Assembly (NCBI RefSeq): GCF_001941625.1
Contig: NZ_CP016076.1
Span: 1,674,001-1,738,000 of the forward strand
DNA length: 64,000 nt
Direction of reading: 5' to 3'
Origin: Actinoalloteichus fjordicus
Lineage (GTDB): Bacteria > Actinomycetota > Actinomycetes > Mycobacteriales > Pseudonocardiaceae
In this document: positions 1 through 64,000 of the stretch, one piece after another
How positions within the stretch are numbered: the first letter of the stretch is position 1
Layout of the letters: the number at the start of each line of letters is the position of its first letter
Made by a program: the position numbers and the translations under genes
The notes under the pieces: model-generated
What the model saw: only the letters and a program-made list of their open reading frames with translations
What the model was told of the DNA's origin: nothing
Database searches by the model: none

Positions 1-2
1 TG

Positions 3-905
3 CGGTATTTCGTGGCGGTGGCCGAGCACCTCAACTTCACCAGGGCCGCCGAACAGCTCTTCATCTCGCAACCGGCGCTGAGCAGGCAGATCAGGCAGCT
101 GGAGACGGAACTGCGCACGCCGTTGCTCGAACGCACGAGCCGCGAGGTGCGCCTCACCCCGGCGGGGGAGGAACTGCTGCCCGCCGCCCGCCGACTCATC
201 ACCGACTGGCAGACCGCGCAGCGGGCCGCCAGGACGGTGGCCGCGGCCGCCTCCCAGGTGCTGCGGATCGGCTTCGTCGCCACCGGTGCCGGGCCGCTGA
301 CCACCAGGGCCAGGACCCTGTTCGCAGGCAGGCATCCCGAGGTCACCGTCGAGCCCAAACGGTTCGACTGGGGCGGCGAGGTGGCCGCGTTGCGAGACGG
401 GCTGGTCGACGTCGCCTTCCTGTGGCTGCCCGCCGACACGACGGGGCTGCGCGTCGAGGTCATCGCGGAGGAGCGGCGGATGGTCGCCCTGGCCCGAGAC
501 CATCGACTGGCCGCGCAGCCCGACGTCTCGATCCTCGACCTGAACCCCGAACCGCTCGGCTGGACCAGACGCGCGCCTCGGCCTTGGGTGGACTGGTGGG
601 CCGTCAATCCGCGTCCGGACGGCACCGAACCGCTGTGGGGGCCGGAGAACGACAACGTCGAGGAGATGCTGGAGCACGTCGCCGCCGAGGCCGCCATCTC
701 CATCGGCTCGGAGTCGATGGCCGCCTACTACGCCCGACCCGACCTGGTGTGGCGGCCGATCCGAGACGTGCCGCCGCTGCGGATCGGCCTCGGCACCACG
801 CCGGGGCCGATGAGTCCGCTGGTGGCGGGCTTCGTCGAGGTGGTCCGGCTGCTGGTCGGTTCGGCGACGGACGACGGGCCCGTCGGCGGCGCGGAGTCGG
901 CGTGA
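3..905 (+). CDS. LysR-family transcriptional regulator (5' end outside window)
   Basis: The frame is open from the first bases and reads RYFVAVAEHLNFTRAAEQLF, the standard start of a LysR winged helix-turn-helix. Family members begin only a few residues earlier, so about 5 residues are probably missing. The helix-turn-helix spans roughly residues 1-60 (SQPALSRQIRQLE is the recognition part). The effector-binding domain fills the rest to about residue 290. LysR proteins bind promoter DNA and respond to a small co-inducer. The gene lies 460 bp upstream of the enzyme set on the same strand and may control it; that link is inference. The effector is unknown. Confidence 0.9.
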   Translation, partial: RYFVAVAEHLNFTRAAEQLFISQPALSRQIRQLETELRTPLLERTSREVRLTPAGEELLPAARRLITDWQTAQRAARTVAAAASQVLRIGFVATGAGPLTTRARTLFAGRHPEVTVEPKRFDWGGEVAALRDGLVDVAFLWLPADTTGLRVEVIAEERRMVALARDHRLAAQPDVSILDLNPEPLGWTRRAPRPWVDWWAVNPRPDGTEPLWGPENDNVEEMLEHVAAEAAISIGSESMAAYYARPDLVWRPIRDVPPLRIGLGTTPGPMSPLVAGFVEVVRLLVGSATDDGPVGGAESA

Positions 906-1364
906 CGGCGGCCGCCTGGTGAGCGCACGTCTGCCTGCTGCGAGCCTTCGACCGGTCCGAGGGCGACGCGGCCTGCGGCGCCCGGGCGTCGGTCGCCGCC
1001 CCGGCCTGCCGGGCTGACCGACCGCGCCCTCGCCCTCGCCCCGCCGACGACCGATCGAGCCGCACCCGGCGACTCCCGGCCCGCTTGGCCACGACTTCCT
1101 TCGCGGTCTCCGACGTCGTCGACTTCAAGCAGTAGTCGTCGCGCGCCGCGAAATGCTTGTCCTGTCCCGTCGATCGCTGTTGAATCCTAATCGAGCGCCG
1201 TTGCCGGTGGATCGGGCAGTTCAAGCCAGTTAGCTGGCGCTTTCGATTCGACAGTTTACTCGTACTGACGTCGTGAGACGGCCCGCTCGCTCGTCGTCCC
1301 TCGGCGACGGCGGGCCGACGTGTCTTGTGCAGGACGGAATTCGAACAGCGAGGGAGAATTCGAC
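906..1364. other. Intergenic region, no gene seen
   Basis: About 460 bp lie between the LysR stop and the NTF2-like gene. The open frames here are short and Arg/Pro/Ala-rich, as expected of GC-rich noncoding DNA. The last 250 bp contain AT-richer stretches around 1125-1265 that may hold the promoter of the following operon. No clear -35/-10 pair could be assigned. Confidence 0.5.
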
Positions 1365-1823
1365 GTGCCGAACAACACCGCCGACGGTGCGACGACCGCC
1401 GAGGTCGCGCTCCGTTGGTTCAATGCGCTGAGCAGCGGTGACATCGACGCGGCCCTGGAGCTGGCCGCCGACGACATCGAGTTCGTCAACTACACGCCGG
1501 TGCCGGGATACAACACCGACATGCCCTGGATCGGCACTCATCTCGGCCGGGACGCCGTACGCCGATCCTTTGAGGAATTCGGCCGGGTGGTGGCCGTCGA
1601 TTATGCGGAGCTCATCCGCATCGCCGTCGACCGCAATTCTGCGGCCGGGGTGATTCGCGAGATATCGACGGTTCGGGAGACCGGCCTGAAGTTCGAGATC
1701 GAATTCGTCCAGTGGCTCACCGTGCAGGACGGCAAGATCGTCTACTGGAAGTCCTACACCGACCCGTCGGAGATCCTGCGCGCGCTGCGTGGGCCGGTCC
1801 TGGAACGCGAGGTCTCGGCATGA
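1365..1823 (+). CDS. NTF2-like / SnoaL-like protein
   Basis: 152 aa. The pattern AEVALRWFNALSSGDIDAALELAADDIEFVNY, followed by a core of conserved hydrophobic strands, is typical of the SnoaL/NTF2 cone fold used by small isomerases, cyclases and dehydratases in secondary metabolism and aromatic catabolism. I chose the GTG start at 1365 because a GAGGGAG ribosome site lies 8 bases upstream; an ATG at 1320 is possible but has no such site. Its stop overlaps the ankyrin gene start (ATGA), so the two are co-translated. The substrate is unknown. Another NTF2-like gene lies at 7208 in the same gene set. Confidence 0.8.
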   Translation: MPNNTADGATTAEVALRWFNALSSGDIDAALELAADDIEFVNYTPVPGYNTDMPWIGTHLGRDAVRRSFEEFGRVVAVDYAELIRIAVDRNSAAGVIREISTVRETGLKFEIEFVQWLTVQDGKIVYWKSYTDPSEILRALRGPVLEREVSA

Positions 1824-2884
1824 CTCCCACCCTGGACACCCTGCTGCTCAACGCCGTCCGCAGGCGCGGCACCGAAGAGGTTCGCGACCTGCTCCGCGAC
1901 GGCGCGAACCCCGGCACTCGGGACGCCTCGGGGCTGACCGCGCTGATGATCGCGGCGGGCAACGGCGACGCCGAGACCGTCGGGGTGCTGATCGGAGCGG
2001 GCGCCGACGTCTACACCACCGACACCGGGGCGGGCGGCACCGCGCTGCACAAGGCGGTGCAACGCGGCGACCTGGCGACGGTCCGAATGCTGGTGGAGGC
2101 GGGCGCCTTCATCGACGCCGTCTGCATCACCACCGGACACACGCCGCTGCTGGACGCGTTCTGGTACAAGTGGCCGGACATCGTCGGCTACCTGCTGGAT
2201 CGTGGTGCCGGGACCGACATCGCCACGCATTACGGCTTCTCGATGCGCGACCACTTCCAGTACGCGATGAACGTCAACCCGGTGGGCCGGGAGAAGCTGG
2301 TCGCCGCCGACGCCCTGCTGCGCAGGCGGCTCGACGCCGACCAGCGGGCCGTCGCCGACCAACCGCTGATGGCCGCGGTCGTCGCGGGCGACGTCGACGA
2401 GGTCCGCAGGCTGCTGGCCGCAGGCGCCGAGGTCGACGCCCGGCATCCCGTGCTCAACGGCTTCAACGACGTGCACACCCCGCTGCTGGTCGCCGCCCGC
2501 GACGGACACACCGAGATCGTCCGCCTCCTGTTGGCGGCGGGTGCCGACGTGAACGCCGTCGAGCCGACCTTCGGCGCGGTCCCCGTGCACAAGGCCGTCT
2601 ACAACGGACATGCCGAGATCACCCGCATCCTGGTCGAGACCCCCGGCGTCGACATCGACTTCCAGGGCTCCACCAACGGCTACACCCCGCTGCACGACGC
2701 GCTGTGGCACGGCTTCGAGGACTGTGCCCGCATCGTGCTCGACGCCGGTGCCCGGCTCGACCTGCTCGGCCATGACGGCAAGACCCCGTACGAGCTGGCC
2801 GCAGAGGTCTTCGGCCCGGACCACGACCTCGCCAGGACGATCCGCGCGGCCGCCCGGCCGTCAACGGCGACCTCTCGGGGCTGA
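1820..2884 (+). CDS. Ankyrin-repeat protein
   Basis: 354 aa. Almost the whole chain consists of ankyrin repeats, with repeated G-TAL(M/H)-A(A/V)--G----V--L(I/V)--GA signatures. Clear units include residues about 36-66 (DASGLTALMIAAGNGDAETV), 70-103, 180-215, 225-260 and 265-335. There is no signal peptide or membrane segment, so it is probably cytoplasmic. Ankyrin repeats bind other proteins and have no catalysis of their own. The ATG overlaps the stop of the NTF2-like gene by four bases, so it was probably selected to be made with that protein. Its partner is not known. Confidence 0.85.
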   Translation: MTPTLDTLLLNAVRRRGTEEVRDLLRDGANPGTRDASGLTALMIAAGNGDAETVGVLIGAGADVYTTDTGAGGTALHKAVQRGDLATVRMLVEAGAFIDAVCITTGHTPLLDAFWYKWPDIVGYLLDRGAGTDIATHYGFSMRDHFQYAMNVNPVGREKLVAADALLRRRLDADQRAVADQPLMAAVVAGDVDEVRRLLAAGAEVDARHPVLNGFNDVHTPLLVAARDGHTEIVRLLLAAGADVNAVEPTFGAVPVHKAVYNGHAEITRILVETPGVDIDFQGSTNGYTPLHDALWHGFEDCARIVLDAGARLDLLGHDGKTPYELAAEVFGPDHDLARTIRAAARPSTATSRG

Positions 2885-3032
2885 GGGCTCGCCGAGCCCG
2901 CGACGGACGGCCTGCTCCTCGGGGCGCCTCCTGTCGACATCGCGCTGACCGAGACCAGCGGGCCTGCCGCTCGCAACGCCGTCGACCGGCCCGAATCCGA
3001 GAACACATGCACCAACCAGGAAGGAGCCACCC

Positions 3033-3359
3033 ATGCTGTTCTTCTGCCAGATGCGCTGGAATCACGAGGGGCGGATCAGCCTCGACGAACTGTGGGAGAT
3101 CGAAGAGGAGGAGACCCGGCACGCCCAGGAGACCGTGGACTCCGGCTACTGCGTCGGAATCTGGAAGGTCGCGGGCCAGAAGCGCGTCCTGGCGGTCGTC
3201 GACGCCGAGTCGGCCGACGATCTGGACCGCTCGGTGTTCCAGCTACCGATGCGCGAGTACCTGGAGTTCGAGGCCATCTGGCCGTTGCGCGACTACGTGA
3301 GCTTCGCCGGAGACGTCGAGAACCGCTACCGCCCCGTCGGACAGGAGAAGACCCCGTGA
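3033..3359 (+). CDS. Muconolactone delta-isomerase-like protein
   Basis: 108 aa. The start MLFFCQM and the LPMREYL-EFEAIWPL block near residues 70-88 match the muconolactone isomerase family, small ferredoxin-like-fold proteins. The best-known member moves a double bond in muconolactone in the beta-ketoadipate pathway. Many actinomycete relatives sit in other oxidative pathways, so this name gives the fold and not a proven reaction. An AAGGAG ribosome site lies just upstream. The stop overlaps the GTG start of the EthD-type gene (GTGA), so the two are coupled. Confidence 0.75.
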   Translation: MLFFCQMRWNHEGRISLDELWEIEEEETRHAQETVDSGYCVGIWKVAGQKRVLAVVDAESADDLDRSVFQLPMREYLEFEAIWPLRDYVSFAGDVENRYRPVGQEKTP

Positions 3360-4051
3360 TCCACCAGCTGATCTTCGCCTACCCCCGTCCCGGCATGACC
3401 GAGGAGGAGTTCCACCGCTACTGGGTCGAGGAGCACGCGGTCCGCTACGCGAGCAAGATCCCGCAGGTCAAGCAGTACAGCGTCGACACGAGGGTCACGG
3501 TGCCCGGCGAGCAGTCCGATCCGCTGTGGAGCGGCGTCGCCGAGATCTGGCTGGAGAACGAGGAGGAGCAGCTCGCCTCCCTCCAGACCCCGGAGTTCCT
3601 CAACGGCGCGCGGCTCGACGAGCCTCGCTGGGCCGCCTTCTGGCGGAGCCTGGTGCTCGACACCGACGCCCACGTGGTGATCCCCGGCGACGAGCAGCGG
3701 GCCGATCGGCCGGGGACCAAGCAGTTCATCCTGGTCAAGCGGAAGGAGGGAATGCCGCTGGAGGAGTTCCGTCAGTACAGCCGGGACGCGCACGCGTCGT
3801 TGGTCGCCAAGATCCCCGGACTGCGGCGTTATTACCAGAACTTCACCCGCGACGGCGCCTACGGCGTCGGCGAGGCGGTGCTGGACTGCGCCTATCAGCT
3901 CTGGTTCGACGACGCGGAGGAGCTGCGCCGGGCCACGGCGACCGAGGAGTACCGCCGCGCGATGGCCGACCTGCACACCTTCACCGAGCCCCGTTACGTG
4001 CACACCCTCGCGGTACGGGAGAACTGGATCATCGGGCCGCAGGCCGGGTGA
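3356..4051 (+). CDS. Tandem EthD-domain protein
   Basis: 231 aa. There are two copies of the EthD-type ferredoxin-like fold. The first (residues about 3-105) begins HQLIFAYPRPGMTEEEFHRYWVE. The second (about 122-225) begins QFILVKRKEGMPLEEFRQYSRD. Each carries the family pattern F--YW---H followed by I-----Y. EthD proteins act in degradation of ethers and aromatics, or as small cyclases and decarboxylases in polyketide pathways. Two fused copies would form the usual dimer within one chain. The GTG start overlaps the preceding stop. The reaction is unknown. Confidence 0.8.
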   Translation: MIHQLIFAYPRPGMTEEEFHRYWVEEHAVRYASKIPQVKQYSVDTRVTVPGEQSDPLWSGVAEIWLENEEEQLASLQTPEFLNGARLDEPRWAAFWRSLVLDTDAHVVIPGDEQRADRPGTKQFILVKRKEGMPLEEFRQYSRDAHASLVAKIPGLRRYYQNFTRDGAYGVGEAVLDCAYQLWFDDAEELRRATATEEYRRAMADLHTFTEPRYVHTLAVRENWIIGPQAG

Positions 4052-4684
4052 CGCTGTCGCGAGCTCGGTCCGGGTCACCCGGTGGCGGGCTCGTCTGGGT
4101 GAATCCTGCGGGCTCGGCCCGCGGGTGCATCAGCCTGCGGGTTCGCCCGCACGCACCTCTCGGCGACGGTCGGCGTGGGCCGTCCCCGAGTTCATCCGCC
4201 CACCTGTTGCTCTGCGGCTGACAGGAGCGGGTCCGGCCGCCGACGACGCCTCGTCGACTCGACAGCCGGTCTCGTCCGGCGACCACGCCACCCCCCAGAC
4301 CGGCTGTCGATCCGCTGCCTCCCGGCGGATCGACAGCCGGTCTTCGTCGTGCCGTCCGGCGCCCCTCGACTTGCTCGGCCGGGGAGGTCCGGGCTCGGGC
4401 CGTCGCCTGCGGAACCGGCAGCCTGCACCGAGAAGTCGGTTCCACCTCGGTCACCGAGGGCGGGACGCCGTCGAGACCATCTGGTCAAGTCCGTTCTATC
4501 GTCGCCGCGAAATGCGATTCCCTTGCCGGTGATTCCGCCACCGCGTTTAATTCTGGTTGTCCCCGACGACGCAGCCGGGTCGACCTCCCGAGAAATCACG
4601 GAATTACTCACCGGGAGCAGCGGCCGCCGGGCACCGACTCAGGTCGGGACATTCCTTGTTTCACACCGTGACGAAAGGACAACC
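4052..4684. other. 633-bp intergenic region with strong hairpins
   Basis: No convincing gene is present. The first half carries the three-arm inverted repeat listed at 4259-4343. The last 150 bp, around 4490-4670, are AT-richer (for example GTTTAATTCTGGTTGTCC) and probably contain the promoter of the DJ-1 gene at 4685, giving it a separate transcription unit. Confidence 0.5.
4259..4343. terminator. Three-arm inverted repeat, terminator or attenuator
   Basis: A 19-base arm at 4297-4315 (AGACCGGCTGTCGATCCGC) pairs perfectly with 4325-4343 around a 9-base loop. The same middle arm can also pair over 13-14 bases with 4259-4272 (TCGACAGCCGGTCT). The two hairpins exclude each other. There is no T-run after the last arm, which is common for actinomycete terminators. 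It may end the operon that stops at 4051. Confidence 0.55.
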
Positions 4685-5512
4685 ATGACCAGGCGCATGT
4701 TGGTCGTGCTCTCCGAGTACGGATACTGGGGAGAGGAGTTGGTCGGACCGGTCGAGGCATTCGACGCGGCGGGTTATCGCACCACCTTCCTCACGCCGAC
4801 GGGTCAGCGTCCCCACGCCCTCCCGCCGAGCGTCGACCCCGACTACATCGACCCGCCGCTCGGCCGGTCGGTCACCACGTCCGACATGGCGCGTCGAGTC
4901 CGCGAGCTCGACGAGTCGCCCCGGCTGGACAACCCGCTCAGCCTCGCCGACCTGCTCCCCGAGCGGCCGTACTACAGCGCCATCAACCACCTGCGGGACC
5001 TGGAGGAGTACAACCGCAGGAACGCCTCGGCCGTGGCCGACCTGGTCACCAGCTTCGACGCCCTGGTCATCGTCGGCGGCAGCGGTCCCATCGTCGACCT
5101 CGCGAACAACGAGCGCCTGCACGAGCTGGTCCTGGGCTTCGTCGGCGTGGACAAGCCGATCCTCGCCGAGTGCTACGGCGTCGCGGTGCTGGCCTTCGCC
5201 AGGGATCTCGAGACGCGGCAGAGCATCATCGCGGGCAGGCACGTGACCGGTCACCCCAAGGAGTACGACTACAAGGACGGCACCGGCTTCTTCGGGGTCG
5301 ACTTCAACATGGGCCCGCCCCCGTACCCGCTGGAGTACATCCTGCGGGATGCGACCGGCCCCGGCGGTCGATTCCACGGAAACGTCGGCCAGGAGACCTC
5401 GGTCATCGTCGACTACCCGTTCGTCACCGCCCGGTCGACCCCCGACTCGGTGCCCTCGGGTGAGCTGCTCGTGCAGGTTCTGGAAAACGGCCTGCGCCGC
5501 CACGGCTGGTAA
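4685..5512 (+). CDS. DJ-1/PfpI-family protein (class I glutamine amidotransferase fold)
   Basis: 275 aa. It begins MLVVLSEYGYWGEELVGPVEAF, the usual first strand-helix of the family. The nucleophile elbow is AECYG with Cys163; SFDALVIVGGSGP is the preceding strand. Known functions in the family include glyoxalase III, chaperone, protease and isonitrile hydratase. It is longer than most single-domain members (about 190-230 aa) because of an insert after residue 40. An AAAGG ribosome site lies at the right distance. It is followed after 17 bases by the ThDP enzyme, so the two are probably co-transcribed. The reaction is not known. Confidence 0.8.
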   Translation: MTRRMLVVLSEYGYWGEELVGPVEAFDAAGYRTTFLTPTGQRPHALPPSVDPDYIDPPLGRSVTTSDMARRVRELDESPRLDNPLSLADLLPERPYYSAINHLRDLEEYNRRNASAVADLVTSFDALVIVGGSGPIVDLANNERLHELVLGFVGVDKPILAECYGVAVLAFARDLETRQSIIAGRHVTGHPKEYDYKDGTGFFGVDFNMGPPPYPLEYILRDATGPGGRFHGNVGQETSVIVDYPFVTARSTPDSVPSGELLVQVLENGLRRHGW

Positions 5513-5529
5513 TCGACAAGGAGGAAATG

Positions 5530-7155
5530 ATGGAAAGTAGACCAGGAAAGGTCGCTGTCTTCGAGCAGTTCGCGGCCGACGGAATGAAATACATGTTCGG
5601 CAATCCGGGCACCGTGGAACAGGGGCTGTTGGACGCCGGTCGAGAATTCGATCTCGACTACATCCTCGCCCTGCAGGAGAGCGTCGCGGTCGGCATGGCC
5701 GACGGCTATGCGCGGGCCACGCAGCGACCGGCCCTGGTCCAGCTCCACACCGGGGTCGGGCTCGGGAACGGGATCGGGATGCTCTACCAGGCGCTGCGCG
5801 GCGGATCTCCGCTCGTCGTGATCGCCGGGGACGCGGGCATCCGTTACGACGCGATGGACGCCCAGATGGCGGTCGACCTGGTGGCGATGGCGGAGCCGGT
5901 GACGAAGTTCGCCACCCGCGTCGTCGACCCGGGGTCGGTGCTGCGGGTGCTCCGTCGGGCGGTGAAGATCGCCATGACGCCGCCGAGGGGCCCGGTGTTC
6001 GTCGGGCTGCCCGCCGACGTCCTCGACGAGCTGACCGCCGAACCGGTGGTGCCGAGCTCGATCCCGTCCACTCGGGTGCTTCCCGAGCCCTCCCTGGTGG
6101 CCGCCGCGGCCACGCGGCTGCTCGCAGGCCCGCGCCGACTGATCCTGATGGGCGATGGGGTCGCCCTCAGCGGTGCGCAGCGGGAGCTGACCTCGGTGGC
6201 CGAGGCGCTGGGCGCCGAGGTCTGGGGGGTCAACTCCTCCGAGGTCAACTTCGACACCACGCATCCGCTCTACGGCGGCGGACTCGGGCACATGTTCGGC
6301 GCGGCGAGCGCGCGGGTGGTCCAGGAGGCGGACTCGGTGCTGATCGTGGGCACCTACGTCTTCCCCGAGGTCTTCCCGAGCCTGGCGAGCCCGTTCAAGC
6401 CGGGTGCGCAGCTCGTCCACATCGACCTCGACTCCTACGAGATCGCGAAGAACTTCCCCGTCGACCTGGGCATCGTCGCCGACCCCAAGCTCACCCTCGG
6501 CGCCATCGCCAAGGAACTCCAGCGGCGGCTCCCCGCGGTGCCCGCCCCGGCGGGCGCGGTGACCGCCGCCCCTGCCGTCGCCGAGCCCCCGAGCTCCGAC
6601 ATCGACGACTCGGTGCTGGAGCGCTTCGTCCGGCGGCTGGGGGAGCGCGCCCCGGAGGATCTGGTCCTGTTCGACGAGGCGCTGACCGCCTCGCCGCCGC
6701 TGGCCCGGCATCTGCCGCCGAGGCATCCCGGCCGGTTCTTCCAGACCAGGGGCGGCTCCCTCGGCGTCGGCATCCCCGGCGCGCTGGGCATCAAGCTGGC
6801 CAGGCCGGAGCTGCCGGTCGTCGCCTTCACCGGTGACGGCGGAAGCATGTACACCATCCAGGCGTTGTGGACCGCCGCCCGCTACGGGATCGGCGCCAAG
6901 TTCGTCATCTGCAACAACCGGCGCTACCGACTCCTGGATCAGAACATCGATCAGTACTGGTCCGAGCTGGACATTCCCCGGCACCAGTACCCGGATGCCT
7001 TCGACCTGTCCTCGCCGGACATCGGCTTCACCGAGCTGGCAGGCGCCCTCGGCGTCCCCGGCAGACGGGTCACGCGACTGTACGAAGTGGACGGTGCGAT
7101 CGAGGCCATGCTCGCGCACGACGGCCCGTTCCTGGTGGATCTGGTCATCGAATGA
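5530..7155 (+). CDS. Thiamine-diphosphate-dependent enzyme (benzoylformate-decarboxylase-like)
   Basis: 541 aa with the three-domain layout of the acetolactate synthase / benzoylformate decarboxylase family. The N-terminal pyrimidine-binding domain has the catalytic Glu50 (LALQESVAVGMADGYARAT). The central domain spans about 190-320. The C-terminal pyrophosphate domain has the metal-binding GDGGSMYT...CNN motif (about residues 434-462). Such enzymes decarboxylate or ligate 2-oxo acids. The overall pattern is nearest to the MdlC-type benzoylformate decarboxylases, but the substrate cannot be read from sequence. I chose ATG 5530 over ATG 5527 because AAGGAGG (5518-5524) is 5 bases away from it. 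It follows the DJ-1 gene closely. Confidence 0.88.
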   Translation: MESRPGKVAVFEQFAADGMKYMFGNPGTVEQGLLDAGREFDLDYILALQESVAVGMADGYARATQRPALVQLHTGVGLGNGIGMLYQALRGGSPLVVIAGDAGIRYDAMDAQMAVDLVAMAEPVTKFATRVVDPGSVLRVLRRAVKIAMTPPRGPVFVGLPADVLDELTAEPVVPSSIPSTRVLPEPSLVAAAATRLLAGPRRLILMGDGVALSGAQRELTSVAEALGAEVWGVNSSEVNFDTTHPLYGGGLGHMFGAASARVVQEADSVLIVGTYVFPEVFPSLASPFKPGAQLVHIDLDSYEIAKNFPVDLGIVADPKLTLGAIAKELQRRLPAVPAPAGAVTAAPAVAEPPSSDIDDSVLERFVRRLGERAPEDLVLFDEALTASPPLARHLPPRHPGRFFQTRGGSLGVGIPGALGIKLARPELPVVAFTGDGGSMYTIQALWTAARYGIGAKFVICNNRRYRLLDQNIDQYWSELDIPRHQYPDAFDLSSPDIGFTELAGALGVPGRRVTRLYEVDGAIEAMLAHDGPFLVDLVIE

Positions 7156-7207
7156 CGTCGAGCACGCCTGAGTTCGCATCGCTGACGAGAACGGAGGTCG
7201 ACCGACC

Positions 7208-7672
7208 ATGACGGTGGCAAGCGTCGACACGGTGCTCACCGACACTGCGGTCCGACGACTGGTGCACGACTGGTTCGAGGCGCGCGATCGCCACGACCAC
7301 GTCGACAACCTGCTGAGACTGCTGACGGGCGCGGGCCTGGTGCTGCACTTCCCGCAGCACACCCTCCGCAGCCACGACGACGTCCGAAGCTGGTACGAGG
7401 ACGAGATCCTGAGCACCTACTTCGACGAGGTGCACGAGATCGCCGACATCGGCGTCCAGCTCACCTCGCCCCTGCACGCCGAGGTGTCGATCCGGGTCAA
7501 CTGGCAGTCCAGGGTCTGGCGGTCGCCGAAGGCGTCGAGCACCTGGCTCGGCTTCGACTCCCTGGAGCACTGGTCGGTGGTGCTCCAGGACGGAATGCCA
7601 CGAATCCGCACCTACACCGTGCGCGACTTCACCCCCATGCCGGGATCGGCCTCGCTGCGGGCAGACGACTGA
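7208..7672 (+). CDS. NTF2-like / SnoaL-like protein (second copy)
   Basis: 154 aa. The pattern RRLVHDWFEARDRHDHVDNLLRLL, then LVLHFPQ-TLRSHDDVRSWYED and repeated hydrophobic strands, fits the NTF2 cone fold. A GGAGG ribosome site precedes the ATG. It lies 52 bp after the ThDP gene on the same strand and is followed by three consecutive hairpins, so it is probably the last gene of that transcription unit. It is only distantly similar to the NTF2-like protein at 1365. It is a possible small isomerase, dehydratase or binding protein of unknown substrate. Confidence 0.75.
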   Translation: MTVASVDTVLTDTAVRRLVHDWFEARDRHDHVDNLLRLLTGAGLVLHFPQHTLRSHDDVRSWYEDEILSTYFDEVHEIADIGVQLTSPLHAEVSIRVNWQSRVWRSPKASSTWLGFDSLEHWSVVLQDGMPRIRTYTVRDFTPMPGSASLRADD

Positions 7673-7702
7673 CGTCGCACCGCGCAGGCCCTCCCGGCCG
7701 AA

Positions 7703-7793
7703 GGGCCCGACGTCAGGCACGTCGGGCCCCCCACCGGGCCGGCCCGGTGGGCGGACGGGCGGCAGGCATCGCGGGGACCGATGCCTGCCGCCC
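7703..7793. terminator. Three consecutive perfect hairpins
   Basis: The first is GGGCCCGACGT (7703-7713) with ACGTCGGGCCC (7719-7729). The second is a 22-base palindrome with no loop (7730-7751, CCCACCGGGCC/GGCCCGGTGGG). The third is GGGCGGCAGGCATCG (7757-7771) with CGATGCCTGCCGCCC (7779-7793). Together they separate the gene ending at 7672 from the DJ-1 gene at 7945. This is probably a strong terminator array. Confidence 0.7.
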
Positions 7794-7944
7794 GCCACAT
7801 CCGAACCCGGCCGCCGCCTGCCCCGAGTCACTGTCTGCCCGGCATCGAGGCAGGCCCGAATCGCCGCAGGCCCGGCAGGGCGACATCCACACCACCAGAC
7901 GCGGCGCCGCCCGACGGCGCGTCGCGAGAACGGATCGAGGCACC

Positions 7945-8547
7945 ATGGACGTACAGACGCCGTTCGTACCCGGCAGGCTCGCAGGCAGGCGCATCGGAAT
8001 CCTGATGGAGAGCGACTACGTCGAGAACGAGATCGCCTACTACCGGATGCGCTTCGCCGAGGAGGGCGCCGAGGTCAGCCTGCTGACCAGGCTGTGGGGC
8101 AACAGCTCCCTGACCTTCACCGGCCACGAGCAGCGCGCGCCGATCGAGGTCGACGGCGACCTGGAACAGCTCGACTACGACGCCCTGTCGTCGTTGTCCG
8201 CGCTGATCGTGCCCTCGGGCATGGTCGCCGACCGGCTGCGCTACACCGAGAACGTCGACCAGGCCGCGCCCGCCGTCGAGGTCATGCGCCGGGCCTTCCG
8301 ACTGCCCAACCTGATCAAGGGCTTCTCCTGCCACGGCCTGCTGCTGCTCTCGACCGCACCCGACCTGGTGCGCGGGCGCTCGGTCACCTGCCACAACAAC
8401 CTCGTCGGCGACGTCAGGAACATGGGCGCCGTCTACTCGGGTCAGGACGTGGTCGTCGATCGAGACCTGGTCACCTCGCGGACCGTCGACCAGTGCCACC
8501 TGCTGGCCAGGACGATCATCGAGATGCTCGCAGGCCAGCAGCGCTGA
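7945..8547 (+). CDS. DJ-1/PfpI-family protein
   Basis: 200 aa. It starts the domain at residue 15 (RIGILMESDYVENEIAYYRMRFAEEGAEVSLLTR). The strand LSALIVPSGMVADRLRY and the nucleophile turn GFSCHGLLLL (Cys129-His130) match the PfpI/DJ-1 fold. It heads a unit with an AGE-type enzyme, GlgX and a STAS protein. From memory, the Synechocystis icfG cluster carries the same four families (slr1854 being the DJ-1 member), which suggests a conserved role in carbohydrate control, not general stress. The ATG at 7945 was chosen because the recognisable domain begins soon after; longer frames upstream run through the hairpins. Confidence 0.8.
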   Translation: MDVQTPFVPGRLAGRRIGILMESDYVENEIAYYRMRFAEEGAEVSLLTRLWGNSSLTFTGHEQRAPIEVDGDLEQLDYDALSSLSALIVPSGMVADRLRYTENVDQAAPAVEVMRRAFRLPNLIKGFSCHGLLLLSTAPDLVRGRSVTCHNNLVGDVRNMGAVYSGQDVVVDRDLVTSRTVDQCHLLARTIIEMLAGQQR

Positions 8548-8644
8548 GGCTCGACGGGACGACCGTCCCCTCTCGGCGCGCGTGGGCGACCAGTCTTCTC
8601 GCCGACGCCGCCGAGCCGATATCTGATGAGACTGGAGGCATCAG

Positions 8645-10474
8645 GTGGCCGCTGAACGGGCCTACACCTTCTCTGACACCACTGCCGGCTACCTGGAGGA
8701 CTACCAGGACGGTCGCATCCGGTTACGCACCCTCGACGGCAGGCGCATCGCCCTGCAGCTGACCGAGAGCAGTTCCGGGCAGCTGCTGCGCAATCTCGGC
8801 GGGCCGCCGGTGGACGTCACCGGCAGCCTCGCCGATCACCTGCGGCCGGGCAGACTGCTCTTCGCCTACGGCCCGGTGTACCCCGAGGCCGACGGCCTGC
8901 GCTACCAGGTGAGCAGCCTGCTGTTCGTCGAGTCAGGGAACTCCGGCGACGACTTCGTCTTCGAGACCCCCGAGTGGTGGACCGACCAGCTGCGCGCACT
9001 GGCCGGGTTCTACCGCCGGGCACAGTTCGGCGCCGGGGAGGTCGACTTCGCCGACTACCGCACCGAGTTGCGGCTGGGCGGCGACAAGAACGGCCGACAC
9101 GTCCAGGAGACCGACACGATCTCGCGGCTGGTCTACGGGATGTCCTCGGCCTATCTGCTCACCGGCGAGGAGGACTTCCTCACCGTGGCCGACCGGGGTT
9201 CGGGGTATCTGCGGGAGCACATGCGCTTCGTCGACACCGAGCAGGACGTCACCTACTGGTACCACGGCATCGACGTCGACGGGATGCACGAGCGCAAGCT
9301 CTTCACCTCGGAGTTCGACGACGACTACCACGCGATCCCGGCGTACGAGCAGATCTATGCCCTCGTCGGCCTGGTGCAGACGTACCGGGTCACCGGCGAT
9401 CCCGCCATCCGACGCGACATCGAGGGCACGATCCGGCTCTTCCGTCGCTTCTTCGCCGACCCCAGACGGGGCGGGTACTTCTCGCACATCGACCCCGTGC
9501 GCCTGAGCCCGCACGAGGAGTCGCTCGGCCGCAACCGGTCCAGGAAGAACTGGAACTCGGTCGGTGATCACGCCCCCGCCTACCTGTTCAACCTGTACCT
9601 GGCGACCGGCGATCCGACCTACCGGGACATGCTCGAGCACACCTTCGACATGATCGTCTCGCACTTCCCGGACCGAGGTCCCGGCGGCAGCCCCTTCGTG
9701 CAGGAGCGATTCCACGAGGACTGGTCGCCCGACCGGGAGTGGGGCTGGCAGCAGGATCGCGCGGTGGTCGGGCACAACCTCAAGATCGCCTGGAACCTGA
9801 CCAGGATGAACGCCGCGGTGCCCAAGTTCGAGTACCAGCAGCTCGCCAGGCGCCTCGCAGAGACGATGCCCGCCATCGGCCGGGACCCGCAGCGCGGCGG
9901 CTGGTACGACGTCCTGGAACGGCAGCCGCGCGACGGCCGCCACGACTTCGTCTGGCACGACCGGAAGGCCTGGTGGCAGCAGGAACAGGCGATCCTGGCC
10001 TACCTGGTCCTCGCAGGCCACACCGGCGACGCCGATCACCTGCGGCACGCTCGCGAGGCCGAGGCGTTCTACAACGCCTTCTTCCTCGACCACGACGAGG
10101 GCGGCGTCTACTTCACGGTGCTCGCCGAGGGCCTGCCCTACCTGCTCGGCACCGAGCGGCTGAAGGGCAGCCACTCGATGAGCATGTACCACGCGGCCGA
10201 GCTGTGTTACCTGGCCACCGTCTACAGCAGACTCCTGGTGCGTCGCGAGCCGCTGGACCTGTGGTTCCGGCCGGGCCCCGACGCGGACTTCCCCGACGGA
10301 CTGCTGCGGGTGGCACCGGACGTGCTGCCGCCCGGCCGGACCGTGCTGGACCGGGTGCTGGTGGACGGCGAGCCGTTCACCGACTTCGACCCCGACGCGA
10401 TGGCCGTCCGGCTGCCGCGCAGCGCGAGTCCGCTCACCGTCCAGGCCCGGCTGCGCCCAGTGGAGGAACGGTGA
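8645..10474 (+). CDS. AGE-family (N-acylglucosamine 2-epimerase-like) protein
   Basis: 609 aa. Residues 1-105 form a beta-rich N-terminal domain (GYLEDYQDGRIRLRTLDGRR). The rest, from about 110 to 545, is a helical (alpha/alpha)6 barrel of the AGE/cellobiose-epimerase type, with repeated aromatic motifs (YWYHGIDVDG, WNSVGDHAPAYLF, GHNLKIAWNL, WWQQEQAILAYL) and a late conserved HSMSMYHAAELCY containing the candidate general acid/base His. Family enzymes interconvert free sugars at C2. GTG 8645 has GGAGG at 8634-8638. The stop overlaps the GTG start of the debranching enzyme (GTGA), so the two are co-translated. It is larger than classical AGE enzymes (about 400 aa); the sugar substrate is unknown. 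Confidence 0.75.
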   Translation: MAAERAYTFSDTTAGYLEDYQDGRIRLRTLDGRRIALQLTESSSGQLLRNLGGPPVDVTGSLADHLRPGRLLFAYGPVYPEADGLRYQVSSLLFVESGNSGDDFVFETPEWWTDQLRALAGFYRRAQFGAGEVDFADYRTELRLGGDKNGRHVQETDTISRLVYGMSSAYLLTGEEDFLTVADRGSGYLREHMRFVDTEQDVTYWYHGIDVDGMHERKLFTSEFDDDYHAIPAYEQIYALVGLVQTYRVTGDPAIRRDIEGTIRLFRRFFADPRRGGYFSHIDPVRLSPHEESLGRNRSRKNWNSVGDHAPAYLFNLYLATGDPTYRDMLEHTFDMIVSHFPDRGPGGSPFVQERFHEDWSPDREWGWQQDRAVVGHNLKIAWNLTRMNAAVPKFEYQQLARRLAETMPAIGRDPQRGGWYDVLERQPRDGRHDFVWHDRKAWWQQEQAILAYLVLAGHTGDADHLRHAREAEAFYNAFFLDHDEGGVYFTVLAEGLPYLLGTERLKGSHSMSMYHAAELCYLATVYSRLLVRREPLDLWFRPGPDADFPDGLLRVAPDVLPPGRTVLDRVLVDGEPFTDFDPDAMAVRLPRSASPLTVQARLRPVEER

Positions 10475-12741
10475 CCAGGACGACGACCTCCGCCGTCGGC
10501 GCGGGCTCGGGAGCTGCCGCCTCCCGGACACAGCAGGCGGGCAGGGGCGGCGCCCTGGTCGTCGGCTCCGACGTGCCCGCCGTCGCCTCGGGCGGGCGGC
10601 CTGCCGCTGGAGCGGATGAGCGGCTCGCCGCTGGAGCCGACGGGCGGCCCGAGATCTCCGCCGTCCGCTGGGTCGACGGCTTCCGCATCGTCCGAGGCAG
10701 ACCGCTGCCCCTCGGCGCGACGGCGACGGCGACGGGCATCAACTTCGCGGTCGCCTCGGCGACCGCGACCAGGATGATCCTGGTGCTGCTCGACCCGGAA
10801 CGCGGCTCCGTACTGGGCGAGATCCCGTTTCCCGACGACTATCGGGTGGGCGACGTCTTCGCCATGACGGTGCTCGGTCTCGACCCGGACCTGGTGCACT
10901 ACGCACTGCGGGTCGACGGTCCGGCCCATGCGCCGGGCGCCCGATTCGATCCCGACGCACTGCTGCTCGATCCCCATGCCCGGCTGCTGGCAGGCGGCGA
11001 GCGATGGGGCGAGCGGCCCCGGTACCGAGGCAAGGTCCTCGGCGCCGCCGGATCGGACTTCGACTGGGGCGAGGACCGCAGGCCCCGGTTGCCCGCCGCC
11101 GACCTGGTGATCTACGAACTGCACGTCCGAGGCTTCACCCGAGACGACTCCGCCGGAGTCGACGCACCGGGAACCTATGCCGGACTGCGGGAGAAGATCC
11201 CCTATCTGCGGGAACTCGGCGTGAACTGCGTCGAGCTGCTGCCGGTGTTCGAGTTCGACGAGACCGAGAACACCCACCGGGACCCGACCACCGGCGCGCC
11301 CCTGCTCAACAGCTGGGGTTACAGCCCGATCGGCTTCTTCTCGCCGAAGACCGGCTATGCCGCCGACCCGGCCGAGGACGGCGCGGCCAGGGAGCTGAAG
11401 GAACTGGTCAAGGCGCTGCATGCCGCCGGGCTCGAGGTGATCCTCGACGTCGTGTTCAACCACACCGGCGAGGGCGATCATCGGGGTCCGACGCTGTCCT
11501 TCCGAGGCATCGACAACGCCACGTACTATCTGTTGACCCCGGAGGGCTACTACCAGAACTACAGCGGCACCGGGAACACCCTGAACTGCAACCATCCGGT
11601 CGTGCGGAGCTTCATCGCCGACTGCCTGCGGTACTGGGCGGTGGAGTACCACATCGACGGCTTCCGCTTCGACCTCGCCTCGATCCTGTCGCGGGGCACC
11701 GACGGGTCGCCGATGGAGAATCCGCCGTTGCTGGAGGAGCTGGCCCATGATCCGGTGCTGGCCGACTGCAGGCTCATCGCCGAGGCCTGGGACGCGGCAG
11801 GCCTCTATCAGGTCGGCAGCTTCCCCGCCTACGGGCGTTGGATGGAGTGGAACGGCCGCTATCGGGACACGCTGCGGCGCTTCCTGGTGGGCAGACCGGA
11901 CAGCGCGGGCGAACTGGCCGCCCGGCTGGTCGGCTCGCCCGATCTCTACGCGGGGCGGGGCACTGGGGCCTCGGTCAACTTCGTCACCTGCCACGACGGC
12001 TTCACCCTCGCGGACTGGGTCTCCTACGACCACAAGCACAACGAGGCCAACGGCGAGGACGGCCGCGACGGCGGCGAGGACGACGCGAGCTGGAACCACG
12101 GACACGAGGGCCCGACCGACGATCCGGAGATCCGCGCGCTCCGGGGCAGGCAGACCCGCAATGCGCTGCTTCTGCTGCTGATGAGCAACGGCGTGCCCAT
12201 GCTGCTCGCAGGCGACGAGTTCGGCCGGACTCAGCAGGGCAACAACAACGCCTATGGCCAGGACAACGAGATCACCTGGGTGGACTGGGCCGCGGCGGCC
12301 GGTCACACCGACCTGATCCGCTTCGTCCGGCGCTGCATCGACTTCCGGCTGGCGCACCCGGTGCTGCGGCGTGCCGCGCATCCGCAGGGGCAGACCCCGC
12401 CGGGATGGCAGTACCCGGAGGTGAGCTGGCACGGCGCCAGGCCGTGGGAGCCGGACTGGTCACCGGGATCGAGTCTGGTGGCGATGATGCTGCACGAGAA
12501 GGCAGACGACGGGCGCACCGACACCGTGTTCGTGGCGGCCAACGCCCATGCGGAGCAGCGGATCGTCACGCCCCCGGCCGCGCCTGCGGGAACCGGCTGG
12601 CATCTCTTCGCCGACACCGGCCGAGCTCAGGCCGCCGCCGAGGCGGGGGAGGAACCCGCCTGGGCAGGGCCGGAGCTGACGTTGACGGCGAGATCGGCGG
12701 TCGTGCTGGTGGCACGACCCGACGGAAGTGAGGACACATGA
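10471..12741 (+). CDS. glgX: Glycogen debranching enzyme / isoamylase family (GlgX-TreX type)
   Basis: 756 aa. A low-complexity N-terminal tail of about 65 residues is followed by an early-set domain (about 75-180, RPLPLGATATATGINFAVAS) and the GH13 barrel (about 200-610). Catalytic residues are visible: nucleophile Asp401 in DGFRFDLAS, acid Glu438 in IAEAWD and Asp509 in TCHDGFT. The NSWGYSPIGFFSPKTGY and NHTGEGDHRGPTLSFRGIDN blocks are typical of isoamylase/GlgX enzymes, which cut alpha-1,6 branches in glycogen. It is coupled by GTGA overlap to the AGE-like gene and by ATGA overlap to the STAS gene. Confidence 0.9.
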   Translation: MTRTTTSAVGAGSGAAASRTQQAGRGGALVVGSDVPAVASGGRPAAGADERLAAGADGRPEISAVRWVDGFRIVRGRPLPLGATATATGINFAVASATATRMILVLLDPERGSVLGEIPFPDDYRVGDVFAMTVLGLDPDLVHYALRVDGPAHAPGARFDPDALLLDPHARLLAGGERWGERPRYRGKVLGAAGSDFDWGEDRRPRLPAADLVIYELHVRGFTRDDSAGVDAPGTYAGLREKIPYLRELGVNCVELLPVFEFDETENTHRDPTTGAPLLNSWGYSPIGFFSPKTGYAADPAEDGAARELKELVKALHAAGLEVILDVVFNHTGEGDHRGPTLSFRGIDNATYYLLTPEGYYQNYSGTGNTLNCNHPVVRSFIADCLRYWAVEYHIDGFRFDLASILSRGTDGSPMENPPLLEELAHDPVLADCRLIAEAWDAAGLYQVGSFPAYGRWMEWNGRYRDTLRRFLVGRPDSAGELAARLVGSPDLYAGRGTGASVNFVTCHDGFTLADWVSYDHKHNEANGEDGRDGGEDDASWNHGHEGPTDDPEIRALRGRQTRNALLLLLMSNGVPMLLAGDEFGRTQQGNNNAYGQDNEITWVDWAAAAGHTDLIRFVRRCIDFRLAHPVLRRAAHPQGQTPPGWQYPEVSWHGARPWEPDWSPGSSLVAMMLHEKADDGRTDTVFVAANAHAEQRIVTPPAAPAGTGWHLFADTGRAQAAAEAGEEPAWAGPELTLTARSAVVLVARPDGSEDT

Positions 12742-13061
12742 GCTTCGAGGCGTATCTCGGATTCACCGAGGGGACGGCCACGATCCACCTCGCGGGCGAG
12801 CTGGGCGAGAGTTCGACACCGGTCTTCCGGTCGCTGGTGGACCAGGCGGGCACTCGACCATTAGAGCGCCTGGTGCTGCAGATGAGCGCGTTGCGGTCGA
12901 TCTCCTCGGCAGGCGTCCGTGCCCTGGTATGGGCGCACCAGATGATGGGACCGCGCGTGGAGATCATTCTCGTCGGTGCCCGTGCGGAGGTGCGGGAGAC
13001 GATCCGATTGGCTGGATTCGATCACTCCATCACGATCGCGACGGCAGGTAGCAGCGCCTGA
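12738..13061 (+). CDS. STAS-domain anti-sigma-factor antagonist
   Basis: 107 aa, a single STAS domain. The pattern YLGFTEGTATIHLAGELGE-S and the LQMSALRSISSAGVRAL loop match the SpoIIAA family; the Ser in SISSAG is the usual phosphorylation site of the partner-switching mechanism. Such proteins release a sigma factor by binding its anti-sigma kinase when dephosphorylated. The ATG overlaps the glgX stop, so a signalling protein is translationally tied to a glycogen enzyme. No anti-sigma kinase lies next to it; a PP2C phosphatase at 18196 is 5 kb away on the other strand and is of the PstP type, so a direct link is unproven. Confidence 0.85.
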   Translation: MSFEAYLGFTEGTATIHLAGELGESSTPVFRSLVDQAGTRPLERLVLQMSALRSISSAGVRALVWAHQMMGPRVEIILVGARAEVRETIRLAGFDHSITIATAGSSA

Positions 13062-13099
13062 ACCTGCCCGCGCGAGTTGATTTCCTCCGGGGGAGCATG

Positions 13100-13126
13100 G
13101 CCCATTCGGCCGACGGCCGAATGGGC
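13100..13126. terminator. Terminator hairpin after the STAS gene
   Basis: GCCCATTCGGCC (13100-13111) pairs perfectly with GGCCGAATGGGC (13115-13126) around a 3-base loop, 39 bp after the STAS stop. It fits a terminator for the 7945-13061 operon. Confidence 0.7.
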
Positions 13127-13255
13127 GCCGTCGGAGGCTGTCGACCTATGTCGAGGCATTCGTGAGCACCAGCCCTGTCGGGGCCGATGTCGGGGCGCCC
13201 GGACCGCCGGCCCGCCGGCCGCAGACTGTTGACCATCGATCACTGTCCGTCCATA

Positions 13256-13289
13256 CGCGGCGGGGCTGAATCAATTCGGCCCCGCCGCG
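13256..13289. terminator. Second hairpin downstream of the STAS gene
   Basis: CGCGGCGGGGC (13256-13266) pairs with GCCCCGCCGCG (13279-13289). Inside it GAAT/ATTC adds four more pairs after one mismatch. It is a backup terminator at the border to AT-richer DNA. Confidence 0.6.
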
Positions 13290-13889
13290 TCGCTCGTGGT
13301 GCGGGCCGGGTTCGATGAACTATTTCTCATTGGCTGTTCTTCTTTCTTGGCCGGCGATTTGTCGGCTGATCGCCGGGTCGCATTCACCGGTTCGCCTGTC
13401 GTGGTGGTCCTTGGCCGTTTGGCCCGCTTACCCGTCGGTAGCAATCGGGAGCCGGCTGAGATGTGGCCCACAGCGGGTGCTTCCCTGTGGCGGGCACCCG
13501 AGACAGTTGGTTGCACAGGCAACAATTGCCGTGTGCGGAGAGTATGCGAACCACTACGACGATCGGGGGCCGCACTCCTCCTCGTGCGGGCTTGATCGGG
13601 CGGTGAACGGCGCCCTGACGTGTGCGGATCGTGATCGTCTGGGGCTTATGAAACCATGTTGATGTCGACGGCAAATCGCTCTGCCCATGCATGATTGCGA
13701 CACCAGGGTGACGACTCAACAGGCTATATTACGGAGAGTGATAATAGATTCCGCCGCTCGGCGGAGTCTTTCAACTTCCGGGCTAGGAAGCGGCCCGGAC
13801 AGATCAAGGCGACTTCGTGAGGTGTAGCTTGCCGTAGTGCTTACTCTTACGGAGTATTAAACCGAGCTGCTCGTGCTTGTAAGACTGGG
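13290..13889. other. AT-richer intergenic DNA upstream of the transposase-like gene
   Basis: No recognisable gene. Base composition drops clearly compared with the flanks (for example AACTATTTCTCATTGGCTG and ATATTACGGAGAGTGATAAT). Predicted frames have no family resemblance. A hairpin at 13747-13768 (GATTCCGCCG / CGGCGGAGTC) followed by TTT precedes the transposase-like gene. This is probably transferred DNA or a decayed element flank. No terminal inverted repeats could be paired across the gene. Confidence 0.45.
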
Positions 13890-15110
13890 GTGAGGATGAC
13901 CGGATACAGTTTGAAGTCTTCTCTTTCGCTGGCCAGAAGTGACGACGTCTCGCGATTCGCTGCGCAGGCCTTCAGTTCGCTCCCGCGGGCTGACCAGCGA
14001 CGTTGGGCTGAAGTGTACCTGCGTGGGCTGCTGCTGGGAAAGGGTAGGAAGTCCGTCAAGCGGATGGCTGAGGAAGTGCTCGCGATGCCTGCTGCGCAGT
14101 CGCTTCAGCAGTTCATCAACCAGAGTCCGTGGGACTGGACGGCAGTCCGTCGATGGCTGGCCAAGGAGGCCGCCGCGCAACTCTCGCCACGTGCCTGGGT
14201 GATCGAGAACACGGTGATACCCAAGCGTGGCACGCATTCTGTCGGCGTGGAACGCAGATTCGTTCCCAGTGAGGGAAAGGCGGTCAATTGTCAGGTCGGG
14301 ATGGGCTTGTTCCTGGCCTCCGAGTATGCCAGCGTCCCGGTTGACTGGCGTATCGTGCTGTCGCCGAGATGGACCGAGGACGCTACCAGAAGGAATCGAG
14401 CTTATATTCCCGAATCGGTACACTCGAAGGACGAGTGGGAGTATGTGCTCGACATGATCGACGAGGTCGGGTTGGACTGGGAGTCCGCTGCGGCACCGGT
14501 ACTGGCCGATCTCCGGGGAATGGGAGATCCGGGCCGACTCATCGCGGGCCTCGGGGAACGTGGTGTCAATTTCGTGGTGCGAGTCAGCGCCACCCAAGAA
14601 GTGATCGGCGGGCCCCATCTGGCCGCCGTGCGGCCCACTGACGTGCCGCGCCAGGAACGACGTGTGACAGCGCAGGAGTACCTGCGGACCATGGACTCCC
14701 GCCATCGCCAGGTGATCGACTGGTGGGGCGGAGAGCCGGGCCGACCGCGTCGAGCGCGACTCACCTCCGTGCCGGTACGACTGCCCTCGCTGGGGGCGGG
14801 GCGGTCGCCGAGCGTCGTCGAGAGATCGGCCCTGCGTCTGGTGGGTGTCCGGCCGACGGACGGCATGAGTCAGGGCAGCGTTTGGCTGACCAATCTGACC
14901 GAACAGCGGACGTCCGAGGTGATGTCGCTGACCAGGCTTCAGCATCGGGCCCGGGCGGACCTGCACACCCTGCAGGACGAGTTCGGGCTGCGTGACTTCG
15001 AGGGCCGCTCGTATCGGGGCTGGCACCATCACGTCACGCTCGTCTCCGCCGCGTTCGCGCACTCCCGTTTCGCCAAGGGCGCGGACCTGCACGTTCGGCA
15101 GTCCTCCTGA
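13890..15110 (+). CDS. IS701-family transposase-like protein with altered active site
   Basis: 406 aa. The DDE-fold landmarks of the IS701 family are present: a segment normally reading W-IDDTGFPKKGTHSVGV, then VDWRI-LSPRW, the VLAD strand and the EGRSYRGWHHHVTL block. In this protein the first motif reads WVIENTVIPKRGTHSVGV, so the first catalytic Asp is Glu106 (with Asn107). Asp207 and Glu371 appear retained, although the second motif lacks the usual VYG. This suggests an inactive or domesticated protein. A GTG at 13890 or ATG at 13896 may start it. AT-rich DNA precedes it and no terminal repeats were found. Confidence 0.8.
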   Translation: MRMTGYSLKSSLSLARSDDVSRFAAQAFSSLPRADQRRWAEVYLRGLLLGKGRKSVKRMAEEVLAMPAAQSLQQFINQSPWDWTAVRRWLAKEAAAQLSPRAWVIENTVIPKRGTHSVGVERRFVPSEGKAVNCQVGMGLFLASEYASVPVDWRIVLSPRWTEDATRRNRAYIPESVHSKDEWEYVLDMIDEVGLDWESAAAPVLADLRGMGDPGRLIAGLGERGVNFVVRVSATQEVIGGPHLAAVRPTDVPRQERRVTAQEYLRTMDSRHRQVIDWWGGEPGRPRRARLTSVPVRLPSLGAGRSPSVVERSALRLVGVRPTDGMSQGSVWLTNLTEQRTSEVMSLTRLQHRARADLHTLQDEFGLRDFEGRSYRGWHHHVTLVSAAFAHSRFAKGADLHVRQSS

Positions 15111-15393
15111 CGTCTTCTGCTGACGTCTCGCACCACCGCTGACCACTGGTCGGTCACCGAATGTCGACGGCGACGCTCGGTGGGCGACCGCCTTGCCTGC
15201 CGTGGCGAGGTCGTCGGACGGGCGTTGCCCGATCGACGACTTCGCCACCGGCGTCCCGGCGGACGCCCCCTTTCTGATCGCGGCGCCCTGCGGGTCCCGG
15301 TCGCCTCCGTCTCGCCATTCGGCGCGGCTCCGCCGTCGTCCCTGGTCAACGGCATGTCTGCGCGTCGCAGCGACTGCTTTTGCTCAACTGTGC

Positions 15394-15399
15394 TAACTT
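15394..15399 (+). promoter_or_regulatory. Leaderless -10 promoter element of the TetR gene
   Basis: TAACTT lies exactly 6 bases before the ATG at 15406 and no ribosome site is present, so transcription would begin at the start codon. Three TGCT(C/A)A copies at 15381, 15391 and 15401 surround it and may be operator half-sites. Confidence 0.5.
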
Positions 15400-15405
15400 C
15401 TGCTC

Positions 15406-16020
15406 ATGCAAGCAAAGTCTGATTCGGGCGAGCTGACCGTGACCGAACGCGCCCGGCGGACCCAGATCATCGCCGCCGCGATCGAGACCGTCGCAGAGCT
15501 GGGGTACTCGCGCGCCACCTATCGGCAGATCGCGGCGCGGGCGGGGCTGAGCAGTACCGGCCTGATCTCCTACCACTTCGCCAACCGCGCGGAGCTGGTC
15601 ACGGAGGTCGTTCGCGACGTGCTCGCCCGGTTCGGTGCCTTCGTGGTGGAGCGGCTCGACGAGCACGAGACCGCGCCCGAGCAGCTGCGGGCGTTCCTCA
15701 CCGCGCAGATCGACTTCTCCCGTGGCAACCGCGCCTCGATGCTGGCGCTGCGGCGTATCCAGGCCGACACCGAGATCACCGACTCGCAGACTCGGACGTT
15801 CGCCGAGCTGGTCGAGTCCGACCACGCCGCCCTCGCCGAGCTGCTGCGCCAGGGCATCCGGCGCGGGGAATTCCGCGACTTCGACCCCGATGCGATGGCG
15901 CTCTTCGTCTTCGCGCTGCGCGACGGGGTGCTGTCGCGGCTGCACGACGCGGCGCCCGCCGAACTCGACGTCATCAGACAGGAGCTCGCGACCATGATCG
16001 ATCTCGCCACCAGGAGGTGA
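15406..16020 (+). CDS. TetR-family transcriptional regulator
   Basis: 204 aa. The N-terminal helix-turn-helix (residues about 14-60, RARRTQIIAAAIETVAELGYSRATYRQIAARAGLSSTGLISYHF) is a textbook TetR domain. The ligand domain follows to about 200. The gene appears leaderless (TAACTT 6 bases before ATG). Its stop is directly followed by the esterase lipoprotein gene, so it probably controls its own operon and that esterase. The inducer is unknown. Confidence 0.92.
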   Translation: MQAKSDSGELTVTERARRTQIIAAAIETVAELGYSRATYRQIAARAGLSSTGLISYHFANRAELVTEVVRDVLARFGAFVVERLDEHETAPEQLRAFLTAQIDFSRGNRASMLALRRIQADTEITDSQTRTFAELVESDHAALAELLRQGIRRGEFRDFDPDAMALFVFALRDGVLSRLHDAAPAELDVIRQELATMIDLATRR

Positions 16021-16022
16021 CC

Positions 16023-17639
16023 ATGACGCACCCGCGACCGATCCGCTGGGCAGCGGCGGCAGCAGGTGCCCTGCTGCTCACCGGATGCGCGAACCACACC
16101 GCCGTCGACGCGAGTCAGGAGACACCGATGAGCGATGACCTGGTCACCGTCGACACCGGCCCGATCCGAGGCGTGGTGGCCGATGACCACCGACGCTTCC
16201 AGGGCATCCCGTATGCCGCCGCGCCCACGGGCGAGAATCGATGGGCGCCGCCGCGGCCCGCGCCGTCCTGGTCGGAGGTGCGTGACGCCACCGAACCGGG
16301 CTCGCCGTGCCCGCAGATCGGCGCCTCCTACGCCGACACCGGGAGCACCGACGAGGACTGTCTGGTCCTCAACGTGACCACGCCGATGGGCGACGCCGAG
16401 CCCCGGCCGGTCATGGTGTGGCTGCACGGTGACGGCGCGGTCGGCTCCGGAGACCTGTTTGACGGCACTCGGCTCGCCGTGGACGGCGACGTCGTGGTCG
16501 TGACGGTGAACTACCGGCTCGGCCTCTTCGGCGGCTTCGGGCTGCCCGGCCTGGCGGACTCCGGCACCTTCGGTCTCCAGGACCAGCGCGCGGCCCTGGA
16601 ATGGGTGCAGCGCAACGCGGCGGCCTTCGGCGGCGACCCCGACAACGTCACCCTCTTCGGGGTCTCCTACGGCGCCACCGCCACCAGCGCTCACCTGGTT
16701 TCCCCGGACTCGCAGGGCCTGTTCCATCGTGCGATCCTGCAGAGCGGCTTCCCGCTGATGGACGCGCCTGCCGGCTCGGTCTTCCCCGGCGTGCCCGCCT
16801 TGCCCTGGTTCGGCTGGACCAGCTCCGAACAGGCCGAGGCGCTCGGCTCGATGCTGGCTGGGGAACTGGGCTGTGCCGACCCGGCGGCTGCGCTGGAGTG
16901 TCTGCGGGCGTTGCCGGTCGAGACACTGCTCGACTATCCCCAGGTGATGAACATGTTCCAGCAGATGGCCTATGACAACGACGTCCTGCCCGGCGTACCG
17001 GGCGATCTGCTGGCCGCAGGCGACTTCGCGGCGGTGCCGGTGCTCTCCGGCGCGACCCGCGACGAACACCGCACCTTCGTCGGCACCTTCCGTGACCTGA
17101 TCGGGCAGCCGGTGACGGCGGAGCAGTACCCGGACCTGCTGGTGGAGGCCTTCGGTACCGACGCGGCACTCGTGGCGGCCGAGTACCCGCTGTCCGACTA
17201 CGCATCGCCGAGTCTGGCGTTCGCGACGGTGCTGACCGACCGGATGTGGGCCCTCTCGACCTTCCGGCACAACGGCATGTTCGCGGCGAAGGTGCCGACC
17301 TATGCCTACGAGTTCGCCGACTCCGACGCTCCCAGCGAGATCCCCTTCCCGGCGGACCTGCCATCGGGGGCGTTCCACAGCGCCGAGACGAGCTACCTGT
17401 TTCGCTCCGCGGATTTCGTGGAGCTGCTCACCCCGGCGCAGCTCGTGCTCTCCGACCAGATGATCTCCTACTGGACGAACTTCGCCCGGTCCGGTGACCC
17501 CAATGGCGTAGGCCTGCCCGACTGGGCGCCGTTCGACGAGGCGGACAACGTCTTGTCGCTGGCCCCCGGCGACGCCGGGATCGCGCCGGTCGACTACGTC
17601 GCCGAACATCGGCTCGACTTCTGGCGCGACATCGCCTGA
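16023..17639 (+). CDS. Type-B carboxylesterase, predicted lipoprotein
   Basis: 538 aa. An N-terminal signal ends in a lipobox LLLTGC at about residue 19-24, so it should be anchored on the outer face of the membrane. The carboxylesterase signatures RFQGIPYAAAPTGENRWAPP, EDCLVLNV and VNYRLGLFG are clear. The nucleophile motif is GVSYGA (Ser215), unlike the usual GESAGG. Glu in TRDEHRTF and His in GAFHSAE complete the triad. I chose ATG 16023 because AGGAGG (16012-16017) lies 5 bases before it; a GTG six bases earlier overlaps that site. It is transcribed with the TetR gene. Substrate unknown. Confidence 0.88.
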   Translation: MTHPRPIRWAAAAAGALLLTGCANHTAVDASQETPMSDDLVTVDTGPIRGVVADDHRRFQGIPYAAAPTGENRWAPPRPAPSWSEVRDATEPGSPCPQIGASYADTGSTDEDCLVLNVTTPMGDAEPRPVMVWLHGDGAVGSGDLFDGTRLAVDGDVVVVTVNYRLGLFGGFGLPGLADSGTFGLQDQRAALEWVQRNAAAFGGDPDNVTLFGVSYGATATSAHLVSPDSQGLFHRAILQSGFPLMDAPAGSVFPGVPALPWFGWTSSEQAEALGSMLAGELGCADPAAALECLRALPVETLLDYPQVMNMFQQMAYDNDVLPGVPGDLLAAGDFAAVPVLSGATRDEHRTFVGTFRDLIGQPVTAEQYPDLLVEAFGTDAALVAAEYPLSDYASPSLAFATVLTDRMWALSTFRHNGMFAAKVPTYAYEFADSDAPSEIPFPADLPSGAFHSAETSYLFRSADFVELLTPAQLVLSDQMISYWTNFARSGDPNGVGLPDWAPFDEADNVLSLAPGDAGIAPVDYVAEHRLDFWRDIA

Positions 17640-17728
17640 GGCTGAGCCGGGCGCGACGATGCGGGCGGCGTGACGGTGCGTCGCCCGCGTCGTCGGCGGT
17701 CCCGGCCGTACGCCTACGGTCTGCGGAC

Positions 17729-18127
17729 ATGGACGAGTTCAGTGCGCTGCGTGCGCGGCAGAGGGCCTTCGTCGAGGCGCGAGGGTGGCAGGAGTTCCAC
17801 ACCCCGAAGAACCTCGCGCTGGCGTTGACCGGCGAGGTCGGGGAGCTGGTATCGGAGGTCCAGTGGCTTGCGGCGGAGGAGATCCCGGCGGCCCTGGCCG
17901 AGGGGCCGCTACGGGGCAGGATCGCGGACGAGGCTGCCGACGTCCTGCTCTATCTGCTGCGCTTCGCCGACTCCTGCGGCATCGATCTCCTCGCCGCCGC
18001 GAACGCCAAGATCGACCGCAACGAACAGCGCTTTCCCGTCGAACTGCAACGCGGTTCGATCGTCCGGGTCGACCCCCGAAGTGATCCGGCGTCGACCACG
18101 CAGCCGGACGGGGCCGAGTCGAGGTGA
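17729..18127 (+). CDS. MazG-like nucleotide pyrophosphohydrolase
   Basis: 132 aa. The metal-binding pattern ALTGEVGELVSEVQW...DEAADVLLYLLRFAD is that of the all-alpha NTP pyrophosphatases of the RS21-C6/dCTPase group. These cleave dCTP or modified nucleotides to the monophosphate and keep the pool clean. The C-terminal 30 residues (after KIDRNEQRFP) are an unstructured tail. TACGGT 8 bases before the ATG and no ribosome site suggest leaderless transcription. It converges with the PP2C gene. Confidence 0.85.
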   Translation: MDEFSALRARQRAFVEARGWQEFHTPKNLALALTGEVGELVSEVQWLAAEEIPAALAEGPLRGRIADEAADVLLYLLRFADSCGIDLLAAANAKIDRNEQRFPVELQRGSIVRVDPRSDPASTTQPDGAESR

Positions 18128-18137
18128 GAGCGGCCTG

Positions 18138-18178
18138 CCCCCGGGATGCGCACCGGAGGGTCGCGTCGTGCCCGGGGG
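18138..18178. terminator. Bidirectional terminator between convergent genes
   Basis: CCCCCGGG (18138-18145) pairs with CCCGGGGG (18171-18178), lying between the MazG-like stop and the PP2C stop. The loop is long (25 bases), so confidence is moderate. Confidence 0.4.
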
Positions 18179-18195
18179 AGCGGAGCGGCGATCGC

Positions 18196-19644
18196 CTAGC
18201 GGCCGAGCCTGCGCCGCACGGCGATCGTCGCGACGGCACCGACGCCGAGCACCGCCGCGCCGACGAGCAGCGATCGTGCCGAGCGCGGCTGTCGCCGGTG
18301 CTCGGCAGCAGACCAGTCGGTCGTCGAGGCGTCCTCCCGACGGTCGCTCGACTCGTCCCGGCCTGCCGCAGCCTGCTCGGTGACAGCCGCGCCGCCGTCG
18401 GCTCCGGCGTCCTCGGGTGTCGTGGCGGTCGCCTGCTCGGTGCTGACGGCGGGGTCGGCGTCGTTGGTGGGGGTCACGGGGGCGTGCCCGGAGACGGCCG
18501 AGTCGCTCGCGGTCGCCGAGTCCGCTGGGCGGCTCGTCTCCGCCCACCCCGGATCAGCCTGCGCCCCCGCAGCACCGGAACGCTCGACGTCCCGAGAGCC
18601 CGCTGCCTGCGCCTCGTCCGCCTGGCTCGACCGGTCGGCTTCGGTGAACCACGCCGACACGGTGGGCGCGACCGGTGCCTCGGCGTGGTCCTGCCCTGCG
18701 GTCGCCCGGTCGAGACCGGCGGGCTCGGTCGGGTCCGCCGCCGGGGTCTCCGCGCCGTGGCCGATGCCGTCCGGCGCGGTGGAGTCCGGCGCTGCGGAGT
18801 CCGCGTCCGGGGCGTCCGCCGCAGCAGCGCCTGCCGGGGCGACGGTCGCCGCGACGGCAGCAGGCTCGCTCGACCCGGCTGAGCCGCCCGCGACCGCTGC
18901 GGCCTCGGCGTCTCCCGCGCCCTCCGAGACCTCGGTGACGTCCGCGACGATCACCGTGACGTTGTCCGGCCCGCCACCGGCCAGCGCCGCCTCGATGAGT
19001 CGGTCGGCACAGACCTCGTGGTCGCCGATGCGCAGTTCGACGCTCAGCGCCGCGTGGTTCAGGACGTCGGTGAGTCCGTCGGAGCACAGCAGATAACGGT
19101 CACCGGCGCGCACCTCGCGCAGCTCGGTGGTGGTCTCCACGACCTCTTCGCCGGTCAATGCACGCAGCACCAGCGAGCGTTTCGGGTGCACCTCGGCCTC
19201 GGCGATGGTGATGCGGCCCGCGTCGACGAGCGATTGAACGAACGTGTCGTCGTGGGTGATCTGGACGAGTTCGTCGTCCCGCATCAGATACGCGCGCGAG
19301 TCGCCGACGTTGAGCAGCCCCACCCGGTCGTCCGCGAAGAGCAGCGCGGTGAGCGTGGTCCCCATCCCGGCGAGCTCGGGCTCCTCCTCGACGGTGGCGG
19401 CGATGGCGCTGTTGCCGTCGACCGCCGCGTCGCGCAGCGCGCCGAGCAGGTCCTCGGCCGGGTCTGCGTCGTCGAGCGGCGTCACCGAGGCGATGACGAC
19501 CCGGCTCGCGATCTCGCCGCCCACATGGCCGCCCATGCCGTCGGCCACCGCGAGCAGCCGAGGGCCCGCGTACACGGAGTCCTCGTTGTTCGAGCGGACC
19601 AGCCCCCGGTCACTGCGGGCCGTGTAACGCAGAGCGAGGGTCAT
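18196..19644 (-). CDS. PP2C-family Ser/Thr protein phosphatase with membrane anchor
   Basis: 482 aa. The catalytic domain (about 1-238) shows the PP2C motifs RSNNEDSVY, VADGMGGH, NVGDSRAYL, LCSDGLTD and GGPDNVT with the metal-binding Asp residues. A low-complexity Ala/Asp/Glu/Ser-rich region of about 210 residues follows. A single membrane helix lies at about 458-475 (SLLVGAAVLGVGAVATIAV) before a basic end. In actinomycetes PstP-type phosphatases oppose Ser/Thr kinases that control growth; there the sensor domain is outside the membrane, whereas here little follows the helix. The start has AAGGAG at the right distance. Confidence 0.9.
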   Translation of the reverse strand: MTLALRYTARSDRGLVRSNNEDSVYAGPRLLAVADGMGGHVGGEIASRVVIASVTPLDDADPAEDLLGALRDAAVDGNSAIAATVEEEPELAGMGTTLTALLFADDRVGLLNVGDSRAYLMRDDELVQITHDDTFVQSLVDAGRITIAEAEVHPKRSLVLRALTGEEVVETTTELREVRAGDRYLLCSDGLTDVLNHAALSVELRIGDHEVCADRLIEAALAGGGPDNVTVIVADVTEVSEGAGDAEAAAVAGGSAGSSEPAAVAATVAPAGAAAADAPDADSAAPDSTAPDGIGHGAETPAADPTEPAGLDRATAGQDHAEAPVAPTVSAWFTEADRSSQADEAQAAGSRDVERSGAAGAQADPGWAETSRPADSATASDSAVSGHAPVTPTNDADPAVSTEQATATTPEDAGADGGAAVTEQAAAGRDESSDRREDASTTDWSAAEHRRQPRSARSLLVGAAVLGVGAVATIAVRRRLGR

Positions 19645-19752
19645 GGGGCAGCTCCTTCACCCGTCCTACCTCTGTGGAGGAGACGTCCGATCAGTTTGCG
19701 GAGAGGGTCGTCACCACCCCCGACCACAGCAGGTTAACGCAGAGCCAAGACT

Positions 19753-19827
19753 GTTCCCTCGCTCAGTGCCACGGTGCGGCCCCGGTGCCGACACCGGGGC
19801 GACGCCTGCTGCACCGAGCGAGGGAAC
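19753..19827. terminator. Nested long hairpin, terminator or structured RNA
   Basis: GTTCCCTCGCTC (19753-19764) pairs perfectly with GAGCGAGGGAAC (19816-19827). Just inside, GGTGC (19773-19777) pairs with GCACC (19811-19815), and GCCCCGGTG/CACCGGGGC (19779-19787 and 19792-19800) makes an inner hairpin. It lies between two minus-strand genes, downstream of the one ending at 19910. Confidence 0.55.
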
Positions 19828-19909
19828 CCGCCTCCCCTATGTCGCCCCCTGGTCGACATGGGAGCGGCACCCGTCGCCTGACCCCTCGCGCAGGCGGCGG
19901 GTGCCGAGT

Positions 19910-20392
19910 TCAGTCGGCGCCTTCTCGGCGCCTGCCGCCGATATGAGCGGCTTTGTCTGCTTTCGCATACCTGTTGTTCGCAGGCAGCAGCCAGAACACG
20001 ATCGCGATTGCCGCAGCGACCACCGCGAGAATACTCAGAATTCCGACCATGGGCGGCGGATGGCCGCCGAAGAACAGCAGATACGGAAATGCGGAGAGCA
20101 CTGCGAAAATAGTGATTAAGACGCGGGCCGAGGTGGTCCCCCGGCGTGCCGAGAGTCCGCGGAACAGCAGCATCGCGGCACCGAACACGGCGATCAAGGC
20201 GTGCGAAATCAAGGTCTCCCGTCGTGCCCCGATCAGCCGGTCCCCCTCGGCGGGACCGACCCGTTCCGGTATTTCGGTCACCGACATTCCGGCTGCTTCC
20301 GGCAGGATCTCCGGCGACTCGTCGATGACCGGCACGATGTCGTCTGCGGCCAGGGTCTCGCCGCCGGAACAGCCGAGCACGGCGCCGGTCAC
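19910..20392 (-). CDS. Small multi-pass membrane protein of unknown function
   Basis: 160 aa from a GTG at 20392. Residues about 1-55 are acidic (ETLAADDIVPVIDESPEILP). Three membrane segments follow at about 61-79 (LISHALIAVFGAAMLLFRGL), 88-108 (ARVLITIFAVLSAFPYLLFF) and 115-137 (MVGILSILAVVAAAIAIVFWLL), with a basic tail. An open frame runs upstream to 20551, but there its third-codon GC is poor while the overlapping frame listed at 20389-20508 has the expected bias, so the extension is an artefact. The GTG overlaps that gene's stop (GTGA). The first residues MTGAVLGC look like a lipobox lacking its hydrophobic part. Function unknown. Confidence 0.6.
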   Translation of the reverse strand: MTGAVLGCSGGETLAADDIVPVIDESPEILPEAAGMSVTEIPERVGPAEGDRLIGARRETLISHALIAVFGAAMLLFRGLSARRGTTSARVLITIFAVLSAFPYLLFFGGHPPPMVGILSILAVVAAAIAIVFWLLPANNRYAKADKAAHIGGRRREGAD

Positions 20393-20508
20393 CGCGTCAC
20401 CACGGCGATCAGGATCGTCACCAGCAGGCCGGTCAGGGTCCCCGGCTTGCGAGCAGGCGTCGTCGGTACCGCCGGCTGCGGACCAGGGGCAGTCTGGGGT
20501 CGGTTCAT
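20389..20508 (-). CDS. 39-aa membrane-anchor peptide, possibly the split N-terminus of the next gene
   Basis: The peptide begins MNRPQTAPGPQPAVPTTPAR and ends with KPGTLTGLLVTILIAVVTR. It has a Pro-rich start and one hydrophobic segment. Codons are almost all G/C in the third position and AGGGAGA lies upstream, so it is real coding sequence. It ends in a GTGA overlap with the next gene. If one base shift joined the frames, the product would read LLVTILIAVVTGAVLGCSGG, a complete lipoprotein signal. Either a coupled small gene or a frameshifted lipoprotein N-terminus fits. Confidence 0.55.
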   Translation of the reverse strand: MNRPQTAPGPQPAVPTTPARKPGTLTGLLVTILIAVVTR

Positions 20509-20978
20509 CGGAACGGGTCTCCCTGCCATTCGAGCTGTCGGGCTCGACCACGACGACGTGGTCGCCTGCCTGCGGTGCTCGGGTGTCGCGGACGCGTGAG
20601 GTGTGACGCGTATCGGAGCGTGTCGACCACGTCGGCGGAAAGGATCGTGCTATCGGCTCCCGTCGGTCGCCGAAAGGTTCGCCGACGGTTCTACCCGCGT
20701 TCGCGTGGGCGGTCAGATCGGGGCTCGGTATATCCTCTCTGGCGGGAATGACACCGGATTCAGGGTGCGATTCCGGCTCGATTTCGGTCTGACTACTCGG
20801 GGGCCGGCGTCGTGGCGAACCGGCCTGCGGAGCGGATCAGATGTTACACACGAGGCTGCGTGGAATTCACCGGATGGTCGACCTGATCTGGAGAAAATTT
20901 AGTCCGTAGTCGAGATCAGTTCCCTGCACTACGATTCGTTGATCGTCGGCAGGACGGCCTGGAGGACGGGAAGGAAGC
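20509..20978. other. Divergent intergenic region
   Basis: 470 bp between the minus-strand membrane-protein unit and the plus-strand LysR gene. AT-richer patches occur at about 20720-20770 and 20870-20945 (GAGAAAATTTAGTCCG), likely promoters. No gene was recognised. Confidence 0.45.
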
Positions 20979-22061
20979 ATGTCCACGCACAGCCCACTCA
21001 GAATCTCCTCGGCGAGCGGCAGAAGTCGACTGTTGCAGTCGCCCCTTCCGCTGCTCGACACCACGATGGACCAGCTCCGCACGTTGCTCGCCGTCCGCGA
21101 GGCAGGCACGGCGCTCGGCGCCGCCAGGACGCTCGGTCGGGAGCAGTCCAGCGTGCAGAAGCAGCTCGACACCCTGAACCGCAACTTCAGCAACCTGTGC
21201 GGTGAGCCGCTGGTGCTCAAGCAGGGGCGTGGCAAGGACGTGTTGTTCACCGACACCGGCGAGACCCTCGTGGAGATGGCCCGGCGCACCCTCGGCGGCT
21301 GGCTCGACGAGATCCACGAGTGCAGGCGCAGACTCGGCGGGACTCTGACGGTGGCCACCACGCGGTTCACCCTCCGGTATCTCGCCGACGCCGGGCAGTA
21401 CGTCTCGGAGGAGTTCGATCGACGCGGCGTCGAGCTGAAGGTCGTGCACGTCCGCTCCGGGGACCTCTTCGGCAGGCTGCGAGCCAAACAGGTCGACCTG
21501 GTGTGCGGCAGCGTGGTGACCAGGACCGACGACGTCGACGAGCTGGCCGACTATGACGTCATGGAGTGGCGCCGCAGCGGATTGTCGCTGGTGACGAACC
21601 TGCCGCCCGCGTTGTTGCCGGGCCCGACGATGCGGACCAGTGAGCTGCCCACGCTCCCGCTGGTGACGCCGGTCGGCGGGCTGATCACGGACTTCCTGCG
21701 CGGCTGGTTCGGCGCGGACTATCGAGCGACGCTCGACATCTCGGCCGAGATCGACACGGTGCACTACGGATTCGAGCTGCTGCGTTCCGAGCTGAGTCGA
21801 GGCGCACTGCTGGTCACCAAGGGGATCGGGGAGGCCGCCGAGCAGGGGCGACTGCCGGAGGGCCAGGGGCTGCGGACCATCGAGCTGATCGACGACATCG
21901 CCCCGGGCTTACAGGTCCTCGCCGGGTTGTTCGCCCGTCGGGGCGAGCGCGCCGCACACCCGGTGGATCATCCGCTCAACCTGCTGTGGGAGGCGTTCGC
22001 GCAGCAGGACGCACGGTGGAAGCAGTCGCGCACCGTCGGCGTCGACGAGCAGGACGGCTGA
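20979..22061 (+). CDS. LysR-type transcriptional regulator
   Basis: 360 aa. After a 30-residue leader the helix-turn-helix reads MDQLRTLLAVREAGTALGAARTLGREQSSVQKQLDTL (about 30-66). It is LysR-like, although Gln-Lys-Gln replaces the common SRQI. An effector domain follows to about 330. AAGGAAG precedes the ATG. An internal ATG at residue 30 could be an alternative start that gives a more usual length. It converges with the DUF1648 gene and is not clearly linked to any target. Confidence 0.8.
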   Translation: MSTHSPLRISSASGRSRLLQSPLPLLDTTMDQLRTLLAVREAGTALGAARTLGREQSSVQKQLDTLNRNFSNLCGEPLVLKQGRGKDVLFTDTGETLVEMARRTLGGWLDEIHECRRRLGGTLTVATTRFTLRYLADAGQYVSEEFDRRGVELKVVHVRSGDLFGRLRAKQVDLVCGSVVTRTDDVDELADYDVMEWRRSGLSLVTNLPPALLPGPTMRTSELPTLPLVTPVGGLITDFLRGWFGADYRATLDISAEIDTVHYGFELLRSELSRGALLVTKGIGEAAEQGRLPEGQGLRTIELIDDIAPGLQVLAGLFARRGERAAHPVDHPLNLLWEAFAQQDARWKQSRTVGVDEQDG

Positions 22062-22126
22062 CCGGCGCTCGCGCACCCGCGCCCTCCTCGACGCGCGGGC
22101 GGACGAATGGAGCGGGACGTCGCGAG

Positions 22127-23275
22127 TCACCCCCGGACGGTCAGCGAGATCATGCCCGTGGCGTTCAGCCACCAGAGCGCCCCGAGCGTCAGGGCGAGCA
22201 CGGACAGGATCGTCCACGCCGCCGGATGACCGAGGTTGAGCGTCCAGTAGACGCCGACCCGCCGATGCACCAGGAGCGCGGGATCGTGTCGGTTGACGTA
22301 GACCATGCCGCCGAGGAACCAGTTCCGATCGTCGTCGCGTTGTACAAGGCCGGCGTCCTCCGGCGCGTCGGTCTCCTCGGGCAGCCTGCTGCCGGATCTC
22401 TGTGGCAGCCTGCTGCCGAGTTCCCCCACTCGGACCATGAACACCACCCACGCCCCGACGGCGAGGACGACCACGGCGGCGATCAGGAGGATCGCGGGCA
22501 GGCCGGCAGGTAGCAGTTCCCACACGATGCTCGCGGCGACGAGCAGCGCTGTGTTCAGGCACGTCGTGGTGAACAGCAGAAGCCTGCCCACACCGGCGAG
22601 GTACACCCGGAAGCGCCGGGCGGAGTCGGCGGGCCGCTCCGCGTCGAGTTCCGGCCGCGCCCGCAGGATCAAAATCGTCAGGATGGTCGCCAACAGCGTG
22701 ACGCCGGTCTGGAGAAGCACTGGCAGAAAGGCGGTAGACACCGACGCGGGCGTCCTGACAGCCGGGTCGGTGCCGAGGGAGCTCAGGTCGGGCAGGGTGG
22801 AGGGCAGCTCTGGGTAGCGCCAGAAGCCCAGCGCCGCAGTGCCCGCGACGAGCAGTAGAGCGGGGATGAGCCAGCCGACGGGAAACGAGACGGGCTCGGT
22901 GCGCAGCGTGGTGTCCGTGGTGACGCCCTGGTGCAGCTCGGCGTACCAGGCCCCGCGTCCTTTGGCCCGCCGGACTTCTCCCGAGGCGAGCAGATACAGC
23001 CCCAGATCGACGAGGCCGAGGACGGCGAGGATCTCGCCTGGCAGCGTCACGCCCCACAGAGTGGGCAGCAGCAGACCGAGCACGGCCAGCCCGCCCGCCA
23101 GCAGTACTCCGCGCTGGTAGCGGCGGCGCGTGCCGCGAATCGCGGGATCGGCGGCCCGCGCCGACGGCACTCGGATGCCGAAGGGCAGCGTCGGTCTGGC
23201 CAGGACAGGGATCGACCAGAAGACGCCGGTGACCAGCAGGACGTGCAGCGTGATCAGCAGTGTGTAGAGGGTCAT
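22127..23275 (-). CDS. DUF1648/DUF5808 multi-pass membrane protein
   Basis: 382 aa. It starts at the ATG overlapping the GntR stop (ATGA). About eight membrane segments are seen, for example residues 3-22 (LYTLLITLHVLLVTGVFWSI), 56-95, 133-155, 192-216 and 232-290. The C-terminal block RDDDRNWFLGGMVYVNRHDPALLVHRR is the DUF5808 signature. The DUF1648-like central part relates it to SdpI-type immunity and signalling proteins, which in Bacillus protect the membrane and sequester a regulator. Here it is co-transcribed with a YtrA-type repressor, so it may act as sensor or protector. Function is inferred. Confidence 0.75.
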   Translation of the reverse strand: MTLYTLLITLHVLLVTGVFWSIPVLARPTLPFGIRVPSARAADPAIRGTRRRYQRGVLLAGGLAVLGLLLPTLWGVTLPGEILAVLGLVDLGLYLLASGEVRRAKGRGAWYAELHQGVTTDTTLRTEPVSFPVGWLIPALLLVAGTAALGFWRYPELPSTLPDLSSLGTDPAVRTPASVSTAFLPVLLQTGVTLLATILTILILRARPELDAERPADSARRFRVYLAGVGRLLLFTTTCLNTALLVAASIVWELLPAGLPAILLIAAVVVLAVGAWVVFMVRVGELGSRLPQRSGSRLPEETDAPEDAGLVQRDDDRNWFLGGMVYVNRHDPALLVHRRVGVYWTLNLGHPAAWTILSVLALTLGALWWLNATGMISLTVRG

Positions 23276-23676
23276 GTCGTCGGGTCCTCCCGTCGGTTGT
23301 CGAAGTCGGCGAGCACCTCGGTGGACCGTTCGAGCACGTCCGCTGAGGTCAGGCCGTGGACCACTCCCTCGGCGAGGAGGGTCCGCAGGCGTCGCTGCCA
23401 CTCCTCGGCGACCGAGGCCTCCGGCGGGCCGGAGCGGCCGTCGCGGCGGACGACGGCGCCGCTCTTGCGATTGACCCGGATGACCCCCTCCTGTCGGAGC
23501 AGGTCGTAGGCCTTGTTGACCGTGTGGAAATTGATCAGCAGATCGGCGGCCAGCTGCCTGGTGGAGGGCAGCGAGGCGCCTTCCACCAGGTTGCCCACGG
23601 CAACGGCCTCCACGACTCGATCCCGGATCTGCTGATAGATCGGCACCTCGCTGTCGAGGTCGATGGTGAGCTGCAC
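23272..23676 (-). CDS. GntR-family regulator, YtrA subfamily
   Basis: 134 aa. A winged helix (residues about 10-75, PIYQQIRDRVVEAVAVGNLVEGASLPSTRQLAADLLINFHTVNKAYDLLRQEGVI) is followed by a short tail of about 50 residues. That is the YtrA layout, which dimerises without a large effector domain and typically represses an ABC transporter. The GTG start at 23676 lies 9 bases from the palindromic operator at 23685-23717. It is divergent from the ABC transporter at 23790 and co-transcribed with the DUF1648 gene. Confidence 0.88.
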   Translation of the reverse strand: MQLTIDLDSEVPIYQQIRDRVVEAVAVGNLVEGASLPSTRQLAADLLINFHTVNKAYDLLRQEGVIRVNRKSGAVVRRDGRSGPPEASVAEEWQRRLRTLLAEGVVHGLTSADVLERSTEVLADFDNRREDPTT

Positions 23677-23684
23677 CCCGTCAT

Positions 23685-23717
23685 GCTATCTGTTATACAT
23701 AATCTATAACAGATAGC
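23685..23717. promoter_or_regulatory. Perfect palindromic operator between GntR and ABC transporter
   Basis: GCTATCTGTTATA (23685-23697) and TATAACAGATAGC (23705-23717) form a perfect 13-base inverted repeat around 7 bases. The AT-rich core can supply -10 elements in both directions. It very likely binds the GntR/YtrA protein and represses both units. Confidence 0.8.
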
Positions 23718-23789
23718 GCGGTGTCGTCCAGCTGGGCGGTGTCCGGCGGTGATCGACGGCGCCCGTGTCCTTTCAGAGCAGGAGATCCC

Positions 23790-24767
23790 ATGGCACGTTG
23801 TCCGGCAGGCGTCTCGCCTGTCCCACTTGGCAGGCACTCGACGAGCGGAGAAGGATCGATCGAGGTCACGGCCCTGACCAAGCGCTTCGGCTCGGTCACC
23901 GCCGTGTCCGACCTCAGCTTCCGCGTGGGCCCCGGCATGGTGACCGGCTTCCTCGGCCCCAATGGCGCGGGGAAGAGCACGACCATGCGCATGCTGCTCG
24001 GCCTGGTGCGTCCCGACGCAGGCCGGGCACTCATCGGCGGGCGGCGATACGCGGACCTGCCTCGACCGACCGCAGCGGTCGGCGCCGTCCTGGACTCGGC
24101 GGGCCTGCATCCGACGAGGACGGGCCGTGACCACCTGCTCCTCTACTGCACGATGGGCGGGCACCCCCGTGCGCGCGTGTCCGAGGTCCTCGATCTGCTG
24201 GGTATCGCCGAGGTGGCGGACCGGCCGACTCGCGGCTACTCCACCGGAATGCGACAACGGCTGAACCTGGCCGTCGCACTGCTCGGCGACCCGCACTTCC
24301 TGCTGCTCGACGAGCCGGGCAACGGATTGGACCCGGCCGGGGCCTCCTGGTTACGCGGACTCCTCCGCGAGCTGGCCGACGACGGCCGCACGATCCTCGT
24401 CTCGAGTCATGTCCTCGCCGAGGTGGCGCAGCTCGCCGATCGGGTCGTGGTCATCAAGTCGGGCAGGCTGGTGGCCGACGCGCCGACGGCCGAGCTCACC
24501 GCAGGCGCCACGCAGGCGATCCTCGTCCGATCCCCTGACGCCGAGGATCTCGCCCGCGCCGTCCTTGCCCGCCCGACCGGCGGTCCCGGTCTGCCCGCCG
24601 TGGCGCTGATGGGTCCGGACCAGCTGCGCGTCGAGGGGATGACCACCGCCGACCTCGCTGATCTCGTCGCCGAGCGCGGCCTGCGCGTCCACGAACTGAC
24701 CAGGCAGACCGAGGACCTCGAACGAGTCTTCCTGCGACTGACCGCCGACGAGGAGCCGAACCGATGA
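23790..24767 (+). CDS. ABC transporter ATP-binding protein
   Basis: 325 aa. Walker A GPNGAGKST is at residues 56-64, the signature YSTGMRQRL near 150, and Walker B FLLLDEPGNGLDP near 170, followed by the switch His in SSH. A C-terminal extension of about 75 residues is typical of bacitracin-type and YtrB-like exporter ATPases. AGGAG precedes ATG 23790. Its stop overlaps the permease start (ATGA). Divergent from a YtrA-type repressor, it probably exports or senses a membrane-active compound. Confidence 0.92.
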   Translation: MARCPAGVSPVPLGRHSTSGEGSIEVTALTKRFGSVTAVSDLSFRVGPGMVTGFLGPNGAGKSTTMRMLLGLVRPDAGRALIGGRRYADLPRPTAAVGAVLDSAGLHPTRTGRDHLLLYCTMGGHPRARVSEVLDLLGIAEVADRPTRGYSTGMRQRLNLAVALLGDPHFLLLDEPGNGLDPAGASWLRGLLRELADDGRTILVSSHVLAEVAQLADRVVVIKSGRLVADAPTAELTAGATQAILVRSPDAEDLARAVLARPTGGPGLPAVALMGPDQLRVEGMTTADLADLVAERGLRVHELTRQTEDLERVFLRLTADEEPNR

Positions 24768-25555
24768 CCACGCTGATTCGCGCGGAGTTCCGCAGGTTGG
24801 GCTCTACGAGGCTGTGGATCTGGGGTCTGCTCGCCGCCGTGGCCTGCGGCGGCCTGACCGGCCTGATCGCCGTCGTCGGGCCGGAGAACTCGAGCCCGCC
24901 CCTGCCGGGGCTCGACACCCCCGACGGCGTCCTGCTCCTGCTCGGCCTCGCCGGGCTCACCACGTTCGTCCCCGCTCTGTTCGGCACCACGGCCATGGGT
25001 GCGGAGCACCGGCACCAGACGATCACGGCGACGTTCCTCTTCGCACCTCGCCGGTGGACGGTGCTGGTCGCGAAGCTCCTCGTCTACGCCACGGCGGGCC
25101 TGGCCTACGGGCTGGTCGTCGTCGCGACGGCCGTGCTCGGGCTCTACGCCGGGGCGGCGGTGCACGGCGTGAAACTGGGCCTCCCCGTCGGTGCCCTGAC
25201 GGTGACGGGGCTGCGGATCGTCCTGGCGATGGCGCTCTTCACCGTGTTAGGCGTCGCCGTCGGCGCGCTGGTCGGCAACCAGCTGCTGGCGTTCGTGGTG
25301 GTGGGTGCCTGGTTCTACGCGGTGGAGAACCTGCTGCTGTTCGTTCCCGGTCTGAGCGCGGCCTATCCCTACCTGCCCGGCGGCGCGACGTCATCGCTGC
25401 TGGGATTCACCCTGCTCGCCGACCAAGCCGACGAACTCGCCGGGACCGGCGTGCGAATGCTCCCCGCCCAGCTCGCCGGACTGCTGTTACTCGGCTATCT
25501 CCTCATCGCCACGGTGACGGCGATTGCCCTGCCGCTGCGCCGCGACGTCGCCTGA
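24764..25555 (+). CDS. ABC transporter permease
   Basis: 263 aa with six hydrophobic stretches: about 19-38 (LWIWGLLAAVACGGLTGLIA), 60-80, 100-128 (ATAGLAYGLVVVATAVLGLYAG), 142-165, 170-190 and 235-255. The layout IRAEFRRLGSTR then membrane segments is the ABC-2 permease type. It is coupled to the ATPase by a 4-base overlap. No own regulatory features are visible. Confidence 0.88.
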   Translation: MTTLIRAEFRRLGSTRLWIWGLLAAVACGGLTGLIAVVGPENSSPPLPGLDTPDGVLLLLGLAGLTTFVPALFGTTAMGAEHRHQTITATFLFAPRRWTVLVAKLLVYATAGLAYGLVVVATAVLGLYAGAAVHGVKLGLPVGALTVTGLRIVLAMALFTVLGVAVGALVGNQLLAFVVVGAWFYAVENLLLFVPGLSAAYPYLPGGATSSLLGFTLLADQADELAGTGVRMLPAQLAGLLLLGYLLIATVTAIALPLRRDVA

Positions 25556-25589
25556 ACGCGGGAACAGGATCGCGCCGACCCGGTCCAGT

Positions 25590-25619
25590 GGTGGTGATCA
25601 CGAGAAGACGATCACCACC
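25590..25619. terminator. Inverted repeat after the ABC transporter
   Basis: GGTGGTGATC (25590-25599) pairs perfectly with GATCACCACC (25610-25619). It lies 35 bp after the permease stop and just before the leaderless promoter of the next gene, so it could be a terminator or an operator. Confidence 0.55.
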
Positions 25620-25634
25620 CGGGCAGGGCCGGAC

Positions 25635-25640
25635 TACCGT
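25635..25640 (+). promoter_or_regulatory. Leaderless -10 element of the FAD reductase gene
   Basis: TACCGT ends 6 bases before the ATG at 25647 and no ribosome site is seen, the same spacing as at the TetR gene (15394). The inverted repeat at 25590-25619 spans the expected -35 region. Confidence 0.45.
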
Positions 25641-25646
25641 CGAGGC

Positions 25647-26861
25647 ATGACTGAGAACGGGGCCGCCCCGCGCCGGATCGTGGTCGTCGGCTCGTCCGTG
25701 GCGGGGCTGACCGTCGTCGACACGGTGCGCAGGCACGGGTTCGACGGCGCGGTGACGCTGATCGGCGACGAGGTCCACCTGCCCTACGACCGCCCGCCGC
25801 TGTCCAAGCAGATCCTGGCGGGCGACTGGGCGCCCGAGCGTGTCCGGCTGCGGCAGCGGGAGGACCTGGACGGGCTCGACCTCGATCTCCGGCTCGGCGT
25901 CACCGCGACCGGGCTCGACCCGGAGCGGCGTCGCGTCGCCCTGTCCGACGGCGGTGCGGCCGCCTACGACCGACTGGTCATCGCCACGGGCGTCCAGCCC
26001 AGGCGGCTGCCCGAGACGGACGGGGTCCGGGGTGTGCACACCCTGCGCACCCTCGACGACGCCGTCGCCCTCCGGGCGGCTCTGCAACCGGACACCCGCC
26101 TGGTCGTCGTCGGAGCAGGCTTCCTCGGCACCGAGATCGCGGCCGCCGCACGCAGGCTGGGGGCCCGCGTGTGGCTGTTGGAGCCCGCCCCGACGCCGTT
26201 GGCCGCCGTCGTCGGCACCGAGATCGGCGGCTTCGTCGCGGAACTGCACCGTGAGCAGGGCGTCGACCTGCGCACCGGTCCCGCCGCCGCCGTACGTTCC
26301 CTGCGCGTCGAGGACGGGGCCGTGACCGGTGTCCGCACGGCCGACGGGGAGGTGCTACCCGCCGACGTCGTCGCCGTGGCGATCGGCTCGCGGCCCGCCG
26401 TCGACTGGCTCTCCGCCAGCGGCCTGCGCTGTGCGGACGGCGTGCACTGCGACGCGACCTGCTCGGCGGCTCCCGGCGTCTTCGCGGCGGGTGACGTGGC
26501 CCGCTGGTTCAACCCGCGCTACGGCACCGAGATGCGGGTCGAGCACCGCACCAACGCCTCCGAACAGGCGCGCTACGTCGCGGGCGCCGTGGTCGGGACC
26601 GAGACGCAGCCGTTCTCCCCGGTGCCCTACTTCTGGTCCGACCAGTACGACGTCAAGATCCAGTCGCACGGTCTGCTGCACGGACACGACGAGGTGCGGA
26701 TCGTCGCGGGCTCGCTCCCCGACCGCCGGTTCATCGCGCTCTACCGCCGAGGCAGCCGCCTCTCGGGGGTGCTGGGCGTCGGGGACTTCCGCGCCCTGCG
26801 CCGTTGGCGGTCCACCCTGGACGCCGACATCGACTGGCACGACGCGCTCTCCGCAGGCTGA
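25647..26861 (+). CDS. NAD(P)/FAD-dependent oxidoreductase (ferredoxin-reductase type)
   Basis: 404 aa. The FAD motif GSSVAGLTVVDTVRRHG is at residues 15-31, PPLSKQ near 50 is typical of rubredoxin/ferredoxin reductases, the NAD motif VVVGAGFLGTEIAAAARRLGA lies at about 152-172, and GVFAAGDVARWFNP at about 275-288 is the second FAD-binding motif. A reductase C-terminal domain follows (WSDQYDVKIQSHG...). It would pass electrons from NAD(P)H to a ferredoxin serving a P450 or oxygenase, but no such partner is adjacent. ATG 25647 is preceded by a leaderless promoter. Confidence 0.92.
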   Translation: MTENGAAPRRIVVVGSSVAGLTVVDTVRRHGFDGAVTLIGDEVHLPYDRPPLSKQILAGDWAPERVRLRQREDLDGLDLDLRLGVTATGLDPERRRVALSDGGAAAYDRLVIATGVQPRRLPETDGVRGVHTLRTLDDAVALRAALQPDTRLVVVGAGFLGTEIAAAARRLGARVWLLEPAPTPLAAVVGTEIGGFVAELHREQGVDLRTGPAAAVRSLRVEDGAVTGVRTADGEVLPADVVAVAIGSRPAVDWLSASGLRCADGVHCDATCSAAPGVFAAGDVARWFNPRYGTEMRVEHRTNASEQARYVAGAVVGTETQPFSPVPYFWSDQYDVKIQSHGLLHGHDEVRIVAGSLPDRRFIALYRRGSRLSGVLGVGDFRALRRWRSTLDADIDWHDALSAG

Positions 26862-27638
26862 GGCGCGGCGCGGCTGATGCGCCGAGGTGGTGACGGCCGG
26901 CGGCGGGTGCACGGCAGGCCCAATGCGCAGCGGGACGATCGGGGGCGGGACCGGCGGCCGAGGCGGGGTGCGGGCTGAGCGAGCGTCGCCGCATCGTCTC
27001 TTCAGTTCGTCGCCGAAGTTCGTCGCCGAGCAGCGGCGTTCGACGGCGCGTCTGCCCGCCGTCGCCGCCGTCCGTCGCCGCGTCGTCCGCTGCCGTTCCG
27101 CCGCAGTCCGTCCATCGGCGGCGTCGAGCGGGTCGCTCCGGGGGCGAGTCGACTCTCGGGCGGTCGGGCCTGCGATCGCGGCTCGACGCCGGGCTGGCGC
27201 AGACCGCCAGGGCCGATACCGCCGTCGAGGCCCCGCGTGCGGCAGGTAGACTCCCCCGCATGGTCTCCGCTCACGCATTCTGCCGGCTTCGCGCCGCCTG
27301 AGAGGTCGGTCCGGATGGTCGCCGCCGTTCGCGCGGCTGACCCGGTGAACCGATCTCCTGTTGGTCGTCGACACGACGACACCTGACACCGCCGAACCCG
27401 CTCGTGCCGAGCGGTTCTGCCGTGCTCCGACGGGCCGTCGTCCGTGCGGTGCCCGCCTTCGCGGCGGCCTGCCGGATCGCGACCGCGTCGTCCACTGGTG
27501 CTCGCTCATCTCGAACGACCCCTGCGTACGGACGTGCCGACTCTCGTCCGTCGCAGCACCCTCTCCCATCGCCTTCCCGACGAATGCGCGTCGGTTATCC
27601 GGGATGTTCGACGCATCCCGAGAGAGACAGGACTGACC
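26862..27638. other. 777-bp intergenic region with a candidate leader peptide
   Basis: Open frames here are Arg/Pro-rich and unconvincing. The CGCCGCCG-rich stretch 27000-27130 looks noncoding. The only supported element is the leaderless 13-codon frame at 27260-27301. Confidence 0.45.
27247..27301 (+). CDS. Leaderless 13-aa putative leader peptide (MVSAHAFCRLRAA)
   Basis: TAGACT (27247-27252) lies 7 bases before the ATG at 27260, and the frame stops with TGA at 27299-27301. The bases before 27260 are promoter. The peptide with a single Cys before an Arg-rich end resembles the short leader peptides annotated upstream of actinomycete metabolic operons, some of which act in cysteine-dependent attenuation. 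The next gene starts 337 bp downstream. Function is inferred from pattern only. Confidence 0.4.
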
Positions 27639-28574
27639 ATGGCTCCGAACTCCAAGCCCCCGACGGCCGAGTCTGCGGCGACGCCGCAGGATCCGACGTC
27701 GGTGCCTCCCACTCCGCAGGCAGGCGGTGCTCCGACCTTCGTGCTGGTGCACGGGTCCGGGTCGAACTCCTTCATGTGGGCTCCGATCCAACGTGAACTG
27801 GCGCTGCTCGGACACCGCAGCCACGCGGTCGACCTGCCGGGCCACGGCTTCGACGCGCACTACTCAGCCGCCTATCAGGCCCCGCAGGATCTCGACGCCT
27901 GGGCGGCCGAGCCGTCGAACCTGGCGGGAGTGACCCTCGCCGACAACGTGGCGGAGGTTCTCGACGTCGCCAGGACGGTCGGCAGGCACGGCCCGGTGGT
28001 GCTCGTCGGCGCCAGCCTCGGCGGCCTGACGATCAGCGGCGTGGCGGACCGCGCGCCCGAGCTGATCAGCAGGCTGGTCTACATCTCCGCCTGGAGTTGT
28101 GTGCAGCGGGCCAACCCCATCGAGTACATGCAGGAACCGGAGTTCGCCGAGAACCTGCTGGCGCCGCTGGCCGCGCTCAACGTCGGCGACCCCGGTGTGC
28201 TCGGGGTGGGGCGGGCGAACTACCGCAGCGGCGATCCCGAGCTGCTGGCCGCGCTCAAGGCGGCCGTGCTGGCCGATGTGGACGACGCGAGCTTCCTCGC
28301 GTTCCTCAACATCCTCCAGCCCGACGAGTCCCTGGCGGTGATGACGGCGGACGCGACCGTCAAGGCCGAGACCTGGGGCACCGTTGCGCGCAGCTACCTG
28401 CGACTGACCGGTGACCGGTCGCTGCCGATCGCGATGCAGGATCGGCTGATCGCCGAGGCCGATGCCCTCACCCCGGACAACCCCTACGACGTGCACACGT
28501 TGGACACCTCGCACGTCGGATTCCTGTATCGGGCTCGGGAGGTGGCGGCACTGCTCGCCGGGCTCGCGCTCTAG
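27639..28574 (+). CDS. Alpha/beta hydrolase
   Basis: 311 aa. After a Pro/Thr-rich N-terminal segment of about 30 residues the fold begins TFVLVHGSGSNSFMWAPIQREL. The oxyanion HG is seen there, the nucleophile elbow is GASLGG with Ser126, and the catalytic His is probably in TSHVGFLYR near the C-terminus. The family includes esterases, haloperoxidase-like and salicylate-esterase-like hydrolases. I chose ATG 27639 because the domain starts soon after; longer frames have no support. It lies upstream of the lasso cluster but is separated by 450 bp, so a link is doubtful. Confidence 0.88.
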   Translation: MAPNSKPPTAESAATPQDPTSVPPTPQAGGAPTFVLVHGSGSNSFMWAPIQRELALLGHRSHAVDLPGHGFDAHYSAAYQAPQDLDAWAAEPSNLAGVTLADNVAEVLDVARTVGRHGPVVLVGASLGGLTISGVADRAPELISRLVYISAWSCVQRANPIEYMQEPEFAENLLAPLAALNVGDPGVLGVGRANYRSGDPELLAALKAAVLADVDDASFLAFLNILQPDESLAVMTADATVKAETWGTVARSYLRLTGDRSLPIAMQDRLIAEADALTPDNPYDVHTLDTSHVGFLYRAREVAALLAGLAL

Positions 28575-29022
28575 CCCCGATTCGTCGCCCGCCTGCCGTC
28601 GACCGATGGTCGCGGTCCGGCGGGCGGCGGTTCGGCGCTTCGGTGAACTCCGTCGGTGAACTCTGTCGGAAATGCCGGAATCCCGACATTATGCTCCTGA
28701 TCCGTCGGCGGCGATGTCCGGCGACCCGCACGAAGGCGTGAACCAGTGATTTCACCCGTTCGTAGCGCGTCGTGGTGCTACCCTGGGCCTCGCGTTGCCG
28801 ATCTTGATCACTGGTAATCAATGGCGGTCAGGCACCGGGAAAGTGATCTGCCGTTAATACTGCCGGAACGTCGAGATGATGAATATTCATAGATTGTAAG
28901 CAGTCGTCCTGTCGGACGTCCGGCGCCCTGGGGGAGATGGGGTTGCGGATATCGGCAGCGGCGACCTGGTGTCTGCTGTCGGCCGGGTCCAGCGTGGAAC
29001 GGGAATTCGTGATCGGGGGATC
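28575..29022. other. Intergenic region, likely promoter of the lasso cluster
   Basis: 448 bp with AT-rich stretches (about 28795-28905, for example TTGATCACTGGTAATCAATGG and GATGATGAATATTCATAG) that probably hold the SARP gene promoter. ATGAATATTCAT at 28878-28889 is a perfect 12-base palindrome and a candidate regulator site. No gene seen. Confidence 0.45.
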
Positions 29023-29883
29023 ATGTATTTTCAACTGTTAGGCGAGACGCAGTTCTGGCGGGGTGGACAGGAGGTCAGAATCGGACCGCAGCAGCGTCGG
29101 CTGCTGCTCGCCGTGCTGCTGCTCAACGCCAATGAGTCGGTGCATCGTGAGCGGATCTTCCAGCTCCTGTGGGGTGATCCGCTCCCGCGTTCGGCCACCG
29201 GATCCCTGCAGGCGCACGTGTCGCGACTGCGGGCGGCGCTCGGGCTGGACCGGGGGCACGCCGCCTCCTGCGGGGTCGCCCTGCGGACCGTGGGCGCCGG
29301 TTACCTGATCACCGTGCCTGGCGAGCACGTCGACGCCCACCGCTTCGAGGCGATGGTCAGCCGTGCGCAGTCCTCCGATGCCGCCGAGGCGTTGGCGTTG
29401 TACGGGCAGGCGCTCGACCTCTGGCGCGGCCCGCCGTTGTCGGACATCACCAACGAGCGGGCGCGGATGGAACTCTGCCTGCCGTTGGAGGAACGCAGGC
29501 TCGACGTGCTCACCGACCAGATCGACCTCAGGATCGAACTGGGTGCCTGGTCGGGCCTGATCGCGGAGCTGACGGCGTTGTCGTCGAGATTTCCCGGCAG
29601 GCCGCGGTTCGCCGCTCAGCTCATGATCCTGCTGTATCGCGGCGGGCGTACCGCAGATGCGTTGGAGGTATTCCGGCGGGTCCGTGAATTAATGGACCGG
29701 GAGTTCGGACTTGATCCGCCGGGTCGGCTCTCCTGGCTGGAGACTGCGATTCTGCGAAACGATCCAGTGCTGCAGGAAGACAGGTTTGTGATCGGCGGTC
29801 GATATTGGGGTACGGCAGTAGATCAGGACGGCTGTCGGCCGATGCAAGGTGCAGACAAGAACTTCGCAAGCCGTCGCACTTAG
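29023..29883 (+). CDS. SARP-family pathway regulator of the lasso cluster
   Basis: 286 aa. An OmpR-type winged helix (about 1-95: MYFQLLGETQFWRGGQEVRIGPQQRRLLLAVLLLNANESVHRERIFQLLWGD) is followed by a bacterial transcriptional activation domain (about 100-245, ALALYGQALDLWRGPPLSD). SARP proteins activate antibiotic clusters by binding direct repeats near the -35 site. ATG 29023 has a GGGGGA ribosome site. The gene ends 87 bp before the lasso precursor on the same strand, which makes it the likely activator of that cluster. Confidence 0.9.
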   Translation: MYFQLLGETQFWRGGQEVRIGPQQRRLLLAVLLLNANESVHRERIFQLLWGDPLPRSATGSLQAHVSRLRAALGLDRGHAASCGVALRTVGAGYLITVPGEHVDAHRFEAMVSRAQSSDAAEALALYGQALDLWRGPPLSDITNERARMELCLPLEERRLDVLTDQIDLRIELGAWSGLIAELTALSSRFPGRPRFAAQLMILLYRGGRTADALEVFRRVRELMDREFGLDPPGRLSWLETAILRNDPVLQEDRFVIGGRYWGTAVDQDGCRPMQGADKNFASRRT

Positions 29884-29970
29884 ATTGACCGCAGCCCGGA
29901 AGCGACGTGGTGCAGCCGAATGTCTTCTGGGTTGAAGGGTTACCGATCCGGTCTGAAGGAGGAGAACCTC

Positions 29971-30114
29971 ATGAACCGTGAACCGATGGTGACGGAGTCG
30001 CTCGGATCGTACGAGCCGCCTGCGTTGGAGGAGGTCGGCATCTTCGACGAGGTGACGCTGGGCCGTCCGTCGTGGGGATTCGAGGCCGACTGGTCTTGCG
30101 TCATGGTCTGCTGA
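29971..30114 (+). CDS. Lasso-peptide precursor, LP2006-like (class IV)
   Basis: 47 aa with a strong ribosome site AAGGAGGA 7 bases before ATG 29971. The leader (1-30) has the RRE-recognition pattern Y14-x-x-P17-x-L19 and Thr29 at the penultimate position. The predicted core, residues 31-47, is GRPSWGFEADWSCVMVC. Gly1 and Glu8 are the expected partners of an 8-residue macrolactam ring; Cys13 and Cys17 of the tail can form a disulfide. From memory LP2006 of Nocardiopsis alba, the founding class IV handcuff lasso peptide, is GRPNWGFENDWSCVRVC, so this core differs only at positions 4, 9 and 15. It lies between the SARP and cyclase genes. Confidence 0.93.
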   Translation: MNREPMVTESLGSYEPPALEEVGIFDEVTLGRPSWGFEADWSCVMVC

Positions 30115-30434
30115 TCAATCCGGTACGAGGCGAACACGGTCGAGTGCGGCCGTGCCGACGGGCGCAGGCGCGTCGGCGCGGCCCGTGCTGTGCCCGGGTC
30201 GAGACCGGCGGACCGGTTCGAGGCGACGCAGGCCGAGATCGGCAGGACGCTTCACGATGCGGCGGCCGTCGAGTCCGGCAGTCCGGACATCCGGCAGGAC
30301 GGCCCCGGCGGGCTACCGGAATCACATTGCCTGCACCCGCGAAACCTCTCACCTCGGCCGACGTCGGACGGCCGAGGTAGCAGACGCAGTCCCAGCAGCG
30401 GCGGTCCGACGACGACCGGAACGGGGAGAACGGC
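30115..30434. other. Gap between lasso precursor and cyclase
   Basis: 320 bp without a convincing gene. It contains the hairpin at 30351-30378. It may carry a partial terminator that lets precursor mRNA exceed that of the enzymes. Confidence 0.5.
30351..30378. terminator. Hairpin between lasso precursor and cyclase
   Basis: ACCTCGGCCG (30351-30360) pairs perfectly with CGGCCGAGGT (30369-30378) over an 8-base loop. Placed 57 bp before the cyclase start, it may attenuate transcription into the enzyme genes or stabilise the precursor transcript. Confidence 0.55.
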
Positions 30435-32261
30435 ATGGAGTTCCTGATCTTTCCGGACTGCCCGCAAGGGGCTGCCGTCGCCGAGACGGTCGCGGTGGGA
30501 CCGGGCCGCAGGCTGATTCCGCATTCGTCCGGCCGGCCCTGGATCGTCGGCGCGTGGGCGGACGATGAGGTCTGCTGGGCCTCGGCCGGGTCTCGCCGCG
30601 TCGCGATCCTCGGTGTCTCCTCGGCGACCACACCGGACCTCGCCGCGAGGCTGGACCGGCCCGGCGGCGTCGATCTCGACCGGCTCCGCCGCGCGTCGGC
30701 AGGCAGCTTCCACCTGGTCGCATCGATCGACGGACGGGTGCAGGCACAGGGCACACTGTCCTCGGCCCGGCAGATCTTCCACACCAGGGTCCGGGGGGTC
30801 GTCGTGGCGGCCGACCGACCGCAGAGACTGGCCGCGTTGACGGGCGCCGACGTCGTCGACGAGCTGCTAGCCCTCCAGCTCGTCTCGCCCTTCGCACCAT
30901 GGCCGTTGAACGACCGCTGTCTCTGGCGCGATGTCGAGGCACTGGCCGTGGGCTGCCGACTTGAACTGGACAATCGTGGTGTCGGGCGGACCGTGCGCTG
31001 GTGGACATCGCCACCACCGGACGTCTCGCTTGCCGAGGCCGCAGAACGGGTGGGCGCGGCACTCCACGACGCGGTGGCTGCACGCACCGGGACGAAGCGG
31101 TCGCTCAGCACCGATCTCTCCGGCGGGATGGACTCGACCAGTGTCTCCTTCCTCGCCGCCCGGCGGGTCGACCACTTCGTGACGACCCGGTGGGAGGCGG
31201 CGAACCCGGACGACGAGGACCAGTCCTGGGCGGCCCGGGCCGCCGCCTCGATTCCCCAGGCGAACCACGTCCTGCTCGGCAGGGCCGAGACCCCGATGAA
31301 CTTTGCCGGGCTCGCAAGGTTCGATGCCGACGCCGAGGCGCCGTTCGCCTGGATCCGCACCAGGAGCAGGCTGGAACACCAGGCTCGACGGCTGGCCGCG
31401 CTCGGCTCGACCATGCATCTGACCGGACACGGCGGCGACGAACTGTTCTTCCCCACCCCGCCGCACCTGCACGCGCTCCTGCGCAGCGAGCCGTTGACCT
31501 CGATGCGATACCTGCGGGGCTATCGGTCGATGTACCGCTGGCCCGTGCGGTCCATGGTGACCGGCATCGCCCGCAACCCCAGCTTCGCCCGATGGCTGGC
31601 GGCCGCCGGTGCCACCCTCACCAAGCCCATCCAACAGATGCAGCGTGACCCGGACTTCGGTTGGGCCAGCCGGTTCCTGACCCCGCCGTGGATTTCGCCC
31701 GCGGGCGTGGACGCCGTGCGCGGGCTGCTTCGGACGACCGCGGCAGAAGACCCGGAGCCGATCTGTCCGCTGCGCCCCCAGCACGCGACGATGCAGGACG
31801 TCCGGAAGTGCGGCGAGTCCATCCGCCGGGTCGACCGCCTCACCTCCCGGTCCGGGGTGAGCTGGCAGGCGCCGTTCGTCGACGATCACGTCGTCGAGGC
31901 CTCGCTCGCGGTTCGGCTCGCCGAGTCGGCCACCCCCTACCGCTACAAGCCGGTGCTCGCCGCCGCGATGCGGGGTGTGGTCCCCGCCGAACTGCTGGGC
32001 CGGGGCACGAAGTCCGAGTACAGCGCCGACGCCTACACCGGTCTCCGGGCGTGCCGGAACGACCTGATCGACCTCTGCGACGACATGATCCTCGCCCGGC
32101 GCGGGCTGGTCGACGTCGACGCTTTCCGCTCGGCCCTGCTCGGTATGCACACCCTGTCGGCCGGGCTCAGCCTCGTCGTCGCGACGCTGGCCTGCGAGAC
32201 GTGGCTGCGATCGTTGTCCGCCGGCGCGCAGGCCACGACTCTGACCGGAGGAACCCGATGA
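30435..32261 (+). CDS. Lasso-peptide macrolactam synthetase (asparagine-synthetase-like cyclase, C protein)
   Basis: 608 aa. Residues 1-200 are a degenerate glutamine-amidotransferase-like domain without the N-terminal Cys. The synthetase domain holds the ATP-pyrophosphatase loop SGGMDST at 229-235 and the GHGGDELFF motif at about 333-341. Lasso cyclases adenylate the Glu/Asp side chain of the core and let the N-terminal Gly attack it to close the ring around the tail. The stop overlaps the RRE gene start (ATGA). The length and gene order (precursor, C, B1, B2) match actinomycete lasso clusters. Confidence 0.93.
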   Translation: MEFLIFPDCPQGAAVAETVAVGPGRRLIPHSSGRPWIVGAWADDEVCWASAGSRRVAILGVSSATTPDLAARLDRPGGVDLDRLRRASAGSFHLVASIDGRVQAQGTLSSARQIFHTRVRGVVVAADRPQRLAALTGADVVDELLALQLVSPFAPWPLNDRCLWRDVEALAVGCRLELDNRGVGRTVRWWTSPPPDVSLAEAAERVGAALHDAVAARTGTKRSLSTDLSGGMDSTSVSFLAARRVDHFVTTRWEAANPDDEDQSWAARAAASIPQANHVLLGRAETPMNFAGLARFDADAEAPFAWIRTRSRLEHQARRLAALGSTMHLTGHGGDELFFPTPPHLHALLRSEPLTSMRYLRGYRSMYRWPVRSMVTGIARNPSFARWLAAAGATLTKPIQQMQRDPDFGWASRFLTPPWISPAGVDAVRGLLRTTAAEDPEPICPLRPQHATMQDVRKCGESIRRVDRLTSRSGVSWQAPFVDDHVVEASLAVRLAESATPYRYKPVLAAAMRGVVPAELLGRGTKSEYSADAYTGLRACRNDLIDLCDDMILARRGLVDVDAFRSALLGMHTLSAGLSLVVATLACETWLRSLSAGAQATTLTGGTR

Positions 32262-32515
32262 CCTTCACCCTCACCCCGGACGTCTCCATGACCGACGTCG
32301 GCAACGGCATGGTGCTGCTGGACGAACGGGGCGGCCGATACTTCCAGCTCAACGAGACCGGCGCGGTCGTGTTGCGCAGAATCCTGGCGGGCGTCGCCGT
32401 GGACGAGGTGGTCGCCGAACTGTGCGCGCAGCACCCCGGCGCTGCGGGCCGAGTCGCCGCCGACGTCAGCGGGATCATCGACTCGCTGTGTGCCGCGAAG
32501 GTGGTCGTCCGATGA
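32258..32515 (+). CDS. Lasso RRE protein (PqqD-like, B1)
   Basis: 85 aa, a single PqqD-type domain: VSMTDVGNGMVLLDERGGRYFQLNETGAVVLRRIL, followed by helical segments. It is the RiPP recognition element that binds the YxxPxL leader motif and delivers the precursor to the peptidase and cyclase. It overlaps the cyclase stop and the peptidase start by four bases each, so the three proteins are made together. Confidence 0.92.
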   Translation: MTFTLTPDVSMTDVGNGMVLLDERGGRYFQLNETGAVVLRRILAGVAVDEVVAELCAQHPGAAGRVAADVSGIIDSLCAAKVVVR

Positions 32516-32925
32516 CCATGCCCGTGATGCTCGAGCCCTCGGTGCGCGTCTCCTGGCGCCGCCGACTGGTCGCCAGGTTCGCCGTCGCGGCGGCGTGGCC
32601 CTTGATCCGGCTGTCCCCGCGTCGCCTCCGATCGGTGCTCCGCGTGCTCCGACGCGGTGCCCGCCCGTCCACCGCCGAGCAGGTCCTGGCGGCGCGAGAC
32701 GCCGTTGTCTCGGTCAGCGTGCGCTGCGCGGGGCAGGGCTGTCTGCAACGGTCCGTCGCGGTGGTGCTGCTGGCCCGCCTGGGCGGCCGGTGGGCCGACT
32801 GGTGCACGGGAGTGTGCATCGAGCCGTTCCGCGCCCATGCGTGGGTGGAGGTGGACGGCACGCCGATCGGCGAACGCAACGACATCAAGGCCTATCGCAC
32901 GGTGATGTCCGTTCCACTGCGGTGA
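32512..32925 (+). CDS. Lasso leader peptidase (transglutaminase-like, B2)
   Basis: 137 aa. The Cys-His-Asp protease signature of the lasso B2 family is visible: Cys77 in GQGCLQRS, His109 in HAWVEVDG with Asp115 following. The enzyme removes the 30-residue leader before ring closure. The N-terminal 60 residues are helical and basic (VSWRRRLVARFAVAAAWPLIRL). ATG 32512 overlaps the RRE gene stop (ATGA). Confidence 0.92.
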   Translation: MTMPVMLEPSVRVSWRRRLVARFAVAAAWPLIRLSPRRLRSVLRVLRRGARPSTAEQVLAARDAVVSVSVRCAGQGCLQRSVAVVLLARLGGRWADWCTGVCIEPFRAHAWVEVDGTPIGERNDIKAYRTVMSVPLR

Positions 32926-32979
32926 CCCGGCGGCGGGCCGCTCGCCGAGTGGACCCGAACGAAGGAGAGGACGCGCTCC

Positions 32980-33522
32980 ATGACGAACTATCTGCTGATC
33001 GCGGACCGGTGTCTGATCGCCGTTGTCTTCGGCGTCGCGTTTTTCAGCAAGGTGCGCGGTGTGGCGGCGTTCCAGCAGTTCGCGGGCACGATCCGGACGC
33101 TCACGAAGTTCCGGCAGCCCGTCACGACGAGCATCGCCGTGCTGGTCGTGGCGGGGGAGGCCACGGCGATGATCCTGGTGGCGCTGCCCGGCACCGTCCG
33201 GCTCGGCTTCGCCATGGCCGCCGGTCTGCTCGCCGTGTTCATCGCGGTGGTGTTCCGGGCGATCCAGGTCGGCGTCCTCGCGGAGTGCCGCTGCTTCGGG
33301 CGCGGCTCGGTGATGAGCGGCGCGATGATCCTCCGGAACGTGCTGCTCATGGCTGCGGCCGTCACCGGCATCGCGCTGGCTCCCGGCGGGCAGGCCGCCG
33401 ATCTCGGACTCCTCGTCATCGCCGTCGCGGCGGGAGTGGCGGTCGCGGTGTTCTTCATTCGCTATTACGACGCGCTGGTACGAGTGGTGCTCGGGCGGAT
33501 GGCGCCGCAGGTCGAGGCGTGA
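32980..33522 (+). CDS. MauE/DoxX-like membrane protein with CxC motif, candidate disulfide-forming protein
   Basis: 180 aa with four membrane segments at about 4-24, 49-70, 76-98 and 115-165 (the last region probably two). The AECRCFG motif (Cys103 and Cys105) is characteristic of the MauE family, which is needed for disulfide formation in methylamine dehydrogenase. Disulfide-containing lasso clusters such as that of MS-271/siamycin have, as I recall, added oxidoreductase genes. Since the predicted product needs a Cys13-Cys17 bond, this gene is a good candidate for forming it during or before export. GAAGGAGAGG precedes ATG 32980, and the stop overlaps the ATPase start (GTGA). Confidence 0.8.
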   Translation: MTNYLLIADRCLIAVVFGVAFFSKVRGVAAFQQFAGTIRTLTKFRQPVTTSIAVLVVAGEATAMILVALPGTVRLGFAMAAGLLAVFIAVVFRAIQVGVLAECRCFGRGSVMSGAMILRNVLLMAAAVTGIALAPGGQAADLGLLVIAVAAGVAVAVFFIRYYDALVRVVLGRMAPQVEA

Positions 33523-34472
33523 CCGTGCCCGAGACGATGATCGAGGCCGTCGACCTCGGAAAGCGGTTCGGCGCCGTGACCGCCCTGGCCGAGGTGAACC
33601 TCGCCGTGCCGCGCGGATCGGTGCTCGGCCTGCTGGGGCACAACGGCGCGGGGAAGACGACGCTGGTCAACATCTTCGGCACCCTGGCCCATCCCAGCTC
33701 CGGGTCCGCGCGGATCGCCGGGCTCGACGTGGTCGATCAGGCCGCCAAGGTCCGCAGCCTGATCGGACTGACCGGCCAGTTCGCCGCGCTGGACGAGAAG
33801 ATCTCCGGGCTGGACAACCTCGTCATGATCGGACGCCTGCTGGGCGCAGGCCGCCGAGAGGCCCGACGCCGAGCCGACGAGCTGGTGGAGTTGTTCGACC
33901 TCACGGCGGTCGGGACGAGGCTGGCCCGGACCTACTCGGGCGGGATGCGTCGTCGCCTCGACCTGGCACTCGGGCTGGTGGGACGTCCTGAGGTCATCGT
34001 GCTCGACGAGCCGACCAGCGGCATGGACCCGACGAGCAGGCTCGGTCTCTGGCAGACCGTGCAGGAGATGGCCCGCAACGGCAGCACGGTGCTGTTGACC
34101 ACCCAGCATCTGGACGAGGCCGACCGGCTCGCCGACGTGATCACCGTCCTCTCCGGCGGTCGGGTCGTGGCCACCGGCACGCCTGCGGAGCTGAAGGCTC
34201 GGGTGGGCAGGCGCGCCGTCACCGTACGGCTGCCCGCACCCGAGATGACCAGGGCCGTGGCCGCGCTGCGGGTCGCCGGCCTGCACCCGGTCCGAGGGGA
34301 GGAGCCCGGCACCGGACTCACGGTCGCGGTCGAGGCCGCCCGTGAGATCACTGCCGTGGTGCGTGCCCTCGACGCGGCGGGCATCGAGGCGGAGGAGCTG
34401 GGGCTGACCGAGCCGGGGCTGGACGAGGTCTACCTCTTCGTCATGAACAACGGCGTCGCGCATTCCAGTTGA
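33519..34472 (+). CDS. ABC exporter ATP-binding protein of the lasso cluster
   Basis: 317 aa. Walker A GHNGAGKTT is at 40-48, the signature YSGGMRRRLDLALGL near 138, Walker B VIVLDEPTSGMDP near 160, and TTQH the switch. It is of the DrrA type with a C-terminal accessory domain of about 90 residues. I chose the GTG at 33519, which overlaps the MauE-like stop; a longer frame upstream is an artefact. With the permease it should export the mature lasso peptide and give self-protection. Confidence 0.93.
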   Translation: MTVPETMIEAVDLGKRFGAVTALAEVNLAVPRGSVLGLLGHNGAGKTTLVNIFGTLAHPSSGSARIAGLDVVDQAAKVRSLIGLTGQFAALDEKISGLDNLVMIGRLLGAGRREARRRADELVELFDLTAVGTRLARTYSGGMRRRLDLALGLVGRPEVIVLDEPTSGMDPTSRLGLWQTVQEMARNGSTVLLTTQHLDEADRLADVITVLSGGRVVATGTPAELKARVGRRAVTVRLPAPEMTRAVAALRVAGLHPVRGEEPGTGLTVAVEAAREITAVVRALDAAGIEAEELGLTEPGLDEVYLFVMNNGVAHSS

Positions 34473-34494
34473 CTCGATCAGGGGAGGTCCGGCG

Positions 34495-35400
34495 ATGCCG
34501 GTCGACTCGACAGGCGAGGTGGACTCGCCGAGTGCAGGAAACCCGACCGGTCCGCCGCGCACGGTGAGCGTGCGCCCCTCGGACACCATCGGTCGGACGG
34601 GCGGCGCGGCGGGCCCTGCGCTGCGGGGGACGTCGATCCGTGGTCAGGTCCTCATCCTGGCAGGCCGGTCGCTGCGTGCGGTGCTGCGCGATCCACGACT
34701 GATCCTGGCCAATCTGCTGGCACCGCTGCTGATGCTGGTGGTGTTCAGCCAGATCTTCGGCAGTGTGGCGCAGACGCCGAGCTTCCCGGCCGACACGAAC
34801 TACGTCGACTTCCTGGTGCCCGCGATCCTGATCAACGCGACGCTGCAGGCGGCGATCAGCAGCGCCTTCGGCCTGGCCGACGACATGACCTCCGGCATCG
34901 TCTCGCGATTCCGTTCGCTGCCGGTCTGGCCGGGTTCCATCCTGCTGGCGAGGAGTCTCGCCGATCTGGTCCGCAGCGCGGTGCAGCTGTTGCTGATCCT
35001 GATCCTGGCCGCCGCACTGCTGGGATTTCGGCCGCCCGGCGGGATACCGGGCACGATCGCGGCCTGGGGACTCGCGCTGGCGGTGGGCACCGGACTCGGC
35101 TGGATCTTCATCGCCGTCGCCTGCCGGGTGCGCGACGTCGAACTCATGCAGGGCACGGCCACCCTGCTCACCTTCCCCCTGATGTTCTGCTCGAACGCCT
35201 TCATCCCGTCCGAGGGTCTGCCGGGCTGGCTGCGCACCGCCGCCGAGATCAATCCGATGTCCTACGGCATCGACGCGGCCCGTGCCCTGGTCCTCGACCG
35301 TCCGGTCGGCAGCGGTGCGATCACGGCGATCGTCATCAGCGTCGTGGTCGGCGTCCTGGCGGGCGTGATCGCCGTTCGGGGCTTCCGGCGTCCCCTGTGA
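34495..35400 (+). CDS. ABC exporter permease of the lasso cluster (DrrB-like)
   Basis: 301 aa. The first 55 residues are soluble. Six membrane segments follow, among them about 75-95 (LILANLLAPLLMLVVFSQIF), 105-130, 155-185 (VQLLLILILAAALLGF), 190-215, 221-240 and 275-295. The pattern matches ABC-2 permeases of the daunorubicin-resistance type. GGGGAGG precedes ATG 34495, 22 bp after the ATPase stop. It is the last gene of the cluster. Confidence 0.9.
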   Translation: MPVDSTGEVDSPSAGNPTGPPRTVSVRPSDTIGRTGGAAGPALRGTSIRGQVLILAGRSLRAVLRDPRLILANLLAPLLMLVVFSQIFGSVAQTPSFPADTNYVDFLVPAILINATLQAAISSAFGLADDMTSGIVSRFRSLPVWPGSILLARSLADLVRSAVQLLLILILAAALLGFRPPGGIPGTIAAWGLALAVGTGLGWIFIAVACRVRDVELMQGTATLLTFPLMFCSNAFIPSEGLPGWLRTAAEINPMSYGIDAARALVLDRPVGSGAITAIVISVVVGVLAGVIAVRGFRRPL

Positions 35401-35406
35401 ACAGGG

Positions 35407-35446
35407 CCCCGATCGGCCCCCCGTGATCAGACGCCCGTGATCGGGG
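35407..35446. terminator. Probable terminator of the lasso cluster
   Basis: CCCCGATC (35407-35414) pairs with GATCGGGG (35439-35446) just after the permease stop. The loop is long and can form alternatives, so confidence is moderate. Confidence 0.4.
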
Positions 35447-35757
35447 TGGACTCCGGCAGTGCCTTCGCTGCATCGAGCGGTCGGCGCGTGTGTCGCCGTT
35501 GGACGGGGCCGCGAGCGTCGACCGGGCGTGCTGCTCGCCTGCGGTCGGCGCCCCGCCGCGTGGCGCCCTGTCCTCTGCGCAGGCCGACGGCACGGAACCT
35601 GAGAATCTCCACGCCGGGCAGGCACCATCGCGCGGAGGTTCGTCCTCCGTGGACGGACTCTGGCGATCAGGGCGGCGAGGGGCCGAGACGACGACTCGGT
35701 GCCGATCCGGCGCGTCGAGCCGCCATCCCGTCGGCGAGGCCCGACGCCGACCGAGCC

Positions 35758-35925
35758 TCAGAGCCTGTCTTCAATCCCCAGTTTCCTGTTGCGCGAGGCA
35801 GGCGGCGGCGATCTGCGGCGTTGTCGTCAGTCAACATCACTCCGTTATGTCTCTTTCCTCCGCCTGGCAGCTCATCCACGCTGATCCCCGCTCACGACTC
35901 CAGGGGGATCACAGACAGGCTCTCA
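35758..35925. mobile_element. 162-bp MITE with 19-bp inverted ends and TCA target duplication
   Basis: GAGCCTGTCTTCAATCCCC (35761-35779) matches the reverse complement of 35904-35922 (GAGCCTGTCTGTGATCCCC) at 16 of 19 positions. The 3-base TCA at 35758-35760 and 35923-35925 is a likely target duplication and fits the TNA preference of IS1031-type IS5 elements. There is no transposase inside. The right copy of TCA is the stop codon of the minus-strand gene that ends at 35923. Confidence 0.7.
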
Positions 35926-36945
35926 GACCGTGACGGCGGCCCGGTCGAGCGCAAAGGCCTCGGCCAGCAGGCCGTAGGACCGGAGGCGATCTTCGTGCCC
36001 CGCGACCTGGGTGGTGACCATCAGTTCGTCGGCGCCCGACGTGGCGATCAGCTGGTCGAGCCCGGCCCGAACCGTCTCCGGCGAGCCGACGAAGCGGGCC
36101 GCGCTCTGCTGCGCGACCAGGGCCAGGTCATCTGCCGTGTAAGGGTAGTCGGCGGCCTCCTGCGGGGAGGGCAGCGGCCGGTCGCGGTCGCCGTTGCGCA
36201 GGCGCACGTAGAGCAGCGAGGCAGGCGCGGCAAGGCGGCGGGCCGCCTCGTCCGTCTCGGCACACACCGCTCCCACCGAGATCACGGTGCGCGGCGCCGG
36301 GAGCAGGCCGGTCGACCGGAACGCCGACCGGTAGACCTCCAACGACGGTCGGGCGTGCTGCGGATTGATGTGGTGGGCGTAGGCGAACGGGAGCCCGAGC
36401 ATGCCCGCCAGCGCAGCGCTGCGCCTGCTGACGCCAAGCAGCCACGGTTGCGGCCTGCTGTCGCGGGCGGGGACGGCCGAGACCACCCGCTCGCCGTCGC
36501 CGCCTCGTCGATCGCCGAAGTTCCGGAGCAGCTCGCCGAGCTGTGCGGGGAAGTCCTCGACCTCGGGTCGGCGCAGCGCCGCCCCCGTTGCAGGGTCTGC
36601 GGCGGGGGCTCGACCGATGCCAAGGTCGATCCGACCGGGATGCAGCGCCTCCAGCGTTCCGAACTGCTCCGCGACCACCAACGGCGGGTGATTGGGCAGC
36701 ATCACGCCGCCGGAGCCGACTCGGAGCGTGGTCGTGACTCCCGCCACGGCGGCGATCAGCACCGCAGGCGAGCAGCTGGCGACGCTCGCGACGTTGTGGT
36801 GCTCGGCGAACCAATACCGGTGATAGCCGAGTGCCTCGACCTCGCGGGCCAGCCGGACGCTGTCGCGCAGCGCCTCGGCGGGGGAGGAATCCGCGCCGAC
36901 CGGGGCGAGATCGAGTACGGAGAGGGGGACTGGCGCCGATGTCAT
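35923..36945 (-). CDS. LLM-class flavin-dependent monooxygenase (MsnO8-like)
   Basis: 340 aa. The luciferase-like fold is shown by [23 protein letters not shown] at the start, the [21 protein letters not shown] block (about 43-62), the [40 protein letters not shown]-like segment (about 75-112), and a late [20 protein letters not shown]. These proteins use reduced FMN to oxygenate or reduce small molecules. AAGGGAAG precedes the ATG. The TGA stop lies in the target duplication of the MITE, so the original 3' end may have been shifted slightly. It is convergent to the lasso operon and not clearly part of it. Confidence 0.88.
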   Translation of the reverse strand: [340 protein letters not shown]

Positions 36946-37558
36946 GACTTCCCTTTCACCCGGATGATCGAACGCGGAGACCGGAGAGTTCCCGGGACGC
37001 TATGACATCTCGCCTGCCTGCTTCTTGCTCCCGGCTTGCCTCCCCCGCGTGCCGTCGTGTTCCGTTCGGTCCCGATCCGCCGTCGTCCGGGGAGAACCTC
37101 CTGCCGCACCGGCAGCCGCCGTGAGGACACGACGCCGCCGATCCTCAGACGCGCGATGGCGGCAGAGCCTCGTCGACAGGCAAGCCCGAGACAAGGGCCG
37201 CGCAACCCGCACCGCTTATCGTCGAGTGACGTATATCGAAGTCTGCCGACCGGACACCTGACCAGGAAGGCGCCCGTCATGATCGCGGAGTTCCCGAAGA
37301 CGGCGGCGAAGACGACAGTCGAGCGGCCGACCGGATTCCGGCAGGCGGTCCTGCGGGAGCGACTCCGCAGCCGAAACCGGTCTCGACCGATCGGATGCCC
37401 GCTGATCGCGCGGAAGGCGAGCGACCCTCGGCGACTCGTGACCTCCGGAGCACGTCGGGAGTGGTGGTCTCCGCGCCTCGCCCGCCCTGACGATCTCGCG
37501 CGCTCGCCCGGCCCGCTGTCCTCGATGTCGCCCGCCGATGGGTGAGCGCCGAAGCGGG
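36946..37558. other. Intergenic region between divergent genes
   Basis: 613 bp. AT-richer promoter-like DNA lies at about 37205-37245 (CGTATATCGAAG). An open frame at 37279-37545 is listed separately. Nothing else recognised. Confidence 0.4.
37279..37545 (+). CDS. Possible small Arg-rich protein
   Basis: 88 aa, starting MIAEFPKTAAKTTVERPTGF. The first 30 codons show the expected third-position GC bias and GGAAGG lies about 10 bases upstream, but the later part is Arg/Pro-rich like noncoding frames. No family is recognised. It overlaps the most upstream start of the next gene. It may be spurious. Confidence 0.25.
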   Translation: MIAEFPKTAAKTTVERPTGFRQAVLRERLRSRNRSRPIGCPLIARKASDPRRLVTSGARREWWSPRLARPDDLARSPGPLSSMSPADG

Positions 37559-38311
37559 ATGCGATTCCGTGTTCTCGGCCCGTTCACCGTGTCCACCGCC
37601 GACGGCAGGGCGGTGGTCCTCGGCGGCGAGAAGCCGCGCACCATGCTGGCGGCGCTGCTCCTGGCCGACGGCCGGATCATGACCGACGACCTGCTGATCG
37701 AGGTGCTGTGGGGCGGGCGTCCGCCTGCGACGGTGCGGGCCCAGCTGCACACCTACGCCTCCCGCCTCCGCGCGGCCTTGGCACCCGAGGCGAGGCTGGT
37801 CCGATGCGGCGCAGGCTACCTGCTGGACATCGGCGACCGGCGCTCCGACGCCGAGGACTTCGCTCGGCTGAGTCGCCTCGGGCAAAGCGAACTGGCCGAG
37901 GGGCGACCCTCCTCGGCGGTGGGCTGGCTGCATGCGGCATTGGGCCTCTGGAGAGGTCCGGCGTTGGCCGACGTCACCGAGGCGCTGCGGGATCTCGAGA
38001 CGCCCAGGCTGGAGGAGATGCGGCTGGCCGCGCTGGAGGATCGGATCGAGGCACGCCTGGCCCTCGGTGAGCACTCGCATGTCGTGCCGGAGCTGGTCGA
38101 GCTGGTCGCCCGCTGTCCGCTGCGGGAGCGCCTGCGTGCCCAGCTCATGACCGCCTTGCAGCGCAGCAACCGTCGCGCAGACGCGCTGGGCGTGTACGGA
38201 CAGGGGCGGCTGATCCTGGATCGGGAACTCGGCATCGGTCCCGGCACGGTACTGCGCGACGCCTACCGTCGGGTGGTCCGAGTCGACGGTGCCTCGGCCG
38301 CCGACCACTAG
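37559..38311 (+). CDS. Second SARP/BTAD-type regulator
   Basis: 250 aa. A winged helix (about 1-90, MRFRVLGPFTVSTADGRAVVLGGEKPRTMLAALLLADGRIMTDDLLIEVLWG) precedes a BTAD domain (about 95-240). It is a short SARP without an NB-ARC part. ATG 37559 gives the family start MRFRVLGPF; an ATG at 37538 is possible. It is 2.2 kb beyond the lasso cluster and could act on it or on a lost neighbour pathway. It is similar in plan but not close in sequence to the SARP at 29023. Confidence 0.85.
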   Translation: MRFRVLGPFTVSTADGRAVVLGGEKPRTMLAALLLADGRIMTDDLLIEVLWGGRPPATVRAQLHTYASRLRAALAPEARLVRCGAGYLLDIGDRRSDAEDFARLSRLGQSELAEGRPSSAVGWLHAALGLWRGPALADVTEALRDLETPRLEEMRLAALEDRIEARLALGEHSHVVPELVELVARCPLRERLRAQLMTALQRSNRRADALGVYGQGRLILDRELGIGPGTVLRDAYRRVVRVDGASAADH

Positions 38312-38373
38312 CGGCCTCGGCGACGCACCGGCCGGGCCCGCCGTGTCGCGGTCCCTGGCGGTGCGCATCAGGA

Positions 38374-39168
38374 TCAGGCCCGCACGGAGTCGTGTTCCGC
38401 CGGGTAAGGCCACGCCCGGAAGGCCTCGTCGGTCTGCCTGCTGGTGCGGGGCAGCCAGATCCGACGCAGCCTGCCCACCGTCTCCCGAGGCAGCGGCGGG
38501 TTGATCTCCCTCGCCTCGGGCTCGGCGATCGACTGGAGCGCCCAGGCGAGGCCGATCAGCGGGTCGATTCGGGCCCATCGTGCGCGATCGATGTCCAGGA
38601 CCATCATCGCGCGCAGGAACCCGTGCCACAGGTGATAGCTCAGCGTCGGATCACCCTCCATCATGTGCACCTCCAACTCGAACTCGGCGCGACGAGGGTC
38701 GAAGAGCAGCCCCTGACCGAAGAAGGAGAAGGCGTCGATGAGCCGAGGGGACTGCGGGTGGTAGAAGGCGTCGAACACGCCGAGCTGAACTCGGGAGAGG
38801 GCCTGCAGAGGTGCCCGAATCGGGGCGACGAACTCGGCGAACTCGGCCGAGTATCCCGGTGACGCACTCAGCTCGAGCCAGGTGTCATAGATCAGCTTGA
38901 CGAAGCCGTCGCCGAACACCGCATGCATCTCGACGAAGGCCTGCTCGACCTCCGGAATCCGGTGATACAGCGTGATGTCGTCGAACTGATACCACATCTC
39001 GTTGGCCTGTCGGTCGCCACTCATGCCCGGCACCGGTGGCAGATCCTGGTCGAATTCGTCGGCGGCCGAGGCCGCCCCCGGCCGGATCGTCATCCCGGTG
39101 AGGATTCCCGCTCCCACCGAGGCGAGGGACATCGTCAGCAGACGTCGCCGATCGAGGTGCTGAGCCAT
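38374..39168 (-). CDS. Tat-exported protein of unknown function
   Basis: 264 aa. The start MAQHLDRRRLLTMSLASVGA has a twin-arginine signal (RRRLL) with a hydrophobic stretch and a cleavage site after GAASA near residue 35, so a folded protein would be exported. The mature part is acidic and aromatic-rich (WYQFDDITLYHRIPEVEQAFVEMHAVFGDGF; EVHMMEGDPTLSYHLWHGFLRAMMVLDIDR). Tat export suggests a bound cofactor. I do not recognise the family. GGAGAG lies before ATG 39168; longer frames upstream are unsupported. Confidence 0.7.
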   Translation of the reverse strand: MAQHLDRRRLLTMSLASVGAGILTGMTIRPGAASAADEFDQDLPPVPGMSGDRQANEMWYQFDDITLYHRIPEVEQAFVEMHAVFGDGFVKLIYDTWLELSASPGYSAEFAEFVAPIRAPLQALSRVQLGVFDAFYHPQSPRLIDAFSFFGQGLLFDPRRAEFELEVHMMEGDPTLSYHLWHGFLRAMMVLDIDRARWARIDPLIGLAWALQSIAEPEAREINPPLPRETVGRLRRIWLPRTSRQTDEAFRAWPYPAEHDSVRA

Positions 39169-39417
39169 CGTCGACTCTCCGTTCTCTCCTGCGGCCTGAA
39201 TGCTGGGCAGCACGATAAGAGCGGTCGCTATATTCGAACTATCACCGCGCGCCCGCCCGCTGTTCGGCGGTGGTCGCCCGGCTCGCGCTCCTCGGCCTTC
39301 AGCCTGCTCCGCCGTGCCGGTCGTCGCCGCGCCTGCCTGCGCCTCGTTTCGCGAGCCGGGGGAGCGGGGTACACGGGCAAGTGGAAGCCGAATCACGATC
39401 CTATGAAGGAGGCAGCC

Positions 39418-39882
39418 TTGACCACTATCACCGAGTCGATCGACGTCGACGTGGACGTGTCCGCCGCCTACGACCAGTGGACGCAGTTCGAGTCCTTTCC
39501 GCGCTTCATGGAGGGGGTCGAGGAGATTCGTCAGATCGACGACACGCACACCCATTGGCGGGTCGGATTCGGCGGCGCCCATCGTGAATTCGACGCGACG
39601 ATCATCGAGCAGCACCCGGACGAACGGGTCGCCTGGAAGTCCGACCACGGACCGACCCACGCAGGCGTGGTGACCTTCCATCGCCTGGCCGATGCCAAGA
39701 CGAGGGTCACCGCGCAGTTCGACATCGATCCGCAGGGATTCGTCGAGAAGGCAGGCGACAAGCTGGGTATCGTCGACAACCGGGTGAAGGGCGACCTGGC
39801 ACGGTTCAAGCAGTTCATCGAGAACCGGGATGGTCGGCCGACTGGGAGCTGGCGAGGGGACGTGAGTCCGCCAGGGCGATGA
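39418..39882 (+). CDS. SRPBCC-fold protein (polyketide-cyclase/START-like)
   Basis: 154 aa. The pattern ITESIDVDVDVSAAYDQWTQFESFPRFMEGVEEI, with HTHWRVGFGG and VAWKSDHGPTHAGVVTFHRL, is that of the SRPBCC cyclase/dehydrase family. The perfect AAGGAGG at 39406-39412 overlaps codons that follow the ATG at 39403, so the TTG at 39418, 5 bases after it, is the likely start. Members bind hydrophobic ligands in a deep cavity. The last 68 bases overlap the convergent glycosyltransferase gene. Confidence 0.8.
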   Translation: MTTITESIDVDVDVSAAYDQWTQFESFPRFMEGVEEIRQIDDTHTHWRVGFGGAHREFDATIIEQHPDERVAWKSDHGPTHAGVVTFHRLADAKTRVTAQFDIDPQGFVEKAGDKLGIVDNRVKGDLARFKQFIENRDGRPTGSWRGDVSPPGR

Positions 39883-40612
39883 CCTCAGGCGCTCGATCGG
39901 CAGGCGCGTCGTGCAGGGAGCGCAGCAGATCGGCGAGACCATGTCGGGCCCGGCCGGTGAGTCGAGGGCTGGTGGTCACGCGGGCACCGGAGTCGAAACG
40001 CAGCAGATAGCCCGCCTGCTCCAGCCTTCGCCACAGATCATGATCCTCACCGGTCGGGACCGGCCCGAAGCCGCCGACCGACGCGTAGGCGTCGGCGCGG
40101 ACCGCCAGGTTGGCGCAGTAGACGTTCCCGTGCCCCTCTCGGCGCCGGACGCCGTCGATGACCCGCTGGTAGCGGGCACGGGCGTGCGGCGACAGCGACA
40201 GCAGGTCGAGGTCGGCCATCCCCGCGATCGCGTGGCTGCCCTCGGCCGCGCGGGCCACGTGCTCTCGCGCCCATCCTGAATCGACCGTCGAATCGGCGTC
40301 GGTGTTCAGCAGGAGGGTGCGCGACGGGGAATGCCCGCGCAGCAGCGGGCGCAGGGCACGAACGCCGTGATCCCGGAGGAGTCCGATGGGGAGTTCTCGG
40401 CCGTTCGACTCCACCAGCCCGGCCCGCCAGCCACCGAACGCGGCCCTGGCGACGGCTGCCGTGTCGTCGGTACAGCGGTCGGCGACGACGCAGACGGCCC
40501 GTCCGAGGCGTGGAGGAAGCTCCAGGAGCGCGCGGCGCAGCGCCTGGAGACACGCCCCGAGCAGGCAGCCCTCGTCACGAGCCGGGATCACGACACCGAC
40601 GGCCGTGATCAT
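39815..40612 (-). CDS. Family 2 glycosyltransferase
   Basis: 265 aa. The GT-A start VVIPARDEGCLLGACLQALRRAL (residues 6-28), the nucleotide-metal motif NTDADSTVDSGW (about 100-111) and the acceptor-site GEDHDLWRRLEQAG (about 193-206) are clear. It transfers a sugar from a nucleotide donor; the acceptor is unknown. The start ATG overlaps the stop of the PIG-L/methyltransferase gene (ATGA). The 3' end overlaps the convergent SRPBCC gene by 68 bases. Confidence 0.88.
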   Translation of the reverse strand: MITAVGVVIPARDEGCLLGACLQALRRALLELPPRLGRAVCVVADRCTDDTAAVARAAFGGWRAGLVESNGRELPIGLLRDHGVRALRPLLRGHSPSRTLLLNTDADSTVDSGWAREHVARAAEGSHAIAGMADLDLLSLSPHARARYQRVIDGVRRREGHGNVYCANLAVRADAYASVGGFGPVPTGEDHDLWRRLEQAGYLLRFDSGARVTTSPRLTGRARHGLADLLRSLHDAPADRAPEVIALADSRPLASSQSADHPGSR

Positions 40613-41901
40613 CGGCGCTCCAGCACGTGAAGGAGGAACTCGTCCTCCACGTGCTCGATCAGTGGAGTCAGCGCCGGATGCGCGAGCAGCCTGCGGTGGA
40701 CATCCTCGCCGTCGCGCGGCGCCTCGGGCGGCCAGGACCGCCAGTGCACGGCAAGCAGGTGGCCGCCGGGGCGTAGGCAGGCGACGGACGCCTCGATCGT
40801 CGCGGTCAGGTCTCGGTCGTCGAGGTAGTACAGGATCTCGCTGTACACCAGGAGATCCTGCGGACCCGGCGGCAGATCGGCGGGCAGCGATCCCACTCTG
40901 ACGTCGACGGACGACCGACCGCTGCACGCGAAGCGCGTCCGCTCCACCGCCGAGGCGATCGGGTCGAAGGCCAGCAGCCGGTCGCAGCGCTGCGCAAGCA
41001 CCAGGGTGAGTGCGCCGATGCCGCAGGCAGGCTCGACGGCGCAGCCGTACCGCCGAGCAGGCAGGGCGGCCGACACGATCGCCCGTCGGCGAATCTCGTA
41101 CCAGTCTGTCGAGACCCGCCAGGGGTCGGCGTCGCGTGCATAGAGTTCGGCGAATCGGTGTTCCGGTGCCGACGTGCGCGGCGGCTCGCGGAAGACGATC
41201 TCGGTGTCCCGCTCGAAATGGGCGAGCACTGCCGGCGGCAGGATCGGCTCCTCCCCGCGCGGGCCCGGTGTGAGCTGCGAAGCGAAGGCGGCGATGCCCG
41301 CGCTCTTGCGCTGTCGGTCGGTCTCGGAGAGTCGGAGCCGGCAGGCACGATCCCAGGGGATCGATGCATCGTCGGGATGGAGCCGGTGCCACAGCCAGAT
41401 CGGATAGGACCAGCAGTGGGCGCCGACCGGGGCGGCCGCCAGCATCGCGAGGCCTGCCGCCTGATGGTCGGGGTGCGGATCATCCGGCCACGGGGCAAGA
41501 CAGAGATCACGGCCCTTCGCGAGTTCGGCGAGTCTCTCGGTCAGCTCTCGGCGGTGGCGGGACAGGCCGGAGTCCGGGAGACCCAACCAGACCGGCCGCA
41601 CCGCGTCGAGGCCCTGTGCATCGAGCGACTCGTTCAGTTCGCGGCGGCGGGTCTCGGCCAGTTGCGACTTCTCGGCCGGTGTCGAGTCGGGGAACGCGCC
41701 CTCCCCGTCGGTGGCCAGGACCAACGTCACCTCGATGCCGTCGTCGTGTAGGCGGTGCAGCAGACCGCCGACGCCCAGCGTCTCGTCGTCGGGATGCGCG
41801 GCGACCACCAGCGCACGGGAGAAGTCCTGGAGGCGGAAGGCGCGGAGGTCTCGGGCGGCTAGGGCTGCCTGCCACTCGTCCTCGACGACCGGGCTGCTCA
41901 T
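40609..41901 (-). CDS. Fusion of PIG-L deacetylase and SAM methyltransferase
   Basis: 430 aa. The N-terminal LmbE/PIG-L domain (about 25-215) has the zinc motif HPDDE at 36-40 and HPDH at 143-146, used to remove acetyl groups from N-acetylglucosamine-type sugars. The C-terminal half (about 250-430) has the SAM motif EPACGIG at 290-296, FDP as motif II and a late hydrophobic strand (DLLVYSEILYYL), resembling NodS-type N-methyltransferases. The fusion suggests that a sugar amine is deacetylated and then methylated. It is coupled by 4-base overlaps to both neighbours. Confidence 0.88.
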   Translation of the reverse strand: MSSPVVEDEWQAALAARDLRAFRLQDFSRALVVAAHPDDETLGVGGLLHRLHDDGIEVTLVLATDGEGAFPDSTPAEKSQLAETRRRELNESLDAQGLDAVRPVWLGLPDSGLSRHRRELTERLAELAKGRDLCLAPWPDDPHPDHQAAGLAMLAAAPVGAHCWSYPIWLWHRLHPDDASIPWDRACRLRLSETDRQRKSAGIAAFASQLTPGPRGEEPILPPAVLAHFERDTEIVFREPPRTSAPEHRFAELYARDADPWRVSTDWYEIRRRAIVSAALPARRYGCAVEPACGIGALTLVLAQRCDRLLAFDPIASAVERTRFACSGRSSVDVRVGSLPADLPPGPQDLLVYSEILYYLDDRDLTATIEASVACLRPGGHLLAVHWRSWPPEAPRDGEDVHRRLLAHPALTPLIEHVEDEFLLHVLERR

Positions 41902-42947
41902 CGGTCGTGCTCCCCGGCCAGCACCCGGCGCCCGAGCGTTGCGAGATCACGTTCCGCGTGATGCTGACGAACGTAGACGAGCAGGTCGGCCAGCCGTTGC
42001 GCGAACCGTCGATCTCGACACATCGGCGTCGGGCCGGCGACCTTCGGAGCCCGGTCCAGCACCTCGCAGGCGGTGCGCTCGGCGGCGGCACGACAGGTCT
42101 GGATGAGTGTCTCCAGCTGGTCGGGCCGGTCGAGGTGGTCCCGACCGGCGGAGCCTGCGGAGTCTCGGGTCGGTTGATCGATCAGTTCGGCTGCTCGTGC
42201 CAGGAGTGCCTCGGTCGCCCGCACGGTGGTGTGCAGTGCGCCGAGATGAGCGCACTGGTGTTCGTCGACGTGCTCGCGCTCGACCAGCCAGGTCCGCACG
42301 GAGTCGACGATCCCGGCCGCGCCGCCGAGCCAGACCGCCGCGACGCCGCCGCCGCCGAAGGCGAAACCCGGCCGGGTGACATACCAGCCGGGTGGTCCGA
42401 CGAGGGCGTCCGCCTGTACCTGGACTTGGTCGAACTCGACGTCGGCGCTGTCGGAGGCGTCCATGCCGACGGCCTGCCAGCTGTCCGGCCGGGCGCGGAC
42501 GCCCTCGGCAGACAGGTCGACCTCGACGAGCCGGTCGCCCGCCACCACCAGAGCTCGGTCCAGGACGGTGGCGCCGGAGCAGAAGCGCACCGTGCCCGAG
42601 AGGCCGCCGTCGGTCAGCTGGGCACCGGTGCCCGAGGAGCGGGCGGCCCAGACGCCGTACAGCGCATCCGGGACCGGTGTTCGGCCCGCTTCGGCAAGGA
42701 TCGCCAGCGCGTCGGTGTGTCCCTCCGCCAGCCTCGCCAGCACCAGGTCTCTCCTGCCCAGGGCGGCCAGCGCCGCCCACCGCCCGACGGTGTCACCGGC
42801 ACCGGGCCGAGGCAGTTCCAGTTCGCCCGCCGCAGCGATGGCACGCAGTTCGGCGGCCACCGACGAGGTCGTCCTCGAACCGGGCAGCGGCTTCGGTGGT
42901 GCTGACTCGAGCAGCGGGGGCATCGGGGCGGCCTTCGGAGTCGGCAT
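41898..42947 (-). CDS. Acyl-CoA-dehydrogenase-like protein
   Basis: 349 aa, shorter than the usual 380. The flavin-binding core is recognisable (GLSGTVRFCSGATVLDRALVVAGDRLVEVDL; SWQAVGMDASDSADVEFDQVQV) with a helical C-terminal domain (FGGGGVAAVWLGGAAGIVDSV...). I could not identify the catalytic Glu, so it may be a dehydrogenase with altered chemistry. It is the first gene of a three-gene operon with the PIG-L/methyltransferase fusion and a glycosyltransferase. Confidence 0.78.
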   Translation of the reverse strand: MPTPKAAPMPPLLESAPPKPLPGSRTTSSVAAELRAIAAAGELELPRPGAGDTVGRWAALAALGRRDLVLARLAEGHTDALAILAEAGRTPVPDALYGVWAARSSGTGAQLTDGGLSGTVRFCSGATVLDRALVVAGDRLVEVDLSAEGVRARPDSWQAVGMDASDSADVEFDQVQVQADALVGPPGWYVTRPGFAFGGGGVAAVWLGGAAGIVDSVRTWLVEREHVDEHQCAHLGALHTTVRATEALLARAAELIDQPTRDSAGSAGRDHLDRPDQLETLIQTCRAAAERTACEVLDRAPKVAGPTPMCRDRRFAQRLADLLVYVRQHHAERDLATLGRRVLAGEHDR

Positions 42948-43327
42948 GCCCTCTCAACTACCCCGCAGCGTGTTGATTAAGCGGTGCGCGGCTTTGTGCC
43001 TGGGGAGACACGCGATGCCCGTGTGGGTGAGCGGGCGGGCGATGCCGTTGCCGTGCTGCCGATGTCTGGGCGGCGCGATGATCCGTTTCACCGGCCTGCG
43101 ACACGGGTATTCGGTCGTCGAGTGTCGCGACGCAGGCGCTGCCCTGCGGTCGTCCCGGGGTATCGCCACGGTTTCGACGAGCCTCCCGGGCAGGCGGCGA
43201 GCCGTCTCGCCGTCGCCTGCGGCCGAAGCGGAGCCGGGAGCCGGTCCGGCGGCTGACCAGATCCCGGGCCTTGCCGACCGCCCGCACGACGGAATGCCCG
43301 CACGACGGACCCGAATCAGGAGGAGTC
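42948..43327. other. Divergent intergenic region
   Basis: 380 bp between the acyl-CoA-dehydrogenase-like gene (minus) and the SDR gene (plus). TTGATTAAGC near 42973 is AT-rich and may belong to the minus-strand promoter. Frames inside have no family similarity. Confidence 0.4.
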
Positions 43328-44188
43328 ATGCCGGAATCGAACGCCAAGCAGCCGCGTCAGCAGCAGAAGCCCCCGGGTGTCACGGCGGACATGGAGCCCC
43401 GGCCGCGTGACGCCATGGCCGACTACGAGGGTCGAGGACTGTTCTCGGGCAGACGGGCGTTGATCACCGGTGGCGACTCGGGGATCGGCCGTGCCGTCGC
43501 GGCCGCCTTCGCCAAGGAGGGCGCCGACGTGGCCGTCGCCTACCTGACGGAGCACGACGACGCGGAACGGACCGCCGCACTGGTGCGCGCCGAGGGCCGT
43601 CGCTGTGTGCTGCTCCCCGGCGACCTCGCGGATGTCGCACAGTGTCGTGAGGTCGTCGATCAGACCGTGCGGCAACTCGGCGGGCTGGACATCCTGGTCA
43701 ACAATCTCGCGACGCAGCGGCCGGTCGACTCGCCGGAGGAGATCACCGACGAGCAGTGGCTGCACACCTTCGACGTGAACATCCACAGCTACTTCCGGGT
43801 GACGTCGGCGGCGCTGCCGCACCTGGGTGACGGGAGCGTCATCATCAACACCGGCTCGGTGAACGGCCTGCGCGGCAACAAGTCCCTCATCGACTACTCG
43901 GCCACCAAGGGCGCGATCCACGCCTGGACCTACGCGATGGCGCAGGCCCTGGCCGATCGGCGAATCCGGGTGAACTGTGTGGCGCCGGGGCCGGTGTGGA
44001 CGCCGCTCATCCCGGCCACCTTCCCGGCGGAGAAGGTGAAGGAGTTCGGGAGCCAGGTTCCGTTCGACGAGGCGGCGCACCCCGACGACCTCGCGCCGTC
44101 CTACGTGTTCCTCGCCTCGAATCGGCTCTCCGGCTATTACAGCGGCGAGGTGATCGCCGCACTCGGCGGGGAGACCACGCCGGGCTGA
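43328..44188 (+). CDS. Short-chain dehydrogenase (SDR), YghA-like
   Basis: 286 aa. A Gln/Pro-rich N-terminal tail of about 40 residues is typical of this SDR subgroup. The cofactor motif GGDSGIGRAVAAAFA is at about 48-62, NNLA near 124, the catalytic Ser in NTGSVNG and YSATKGA (Tyr-x-x-x-Lys) near 190, and a GG-ETTPG end. AGGAGG precedes ATG 43328. It reduces or oxidises a small carbonyl or alcohol with NAD(P)H and is often stress-induced. Confidence 0.92.
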   Translation: MPESNAKQPRQQQKPPGVTADMEPRPRDAMADYEGRGLFSGRRALITGGDSGIGRAVAAAFAKEGADVAVAYLTEHDDAERTAALVRAEGRRCVLLPGDLADVAQCREVVDQTVRQLGGLDILVNNLATQRPVDSPEEITDEQWLHTFDVNIHSYFRVTSAALPHLGDGSVIINTGSVNGLRGNKSLIDYSATKGAIHAWTYAMAQALADRRIRVNCVAPGPVWTPLIPATFPAEKVKEFGSQVPFDEAAHPDDLAPSYVFLASNRLSGYYSGEVIAALGGETTPG

Positions 44189-44202
44189 CCTCGGCGCGGT
44201 GA

Positions 44203-44217
44203 CCGGGGTCGCCCCGG
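44203..44217. terminator. Small terminator between convergent genes
   Basis: CCGGGG (44203-44208) pairs with CCCCGG (44212-44217) around TCG, between the SDR stop and the flavodoxin-like gene stop. Confidence 0.4.
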
Positions 44218-44277
44218 CGGCCGACGTCGAGCCTGTGCAACGGGATGCCTCGTCCGGCAGGCGCGGAGATTCGCGCC

Positions 44278-44886
44278 CTATTCGGCGGGATACCGCTGCG
44301 CGCGCAGGAGCCGGGCGAGATGGGCCGCATTGCGGGCCGCGGTCTTGTTCGTGGCGGCGACTGCCGAGGGCGTCTCGTCGAGATCCTGGTAGTCGACCGG
44401 CTTCATGGCCTCCCCGTTCCAGTAGGTCGAACCCTGCGCGGGAATGCTGAATCCCACGTCGTTCAGGCCCTGGAACAGGTCTGCGATGATCTTGTGCGCG
44501 CCGTCCTCATTACCGACGACGGCGGCGATCGCGACCTTGCCGAACATCGCGGGGCGGCCTTCGTCATCGGTGTCGGAGAGTGCGGCGTCGAGTCGTTCCA
44601 GCACCCGTTGCGCGATGCTGGACGGGTGACCGAGCCACGTCGGCGTCGAGATCAACAGGATGTCGGCGTCCGCGATCCTGCGGCGGATCTCCGGCCAGGC
44701 ATCGCCGCCGCCCATGTCCGTCTCCACACCTGCCCGGACGTCGTGATCGGCGACCCGGATCAGCTCGCCGGTCACGTCGTGCTCGGCGAGCTGATCCAAC
44801 ACCTGCTGGGCGAGCAGACTGCTGCTGGATCGGGCGGGAGAGGGTTTGAGACTGCAGACGAGTGCCAGTGCGCGAAGGGCGGTCAT
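44278..44886 (-). CDS. Flavodoxin-fold NAD(P)H-dependent oxidoreductase
   Basis: 202 aa. The phosphate-binding start LALVCSLKPSPARSSSSLLAQQVLDQL, the ILLISTPTWLGHPSSIAQRVLERL block and KVAIAAVVGNEDGAHKIIADLFQGLNDVGF match the flavodoxin-like FMN-binding fold. Such proteins reduce quinones or flavins. The start overlaps the stop of the upstream hypothetical gene (ATGA). It is convergent to the SDR gene. Confidence 0.88.
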   Translation of the reverse strand: MTALRALALVCSLKPSPARSSSSLLAQQVLDQLAEHDVTGELIRVADHDVRAGVETDMGGGDAWPEIRRRIADADILLISTPTWLGHPSSIAQRVLERLDAALSDTDDEGRPAMFGKVAIAAVVGNEDGAHKIIADLFQGLNDVGFSIPAQGSTYWNGEAMKPVDYQDLDETPSAVAATNKTAARNAAHLARLLRAQRYPAE

Positions 44887-45323
44887 GATCTGCTCCTGTC
44901 GCCGTCCTCGTGGAATCGGGTCAGGCAGTGCACGAACAGCTCTGGTTCGGCGAGCGTCATGGTCAGCGCCGGATGGCGGACCGTCCCGAACGGCTCGATG
45001 CCGGTGACGGGCTCGTGGAATCGGACGCAGGCGCCTCGGCCTGCACCGGTGCCGAAGGTCAGTCCGCGATCCGCCAACGAGAGCCGGGGACCCACCGACC
45101 TGGCCGCGCGATAGGGCCCGGTCACCTCGGCAGGCAGCAGGTTCGCGAGCGGTGTGCGTACCCGCCACGGACCGAAGCGGACGTCGAGTCCGTCGGCGCC
45201 CACGACCACGCCGCTGGTGGTGGGCCGCACACCGATCGCGGCGAGCAGCAGTCGAAACCGAGGGTCGAAGGCGAACCGCAGCAGGCACGGAGCCGCCGTC
45301 GACCCGAACGCGTCGGGATTCAT
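44883..45323 (-). CDS. Conserved hypothetical protein
   Basis: 146 aa, no signal peptide. The sequence FAFDPRFRLLLAAIGVRPTTSGVVVGADGLDVRFGPWRVRTPLANL looks like a compact beta-rich domain of a type common in actinomycetes without assigned function. It is coupled to the flavodoxin-like gene by a 4-base overlap, so the two products may act together. I cannot assign a role. Confidence 0.65.
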   Translation of the reverse strand: MNPDAFGSTAAPCLLRFAFDPRFRLLLAAIGVRPTTSGVVVGADGLDVRFGPWRVRTPLANLLPAEVTGPYRAARSVGPRLSLADRGLTFGTGAGRGACVRFHEPVTGIEPFGTVRHPALTMTLAEPELFVHCLTRFHEDGDRSRS

Positions 45324-45624
45324 GCCGCTCGACTACCCCGTGCCGTGCCGCCGGACACCTCGGCTCCTGGGTTGCTGACCCGGCCCCGCGCGATGCGAGC
45401 AGGGCAGGACGTCGGTGGTGTGATCGCCCACCGACGGGGCAGCAGGGACTCGTGTGGCGCCCGACCGCTCGAAGTCGCGGTAGTGACCGATGGTGTCCGG
45501 GGTTCCAGTCGATTCGCCTCGCGTGGCGGCTGACGGACGTCCGACGGTGGACGCGTCCGCAACCGGCGTGGCCGGACCCAGGGAGGCGGTGGGGCGGCCG
45601 CGCTCCCGGGGTCCGGACGCGGCC
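45324..45624. other. Intergenic region, nothing recognised
   Basis: About 300 bp between the hypothetical gene and the end of the WGR-DUF4132 gene, both on the minus strand. It probably holds the promoter of the former. No hairpin or gene was identified with confidence. Confidence 0.4.
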
Positions 45625-48600
45625 CTACACCGCGACGGTGCGGTGCCTCGGCTTCAGCCCGGTCAGCTCGCGCAGGACCTCCGAGGCCGTCACGGGATGC
45701 AGTTCTTCGAAGCTCCGCCCGCCCACGATCCGGATGTCGCCGAGCTGTTGATCGCCCCACATGTCCGGCATGCCGACCGTGATGCCCGGCGAGATGGTCA
45801 CCACGATGTCGCCGCCGCCGGGCAGCGGTCTGGTGATCTCGTGCTCGATTCCGGCGTCCATCGGCGCTCCTCGCTGCCAGCCGCGTCTGGTCAGGCTCAG
45901 CAGGCCGCCGAGCTCCACCTCGGCGTTCGTGAACCGCTCCAGCCTCGAACCTGCCTGTTCGCTCTCGTCGAGCCGGTACACCGGTCGGCCCAACTGTGGG
46001 AACGGTTGGAGGAGCTCGTAATCGGCGAACACCCCCGACCACGTCGCCACGTCGTCGGCCAGCGACAGCGGGTGCGCCACCAGCACCTGGGCATCCGCAG
46101 GCAACTCGAACACGTCGTCGTGCACGTCGGCCAGAGTGCCGTCCTCGGCGACCCGGAACGACGGCCCGTCCTCGGCGATCCACACGAGGCGCCGCACGAG
46201 GTGCTGCAGCAGCGGGTGCCCGACGAGCAGCCGGTGGAACTCGGCGGCGGACCACTGGCGCATCACCACCATCGCGTCTTCCAGCCTGCGAATCTGATCG
46301 GAGGCGATCGCCCGCACCTCCTTCTTCAGCTGCCCGAACCGCTTGTGCTCGGCTGGGGCGAGTTCCGGATCGTCTTTGGCGCCCGGCTTGGGCAGGGCCT
46401 TGCGCCGCGCACCTTTCCCGTCCAGCACGTACGGCGTGAGCTGCTCGTCGAAACCGATGGTGAAGCTCCGCGGCCCGTAATCGATCACCAATCTGCCTGC
46501 GGCGTCCAGGCCGAAGTCCGGCACCAGCCGGTCGGACAGCTGCTCGCCGGTCAAGCCGAGCTCGGCCGCCACCTCTCGGATCTTGTTCTCGGCGCGTTGC
46601 CTGAGCCCGCCGAACTTCGCCCGCCGCGCGATGGTGTTCAGGGCGATCAGGGCCGCGTCGGTGCCGATCGCCGTCAACACGTCGAGCCCCGACACCGCCC
46701 TGGCGTGCTGTCCCTCGCCGGGCCACGTTCGAATCAGCGGAGTCAGCCTCGCCACCACGTCGTCGTCACCCAGCAGGCCGAGCGCCGTCATCACCCAGCG
46801 GTCTTTCGATGGCATCCCGTTCGCCTGCCACAGCAGGAACACCTCCCACGAAAAACGAGCCAGCGACGTGGGCTCGCACGCCTCGCGGACGATCTCCACA
46901 CCGGCGTACACGTCGTCGGGGGTGCTCAACGCCAGGATGGTGAGCAGCAGGCCGGTGGCCTCGAGCGGCAGCGCCTGGTCCGTTCCGCGCAGGAGCACCC
47001 TCGGGAACATCTGCGGTGCCGCCCACTCACCGGGGACCGGAATCCTGGCAGGCAGCAGAGACAACGGGTCGACGCCGAGGAAGGCGTCGATCGCCTTCTC
47101 CGCCTCGGGGCCGTGCTCCCGCGCCGCCTCCCGCGCCTGCTGCGGAATCAGTCGCACCATCGCCTCCGCTGCCCTGCGCCGGGCACCTGCGGGACCGAGA
47201 GCGACGGGCACCAGGAACCGACCCGCGTGAACGGCGTGGCGACGCAGCCACGTCATGACCAGCTCACGCGACGACTTGTACCGCACCAGCCGGTCCGCGA
47301 GGAGCTCTGCCACCTCGACGCAGACCATGGGCAGGACCAGCTTGTCCGGCTTCTCGCCCGCGATGAGGTGCAGAACGGTCGGAAACGCATCGACCCCGAA
47401 CCGAGCCAGCAGCACCTTGGACAGCCTGACGTGGTGGAACGGTCCCGTCGGACGCCACTCGGACACCAGCGGACGGAGTTCCTCGACCGGTCCCGTCTCG
47501 AACATCACGACCTGCCGGTGGTGGTCGAGCCTCCCGGCCCGGAAGTCCTCGATCGCTGCTCGCCAGTCCGTCTCCCGGTGATGGTAGGAGAAGGCGGCCG
47601 CCGCCCATTCGGCCTCCTCGCCCGGCGCCCACGCCACGGCCCGGTACGCCGGCACCACGAGGTCCTTGACCACCACCGGTGTGACAGCCTTCCGCCGCAC
47701 GGTCCACGGGGGCGTGACCAGGACGGCGGGCAGCGCCTCGACCGGCGCCTCCTGGACGCTCGCGGCCGCCGTGCGCAGCTGCCCGACGATCGCGCGTGTC
47801 TCCTCGGTCTCCTCGATTCGATCGGCAAGCTCGGGGTAACGCCGCAGCTGATCCGCCAACAGCGAACGAACCGCAGGCTCCCGAGCCGAGGCGAACCGCC
47901 GGAGCGCCAGCAGCGGGTACCTGCGGGCCATGTCGAGCACGGTGGGCAGCACCTGCTTCTTGTCCAACCGGACCAGCAGCAGATCGAAGGCCTCCGCAGT
48001 CGGGAACGCGGCGAGCGTATCCAAGATCAGCTCACGCTCGTCCCCGTAGAGGTTCTTGTCGAGGCGCGGCGCGATCATCGGGGCGAGGTCGGGGCCGATG
48101 CCGTCGGCCAGGGTGTGCAGGAATTCCTGGCGCTCCAACTCCCACAGGATCTTCCGGTTCGAACTCAGCCGGATCAGCTGGGCGATCGAGGTGAAGGAGC
48201 ACAACACCATCGACGTGTCCGAGAGCGTGTCGGTCCGCTCCATCTCGTCGCAGAGCTCGTCGACCCAGTCCTGTCTCGTCGGCACGAGGTATGCGGCGAC
48301 GCACCTGGCGAGCAGGTCGACGCGGTGGGGCGCCAGCGCGGACACCGCCGCCTCGTACGCGGCCTCCGACGTCGCGGCGAGAAGCGAGCGCACTCGCCGC
48401 GCAATCGCCTTGTTGATCCCGCTGTTGTGCGGTCGCCCCTGCACTTTCCGGAGTACTTCGGCCCGGCCCCGGTTGATGCGTTCCCGATGTACCTCGATCC
48501 GGTAGAGCTCGATGGCCGCACGGGCGGCGAAGGCCAGGCCGTGCTCCAGCACCCACGCGTCGGGCAGCAGCCGAAGCTCGGGCTTCAGTCTCGCATCGTC

Positions 48601-49167
48601 GGCCACCAGCGCGGCCACCGCTGCGGCGCCCGTCGGCGTCACGTCCCCGGCGAGATGGGCACGGACCACGTCGACCAACTGTCCGTCGCTCTCCGGATGG
48701 TCGAACACGACCTCCAGATCCGACTTCGCGCCTGCCACGGTGGCCCGTACCTTCTCCACCGCGTCGGGCTCGGGAACGGCGTCCCACCGCACCCGTCCGC
48801 CGCGCCGCTCGTGGACGTGCGGCCACCACCTGGCGGGCACGGTGAACACGGGATTCTCCAGCGACTGGTCGACGGGCTGAGCGGGCTGCCCCGGCGAGCC
48901 TGCTGCCTCGGCTGCGGGGCTGACCGGGTCCGACGACTGTGTCGGTGCCGGAGCAGCCTGCCAGATCACTGCTCGGTAGCCCTTCTTCTCCTTCTCCGCG
49001 ATCAGCCTCATGACCTGAGCGGACGCGGCGGCCTCGGAGCCGAAGGAGGTCGTCTTCGTCTGCCCGGCGGCGCCGCTCCATCCGAATCGGACGGTCACCT
49101 CGGCTCCGTCGGTGGCGACCTCCCAGAACCTGTCCGAACCGTCACCGACGAGTTCCCACCTGCGCAC
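45625..49167 (-). CDS. WGR-DUF4132 protein (MolR/YehI-like)
   Basis: 1180 aa. A WGR domain fills residues about 1-75 (RRWELVGDGSDRFWEVATDGAEVTVRFGWSG). This is followed by a linker rich in Pro/Ala, a long helical middle part with HEAT-like repeats (about 120-880), and the C-terminal DUF4132 (about 890-1170). WGR domains in PARPs bind DNA ends or nucleic acid. DUF4132 proteins such as E. coli YehI and MolR are poorly understood. The GTG at 49167 has GGGAG 6 bases upstream and yields the WGR start directly. It lies next to an Ada/AlkA DNA-repair gene on the same strand. Confidence 0.85.
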   Translation of the reverse strand: MRRWELVGDGSDRFWEVATDGAEVTVRFGWSGAAGQTKTTSFGSEAAASAQVMRLIAEKEKKGYRAVIWQAAPAPTQSSDPVSPAAEAAGSPGQPAQPVDQSLENPVFTVPARWWPHVHERRGGRVRWDAVPEPDAVEKVRATVAGAKSDLEVVFDHPESDGQLVDVVRAHLAGDVTPTGAAAVAALVADDARLKPELRLLPDAWVLEHGLAFAARAAIELYRIEVHRERINRGRAEVLRKVQGRPHNSGINKAIARRVRSLLAATSEAAYEAAVSALAPHRVDLLARCVAAYLVPTRQDWVDELCDEMERTDTLSDTSMVLCSFTSIAQLIRLSSNRKILWELERQEFLHTLADGIGPDLAPMIAPRLDKNLYGDERELILDTLAAFPTAEAFDLLLVRLDKKQVLPTVLDMARRYPLLALRRFASAREPAVRSLLADQLRRYPELADRIEETEETRAIVGQLRTAAASVQEAPVEALPAVLVTPPWTVRRKAVTPVVVKDLVVPAYRAVAWAPGEEAEWAAAAFSYHHRETDWRAAIEDFRAGRLDHHRQVVMFETGPVEELRPLVSEWRPTGPFHHVRLSKVLLARFGVDAFPTVLHLIAGEKPDKLVLPMVCVEVAELLADRLVRYKSSRELVMTWLRRHAVHAGRFLVPVALGPAGARRRAAEAMVRLIPQQAREAAREHGPEAEKAIDAFLGVDPLSLLPARIPVPGEWAAPQMFPRVLLRGTDQALPLEATGLLLTILALSTPDDVYAGVEIVREACEPTSLARFSWEVFLLWQANGMPSKDRWVMTALGLLGDDDVVARLTPLIRTWPGEGQHARAVSGLDVLTAIGTDAALIALNTIARRAKFGGLRQRAENKIREVAAELGLTGEQLSDRLVPDFGLDAAGRLVIDYGPRSFTIGFDEQLTPYVLDGKGARRKALPKPGAKDDPELAPAEHKRFGQLKKEVRAIASDQIRRLEDAMVVMRQWSAAEFHRLLVGHPLLQHLVRRLVWIAEDGPSFRVAEDGTLADVHDDVFELPADAQVLVAHPLSLADDVATWSGVFADYELLQPFPQLGRPVYRLDESEQAGSRLERFTNAEVELGGLLSLTRRGWQRGAPMDAGIEHEITRPLPGGGDIVVTISPGITVGMPDMWGDQQLGDIRIVGGRSFEELHPVTASEVLRELTGLKPRHRTVAV

Positions 49168-49255
49168 GCCATGCTCCCTGTCCTCTGAGGTGGTTGGGAA
49201 CCCTAATGATCGACGCCGACTCTTCGGCGTGGCGCGAGTCCGGCGTCGGGTCGTC

Positions 49256-50818
49256 TCACGCCGACGCGGCCTGCCACAGGTGCATCGCGGCATAGGCGCG
49301 CCACGGTGCCCATCTGGTGGCGTGGTCGGCCAGGGCACGGTGCGCCGCCTGCTTCGACAGGTCCGGGTCGAGCAGACCGAGAGCAGTGGCCCCCGCGACC
49401 AGCGCGACGTCCCCCGGCAACCAGGCATCGGGTTCCCCGAGCACGCGCATCGCGAGGTAGGACGCGGTCCACGGGCCGATCCCCGGTCGACTCACGAGCT
49501 GCTCGCGAAGCGATTCGGTATCGGCGCCGACGTCGACGCACAGTTCGCCGTCGGCCAGGGCGCGCGCCGTGGTGGTGACGGTGCGCACCGACCGGCCGGG
49601 AAGCCGCAAGGGGCGGTCGGGGTCCCCCGGCTCGCCCACCGCAGGCGCGGCCACCCCGGCCGCGATGTCGGCAGGCGTGGGGAAGAGTCGGTTCAGCCCG
49701 GTGATGGAGGAGGTATAGGGCGTGCCCAGCGTCGCAGTGAGACGGGTCAGGTGAGTACGGGCTGCGGCCACGGATATCTGTTGTCCGACGATCGCGCGGA
49801 TGACGAGTTCGTGCGGGTCCACCGCGCCGGGCAGCCGGATTCCCGGCGTGGCCGCGACGAGCGGCGCCAGCACCCGGTCCGAGGACAGCGCGGTGTCGAC
49901 GGCGACCGGGTCCGAGTCCAGATCCAGCATTCGTCGCACGCGCGCCACGGCGGTGGCGACGTCGGCAAGGGAAGACAGCTCCAGCGTCGCCTGGACTCGC
50001 CATCCTGCGCCTGCGTCGGTCGCCACGATCTCCACCGCGCCCGGTCCGTGCGGCAGGACGAGCGTGCGGGCGTACCGCAGCCTGTCCTCGTCGGCGACCT
50101 CGGCGACCTCGACGCCACCGACCGCGCGCGCCGCCAGGAACCGGAACAGCCCCGGCGCGTCGAACGGCTGCCGCATTGGCAGCGCCAGGCTGAGCCGCAC
50201 CGGGGCTCCGCCCTCCGGCGCGCTCTCGTCGGCGACGGACTCGACGGCGCCACGCCTGCCTCTGGCCCGCAGCTCGCCGGGCCGAGCGGCGAACACCTCC
50301 AGGATGGTGTCGTTGAACTGCCGCACCGAGCCGAAGCCGGCGGCGAACGCGACATCGGCCAGTCGGAGGTCCGTTCCGACGAGCAGACTGCGCGCCGTCT
50401 GCGCCCGCCGTGCCCTGGCCAGCGAGAGTGGTCCGGCACCGAGTTCCGCCGACAGCAGGCGGTGCACATGCCGCCCGCTGTAGCCCAGGCGTGCGGCCAG
50501 GCTCTCCACGCCTTCGCGGTCCACGACGCCGTCGACGATCAGCCGCATGGCACGGCCGGCCAGATCACGACGCAGGTCCCATTCCGGGGTGCCGGGCGCC
50601 GCCTCGGGCAGGCAGCGTCGGCACGCGCGATAGCCGGCCTCGTGGGCGGCTGCCGAGGTCAGGAAGAACGTGACGTTCTGCATCTTCGGGGTGCGTGCCG
50701 GGCATGACGGCCTGCAGTAGATGCCGGTCGAGGAGACGGCCGTGAAGAACTGGCCGTCGAAGCGGGTGTCGCGGGCATCGATCGCCCGATAACGCTCGGC
50801 GAACGCCGGATCGCCCAT
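49256..50818 (-). CDS. Ada/AlkA-type fusion: methyl-sensing regulator and DNA-3-methyladenine glycosylase
   Basis: 520 aa. The N-terminal Ada zinc domain has Cys35, Cys39, Cys66 and Cys69; [11 protein letters not shown] holds the methyl-accepting Cys35. An AraC-type helix-turn-helix follows (about 90-190, [32 protein letters not shown]). The C-terminal AlkA domain (about 205-515) has the helix-hairpin-helix [16 protein letters not shown] and the catalytic Asp in LPGDVAL. It senses alkylated DNA and excises 3-methyladenine. GGAGG lies upstream of ATG 50818; an ATG at 50878 would add 20 residues. Confidence 0.92.
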
Positions 50819-51698
50819 CGCGCAGCGCCCTCCGCCGTCCGGCACACTCGATCGCCGCGCACCCTGGTCGGTGAGCATGGCCGCCTTCCCGGTTCGCTCG
50901 GGCATCAGCGGCCGTCGCCCGTCGGCAGGACGCCGGCAGGCCGGTCCGGTGACCAGTCGACCCCGGCACTCGCGGTCTGGACGGCCGGGGCGCCTGCGGT
51001 TCCCCTGCGCGGGGTGTCCGTCCCGGCCCGGGGGTGGGCGGTGGCGAGTGGCCGCGAGGACTCGTGCAGGCCGTCCCGGCGACGGTCCTCGGCGGCGAGT
51101 GTGGTGTTCACGGCGTCCATTCCACCGCTCCGACGCGGCCTGGTCTAGCGGATTTCGGACATTGGCCTGAGGCCGGTAGGCAGGGCTGCTGCGGGGGGAT
51201 CGAGCGGCGGCCGGGAGTTCCTTCCCCGCCATGCCGAAGTGGATCTGGTGGGTGACGGCACCCGTCATCGCGGTGCTGTTGACAGTCTTGGCCTGTGCGG
51301 GACGCGGCGCCTGCCTACCCGGCCAGGTTCGGCTCGGGAACGGACGGCGTCGTCACGGTCACCAGGGTGGTGAGCGGCCCCGCGCTGCGATGTCGGCGCA
51401 GTCGCCGAGTGACCCGCCCACAGGTCGTCGCCGCAGTTCGCCGGTCACCGAGGTGCGCCGGACGCCGTGCACACCGCCTTCTGCACCTGATCGGCGGCGA
51501 CCAGCGTGGTGAACTCGCATTCTCTGCGGAGCCCGATGACGGACTATGGTTCCTCCCTGCGACCCGATCGTCGAATCTCGACCGGCACAGCGCGCGTCTC
51601 GCCGATGATTTTCGGGAAACGCACTCGGATACGTTCCTCGCGCGGCGGGAATCCCGGCGGATCCTCCCCTACCCCGTGTCCGGCGGCGGCCGACGCGA
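50819..51698. other. 880-bp intergenic region with a possible gene remnant
   Basis: No intact gene was recognised. Two minus-strand genes flank it. The only protein-like signal is the fragment at 51231-51380. Confidence 0.45.
51231..51380 (+). pseudogene. Possible remnant of a small membrane-anchored protein
   Basis: ATG 51231 opens with [20 protein letters not shown], a convincing signal/anchor with good third-codon bias. A second frame continues with a plausible strand pattern ([12 protein letters not shown]) after about 51330, so a frameshift may split it. There is no ribosome site. Evidence is weak. Confidence 0.25.
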
Positions 51699-52901
51699 TC
51701 AGCCCGCGATCACCATGCCGGGCAGCCGTTCGACGGGAGCGCCGGAATCCGACGGCGTGGCCGGAATGCCCACCTCGACGACGAGGCCGCCACCGTGCCG
51801 TGGTCGCGCGGTGACCCCGCCGCCGCAGGACCGGGCGATGGCGCGCACGATGGACAGGCCGAGCCCGGCCCCGTCGGCCCGACCGGTCCGCACCGCGCCC
51901 CGGTAGAACGGCTCGAACAGGCGATCCGCCTCGTCGTGACTGATCTCCGCGCCGGTGTTGCCGATCGTCAAACTCCCTCTCGTGTCGAGTTCCACGAGCA
52001 CCTCGCCGCCGGGAACGTTGTAGCGCAGGGCGTTGCCGAGGAGGTTGTGCACCAGCTGCGCGAGCAGGACGGGATCGCCGAGCACCATGCACCGCATGGG
52101 CGCGTCGATCCGCAGGCGCGGCCGGTCGGCGGGCCCGGTGGCAGTCAGTTCACCGGCGACGTCGTGCACCACGTCGACCAGGTCCACGGGCTCCAGCCGG
52201 TGCGGGTCCTGCTCCCCCCTGGCCAGGGTGAGCAGGCCGTTGATCAGTGCCGTGCAGCGGTCGTTGTTGCGCAGCAACTCCTCGCGCACGCGACGGACCC
52301 GGGCCGGGTCCGTGGTGGCGAGCCCGACCTGGAGCGTCGTGCGCGCCACGGCGAGCGGCGTGCGCAGCTCGTGCGAGGCGTTGGCGATGAACCGCGCCTG
52401 TGCGTTGAACGCGTTCTCCAGCCGGGCCAGCACGGCGTCGAAGGTGTCGGAGAGCTCCTTGATCTCGTCATCGCGCCCCTGAAGCGCCAGTCGTTCGTGC
52501 AGGTTCTCGGTGGAGATGCGGCGGGCCTGAGACGTCATCTGGTGTACCCGCTTCAGCACCCGTCCGGTGACCCACCACGCCAGCAGCCCGGCGAGCACGG
52601 TCATGGCGGTCAACGCCACGATCCACTGGGCGAGCAGGCTCGCCAACGCCTCGTTCTGCTGGATGGCGATCCCGTCCGCCACCTCCATGGACGGGTCGGC
52701 CGAGCCCCGTGCCGTCTCTCCCGACACCGGCTGGTCCGAGGTCGACGGCATCAGGTCCACGGGTGTGGCGTCGGCGCTGATCCTCATGATGACGACGCGG
52801 TTCTGGAGGTAGACCATCGCGACCACCACGGCGGTGACGATCAGGAACATGGCGGTGTGCAGCAGGGTGAGGCGCCACCGCAGCGTGAGACGGCTCAGCA
52901 C
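51699..52901 (-). CDS. Two-component sensor histidine kinase
   Basis: 400 aa. Two membrane segments (about 13-35 and 93-113) enclose an extracellular loop of about 58 residues. A HAMP-like linker, the H-box NASHELRTPL with His177, the N-box NLLGNALRYN and the G-boxes (GAGLGLSIVRAIA) follow. I chose the GTG at 52901, which overlaps the end of the response-regulator gene by seven bases. It partners with the regulator at 52895. The short sensor loop suggests detection of an envelope signal. Confidence 0.92.
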   Translation of the reverse strand: MLSRLTLRWRLTLLHTAMFLIVTAVVVAMVYLQNRVVIMRISADATPVDLMPSTSDQPVSGETARGSADPSMEVADGIAIQQNEALASLLAQWIVALTAMTVLAGLLAWWVTGRVLKRVHQMTSQARRISTENLHERLALQGRDDEIKELSDTFDAVLARLENAFNAQARFIANASHELRTPLAVARTTLQVGLATTDPARVRRVREELLRNNDRCTALINGLLTLARGEQDPHRLEPVDLVDVVHDVAGELTATGPADRPRLRIDAPMRCMVLGDPVLLAQLVHNLLGNALRYNVPGGEVLVELDTRGSLTIGNTGAEISHDEADRLFEPFYRGAVRTGRADGAGLGLSIVRAIARSCGGGVTARPRHGGGLVVEVGIPATPSDSGAPVERLPGMVIAG

Positions 52902-53569
52902 CTCGGACCGCCCAGCCGGTAGCCGACACCGGGCAGCGTCTCGATGACGCCGGGTGAACCGAGCTTGGCTCGCAGCCTGCACATGGTCACCCGCACGGCG
53001 TTGGTGAAGGGATCAGCGTGCTCGTCCCACACGACGCGCAACAACTCCTCGGCGCTGACGATCGTGCCGTCCGCCGCCATGAGCACGGCCAGCACGCCGA
53101 ACTCCTTGTTGGACAACGCGACGGGCCGGTCGTCACGGGAGACCGAACGCCGGGCCGAGTCGAGGGCGATGCCATGCCTGCGGAGCACCGGGGGCACGGC
53201 AGGTCGAGACCGGCGACCGAGAGCGTGGAGCCTGGCGACGAGTTCGTCGAAGTCGAACGGCTTGCCGAGGTAGTCGTCGGCGCCCAGTCGCAGCCCCGCG
53301 ATCCGGTCGGGGACGTCGGCCAATGCGGTGAGCATCAGCACCCGGGTGAGACCGCCGTACTCGACGAGCTGCCTGCAGACCTCGTCGCCGTGGGTGCCGG
53401 GAAGGTCCCGGTCCAGCACCACGACGTCATAACAGTCGGCGGACAGTTTCTCGAGCGCGGTGGTGCCGTCATAGGCGAGATCGACCGACATCGACTCGTC
53501 CCGCAGTCCTTCTGCGATGTACCCGGCGAGGGCCTTCTCGTCCTCCGCGACCAGTACGCGCATCGTCAT
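52895..53569 (-). CDS. OmpR-family response regulator
   Basis: 224 aa. The receiver domain has the acidic cluster AEDE, the phospho-acceptor Asp53 in VVVLDRDLPG and the conserved Lys in GKPFDFDEL. A winged helix fills about 128-222 (LSNKEFGVLAVLMAADGTIVSAEELLRVVW). It is co-transcribed with the histidine kinase and is divergent from the secreted peptidase gene, which it may control; that is inference. Confidence 0.93.
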   Translation of the reverse strand: MTMRVLVAEDEKALAGYIAEGLRDESMSVDLAYDGTTALEKLSADCYDVVVLDRDLPGTHGDEVCRQLVEYGGLTRVLMLTALADVPDRIAGLRLGADDYLGKPFDFDELVARLHALGRRSRPAVPPVLRRHGIALDSARRSVSRDDRPVALSNKEFGVLAVLMAADGTIVSAEELLRVVWDEHADPFTNAVRVTMCRLRAKLGSPGVIETLPGVGYRLGGPRC

Positions 53570-53725
53570 CTCCGCTCACGGGGGTGATTATCGATCCGGA
53601 CGGTAACGCCGTGCTTGTTTGAGCGACATAACGACTTTTCGGATCGGCAGGCGGCGAAATGCCCGTGAAACACCGCTGTCCATACCGTCTTTCGTACTCG
53701 TCGTCGGCATGGAGGAAGGCGAATA

Positions 53726-55435
53726 GTGAGCAGAGCAGGGAGAGGACGACGCAGCGCCCTCGCGAGCGTCGTACTCGCAGTGGGAGTCACGGTCGGACTC
53801 GGGACCGTGGTGACCCCGAGCAGCGCCACGCCGGACGGCCTCGAAGACTTCTACGGACAGCAGCTCGACTGGCAGCAGTGTGCGGACCCGCCACCGCCGG
53901 ATCCCTCGGAACAACCCGATGACGGCATCATCGTCGACCCCTGGCAGGGTCAGTGGAAGTTCATGGAGTGCGCCATGGTGACCGTCCCGGTGAACTATGG
54001 CGAGCCCGCTGACGGCACCCTCGACATCGAGGTCAGCAGGATCACGGCGGGCGACGCGGACCGCAGGCAGGGCGTGCTGTTGTTCAATCCGGGCGGCCCC
54101 GGCGGCGGCGGACTGGCCATGCCGTTGGGAGTTCGTGACACGGAGATCGCCGCACACTTCGACCTGATCGGCTTCGAGCCCAGGGGAGTGGGCCGGGCCT
54201 CCCGGCTCTACTGCGACCGGGTCCCCCACCGGCCGCGACACACCCGCCCGACCGATGAACAGTTCGCCGAGTTCACCGAACACGCCCAGGCGAAGGAGGC
54301 GGCCTGCGAGCGGGCGGGCGGCGACATCCGGCCGTACATCAACACGGCGAACACCGCGCGGGACATGGACGTCATCCGAGCCGCCCTCGGCGAGGAGAAG
54401 ATCAACTACCTCGGGTTCTCCTACGGTACGTACCTGGGCGCGGTCTACGGCAGTCTCTTTCCCGCACAGCTGAACCGCAGCGTGCTCGACTCCTCGATCC
54501 ACCCGGACTGGATCTGGCACGAGCAGACCAGACAGCAGTCGGTGGGTGTCCGGTTCAACGTCGAGCAGTGGGCAGGCTGGGTCGCCGAACGCGATGACAC
54601 CTACCACCTGGGTACGACCCAGGAGGAGGTGCTTGCCGCCACCGAGGAACTCACCGCCCGCCTCGCGGCCGAGCCGGTCACGCTGGATCGTGAACGGCCT
54701 GCGGACTGGCCCACCTACTGGTCCACGGAGTTCGACGGGGACACCTTGGACCGGTTCCTGGCCACGGCCGTCCAACCCCGGCCGGTCTGGGACGTCGTCG
54801 CCGAGGTGGTCGTGGAGCTGCGGTCTGCCTCGGAGGGCACGGCACTGTCTGCGGACGCCGGTGCCGCCGTCGGCCTCCTGACCGGGGACGACACCCCCAA
54901 GGTCGATCCAGGGGTGTACGAGGCGGTCACCTGCGAGGCGGACTGGCCCACCGATCTCGAGACCTACTACGACGACATGCGCCGCTACCGCGACGAGTAC
55001 CCGTACGCCGACGGCAACGGCAGCGGGATCATCGGTGCGGCGCCGACCAACTGCACCTTCCGGTCGTTCACCCCGCCCGAGGACCTTGTCGAGCTTGAGC
55101 GGGACGGCTATCCCACCGGCCTCGTGATCCAGGCCGACGGCGATCCCGCCACCCAGTACGAAGGCGGCCCCGCGATGGCCGAGACGCTCGGCCACCGACT
55201 GATCTCCCTTCGCGACAGCGGCGGACACGGGCACTACGGGCTCAACGCCTGCGTGACCCAGAAAGTCGACGACTACCTGATCAACGGCGCCCTCCCGCCC
55301 GCGAACTCCGAATGCACGGGCGATCCTCGGCCGCCCGTTCCGGCGGACGGCACCGACACACCCGATCCGTTCGCCGCGGACACCAAGGAGGCACGCGTCC
55401 TCGACGCCGTCGAAGGCCGGTCCGTCTGGCGATGA
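53726..55435 (+). CDS. Secreted S33-family alpha/beta-hydrolase peptidase (tripeptidyl-aminopeptidase-like)
   Basis: 569 aa. A signal peptide (RGRRSALASVVLAVGVTVGL, ending near residue 35) precedes the mature enzyme. The hydrolase core shows LLFNPGGPGGGG (oxyanion region), GFSYGTYLGAVYG with Ser232, QADGDPATQYEGG with the Asp and GGHGHYG with the His of the triad. Secreted actinomycete enzymes of this type (SlpD/SlpE and tripeptidyl aminopeptidase) remove short peptides from protein N-termini. GGAGG precedes GTG 53726. It is divergent from a two-component system. Confidence 0.9.
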   Translation: MSRAGRGRRSALASVVLAVGVTVGLGTVVTPSSATPDGLEDFYGQQLDWQQCADPPPPDPSEQPDDGIIVDPWQGQWKFMECAMVTVPVNYGEPADGTLDIEVSRITAGDADRRQGVLLFNPGGPGGGGLAMPLGVRDTEIAAHFDLIGFEPRGVGRASRLYCDRVPHRPRHTRPTDEQFAEFTEHAQAKEAACERAGGDIRPYINTANTARDMDVIRAALGEEKINYLGFSYGTYLGAVYGSLFPAQLNRSVLDSSIHPDWIWHEQTRQQSVGVRFNVEQWAGWVAERDDTYHLGTTQEEVLAATEELTARLAAEPVTLDRERPADWPTYWSTEFDGDTLDRFLATAVQPRPVWDVVAEVVVELRSASEGTALSADAGAAVGLLTGDDTPKVDPGVYEAVTCEADWPTDLETYYDDMRRYRDEYPYADGNGSGIIGAAPTNCTFRSFTPPEDLVELERDGYPTGLVIQADGDPATQYEGGPAMAETLGHRLISLRDSGGHGHYGLNACVTQKVDDYLINGALPPANSECTGDPRPPVPADGTDTPDPFAADTKEARVLDAVEGRSVWR

Positions 55436-55450
55436 CCGGTGTCACAGCAG

Positions 55451-55491
55451 GGCAGGCAGGCTCACCTGGTTCCGGGGTGGGCCTGCCTGCC
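55451..55491. terminator. Terminator of the secreted peptidase gene
   Basis: GGCAGGCAGGC (55451-55461) pairs perfectly with GCCTGCCTGCC (55481-55491), 16 bp after the stop. Confidence 0.6.
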
Positions 55492-55589
55492 GATGCAGCG
55501 GTGCGCACGGCGGCGGACGACCCGGATGGTTCGCCGTGGCCGCTGCGAGTGGCAGGCGGACCCGCGCGGCAGACGTCAGTGCGTGTGGG

Positions 55590-56053
55590 GTCATCGGGCA
55601 GCACGACGGCGGTGTCCTCGATGGCGTCCGACACCATGATCGGGTCGCCCCGGATGCCGCGCTCGGCCGGGCCGCCCAGCCCCGAACCTCGGCCAGCGCC
55701 CCGCCGTCGGCGACAGCCGGGGCGACCTGAGTGGTCTGCATCGAGCCGTCCAGAAGTCCGGGGACCCCGTCGGGCGCCAGCCCGCGAGTCCGATCGGCGA
55801 TCTCGTCGCCGCGGTCGACGACGTGGTCGGCGCCGAGGCCGAGAACCAGCTCGGCGTCGGCCGGGGCGGCGTCTGCGATCACGGTCAGCCCGTCGGCCTT
55901 GGCCAGCTCGACCGCGTACCCCCCGCCGGCCCCGGCCGCACCGGTCACGGCGACGGTCCCGCCGCGCGGCACGGCCAGCGCGTCCAGCGCCAGCCGAGCG
56001 GTCAGGGCGTTCCCCAACAGGGTGGACGCCGGCTGCAGCCGTGGGGACGTCAC
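55590..56053 (-). pseudogene. Broken zinc-type quinone oxidoreductase (MDR family)
   Basis: One frame reads ASTLLGNALTARLALDALAVPRGGTVAVTGAAGAGGGYAVELAKADGLTV and so on through DGGALAEVRGW, the Rossmann part of an MDR-type reductase. The natural continuation AERGIRGDPIMVSDAIEDTA lies in another frame, so there is a frameshift near 55680. The N-terminal GroES-like half is also missing. It is a remnant with no expected activity. Confidence 0.7.
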
Positions 56054-56333
56054 GGTCGCGCTGTGGCTCGGCCCGAACGGGCCGGCATGGCTTCATGTCA
56101 TCCGATCGGATGGCATGACCTGCCACGCCATGAACTACATCGCCGTATCGACCACTGTCGACGATGACACTGTGGTGGCACCGCTCGCGCGGTGACCGAG
56201 ACGGCCATCGGGGGCGGTGCCGCTCCACTTTCGCCTCCGGTACGCACACACCGGCGACTCATGACTGCCCGCAGGCACCGCGGCGTCCACGTGGTGAGCG
56301 CTCGAGAGAGCGCCTGATCGGGAGGAGCGCCGG

Positions 56334-58013
56334 GTGGGCGGGCTCGAACTCACGGTGGTGCTCGGCATCACCGTCCTCGCAGGCGCCGTGCTGGCCCCTC
56401 GGTTGCGCGTCGCGGTGCCGCTGCTGCTGCTGCTGGTCTTCGGTGTCGTGCTCGGTTTCGTACCCGCGCTGCGCGAGGTCGAGTTGCCGCCGGAGACGGT
56501 GCTGCTGTTGTTCCTGCCGGTCATGCTGTTCTGGGAGAGCCTGACGACGTCGTTGCGGTCGATCAGACGGGACTTCCGCGGCATCGTGCTCATGAGCACG
56601 GTCCTCGTCGTCGCGACCGCGTTCGCCGTAGCCGGGGTCGCGCACCTGCTGGGGATGCCGTGGCAGGCGGCACTCATCCTCGGCGCGGCCGTCGCCCCAC
56701 CCGACGCCACCGCGGTCGCCGCGCTGGGCCGCACGCTGCCGCATCGCAACTTCATGCTGCTGAAGGCCGAGAGCCTCACCAACGACGGCACGGCGCTCGT
56801 GCTCTACGCGATCGCCGTCGGGGTCGCGGCAGGTGGCCACTACACGCCACTGGCCGTCACCGGGATGGTGCTGCTGTCTTACCTCGGCGGCGTGATGGCA
56901 GGCGCGGTGGTGGCGGGCGCGGCGTACCTGGTGATGCGGCGGCTCCGCGACAGCACGGTGATCAACATTGCTCTGCTGCTGGTGCCGTTCACCGCATTCC
57001 TGTCGGCCGAGCTGATCGAAGCCTCCGGTGTCCTCGCGGTCGTCGTCGCCGGTCTTCTCGTCGCCTTCGTCGCCCCTCGGATCAGCACGGCCGCCTCCCG
57101 CAGACAGACTGAATCGGCGTGGCCCCTCGGGGCCTACCTCCTCAATGGGGCGCTGTTCGTGCTCATCGGCCTCGAGGTGAACGTCGTGTCCCGGCAGATG
57201 GACGTCGCGCGCATCGGCTGGGCGCTGACGGTCATCGTGGCGGTGTGGCTGACGCTGTTCGTGGTCCGCTTCCTATTCCAGGTGGTCAGCGTCTCCCTCA
57301 TCCGCCTGCTTGACCGGCGGCCGTCCCAGCGGACCCGCCGGATGAGCCACCGGGCTCGTGTGGTGAGCGCGGTCGCCGGGTTCCGTGGCGCCGTCTCACT
57401 CGCCATCGCCCTGTCCGTGCCGGTGACGCTGGACGACGGCGAGGCCTTCCCCGGACGCGATGAGATCGTGTTCGCCACCGCAGGCGTCATCGTTCTGACC
57501 CTGCTCGTGCAGGGACCACTCCTGCCGGTCGTCGTCCGGTGGGCGCGGCCCCGGCTTCCCGACGACAGCGCCGCCGAAGACGAGCTGAGGATCGCCGAAC
57601 ACGCGATCACCACCGCAGCCGTCGCCGCCCTGCCCGACCTCGCGGTCGAACACGGCATCAGCGCTGAGGTCCACGACCGGCTCGCCCGCGACTATCACGA
57701 GCACCTTGATCTCATCGACGCCCGGGCGAACAGGTCGAGTGACACGACGGTCGGACCAGGACCCGAGCCCGCCGAGATCGTTCCCGACGGTGGAGAGGCG
57801 GTGTCCGCCGCACCGCAGCCTGTGCAGGCGGACTCGCCGTTGACCCGCAACGAGGAATACACCCGACTCCGGCTGGCGACCCTCGACCGCAAACGTGCGG
57901 TCCTCATTCGTCTGCGCCGTGAGGGCGTCATCGACGACGCGGTCGCCCGTCAGATCCAGACCCGCCTCGACATCGAGGAGCTGCGGCTCACCGGCACCGA
58001 ACCCCTGGGCTGA
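56334..58013 (+). CDS. CPA1-family Na+/H+ antiporter
   Basis: 559 aa. Twelve or so membrane segments lie between residues 5 and 410. The ion-site helix is LGAAVAPPDATAVAALG (about 115-132) with the LLKAESLTNDGTALVLY block next to it, and AGFRGAVSLAIALSVP is a late conserved helix. These are NhaP/CPA1 hallmarks. A soluble C-terminal domain of about 140 residues (410-559) is helical. It exchanges Na+ or K+ for H+ at the membrane. The GTG start at 56334 has GGAGG upstream. Confidence 0.92.
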   Translation: MGGLELTVVLGITVLAGAVLAPRLRVAVPLLLLLVFGVVLGFVPALREVELPPETVLLLFLPVMLFWESLTTSLRSIRRDFRGIVLMSTVLVVATAFAVAGVAHLLGMPWQAALILGAAVAPPDATAVAALGRTLPHRNFMLLKAESLTNDGTALVLYAIAVGVAAGGHYTPLAVTGMVLLSYLGGVMAGAVVAGAAYLVMRRLRDSTVINIALLLVPFTAFLSAELIEASGVLAVVVAGLLVAFVAPRISTAASRRQTESAWPLGAYLLNGALFVLIGLEVNVVSRQMDVARIGWALTVIVAVWLTLFVVRFLFQVVSVSLIRLLDRRPSQRTRRMSHRARVVSAVAGFRGAVSLAIALSVPVTLDDGEAFPGRDEIVFATAGVIVLTLLVQGPLLPVVVRWARPRLPDDSAAEDELRIAEHAITTAAVAALPDLAVEHGISAEVHDRLARDYHEHLDLIDARANRSSDTTVGPGPEPAEIVPDGGEAVSAAPQPVQADSPLTRNEEYTRLRLATLDRKRAVLIRLRREGVIDDAVARQIQTRLDIEELRLTGTEPLG

Positions 58014-58068
58014 CGGCGAACCCCAGCGCTGTCCTGCGTGCTGCGCAGCGACGTTTCCTGGACGGCGG

Positions 58069-58944
58069 TCAGGCTTCGGGGATGTCCCGCCCGGCGCTCG
58101 CCAGGGTGATCGAGGCAGGTTCGGGGCCACGCCGCACCCCGCGACCGAGTCCGTCGATCGCGGCGAGTTCGACGTCGGTGAGCTCGAGGTCGAACACGTC
58201 GAAGTTCTCGGCGATCCGTTCTGGACGGGTCGACTTCGGAATCGCCGACCGGCCCTGCTGCAAGTGCCAGCGCAGCATCACCTGAGCCGGGGTCTTGCCG
58301 TGTGCCTCGCCGATGCCGATGATGGTCCGGTCCTCGAGGGTGCTGCCCCCCGCGCCCTCGCGGTAGAAGGTGATGCCGCCGATCGGCGACCACGCCTGCG
58401 ACAGGATTCGGTGCGCGGCGTCTGCGGCGAGCACGTCCGGCTGCGCGAAGTACGGGTGCACCTCGATCTGGTTGACCGCGGGCACGACCGTCGTGTTCTT
58501 GAGCAGGTCGTCGAGGTGCTCGGGCATGAAGTTGCTGACGCCGATCGCCCGTACCCGCCCGTCGGCGAGCAGCTTCTCCAGCGCCCGGTAGGCATCCAGG
58601 GTCAGGTCGAACCGGGTGGGCAGCGGCTGGTGCAGGAGCAGTAGGTCGATCCGATCGACGCCGAGCTTGCCTGCGCTCTTGTCGAAGGCGTGCAGGGCCT
58701 GATCGTAGCCGTAGTCGCTGATCCAGAGCTTGGTCTCGATGAAGATCTCGGACCGGTCCACGTCTGAGCTCTGGATGGCCTCGCCGACCTCGCGCTCGTT
58801 GCCATACGCGGCCGCGGTGTCGATGTGCCGGTAGCCCGTGTGCAGTGCGGTCTCGACCGCTGTGACGGTCTCCTCGGGAGCGGTCTGGAAGACACCGAAA
58901 CCGAGGGCGGGCATCTCGACACCGTTGTTCAACGTGAGCTTCAT
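58069..58944 (-). CDS. Aldo/keto reductase
   Basis: 291 aa. The AKR landmarks are MPALGFGVFQT, HIDTAAAYGNE with the catalytic Asp and Tyr, the Lys in IETKLWISDYG, and His in LLLLHQPLP. NADPH-binding GVSNF and IPKSTRPERIAENFDVF follow. It reduces aldehydes and ketones such as 2,5-diketogluconate-type substrates. It is convergent with the antiporter gene. Confidence 0.93.
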   Translation of the reverse strand: MKLTLNNGVEMPALGFGVFQTAPEETVTAVETALHTGYRHIDTAAAYGNEREVGEAIQSSDVDRSEIFIETKLWISDYGYDQALHAFDKSAGKLGVDRIDLLLLHQPLPTRFDLTLDAYRALEKLLADGRVRAIGVSNFMPEHLDDLLKNTTVVPAVNQIEVHPYFAQPDVLAADAAHRILSQAWSPIGGITFYREGAGGSTLEDRTIIGIGEAHGKTPAQVMLRWHLQQGRSAIPKSTRPERIAENFDVFDLELTDVELAAIDGLGRGVRRGPEPASITLASAGRDIPEA

Positions 58945-59879
58945 GGGCGTACCTTCACGCGAGAAGCGGCCAGCCGCACGTGGGAGGGCCGGTCAGTACC
59001 CCGTCGTCGCCCGACGTTGCAAAGACTCGGAAACGACCTGGTCGAGCGATTTGCGCCGCAAGTGTTCGACCTCGCTCACCTGGCTGATGCCCACGGTCGA
59101 AGTGCCGAGCTCCCGCAGCGTCGATCTCCGCAGCGGTCCGCGCAGCGCCCGCGTCTGCGCTGCCTTGTCCGTGCCCTGATCGTCGCTCTCCGGCAGGTGA
59201 GTCTACCGGTGCTCAAGCCATCACCCGCGTATGCGACGACGCGGAGGAACTCCCCCGGCCCCGATCGCTGGGGACGTCCTTCGGCGTGCACGTCAGCCTT
59301 GGCTGGGACGCTACGCGCACCCCGACTCGCAGCCGAAGATCGACGCTATGCTGCTCTTCGGCTGTCTCGTAGAGAGCGCTCGCCGCGCGGACGCTGAACA
59401 CTGGCGACGTTGCCGGCTTCCGATCTCCGCGGAGACGCTCCGGAAGCAGCTTCGGGTTGGCGCGACAACATCGCGGGCTCTAGTGGCGGAGGTTCGGCCG
59501 AAGAACGCTGCACCAAGTTCGACGAACATTGAGGTAGTAAGTGATCGCTTCATGGTCTGACTGGAATTGACAGTCCCAACTAGTCGTCCGACCACTTTTG
59601 GCGGCCTTCTCGTGGCGATACTGAGCGGTGGAGCGGCTGACCCCCATCACCGCGCCAAGCTGCGCCCGCCAGCACGAGCCGCAGGGATGGCGGTGAGTCG
59701 CCGCCCAAGTGGCTCGCCGCCTCCACGAGATGCAGCAGTTGGTCGTTGGTTAGCCAATGAACCCACGGACCGGCCATGGCCGTACGCAAGGGCTTCGAAC
59801 GCTTCCGGCTGAAACCTCGGTATGTCCTGGTGCGAAGCCGATCGCTATCCAGGGAATCGCGATGCTTGTTGCTCGGCGA
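58945..59879. other. Decayed intergenic region
   Basis: Open frames are short and codon bias is patchy. Apart from the fragment at 59231-59560 nothing could be recognised. The region looks like decaying mobile or plasmid-derived DNA. Confidence 0.4.
59231..59560 (+). pseudogene. Fragment with helix-turn-helix-like tail
   Basis: The segment LPISAETLRKQLRVGATTSRALVAEVR (about 59417-59500) resembles the C-terminal helix-turn-helix of DUF2637/Spd-type proteins from actinomycete integrative elements, but the upstream membrane part is absent. A 109-codon frame covers it. Assignment is tentative. Confidence 0.3.
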
Positions 59880-60394
59880 GGATCGGTAACTGCCTGCCAG
59901 AGATAGCTGTCGGACGCCGGGTGCGCTCGAGTCGGCGTCCGGGACGCTGCGCGGGAGTGTGCTCAGGTGCGCCGCCAGGGTTGCCCGGTCGAGTGGGGGC
60001 GGTACTGGGCTGAGTTGGCAGTTGTGGTGTCCGTCGAGGACGTTGATGACAAACGGGGCGACGGTGCAGGGTGGTGGTGCGATGTGGCCGCAGAGGCGGC
60101 GGATCACGGGTGAGTGGTCGTTGCCGCGTGGTCCGATCGCGATGGACCAGCCGAGTCGTTCGTCCCAGACGAGCATCAGGTCGCGCTGCGGGGCTCGGTG
60201 GTACTAGGGGGCGAGGCCGAGGTAGGCGGTGGCGGTGACTTCGTGTGTCACCGCGTCGACGGGGCGCCAATCTGCTCGGCTACCCGGCGGACGTAGCCCG
60301 CCAGCGCGGAATCCAAGCTCGGCGCCATGTCGGCAGTGGGCTCAATGTCCCAAACGGACAAGAGGAGGCTTTCGTCATGCGGGTCGCGCGCCAT
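59880..60394 (-). pseudogene. DUF6292 protein, broken by frameshift and stop
   Basis: The N-terminal part MARDPHDESLLLSVWDIEPT through ALAGYVRRVAEQIGAP stops at 60248. The next frame continues VDAVTHEVTATAYLGLAP, then a TAG stop near 60206, then DLMLVWDERLGWSIAIGPRG and the HIAPPPCTVAPFVINVLDG end. Together they form one DUF6292 domain, a family I know mainly from Pseudonocardiaceae. One frameshift and one in-frame stop make it a pseudogene. Confidence 0.7.
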
Positions 60395-60579
60395 GCGGGC
60401 GACCGTGCGTGCCGCGCGGGCGCGGTGATGCTGGTGCTCGCGCAGGTGGCGAGCACGGGAGGAGACGAACTGCGCCGCCGGCCCTTCGCTTGGCGAGGTG
60501 GGGTCGAGGTCAGGATCGACACCGCGAAACCTGGAACGCCGAACGTTATGGAGATGCGGGTGGGCGGGCGTGGTGGTGG

Positions 60580-60783
60580 TCAGAGGACCGACACCGCCGT
60601 GGCCTGCGGGCCGCGGTTGCCCTGGCCGACGTCGAACTGCACGCGGGCGTTCTCGTCGAGGCTGCGGAAACCGCTGCCGGTGATTTCTGAGTAGTGGACG
60701 AACACGTCGCTGCCGCCGTCGTCGGGGGCGATGAATCCGAAGCCCTTCTCGGAATTGAACCACTTCACAGTGCCTTGAGACAT
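60580..60783 (-). CDS. cspA: Cold-shock protein
   Basis: 67 aa, complete. The RNA-binding motifs [12 protein letters not shown] (RNP1) and DVFVHYSEI (RNP2) are intact. It binds single-stranded RNA and melts structures. The AAGGAA ribosome site precedes ATG 60783. It is followed upstream by about 150 bp of mostly noncoding DNA that could be the long 5' leader usual for csp genes. It is intact within a region of broken genes, so it is probably under selection. Confidence 0.95.
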
Positions 60784-61212
60784 ATACGTTTCCTTGTCGC
60801 GTCGAACATTGCGGCACAGCCTCGTGCGAGGCGGCCGGACTGCGAGCGTGAAACCAAGGAAAGCCTGAAAGGGCACCGAGGCGACGCTCGCCAAAAACCT
60901 CTGCGGCGTCGGGAACAACGAGCACAAAAATCTTCAACCACATGCAGTGGAGCACATGGGCGGGCGGGCCGTCAAGCGAGGTCCGCCCGCCCCGTGCTCG
61001 CGGTGGCCCGCCGATGCGCGTACCGTCAGAACCTGCCTGCTCGCGCCGCGCTTGTCGACCCTGGGTCACGAGGAGCCTTGACGACGCTGTCCGACCTGCG
61101 ACCAAGCCTCTGCCCGACGACGGCGCACCGACCTGCTCGACGCTGCCGTCCGGTGCTCATGCGTCACCGCTGGCCGTGTTCACCTGCCCGGCCCCTTCCC
61201 AAGGAGTTTCTT
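60784..61212. other. Intergenic region upstream of cspA and the desaturase remnant
   Basis: About 430 bp with divergent promoters expected. No gene recognised; frames here are Arg/Pro-rich. Confidence 0.4.
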
Positions 61213-62397
61213 TTGTCGCGCACACCCGTACGTTCCCGCAGCACCCGTGCCCCGGTCTCGCCGGTGCTGTTCAGCCACCCCGTCTCGCACGCCGCCGGAC
61301 ACACGCTCTCCGACGCCGATCAGCGCCGTACCCGTGGCGTTCGGTTTTCCTCCTCTGCCGCCGGAGCGCCTGCGACGCGGCGCCGGTGAACGACAGCGCG
61401 CAGGGTTCCTATCGCCATCTGCTCGCCGAGGTCCGCGAGGGTCGGGGCTGCTGCGCTGCCGCCACGGCTACTACGCAGCGGTGATCATCGCGAACATGGC
61501 GGTGTTCGCCGGAGCGTGGGTCGGGTTCGCGTTCCTGAGCGACACGTGGTGGCAGTTGCTGATCGCGGTCCTCCTAGCCGTGGTGTTCGCGCAACTGGCG
61601 TTCGTCGGCCACGATGCCGGGCACAAGCAGATTTCCTGACCAGGCGTCCCAACGACGCGGTCGGTGTCGTGCACGGCGGGCTGGTCGGGATGAGCTACCA
61701 GTAGTGGATCGACGGGCACAACCGTCACCACGCCAACCCGAACCATGAGGAACCCCCGACCTCGACATCCCAGCACTGGCCTTCACCAGCCGGCAAGCCC
61801 GCATGAACAGGGCTTTCGCCGCTGGATGGCCAAAAGCCAAGCGTTCCTCTTCCTCCCCTGCTCACCCTCGAAAAACTTAACCTGCACGTCTCCGGAATTC
61901 GGGCGGTGTGGCGCGGTGAGACGAAGATGCGCCGCCTGGAAGGCGCACTGCTGACCGCGCACGTCGCGAGTTACCTCACCGCAGTGTTTCTCGTGTTCTC
62001 ACCCGGTCTCGCGGTCACATTCGTCGCGGTGCACCAAGCCCTCTGGGGTATCTACATGGGCTGTTCGTTCGCGCCGAACCACAAGGGAATGCCCACGATG
62101 ACTGGGCAGCCGGTCGACTTCCTGCACCGGCAAGTGCTGACCGCACGCAAGGTCTGCGGCGGGAAGGCCATCGACTTCGTGCTCGGCGGGCTCAATTACC
62201 AGATCGAGCACCATCTCTTCCCGAACATGCCCCGCCCGCACCTGCGCCGCGCTCAGCCGATTGTGGACCGATTCTGCCGCCGCCACGAGATCCCTTACGC
62301 CGAAACCGGACTGCTGCACTCGTACCGGCAGGTCCTCGGCCACCTCCATCAGCTCGGCGCACCACTGCGTGCCGCAGACCATGCTCGCGGTCTCTGA
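61213..62397 (+). pseudogene. Membrane fatty-acid desaturase, multiply frameshifted
   Basis: The N-terminal part starts at TTG 61213 after AAGGAG. All three His boxes survive in different frames: GHDAGHK near 61602, HNRHHANPNH near 61715, and QIEHHLFP near 62199. A TAG replaces the Trp before the second box (GMSYQ*WIDGHNRHH), and at least three frameshifts lie between 61380 and 61900. The last 160 codons (from about 61906) are intact. It is the relic of an acyl desaturase that would adjust membrane fluidity. Confidence 0.85.
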
Positions 62398-62549
62398 CCG
62401 GAAACCGGAAACGTTCAACGCGCGGAAGCCAGAGTCGGCGGACGTCCGGTCCGCGGTCTCGGAACTGGTGGGTTCACGCCGGCGAGATCAGACAAACTTT
62501 CCCTCAAGCTGTTATGGGTGTACCGCCGGAGGGCGGCACACCCACGGTG

Positions 62550-62885
62550 TCAGTCGGCGCGCTGGGGACTGGAATTTTGCTGCTGGGCTTCGTGCAGCTG
62601 ATCTTCGAGGGACACGATCCGGCACGCCGCGTCGACGGCGGTGCCCTGGTCGACCAGTTCCCGCGCCCGTGCGGCGATACGCAACTGGCGGCGGGAGTAA
62701 CGCCGGTGCCCGCCAGCGGAGCGTTGCGGCTGGATCAGACCGGCTTCGTCGAGGCTGCGCAAAAAGTTCTGACTTGCGCCGAGCATGTCTGCGGCGCGGC
62801 CCATGGTGTAGGCGGGGTAGTCCTCGTCGTCGAATTTGTCCGCCCCGCCATCCGGCACGGCCGGGTCGTGTTGGTCAGGGATCAT
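62550..62885 (-). CDS. MerR-family regulator
   Basis: 111 aa. An acidic tail of 25 residues precedes the winged helix YTMGRAADMLGASQNFLRSLDEAGLIQPQRSAGGHRRYSRRQLRIAARARELVDQG. The rest is a helix for dimerisation. There is no Cys-rich effector domain. Similar short MerR proteins are common in Pseudonocardiaceae. GGAGGTG precedes the ATG, and a strong hairpin lies immediately upstream. Confidence 0.88.
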   Translation of the reverse strand: MIPDQHDPAVPDGGADKFDDEDYPAYTMGRAADMLGASQNFLRSLDEAGLIQPQRSAGGHRRYSRRQLRIAARARELVDQGTAVDAACRIVSLEDQLHEAQQQNSSPQRAD

Positions 62886-62903
62886 TCCACCTCCACATCA
62901 CAA

Positions 62904-62938
62904 GGGACCCCGGGTGCCGTACAGGCACCCGGGGTCCC
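62904..62938. terminator. Strong 15-bp hairpin before the MerR gene
   Basis: GGGACCCCGGGTGCC (62904-62918) pairs perfectly with GGCACCCGGGGTCCC (62924-62938) around 5 bases. It is 18 bases upstream of the MerR start codon on the minus strand, so it is either a terminator of an upstream lost gene or part of the MerR leader. Confidence 0.6.
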
Positions 62939-63794
62939 AGGGGTTTGGGTTTCATCATTGCCAACCGGCATCCACGCCGGACTGTTGTACCCGCATCCAG
63001 CCGAAAAGCGAACTGTGCGGGGATCGCTGAATCGTAACCGAGAACCACCTTCCAATCCGATGGGACTGCGGTACCCGCGCGGCGCTACTGCACAGCCGCA
63101 GCGGGCGATCCAATGATGTGCCCTGTCCCTTCTTTTCTGTGTTTCTCTCTTACTCGGTACCGCTGCGGTCATCACCGGCCGGAACCCCTTACCAAGATCG
63201 GTCCCAGCACGCCTGATGTCGCTGGGGAATGCGGGGCTGGCCCGTGCGCTGCCTGGCCCGCATCCGCCCGTCTTCTTTACTGCATACTGCGAACTGACAT
63301 CACTGCACGCGGACACTCGTGCTCATCCGCGTCTGCTGCACCAGGGCCGCCACTGCTTCGTCTTCACTACCCGGCCCCGGGGCCGCCACCAGCCGGAACC
63401 CCTTCCGTGATCGGCTCCGTCCCGCATGGCGGTCTCGCTTGTCCTTTCGCGGGCAGTTACGTCATCTCCCGCGCCATCTGACGCTGTCTCTCCCTGAACA
63501 AGGGGAACAGTACACCCTGCGGCAGTTGAATGTCTACCCCTGGCGACATAGATTTACTGGACGGCAGGTGAGGGAATGTCTGATCCAGCGCGCCGCAGGT
63601 CAGCGGCCATACCTCGCCTGGTGACCGGATTGAGCAGATGTCCGGCCTGCTCCGGGCCAGCCGACATCCGGACGACGAGAGGAACGCGTGAGCATGTGCG
63701 CGCCGATACCGCTCGAGACCTGGGTGACCGGACCGGTCCGCGCCACCATCGCGGCGATGAGAGTCGATCCCTGGGGATCAGCCGTGCTTGACAC
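62939..63794. other. Degenerate region without intact gene
   Basis: No family similarity was found in any frame. Codon bias is weak. The 13-base sequence GCCGGAACCCCTT occurs twice (63178 and 63392) with GATCGG a few bases later in both. Some frames near 63576-63790 may be gene remnants. Confidence 0.35.
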
Positions 63795-64000
63795 CACCAG
63801 GACGAGATACGCGCCGAACTCGCCGCGGCAGGCTCGGCACCAGGCCGCCCCACCCTCACCTCTACCTGCACGTGCTCGGCCGCGCCATGGACTACGTCGG
63901 CACGAACGTCCCCGGCGACACTCTGCCCCTCGCCCGCGTGCACGACACCGGGACGGACTAGTTCACCATCCGCATCGCTGCCGCGTGCCAGCTCGCCATC
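63795..64000 (+). pseudogene. Unidentified gene remnant at the window edge
   Basis: One frame reads DEIRAELAAAGSAPGRPT up to about 63850, then another reads HLYLHVLGRAMDYVGTNVPG with excellent third-codon bias. A TAG lies at 63959-63961 and coding-like sequence continues to the window end. This suggests a decayed gene with one frameshift and one stop. The family is unknown. Confidence 0.35.

Follow-up and report, generated by a model that had tools for sequence, protein, structure and literature searches.

The window, by which the whole analysed stretch of 64,000 nucleotides from Actinoalloteichus fjordicus is meant, contains a lasso-peptide cluster in which a SARP-family regulator is followed by the precursor gene (A), the biosynthetic genes C, B1 and B2, a gene for a MauE-family membrane protein and an ABC transporter pair, with a luciferase-like flavin oxidoreductase (LLM) encoded on the opposite strand further downstream (Table). 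A precursor with a lasso leader, a C protein and a transglutaminase-like B peptidase occur here together, which identifies the locus as a lasso cluster, and the Pfam matches comprise Asn_synthase, Transglut_core3, MauE, ABC_tran, ABC2_membrane and, in the SARP, BTAD. The leader is matched by the NCBIfam model lasso_leader_L3 above its cut-off, and NF033521 and NF033537 both score above theirs. Even at a threshold of E 10, B1 matches no Pfam family, so its name rests on its position, which together with its size is appropriate for an RRE protein, and on short homology in two of the eight relatives' loci (L007 and L010).

The order A-C-B1-B2-MauE-ABC-permease is common to the relatives. An earlier, sequence-only reading of this DNA held that all genes were intact and overlapping; the first part stands for the precursor, C, B2, MauE-like and ABC genes, and overlap is confined to the C/B1, B1/B2 and MauE/ABC junctions, the remaining ones being separated by gaps, of which that between A and C is the largest at 320 bases. 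This A-C spacer shows no unusual fold, and none of the three terminator-like hits falls inside it. The boundaries proposed by the same reading (29023-35400) place the cluster correctly but do not make it complete, since the LLM gene also belongs to it, as discussed below.

Table. Features of the lasso-peptide cluster, in coordinates of the window
Feature	Position	Strand	Evidence
SARP-family activator, cluster regulator	29023..29883	+	BTAD 112 bits, Trans_reg_C
SARP-precursor spacer, approximately the published A127-LPp promoter	29884..29970	+	position; partly conserved in 3 genus genomes
Precursor A, leader and core GRPSWGFEADWSCVMVC	29971..30114	+	lasso leader match; identical core in PMC5974421 Table 1
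A-C spacer, 320 bases	30115..30434	+	RNA fold z -1.18
C, macrolactam synthetase (Asn-synthase-like)	30435..32261	+	PF00733 124 bits; NF033561 267 bits (cut-off 300, not reached)
B1, putative RRE protein (leader binding)	32260..32514	+	position, short homology in L007/L010
B2, leader peptidase	32512..32925	+	NF033537 (lasso_biosyn_B2) 107 bits, above cut-off; PF13471
MauE-family membrane protein, invariant E-C-x-C-F-G	32980..33522	+	PF07291 65 bits
DrrA-like ABC ATPase (predicted export/immunity)	33519..34472	+	PF00005; TIGR01188 299 bits, below cut-off
DrrB-like ABC permease	34495..35400	+	PF01061 111 bits
MsnO8-family luciferase-like flavin oxidoreductase (LLM)	35926..36945	-	TIGR03558 396 bits, above cut-off

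The precursor ends in TL-GRPSWGFEADWSCVMVC, and its translation confirms the core residues named in the sequence-only reading, namely Gly1, Glu8, Cys13 and Cys17, with both cysteines in the tail and the Gly1-Glu8 ring free of cysteine. The core thus has the two tail cysteines that define a class IV lasso peptide by sequence, and the product is a predicted member of that class, with a putative ring, thread and tail-tail disulfide. Recalculation for the ring plus disulfide gives a mass of 1908.775, with [M+H]+ at 1909.782 and the doubly charged ion at 955.395, in agreement with the earlier values of about 1908.77 and 1909.78. LP2006 from Nocardiopsis alba (class IV, PDB 5JPL), whose core is given as GRPNWGFENDWSCVRVC in Table 1 of PMC12427821, shares 14 of the 17 residues with the window core, including Gly1, Glu8, Cys13 and Cys17, and differs from it only at positions 4, 9 and 15, where the window has Ser, Ala and Met. 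The comparison with LP2006 in the sequence-only reading was therefore accurate, and the description of the peptide as a natural LP2006-like class IV candidate is supported by its sequence.

The core is, however, already in print. Mevaere et al. 2018 (PMC5974421) list a peptide named A127-LP for Actinoalloteichus fjordicus ADI127-17, with the leader MTESLGSYEPPALEEVGIFDEVTL and the core GRPSWGFEADWSCVMVC; the core is identical to that of the window, the leader is identical from TESLG onward, and a SARP gene lies upstream of A in both. The sole difference in the text available from that paper is the start codon, the published precursor beginning at the GTG at 29989, whereas the ribosome site favours the ATG at 29971, which is preceded by GGAGG and aligns with an ATG in the two sister genomes (three genomes of the genus compared). 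In PMC5974421 the peptide is filed as type III, a category which there denotes the one-disulfide peptides and includes LP2006. The cluster is real, intact and already published as an LP2006-like one, and the probability that it is the very A127-LP cluster described for strain ADI127-17 (DSM 46855T), within the LP2006 (class IV) family, is put at about 0.93. The sequence-only reading had announced a new peptide and had itself named a match to a described core as evidence against this; the A127-LP entry in PMC5974421 is such a match, so that the claim of novelty fails, and the peptide should not be announced as new. In the open-licence full text of PMC, neither the letters of the core nor the name A127-LP was found anywhere besides that paper.

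Homologous precursors are present in all three Actinoalloteichus genomes, the present one included, and in other genera, which makes the cluster more than a chance arrangement. A scan of genome contigs returned eight loci, four of them LP2006-type (three in Actinomadura and one in Kribbella), and one of the Actinomadura loci (L010) carries three precursors in tandem. A precursor profile run over 341 genomes of the family of one Actinomadura relative finds matches at E <= 1e-6 in at least 28, a lower bound as part of the candidates was scored; 24 of these 28 genomes have two tail cysteines on the same ring plan and four have none. The core type GRPxWGFExDWxCVxxC occurs in ten of them, and one (G491) has the exact LP2006 core. 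Met15 is found in 13 of the 14 loci with that core type (the window, L007-L010 and L045-L053), Arg15 being confined to the LP2006 core. The core of L045, one of these 14, is identical to that of the window. A phylum-wide pattern search matched one of 396 genomes, namely that of the window. At the level of genes, the topology cannot be called very rare, as had been supposed, given two-tail-cysteine precursors in at least 24 of the 341 genomes of a single family.

The LP2006-type set assembled from these searches comprises 29 loci in 28 genomes (the window, L007-L010, L045-L061, L063-L068 and L071), with only clear matches counted, as the iterated gene profiles also caught frame-shadow reading frames. 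In 28 of the 29, a MauE-family gene lies between B2 and the ABC genes, and the sole exception is L010, where the end of the contig falls inside B2. The window copy scores 65 bits against the curated PF07291 cut-off of 27 bits, and that of L053, whose core is exactly that of LP2006 and which likewise has an ABC pair, scores 66 bits. The presence of a MauE-family gene beside LP2006-type biosynthetic genes is a fresh observation made here. The motif E-C-x-C-F-G is invariant across the 26 aligned copies, and the distribution of charges, read by the positive-inside rule, would place the CxC loop on the cytoplasmic side. In the AlphaFold2 model (pLDDT 83) the protein is helical, with the CxC loop poorly determined; a fold search of this model against the PDB returned nothing significant (best E 0.56), and a PDB search with the MauE sequence returned no matches.

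A role for MauE in disulfide formation has been speculated upon before (PMC7794033), and the conservation of the CxC motif would be in keeping with a thiol-oxidising function. In the fuller form of this proposal, the LP2006-type clade would possess in MauE a membrane protein devoted to redox chemistry, which would form the tail disulfide or protect it and whose CxC would lie on the cytoplasmic side, where the peptide is threaded; as a whole, this is a tentative and rather doubtful proposal. A little less than an even chance is given to the alternative that MauE is a partner in export or self-immunity and not a disulfide enzyme, the disulfide arising spontaneously in air. Consistent with that, the ABC genes follow MauE immediately in each of the 28 loci. 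The review PMC9266682, in the text available, sees no extra genes common to the LP2006, pandonodin and felipeptin clusters, argues that the disulfide could arise non-enzymatically, and reports that a sviF mutant still made sviceucin, but in the mycelium only; it also reports that class I peptides persist after removal of sviF, mslE or mslF, with a lower yield in the msl mutants. The CxC, invariant in all 26 aligned copies, and the earlier speculation in PMC7794033 speak against such a partnership in export.

How far MauE follows cysteine-containing cores bears on both proposals. It is absent near L062, L069, L070 and L072, cysteine-free siblings which the leader profile had also picked up, by its own profile as well as by Pfam. 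It is likewise absent near the relatives of 9401-LP1, a class III peptide which resembles the window system in having one disulfide and related enzymes and differs from it in joining ring and tail, in place of two tail cysteines; this holds for L013 by both searches and for L014 by the own profile alone. On a tree of C proteins (101 rows), MauE requires a single change, two when L109 is included and three when L078 is included too, and the two-tail-cysteine trait requires two. As MauE represents one gain within the LP2006-type clade, its co-occurrence there with the cysteines does not count as independent evidence; the pattern in this set is mostly descent. An independent-pairs test gave one agreeing pair of four, the other three not differing, and with so few contrasts it cannot reach significance. 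The core of L115 is free of cysteine.

A broader survey with the B2 model covered 200 genomes of the Pseudonocardiaceae, the family of the window; the best 83 listed loci, less the three LP2006-type loci of Actinoalloteichus, left 80, of which 69 had a readable precursor and the other 11 were dropped. Scored with the Pfam MauE model, a MauE gene was present no more than 10 kb from B2 in one of seven loci whose core has at least two cysteines and in one of 62 without, a difference that is not significant (Fisher p = 0.19); in these figures some loci lie near contig ends, L138 enters with one of its two precursors, and the distances were compared by eye. The four class IV-like loci of the survey (L104, L128, L139 and L142) have no MauE, a result which favours the export reading and, with the survey counts, led to the rejection of MauE as a general marker of disulfide lassos; it is instead a constant component of a single clade. 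One locus of the survey, L109 (G748), is a class I-like four-cysteine cluster with a separate MauE about 2 kb from B2, which the Pfam model scores at 107 bits as against 25 bits for the lasso-only MauE profile; its occurrence there points toward the same redox role.

The LLM gene is found in 13 of the 29 LP2006-type loci, that is, the window and 12 others, at varying positions: in Actinomadura it separates SARP from A, and in Actinoalloteichus it lies beyond the permease. Since it is shared at differing positions, it is a member of the A127-type cluster that has moved. PMC5974421 mentions an oxidoreductase in the A127-LP cluster, which may be either MauE or the LLM. It appears improbable that the disulfide is the work of the LLM and not of MauE, in line with the proposal for the felipeptin protein FilE, or that the LLM carries out another modification. 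Its retention in 13 loci despite a changing place would fit such a role, as would L104, which has the LLM directly after B2, no MauE nearby and two cores resembling felipeptins A1 and A2 (class IV; PMC12427821 Table 1); the felipeptins and L104 share with the window core Gly1, an acid at position 8 and tail cysteines at 13 and 17. Unlike the A127-LP cluster, L053, with the LP2006 core itself, has neither SARP nor LLM within 9 kb, and yet LP2006 has a disulfide; in agreement with this, PMC9266682 states, in the text available, that LP2006 lacks FilE, and that FilE is an LLM is itself something we infer. The observations on MauE and the LLM are not proof of a role for either.

According to PMC5974421, the SARP activated the A127-LP precursor promoter about 5-fold with a gusA reporter in S. 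venezuelae; transfer of the cluster into S. albus failed, and transfer into S. coelicolor and S. lividans succeeded. A silent or defective cluster, yielding no peptide, is very unlikely, for although no peptide was detected in the latter two hosts, where RT-PCR showed the cluster to be transcribed, its reading frames are open, the precursor and gene order are conserved across genera, and the authors of PMC5974421 suspected toxicity to the host.

In the pathway that may be proposed for the A127-LP cluster, the SARP turns on the precursor promoter, a step shown by others (PMC5974421), following which B1 and B2 would take off the leader and C would join Gly1 to Glu8, closing the ring about the tail threaded through it, as judged from homology. 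By comparison with LP2006, the two tail cysteines would form one disulfide plugging the tail, and the ABC pair would export the product or protect the producer. The MauE-family protein, fixed in the LP2006-type clade, would most likely help to oxidise the tail thiols or couple their oxidation to export, a step put forward with moderate to low confidence.

The LP2006-type family is larger than the notion of a very rare topology implies, and its cores vary naturally at positions 4, 9, 16 and beyond. Within its clade a shared extra gene does exist; the three-way comparison of LP2006, pandonodin and felipeptin clusters, as given in the available text of PMC9266682, is not contradicted by this and could not have shown MauE. 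If the redox role is true, MauE would be the first conserved candidate from class IV clusters for making the disulfide, a process described as mechanistically unknown in the available part of a 2026 review, and the observation on MauE and the LLM makes disulfide formation in lasso peptides a testable question.

Three lasso loci from the survey of the Pseudonocardiaceae (L128, L139 and L142) form a separate group with cores of the IKTAGNYIDSPYGVWCVGNCG type, which carry two tail cysteines and are class IV-like. They lie on a branch other than that of the LP2006-type loci, and no gene for the PF07291-family membrane protein MauE was found near them. A strong MauE gene occurs about 2 kb from the leader peptidase gene B2 in a further locus of that survey (L109, genome G748), the core of which, CTPWGDCRDFLGCGRAPICVG, is class I-like.

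The Actinomadura kijaniata cluster L010 holds three LP2006-type precursors in tandem, each with a different core, and the predicted LP2006-type cores of L063, L064 and L065 (KQGTWGYDSRDQCLIAC, RQGTWGWDDYDQCWILC and RQGTWGYDDYDQCWIDC, respectively) begin with Lys or Arg rather than Gly, which would be an unusual first ring residue if the predicted cleavage site is right.

Around the window's cluster, a gene for a FAD enzyme lies upstream, and a second SARP regulator gene adjoins that of the luciferase-like flavin oxidoreductase (LLM); this regulator has a counterpart of 84% identity in the Actinoalloteichus genome G001 (locus L045), and none was seen in G002 (L046) within 2 kb past LLM.

Coordinates of the features discussed
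Feature	Position	Strand	Match
Second SARP regulator	window 37538-38311	+	BTAD, 142 bits
Ferredoxin-reductase-type FAD enzyme	window 25644-26861	+	Pyr_redox_2 + Reductase_C
L010 tandem precursors	8697, 9001, 9318		
Second B2-type gene (L150)	G000:C1:4162836-4163189		90 bits

The window's genome contains a second lasso B2-type gene, at which no precursor was recognised. Across several genomes of the window's family, a highly basic lasso-like core of the HSRPAKKDKAGRRRPRHILL type recurs (L086, L106, L114, L119, L121, L122 and L125).
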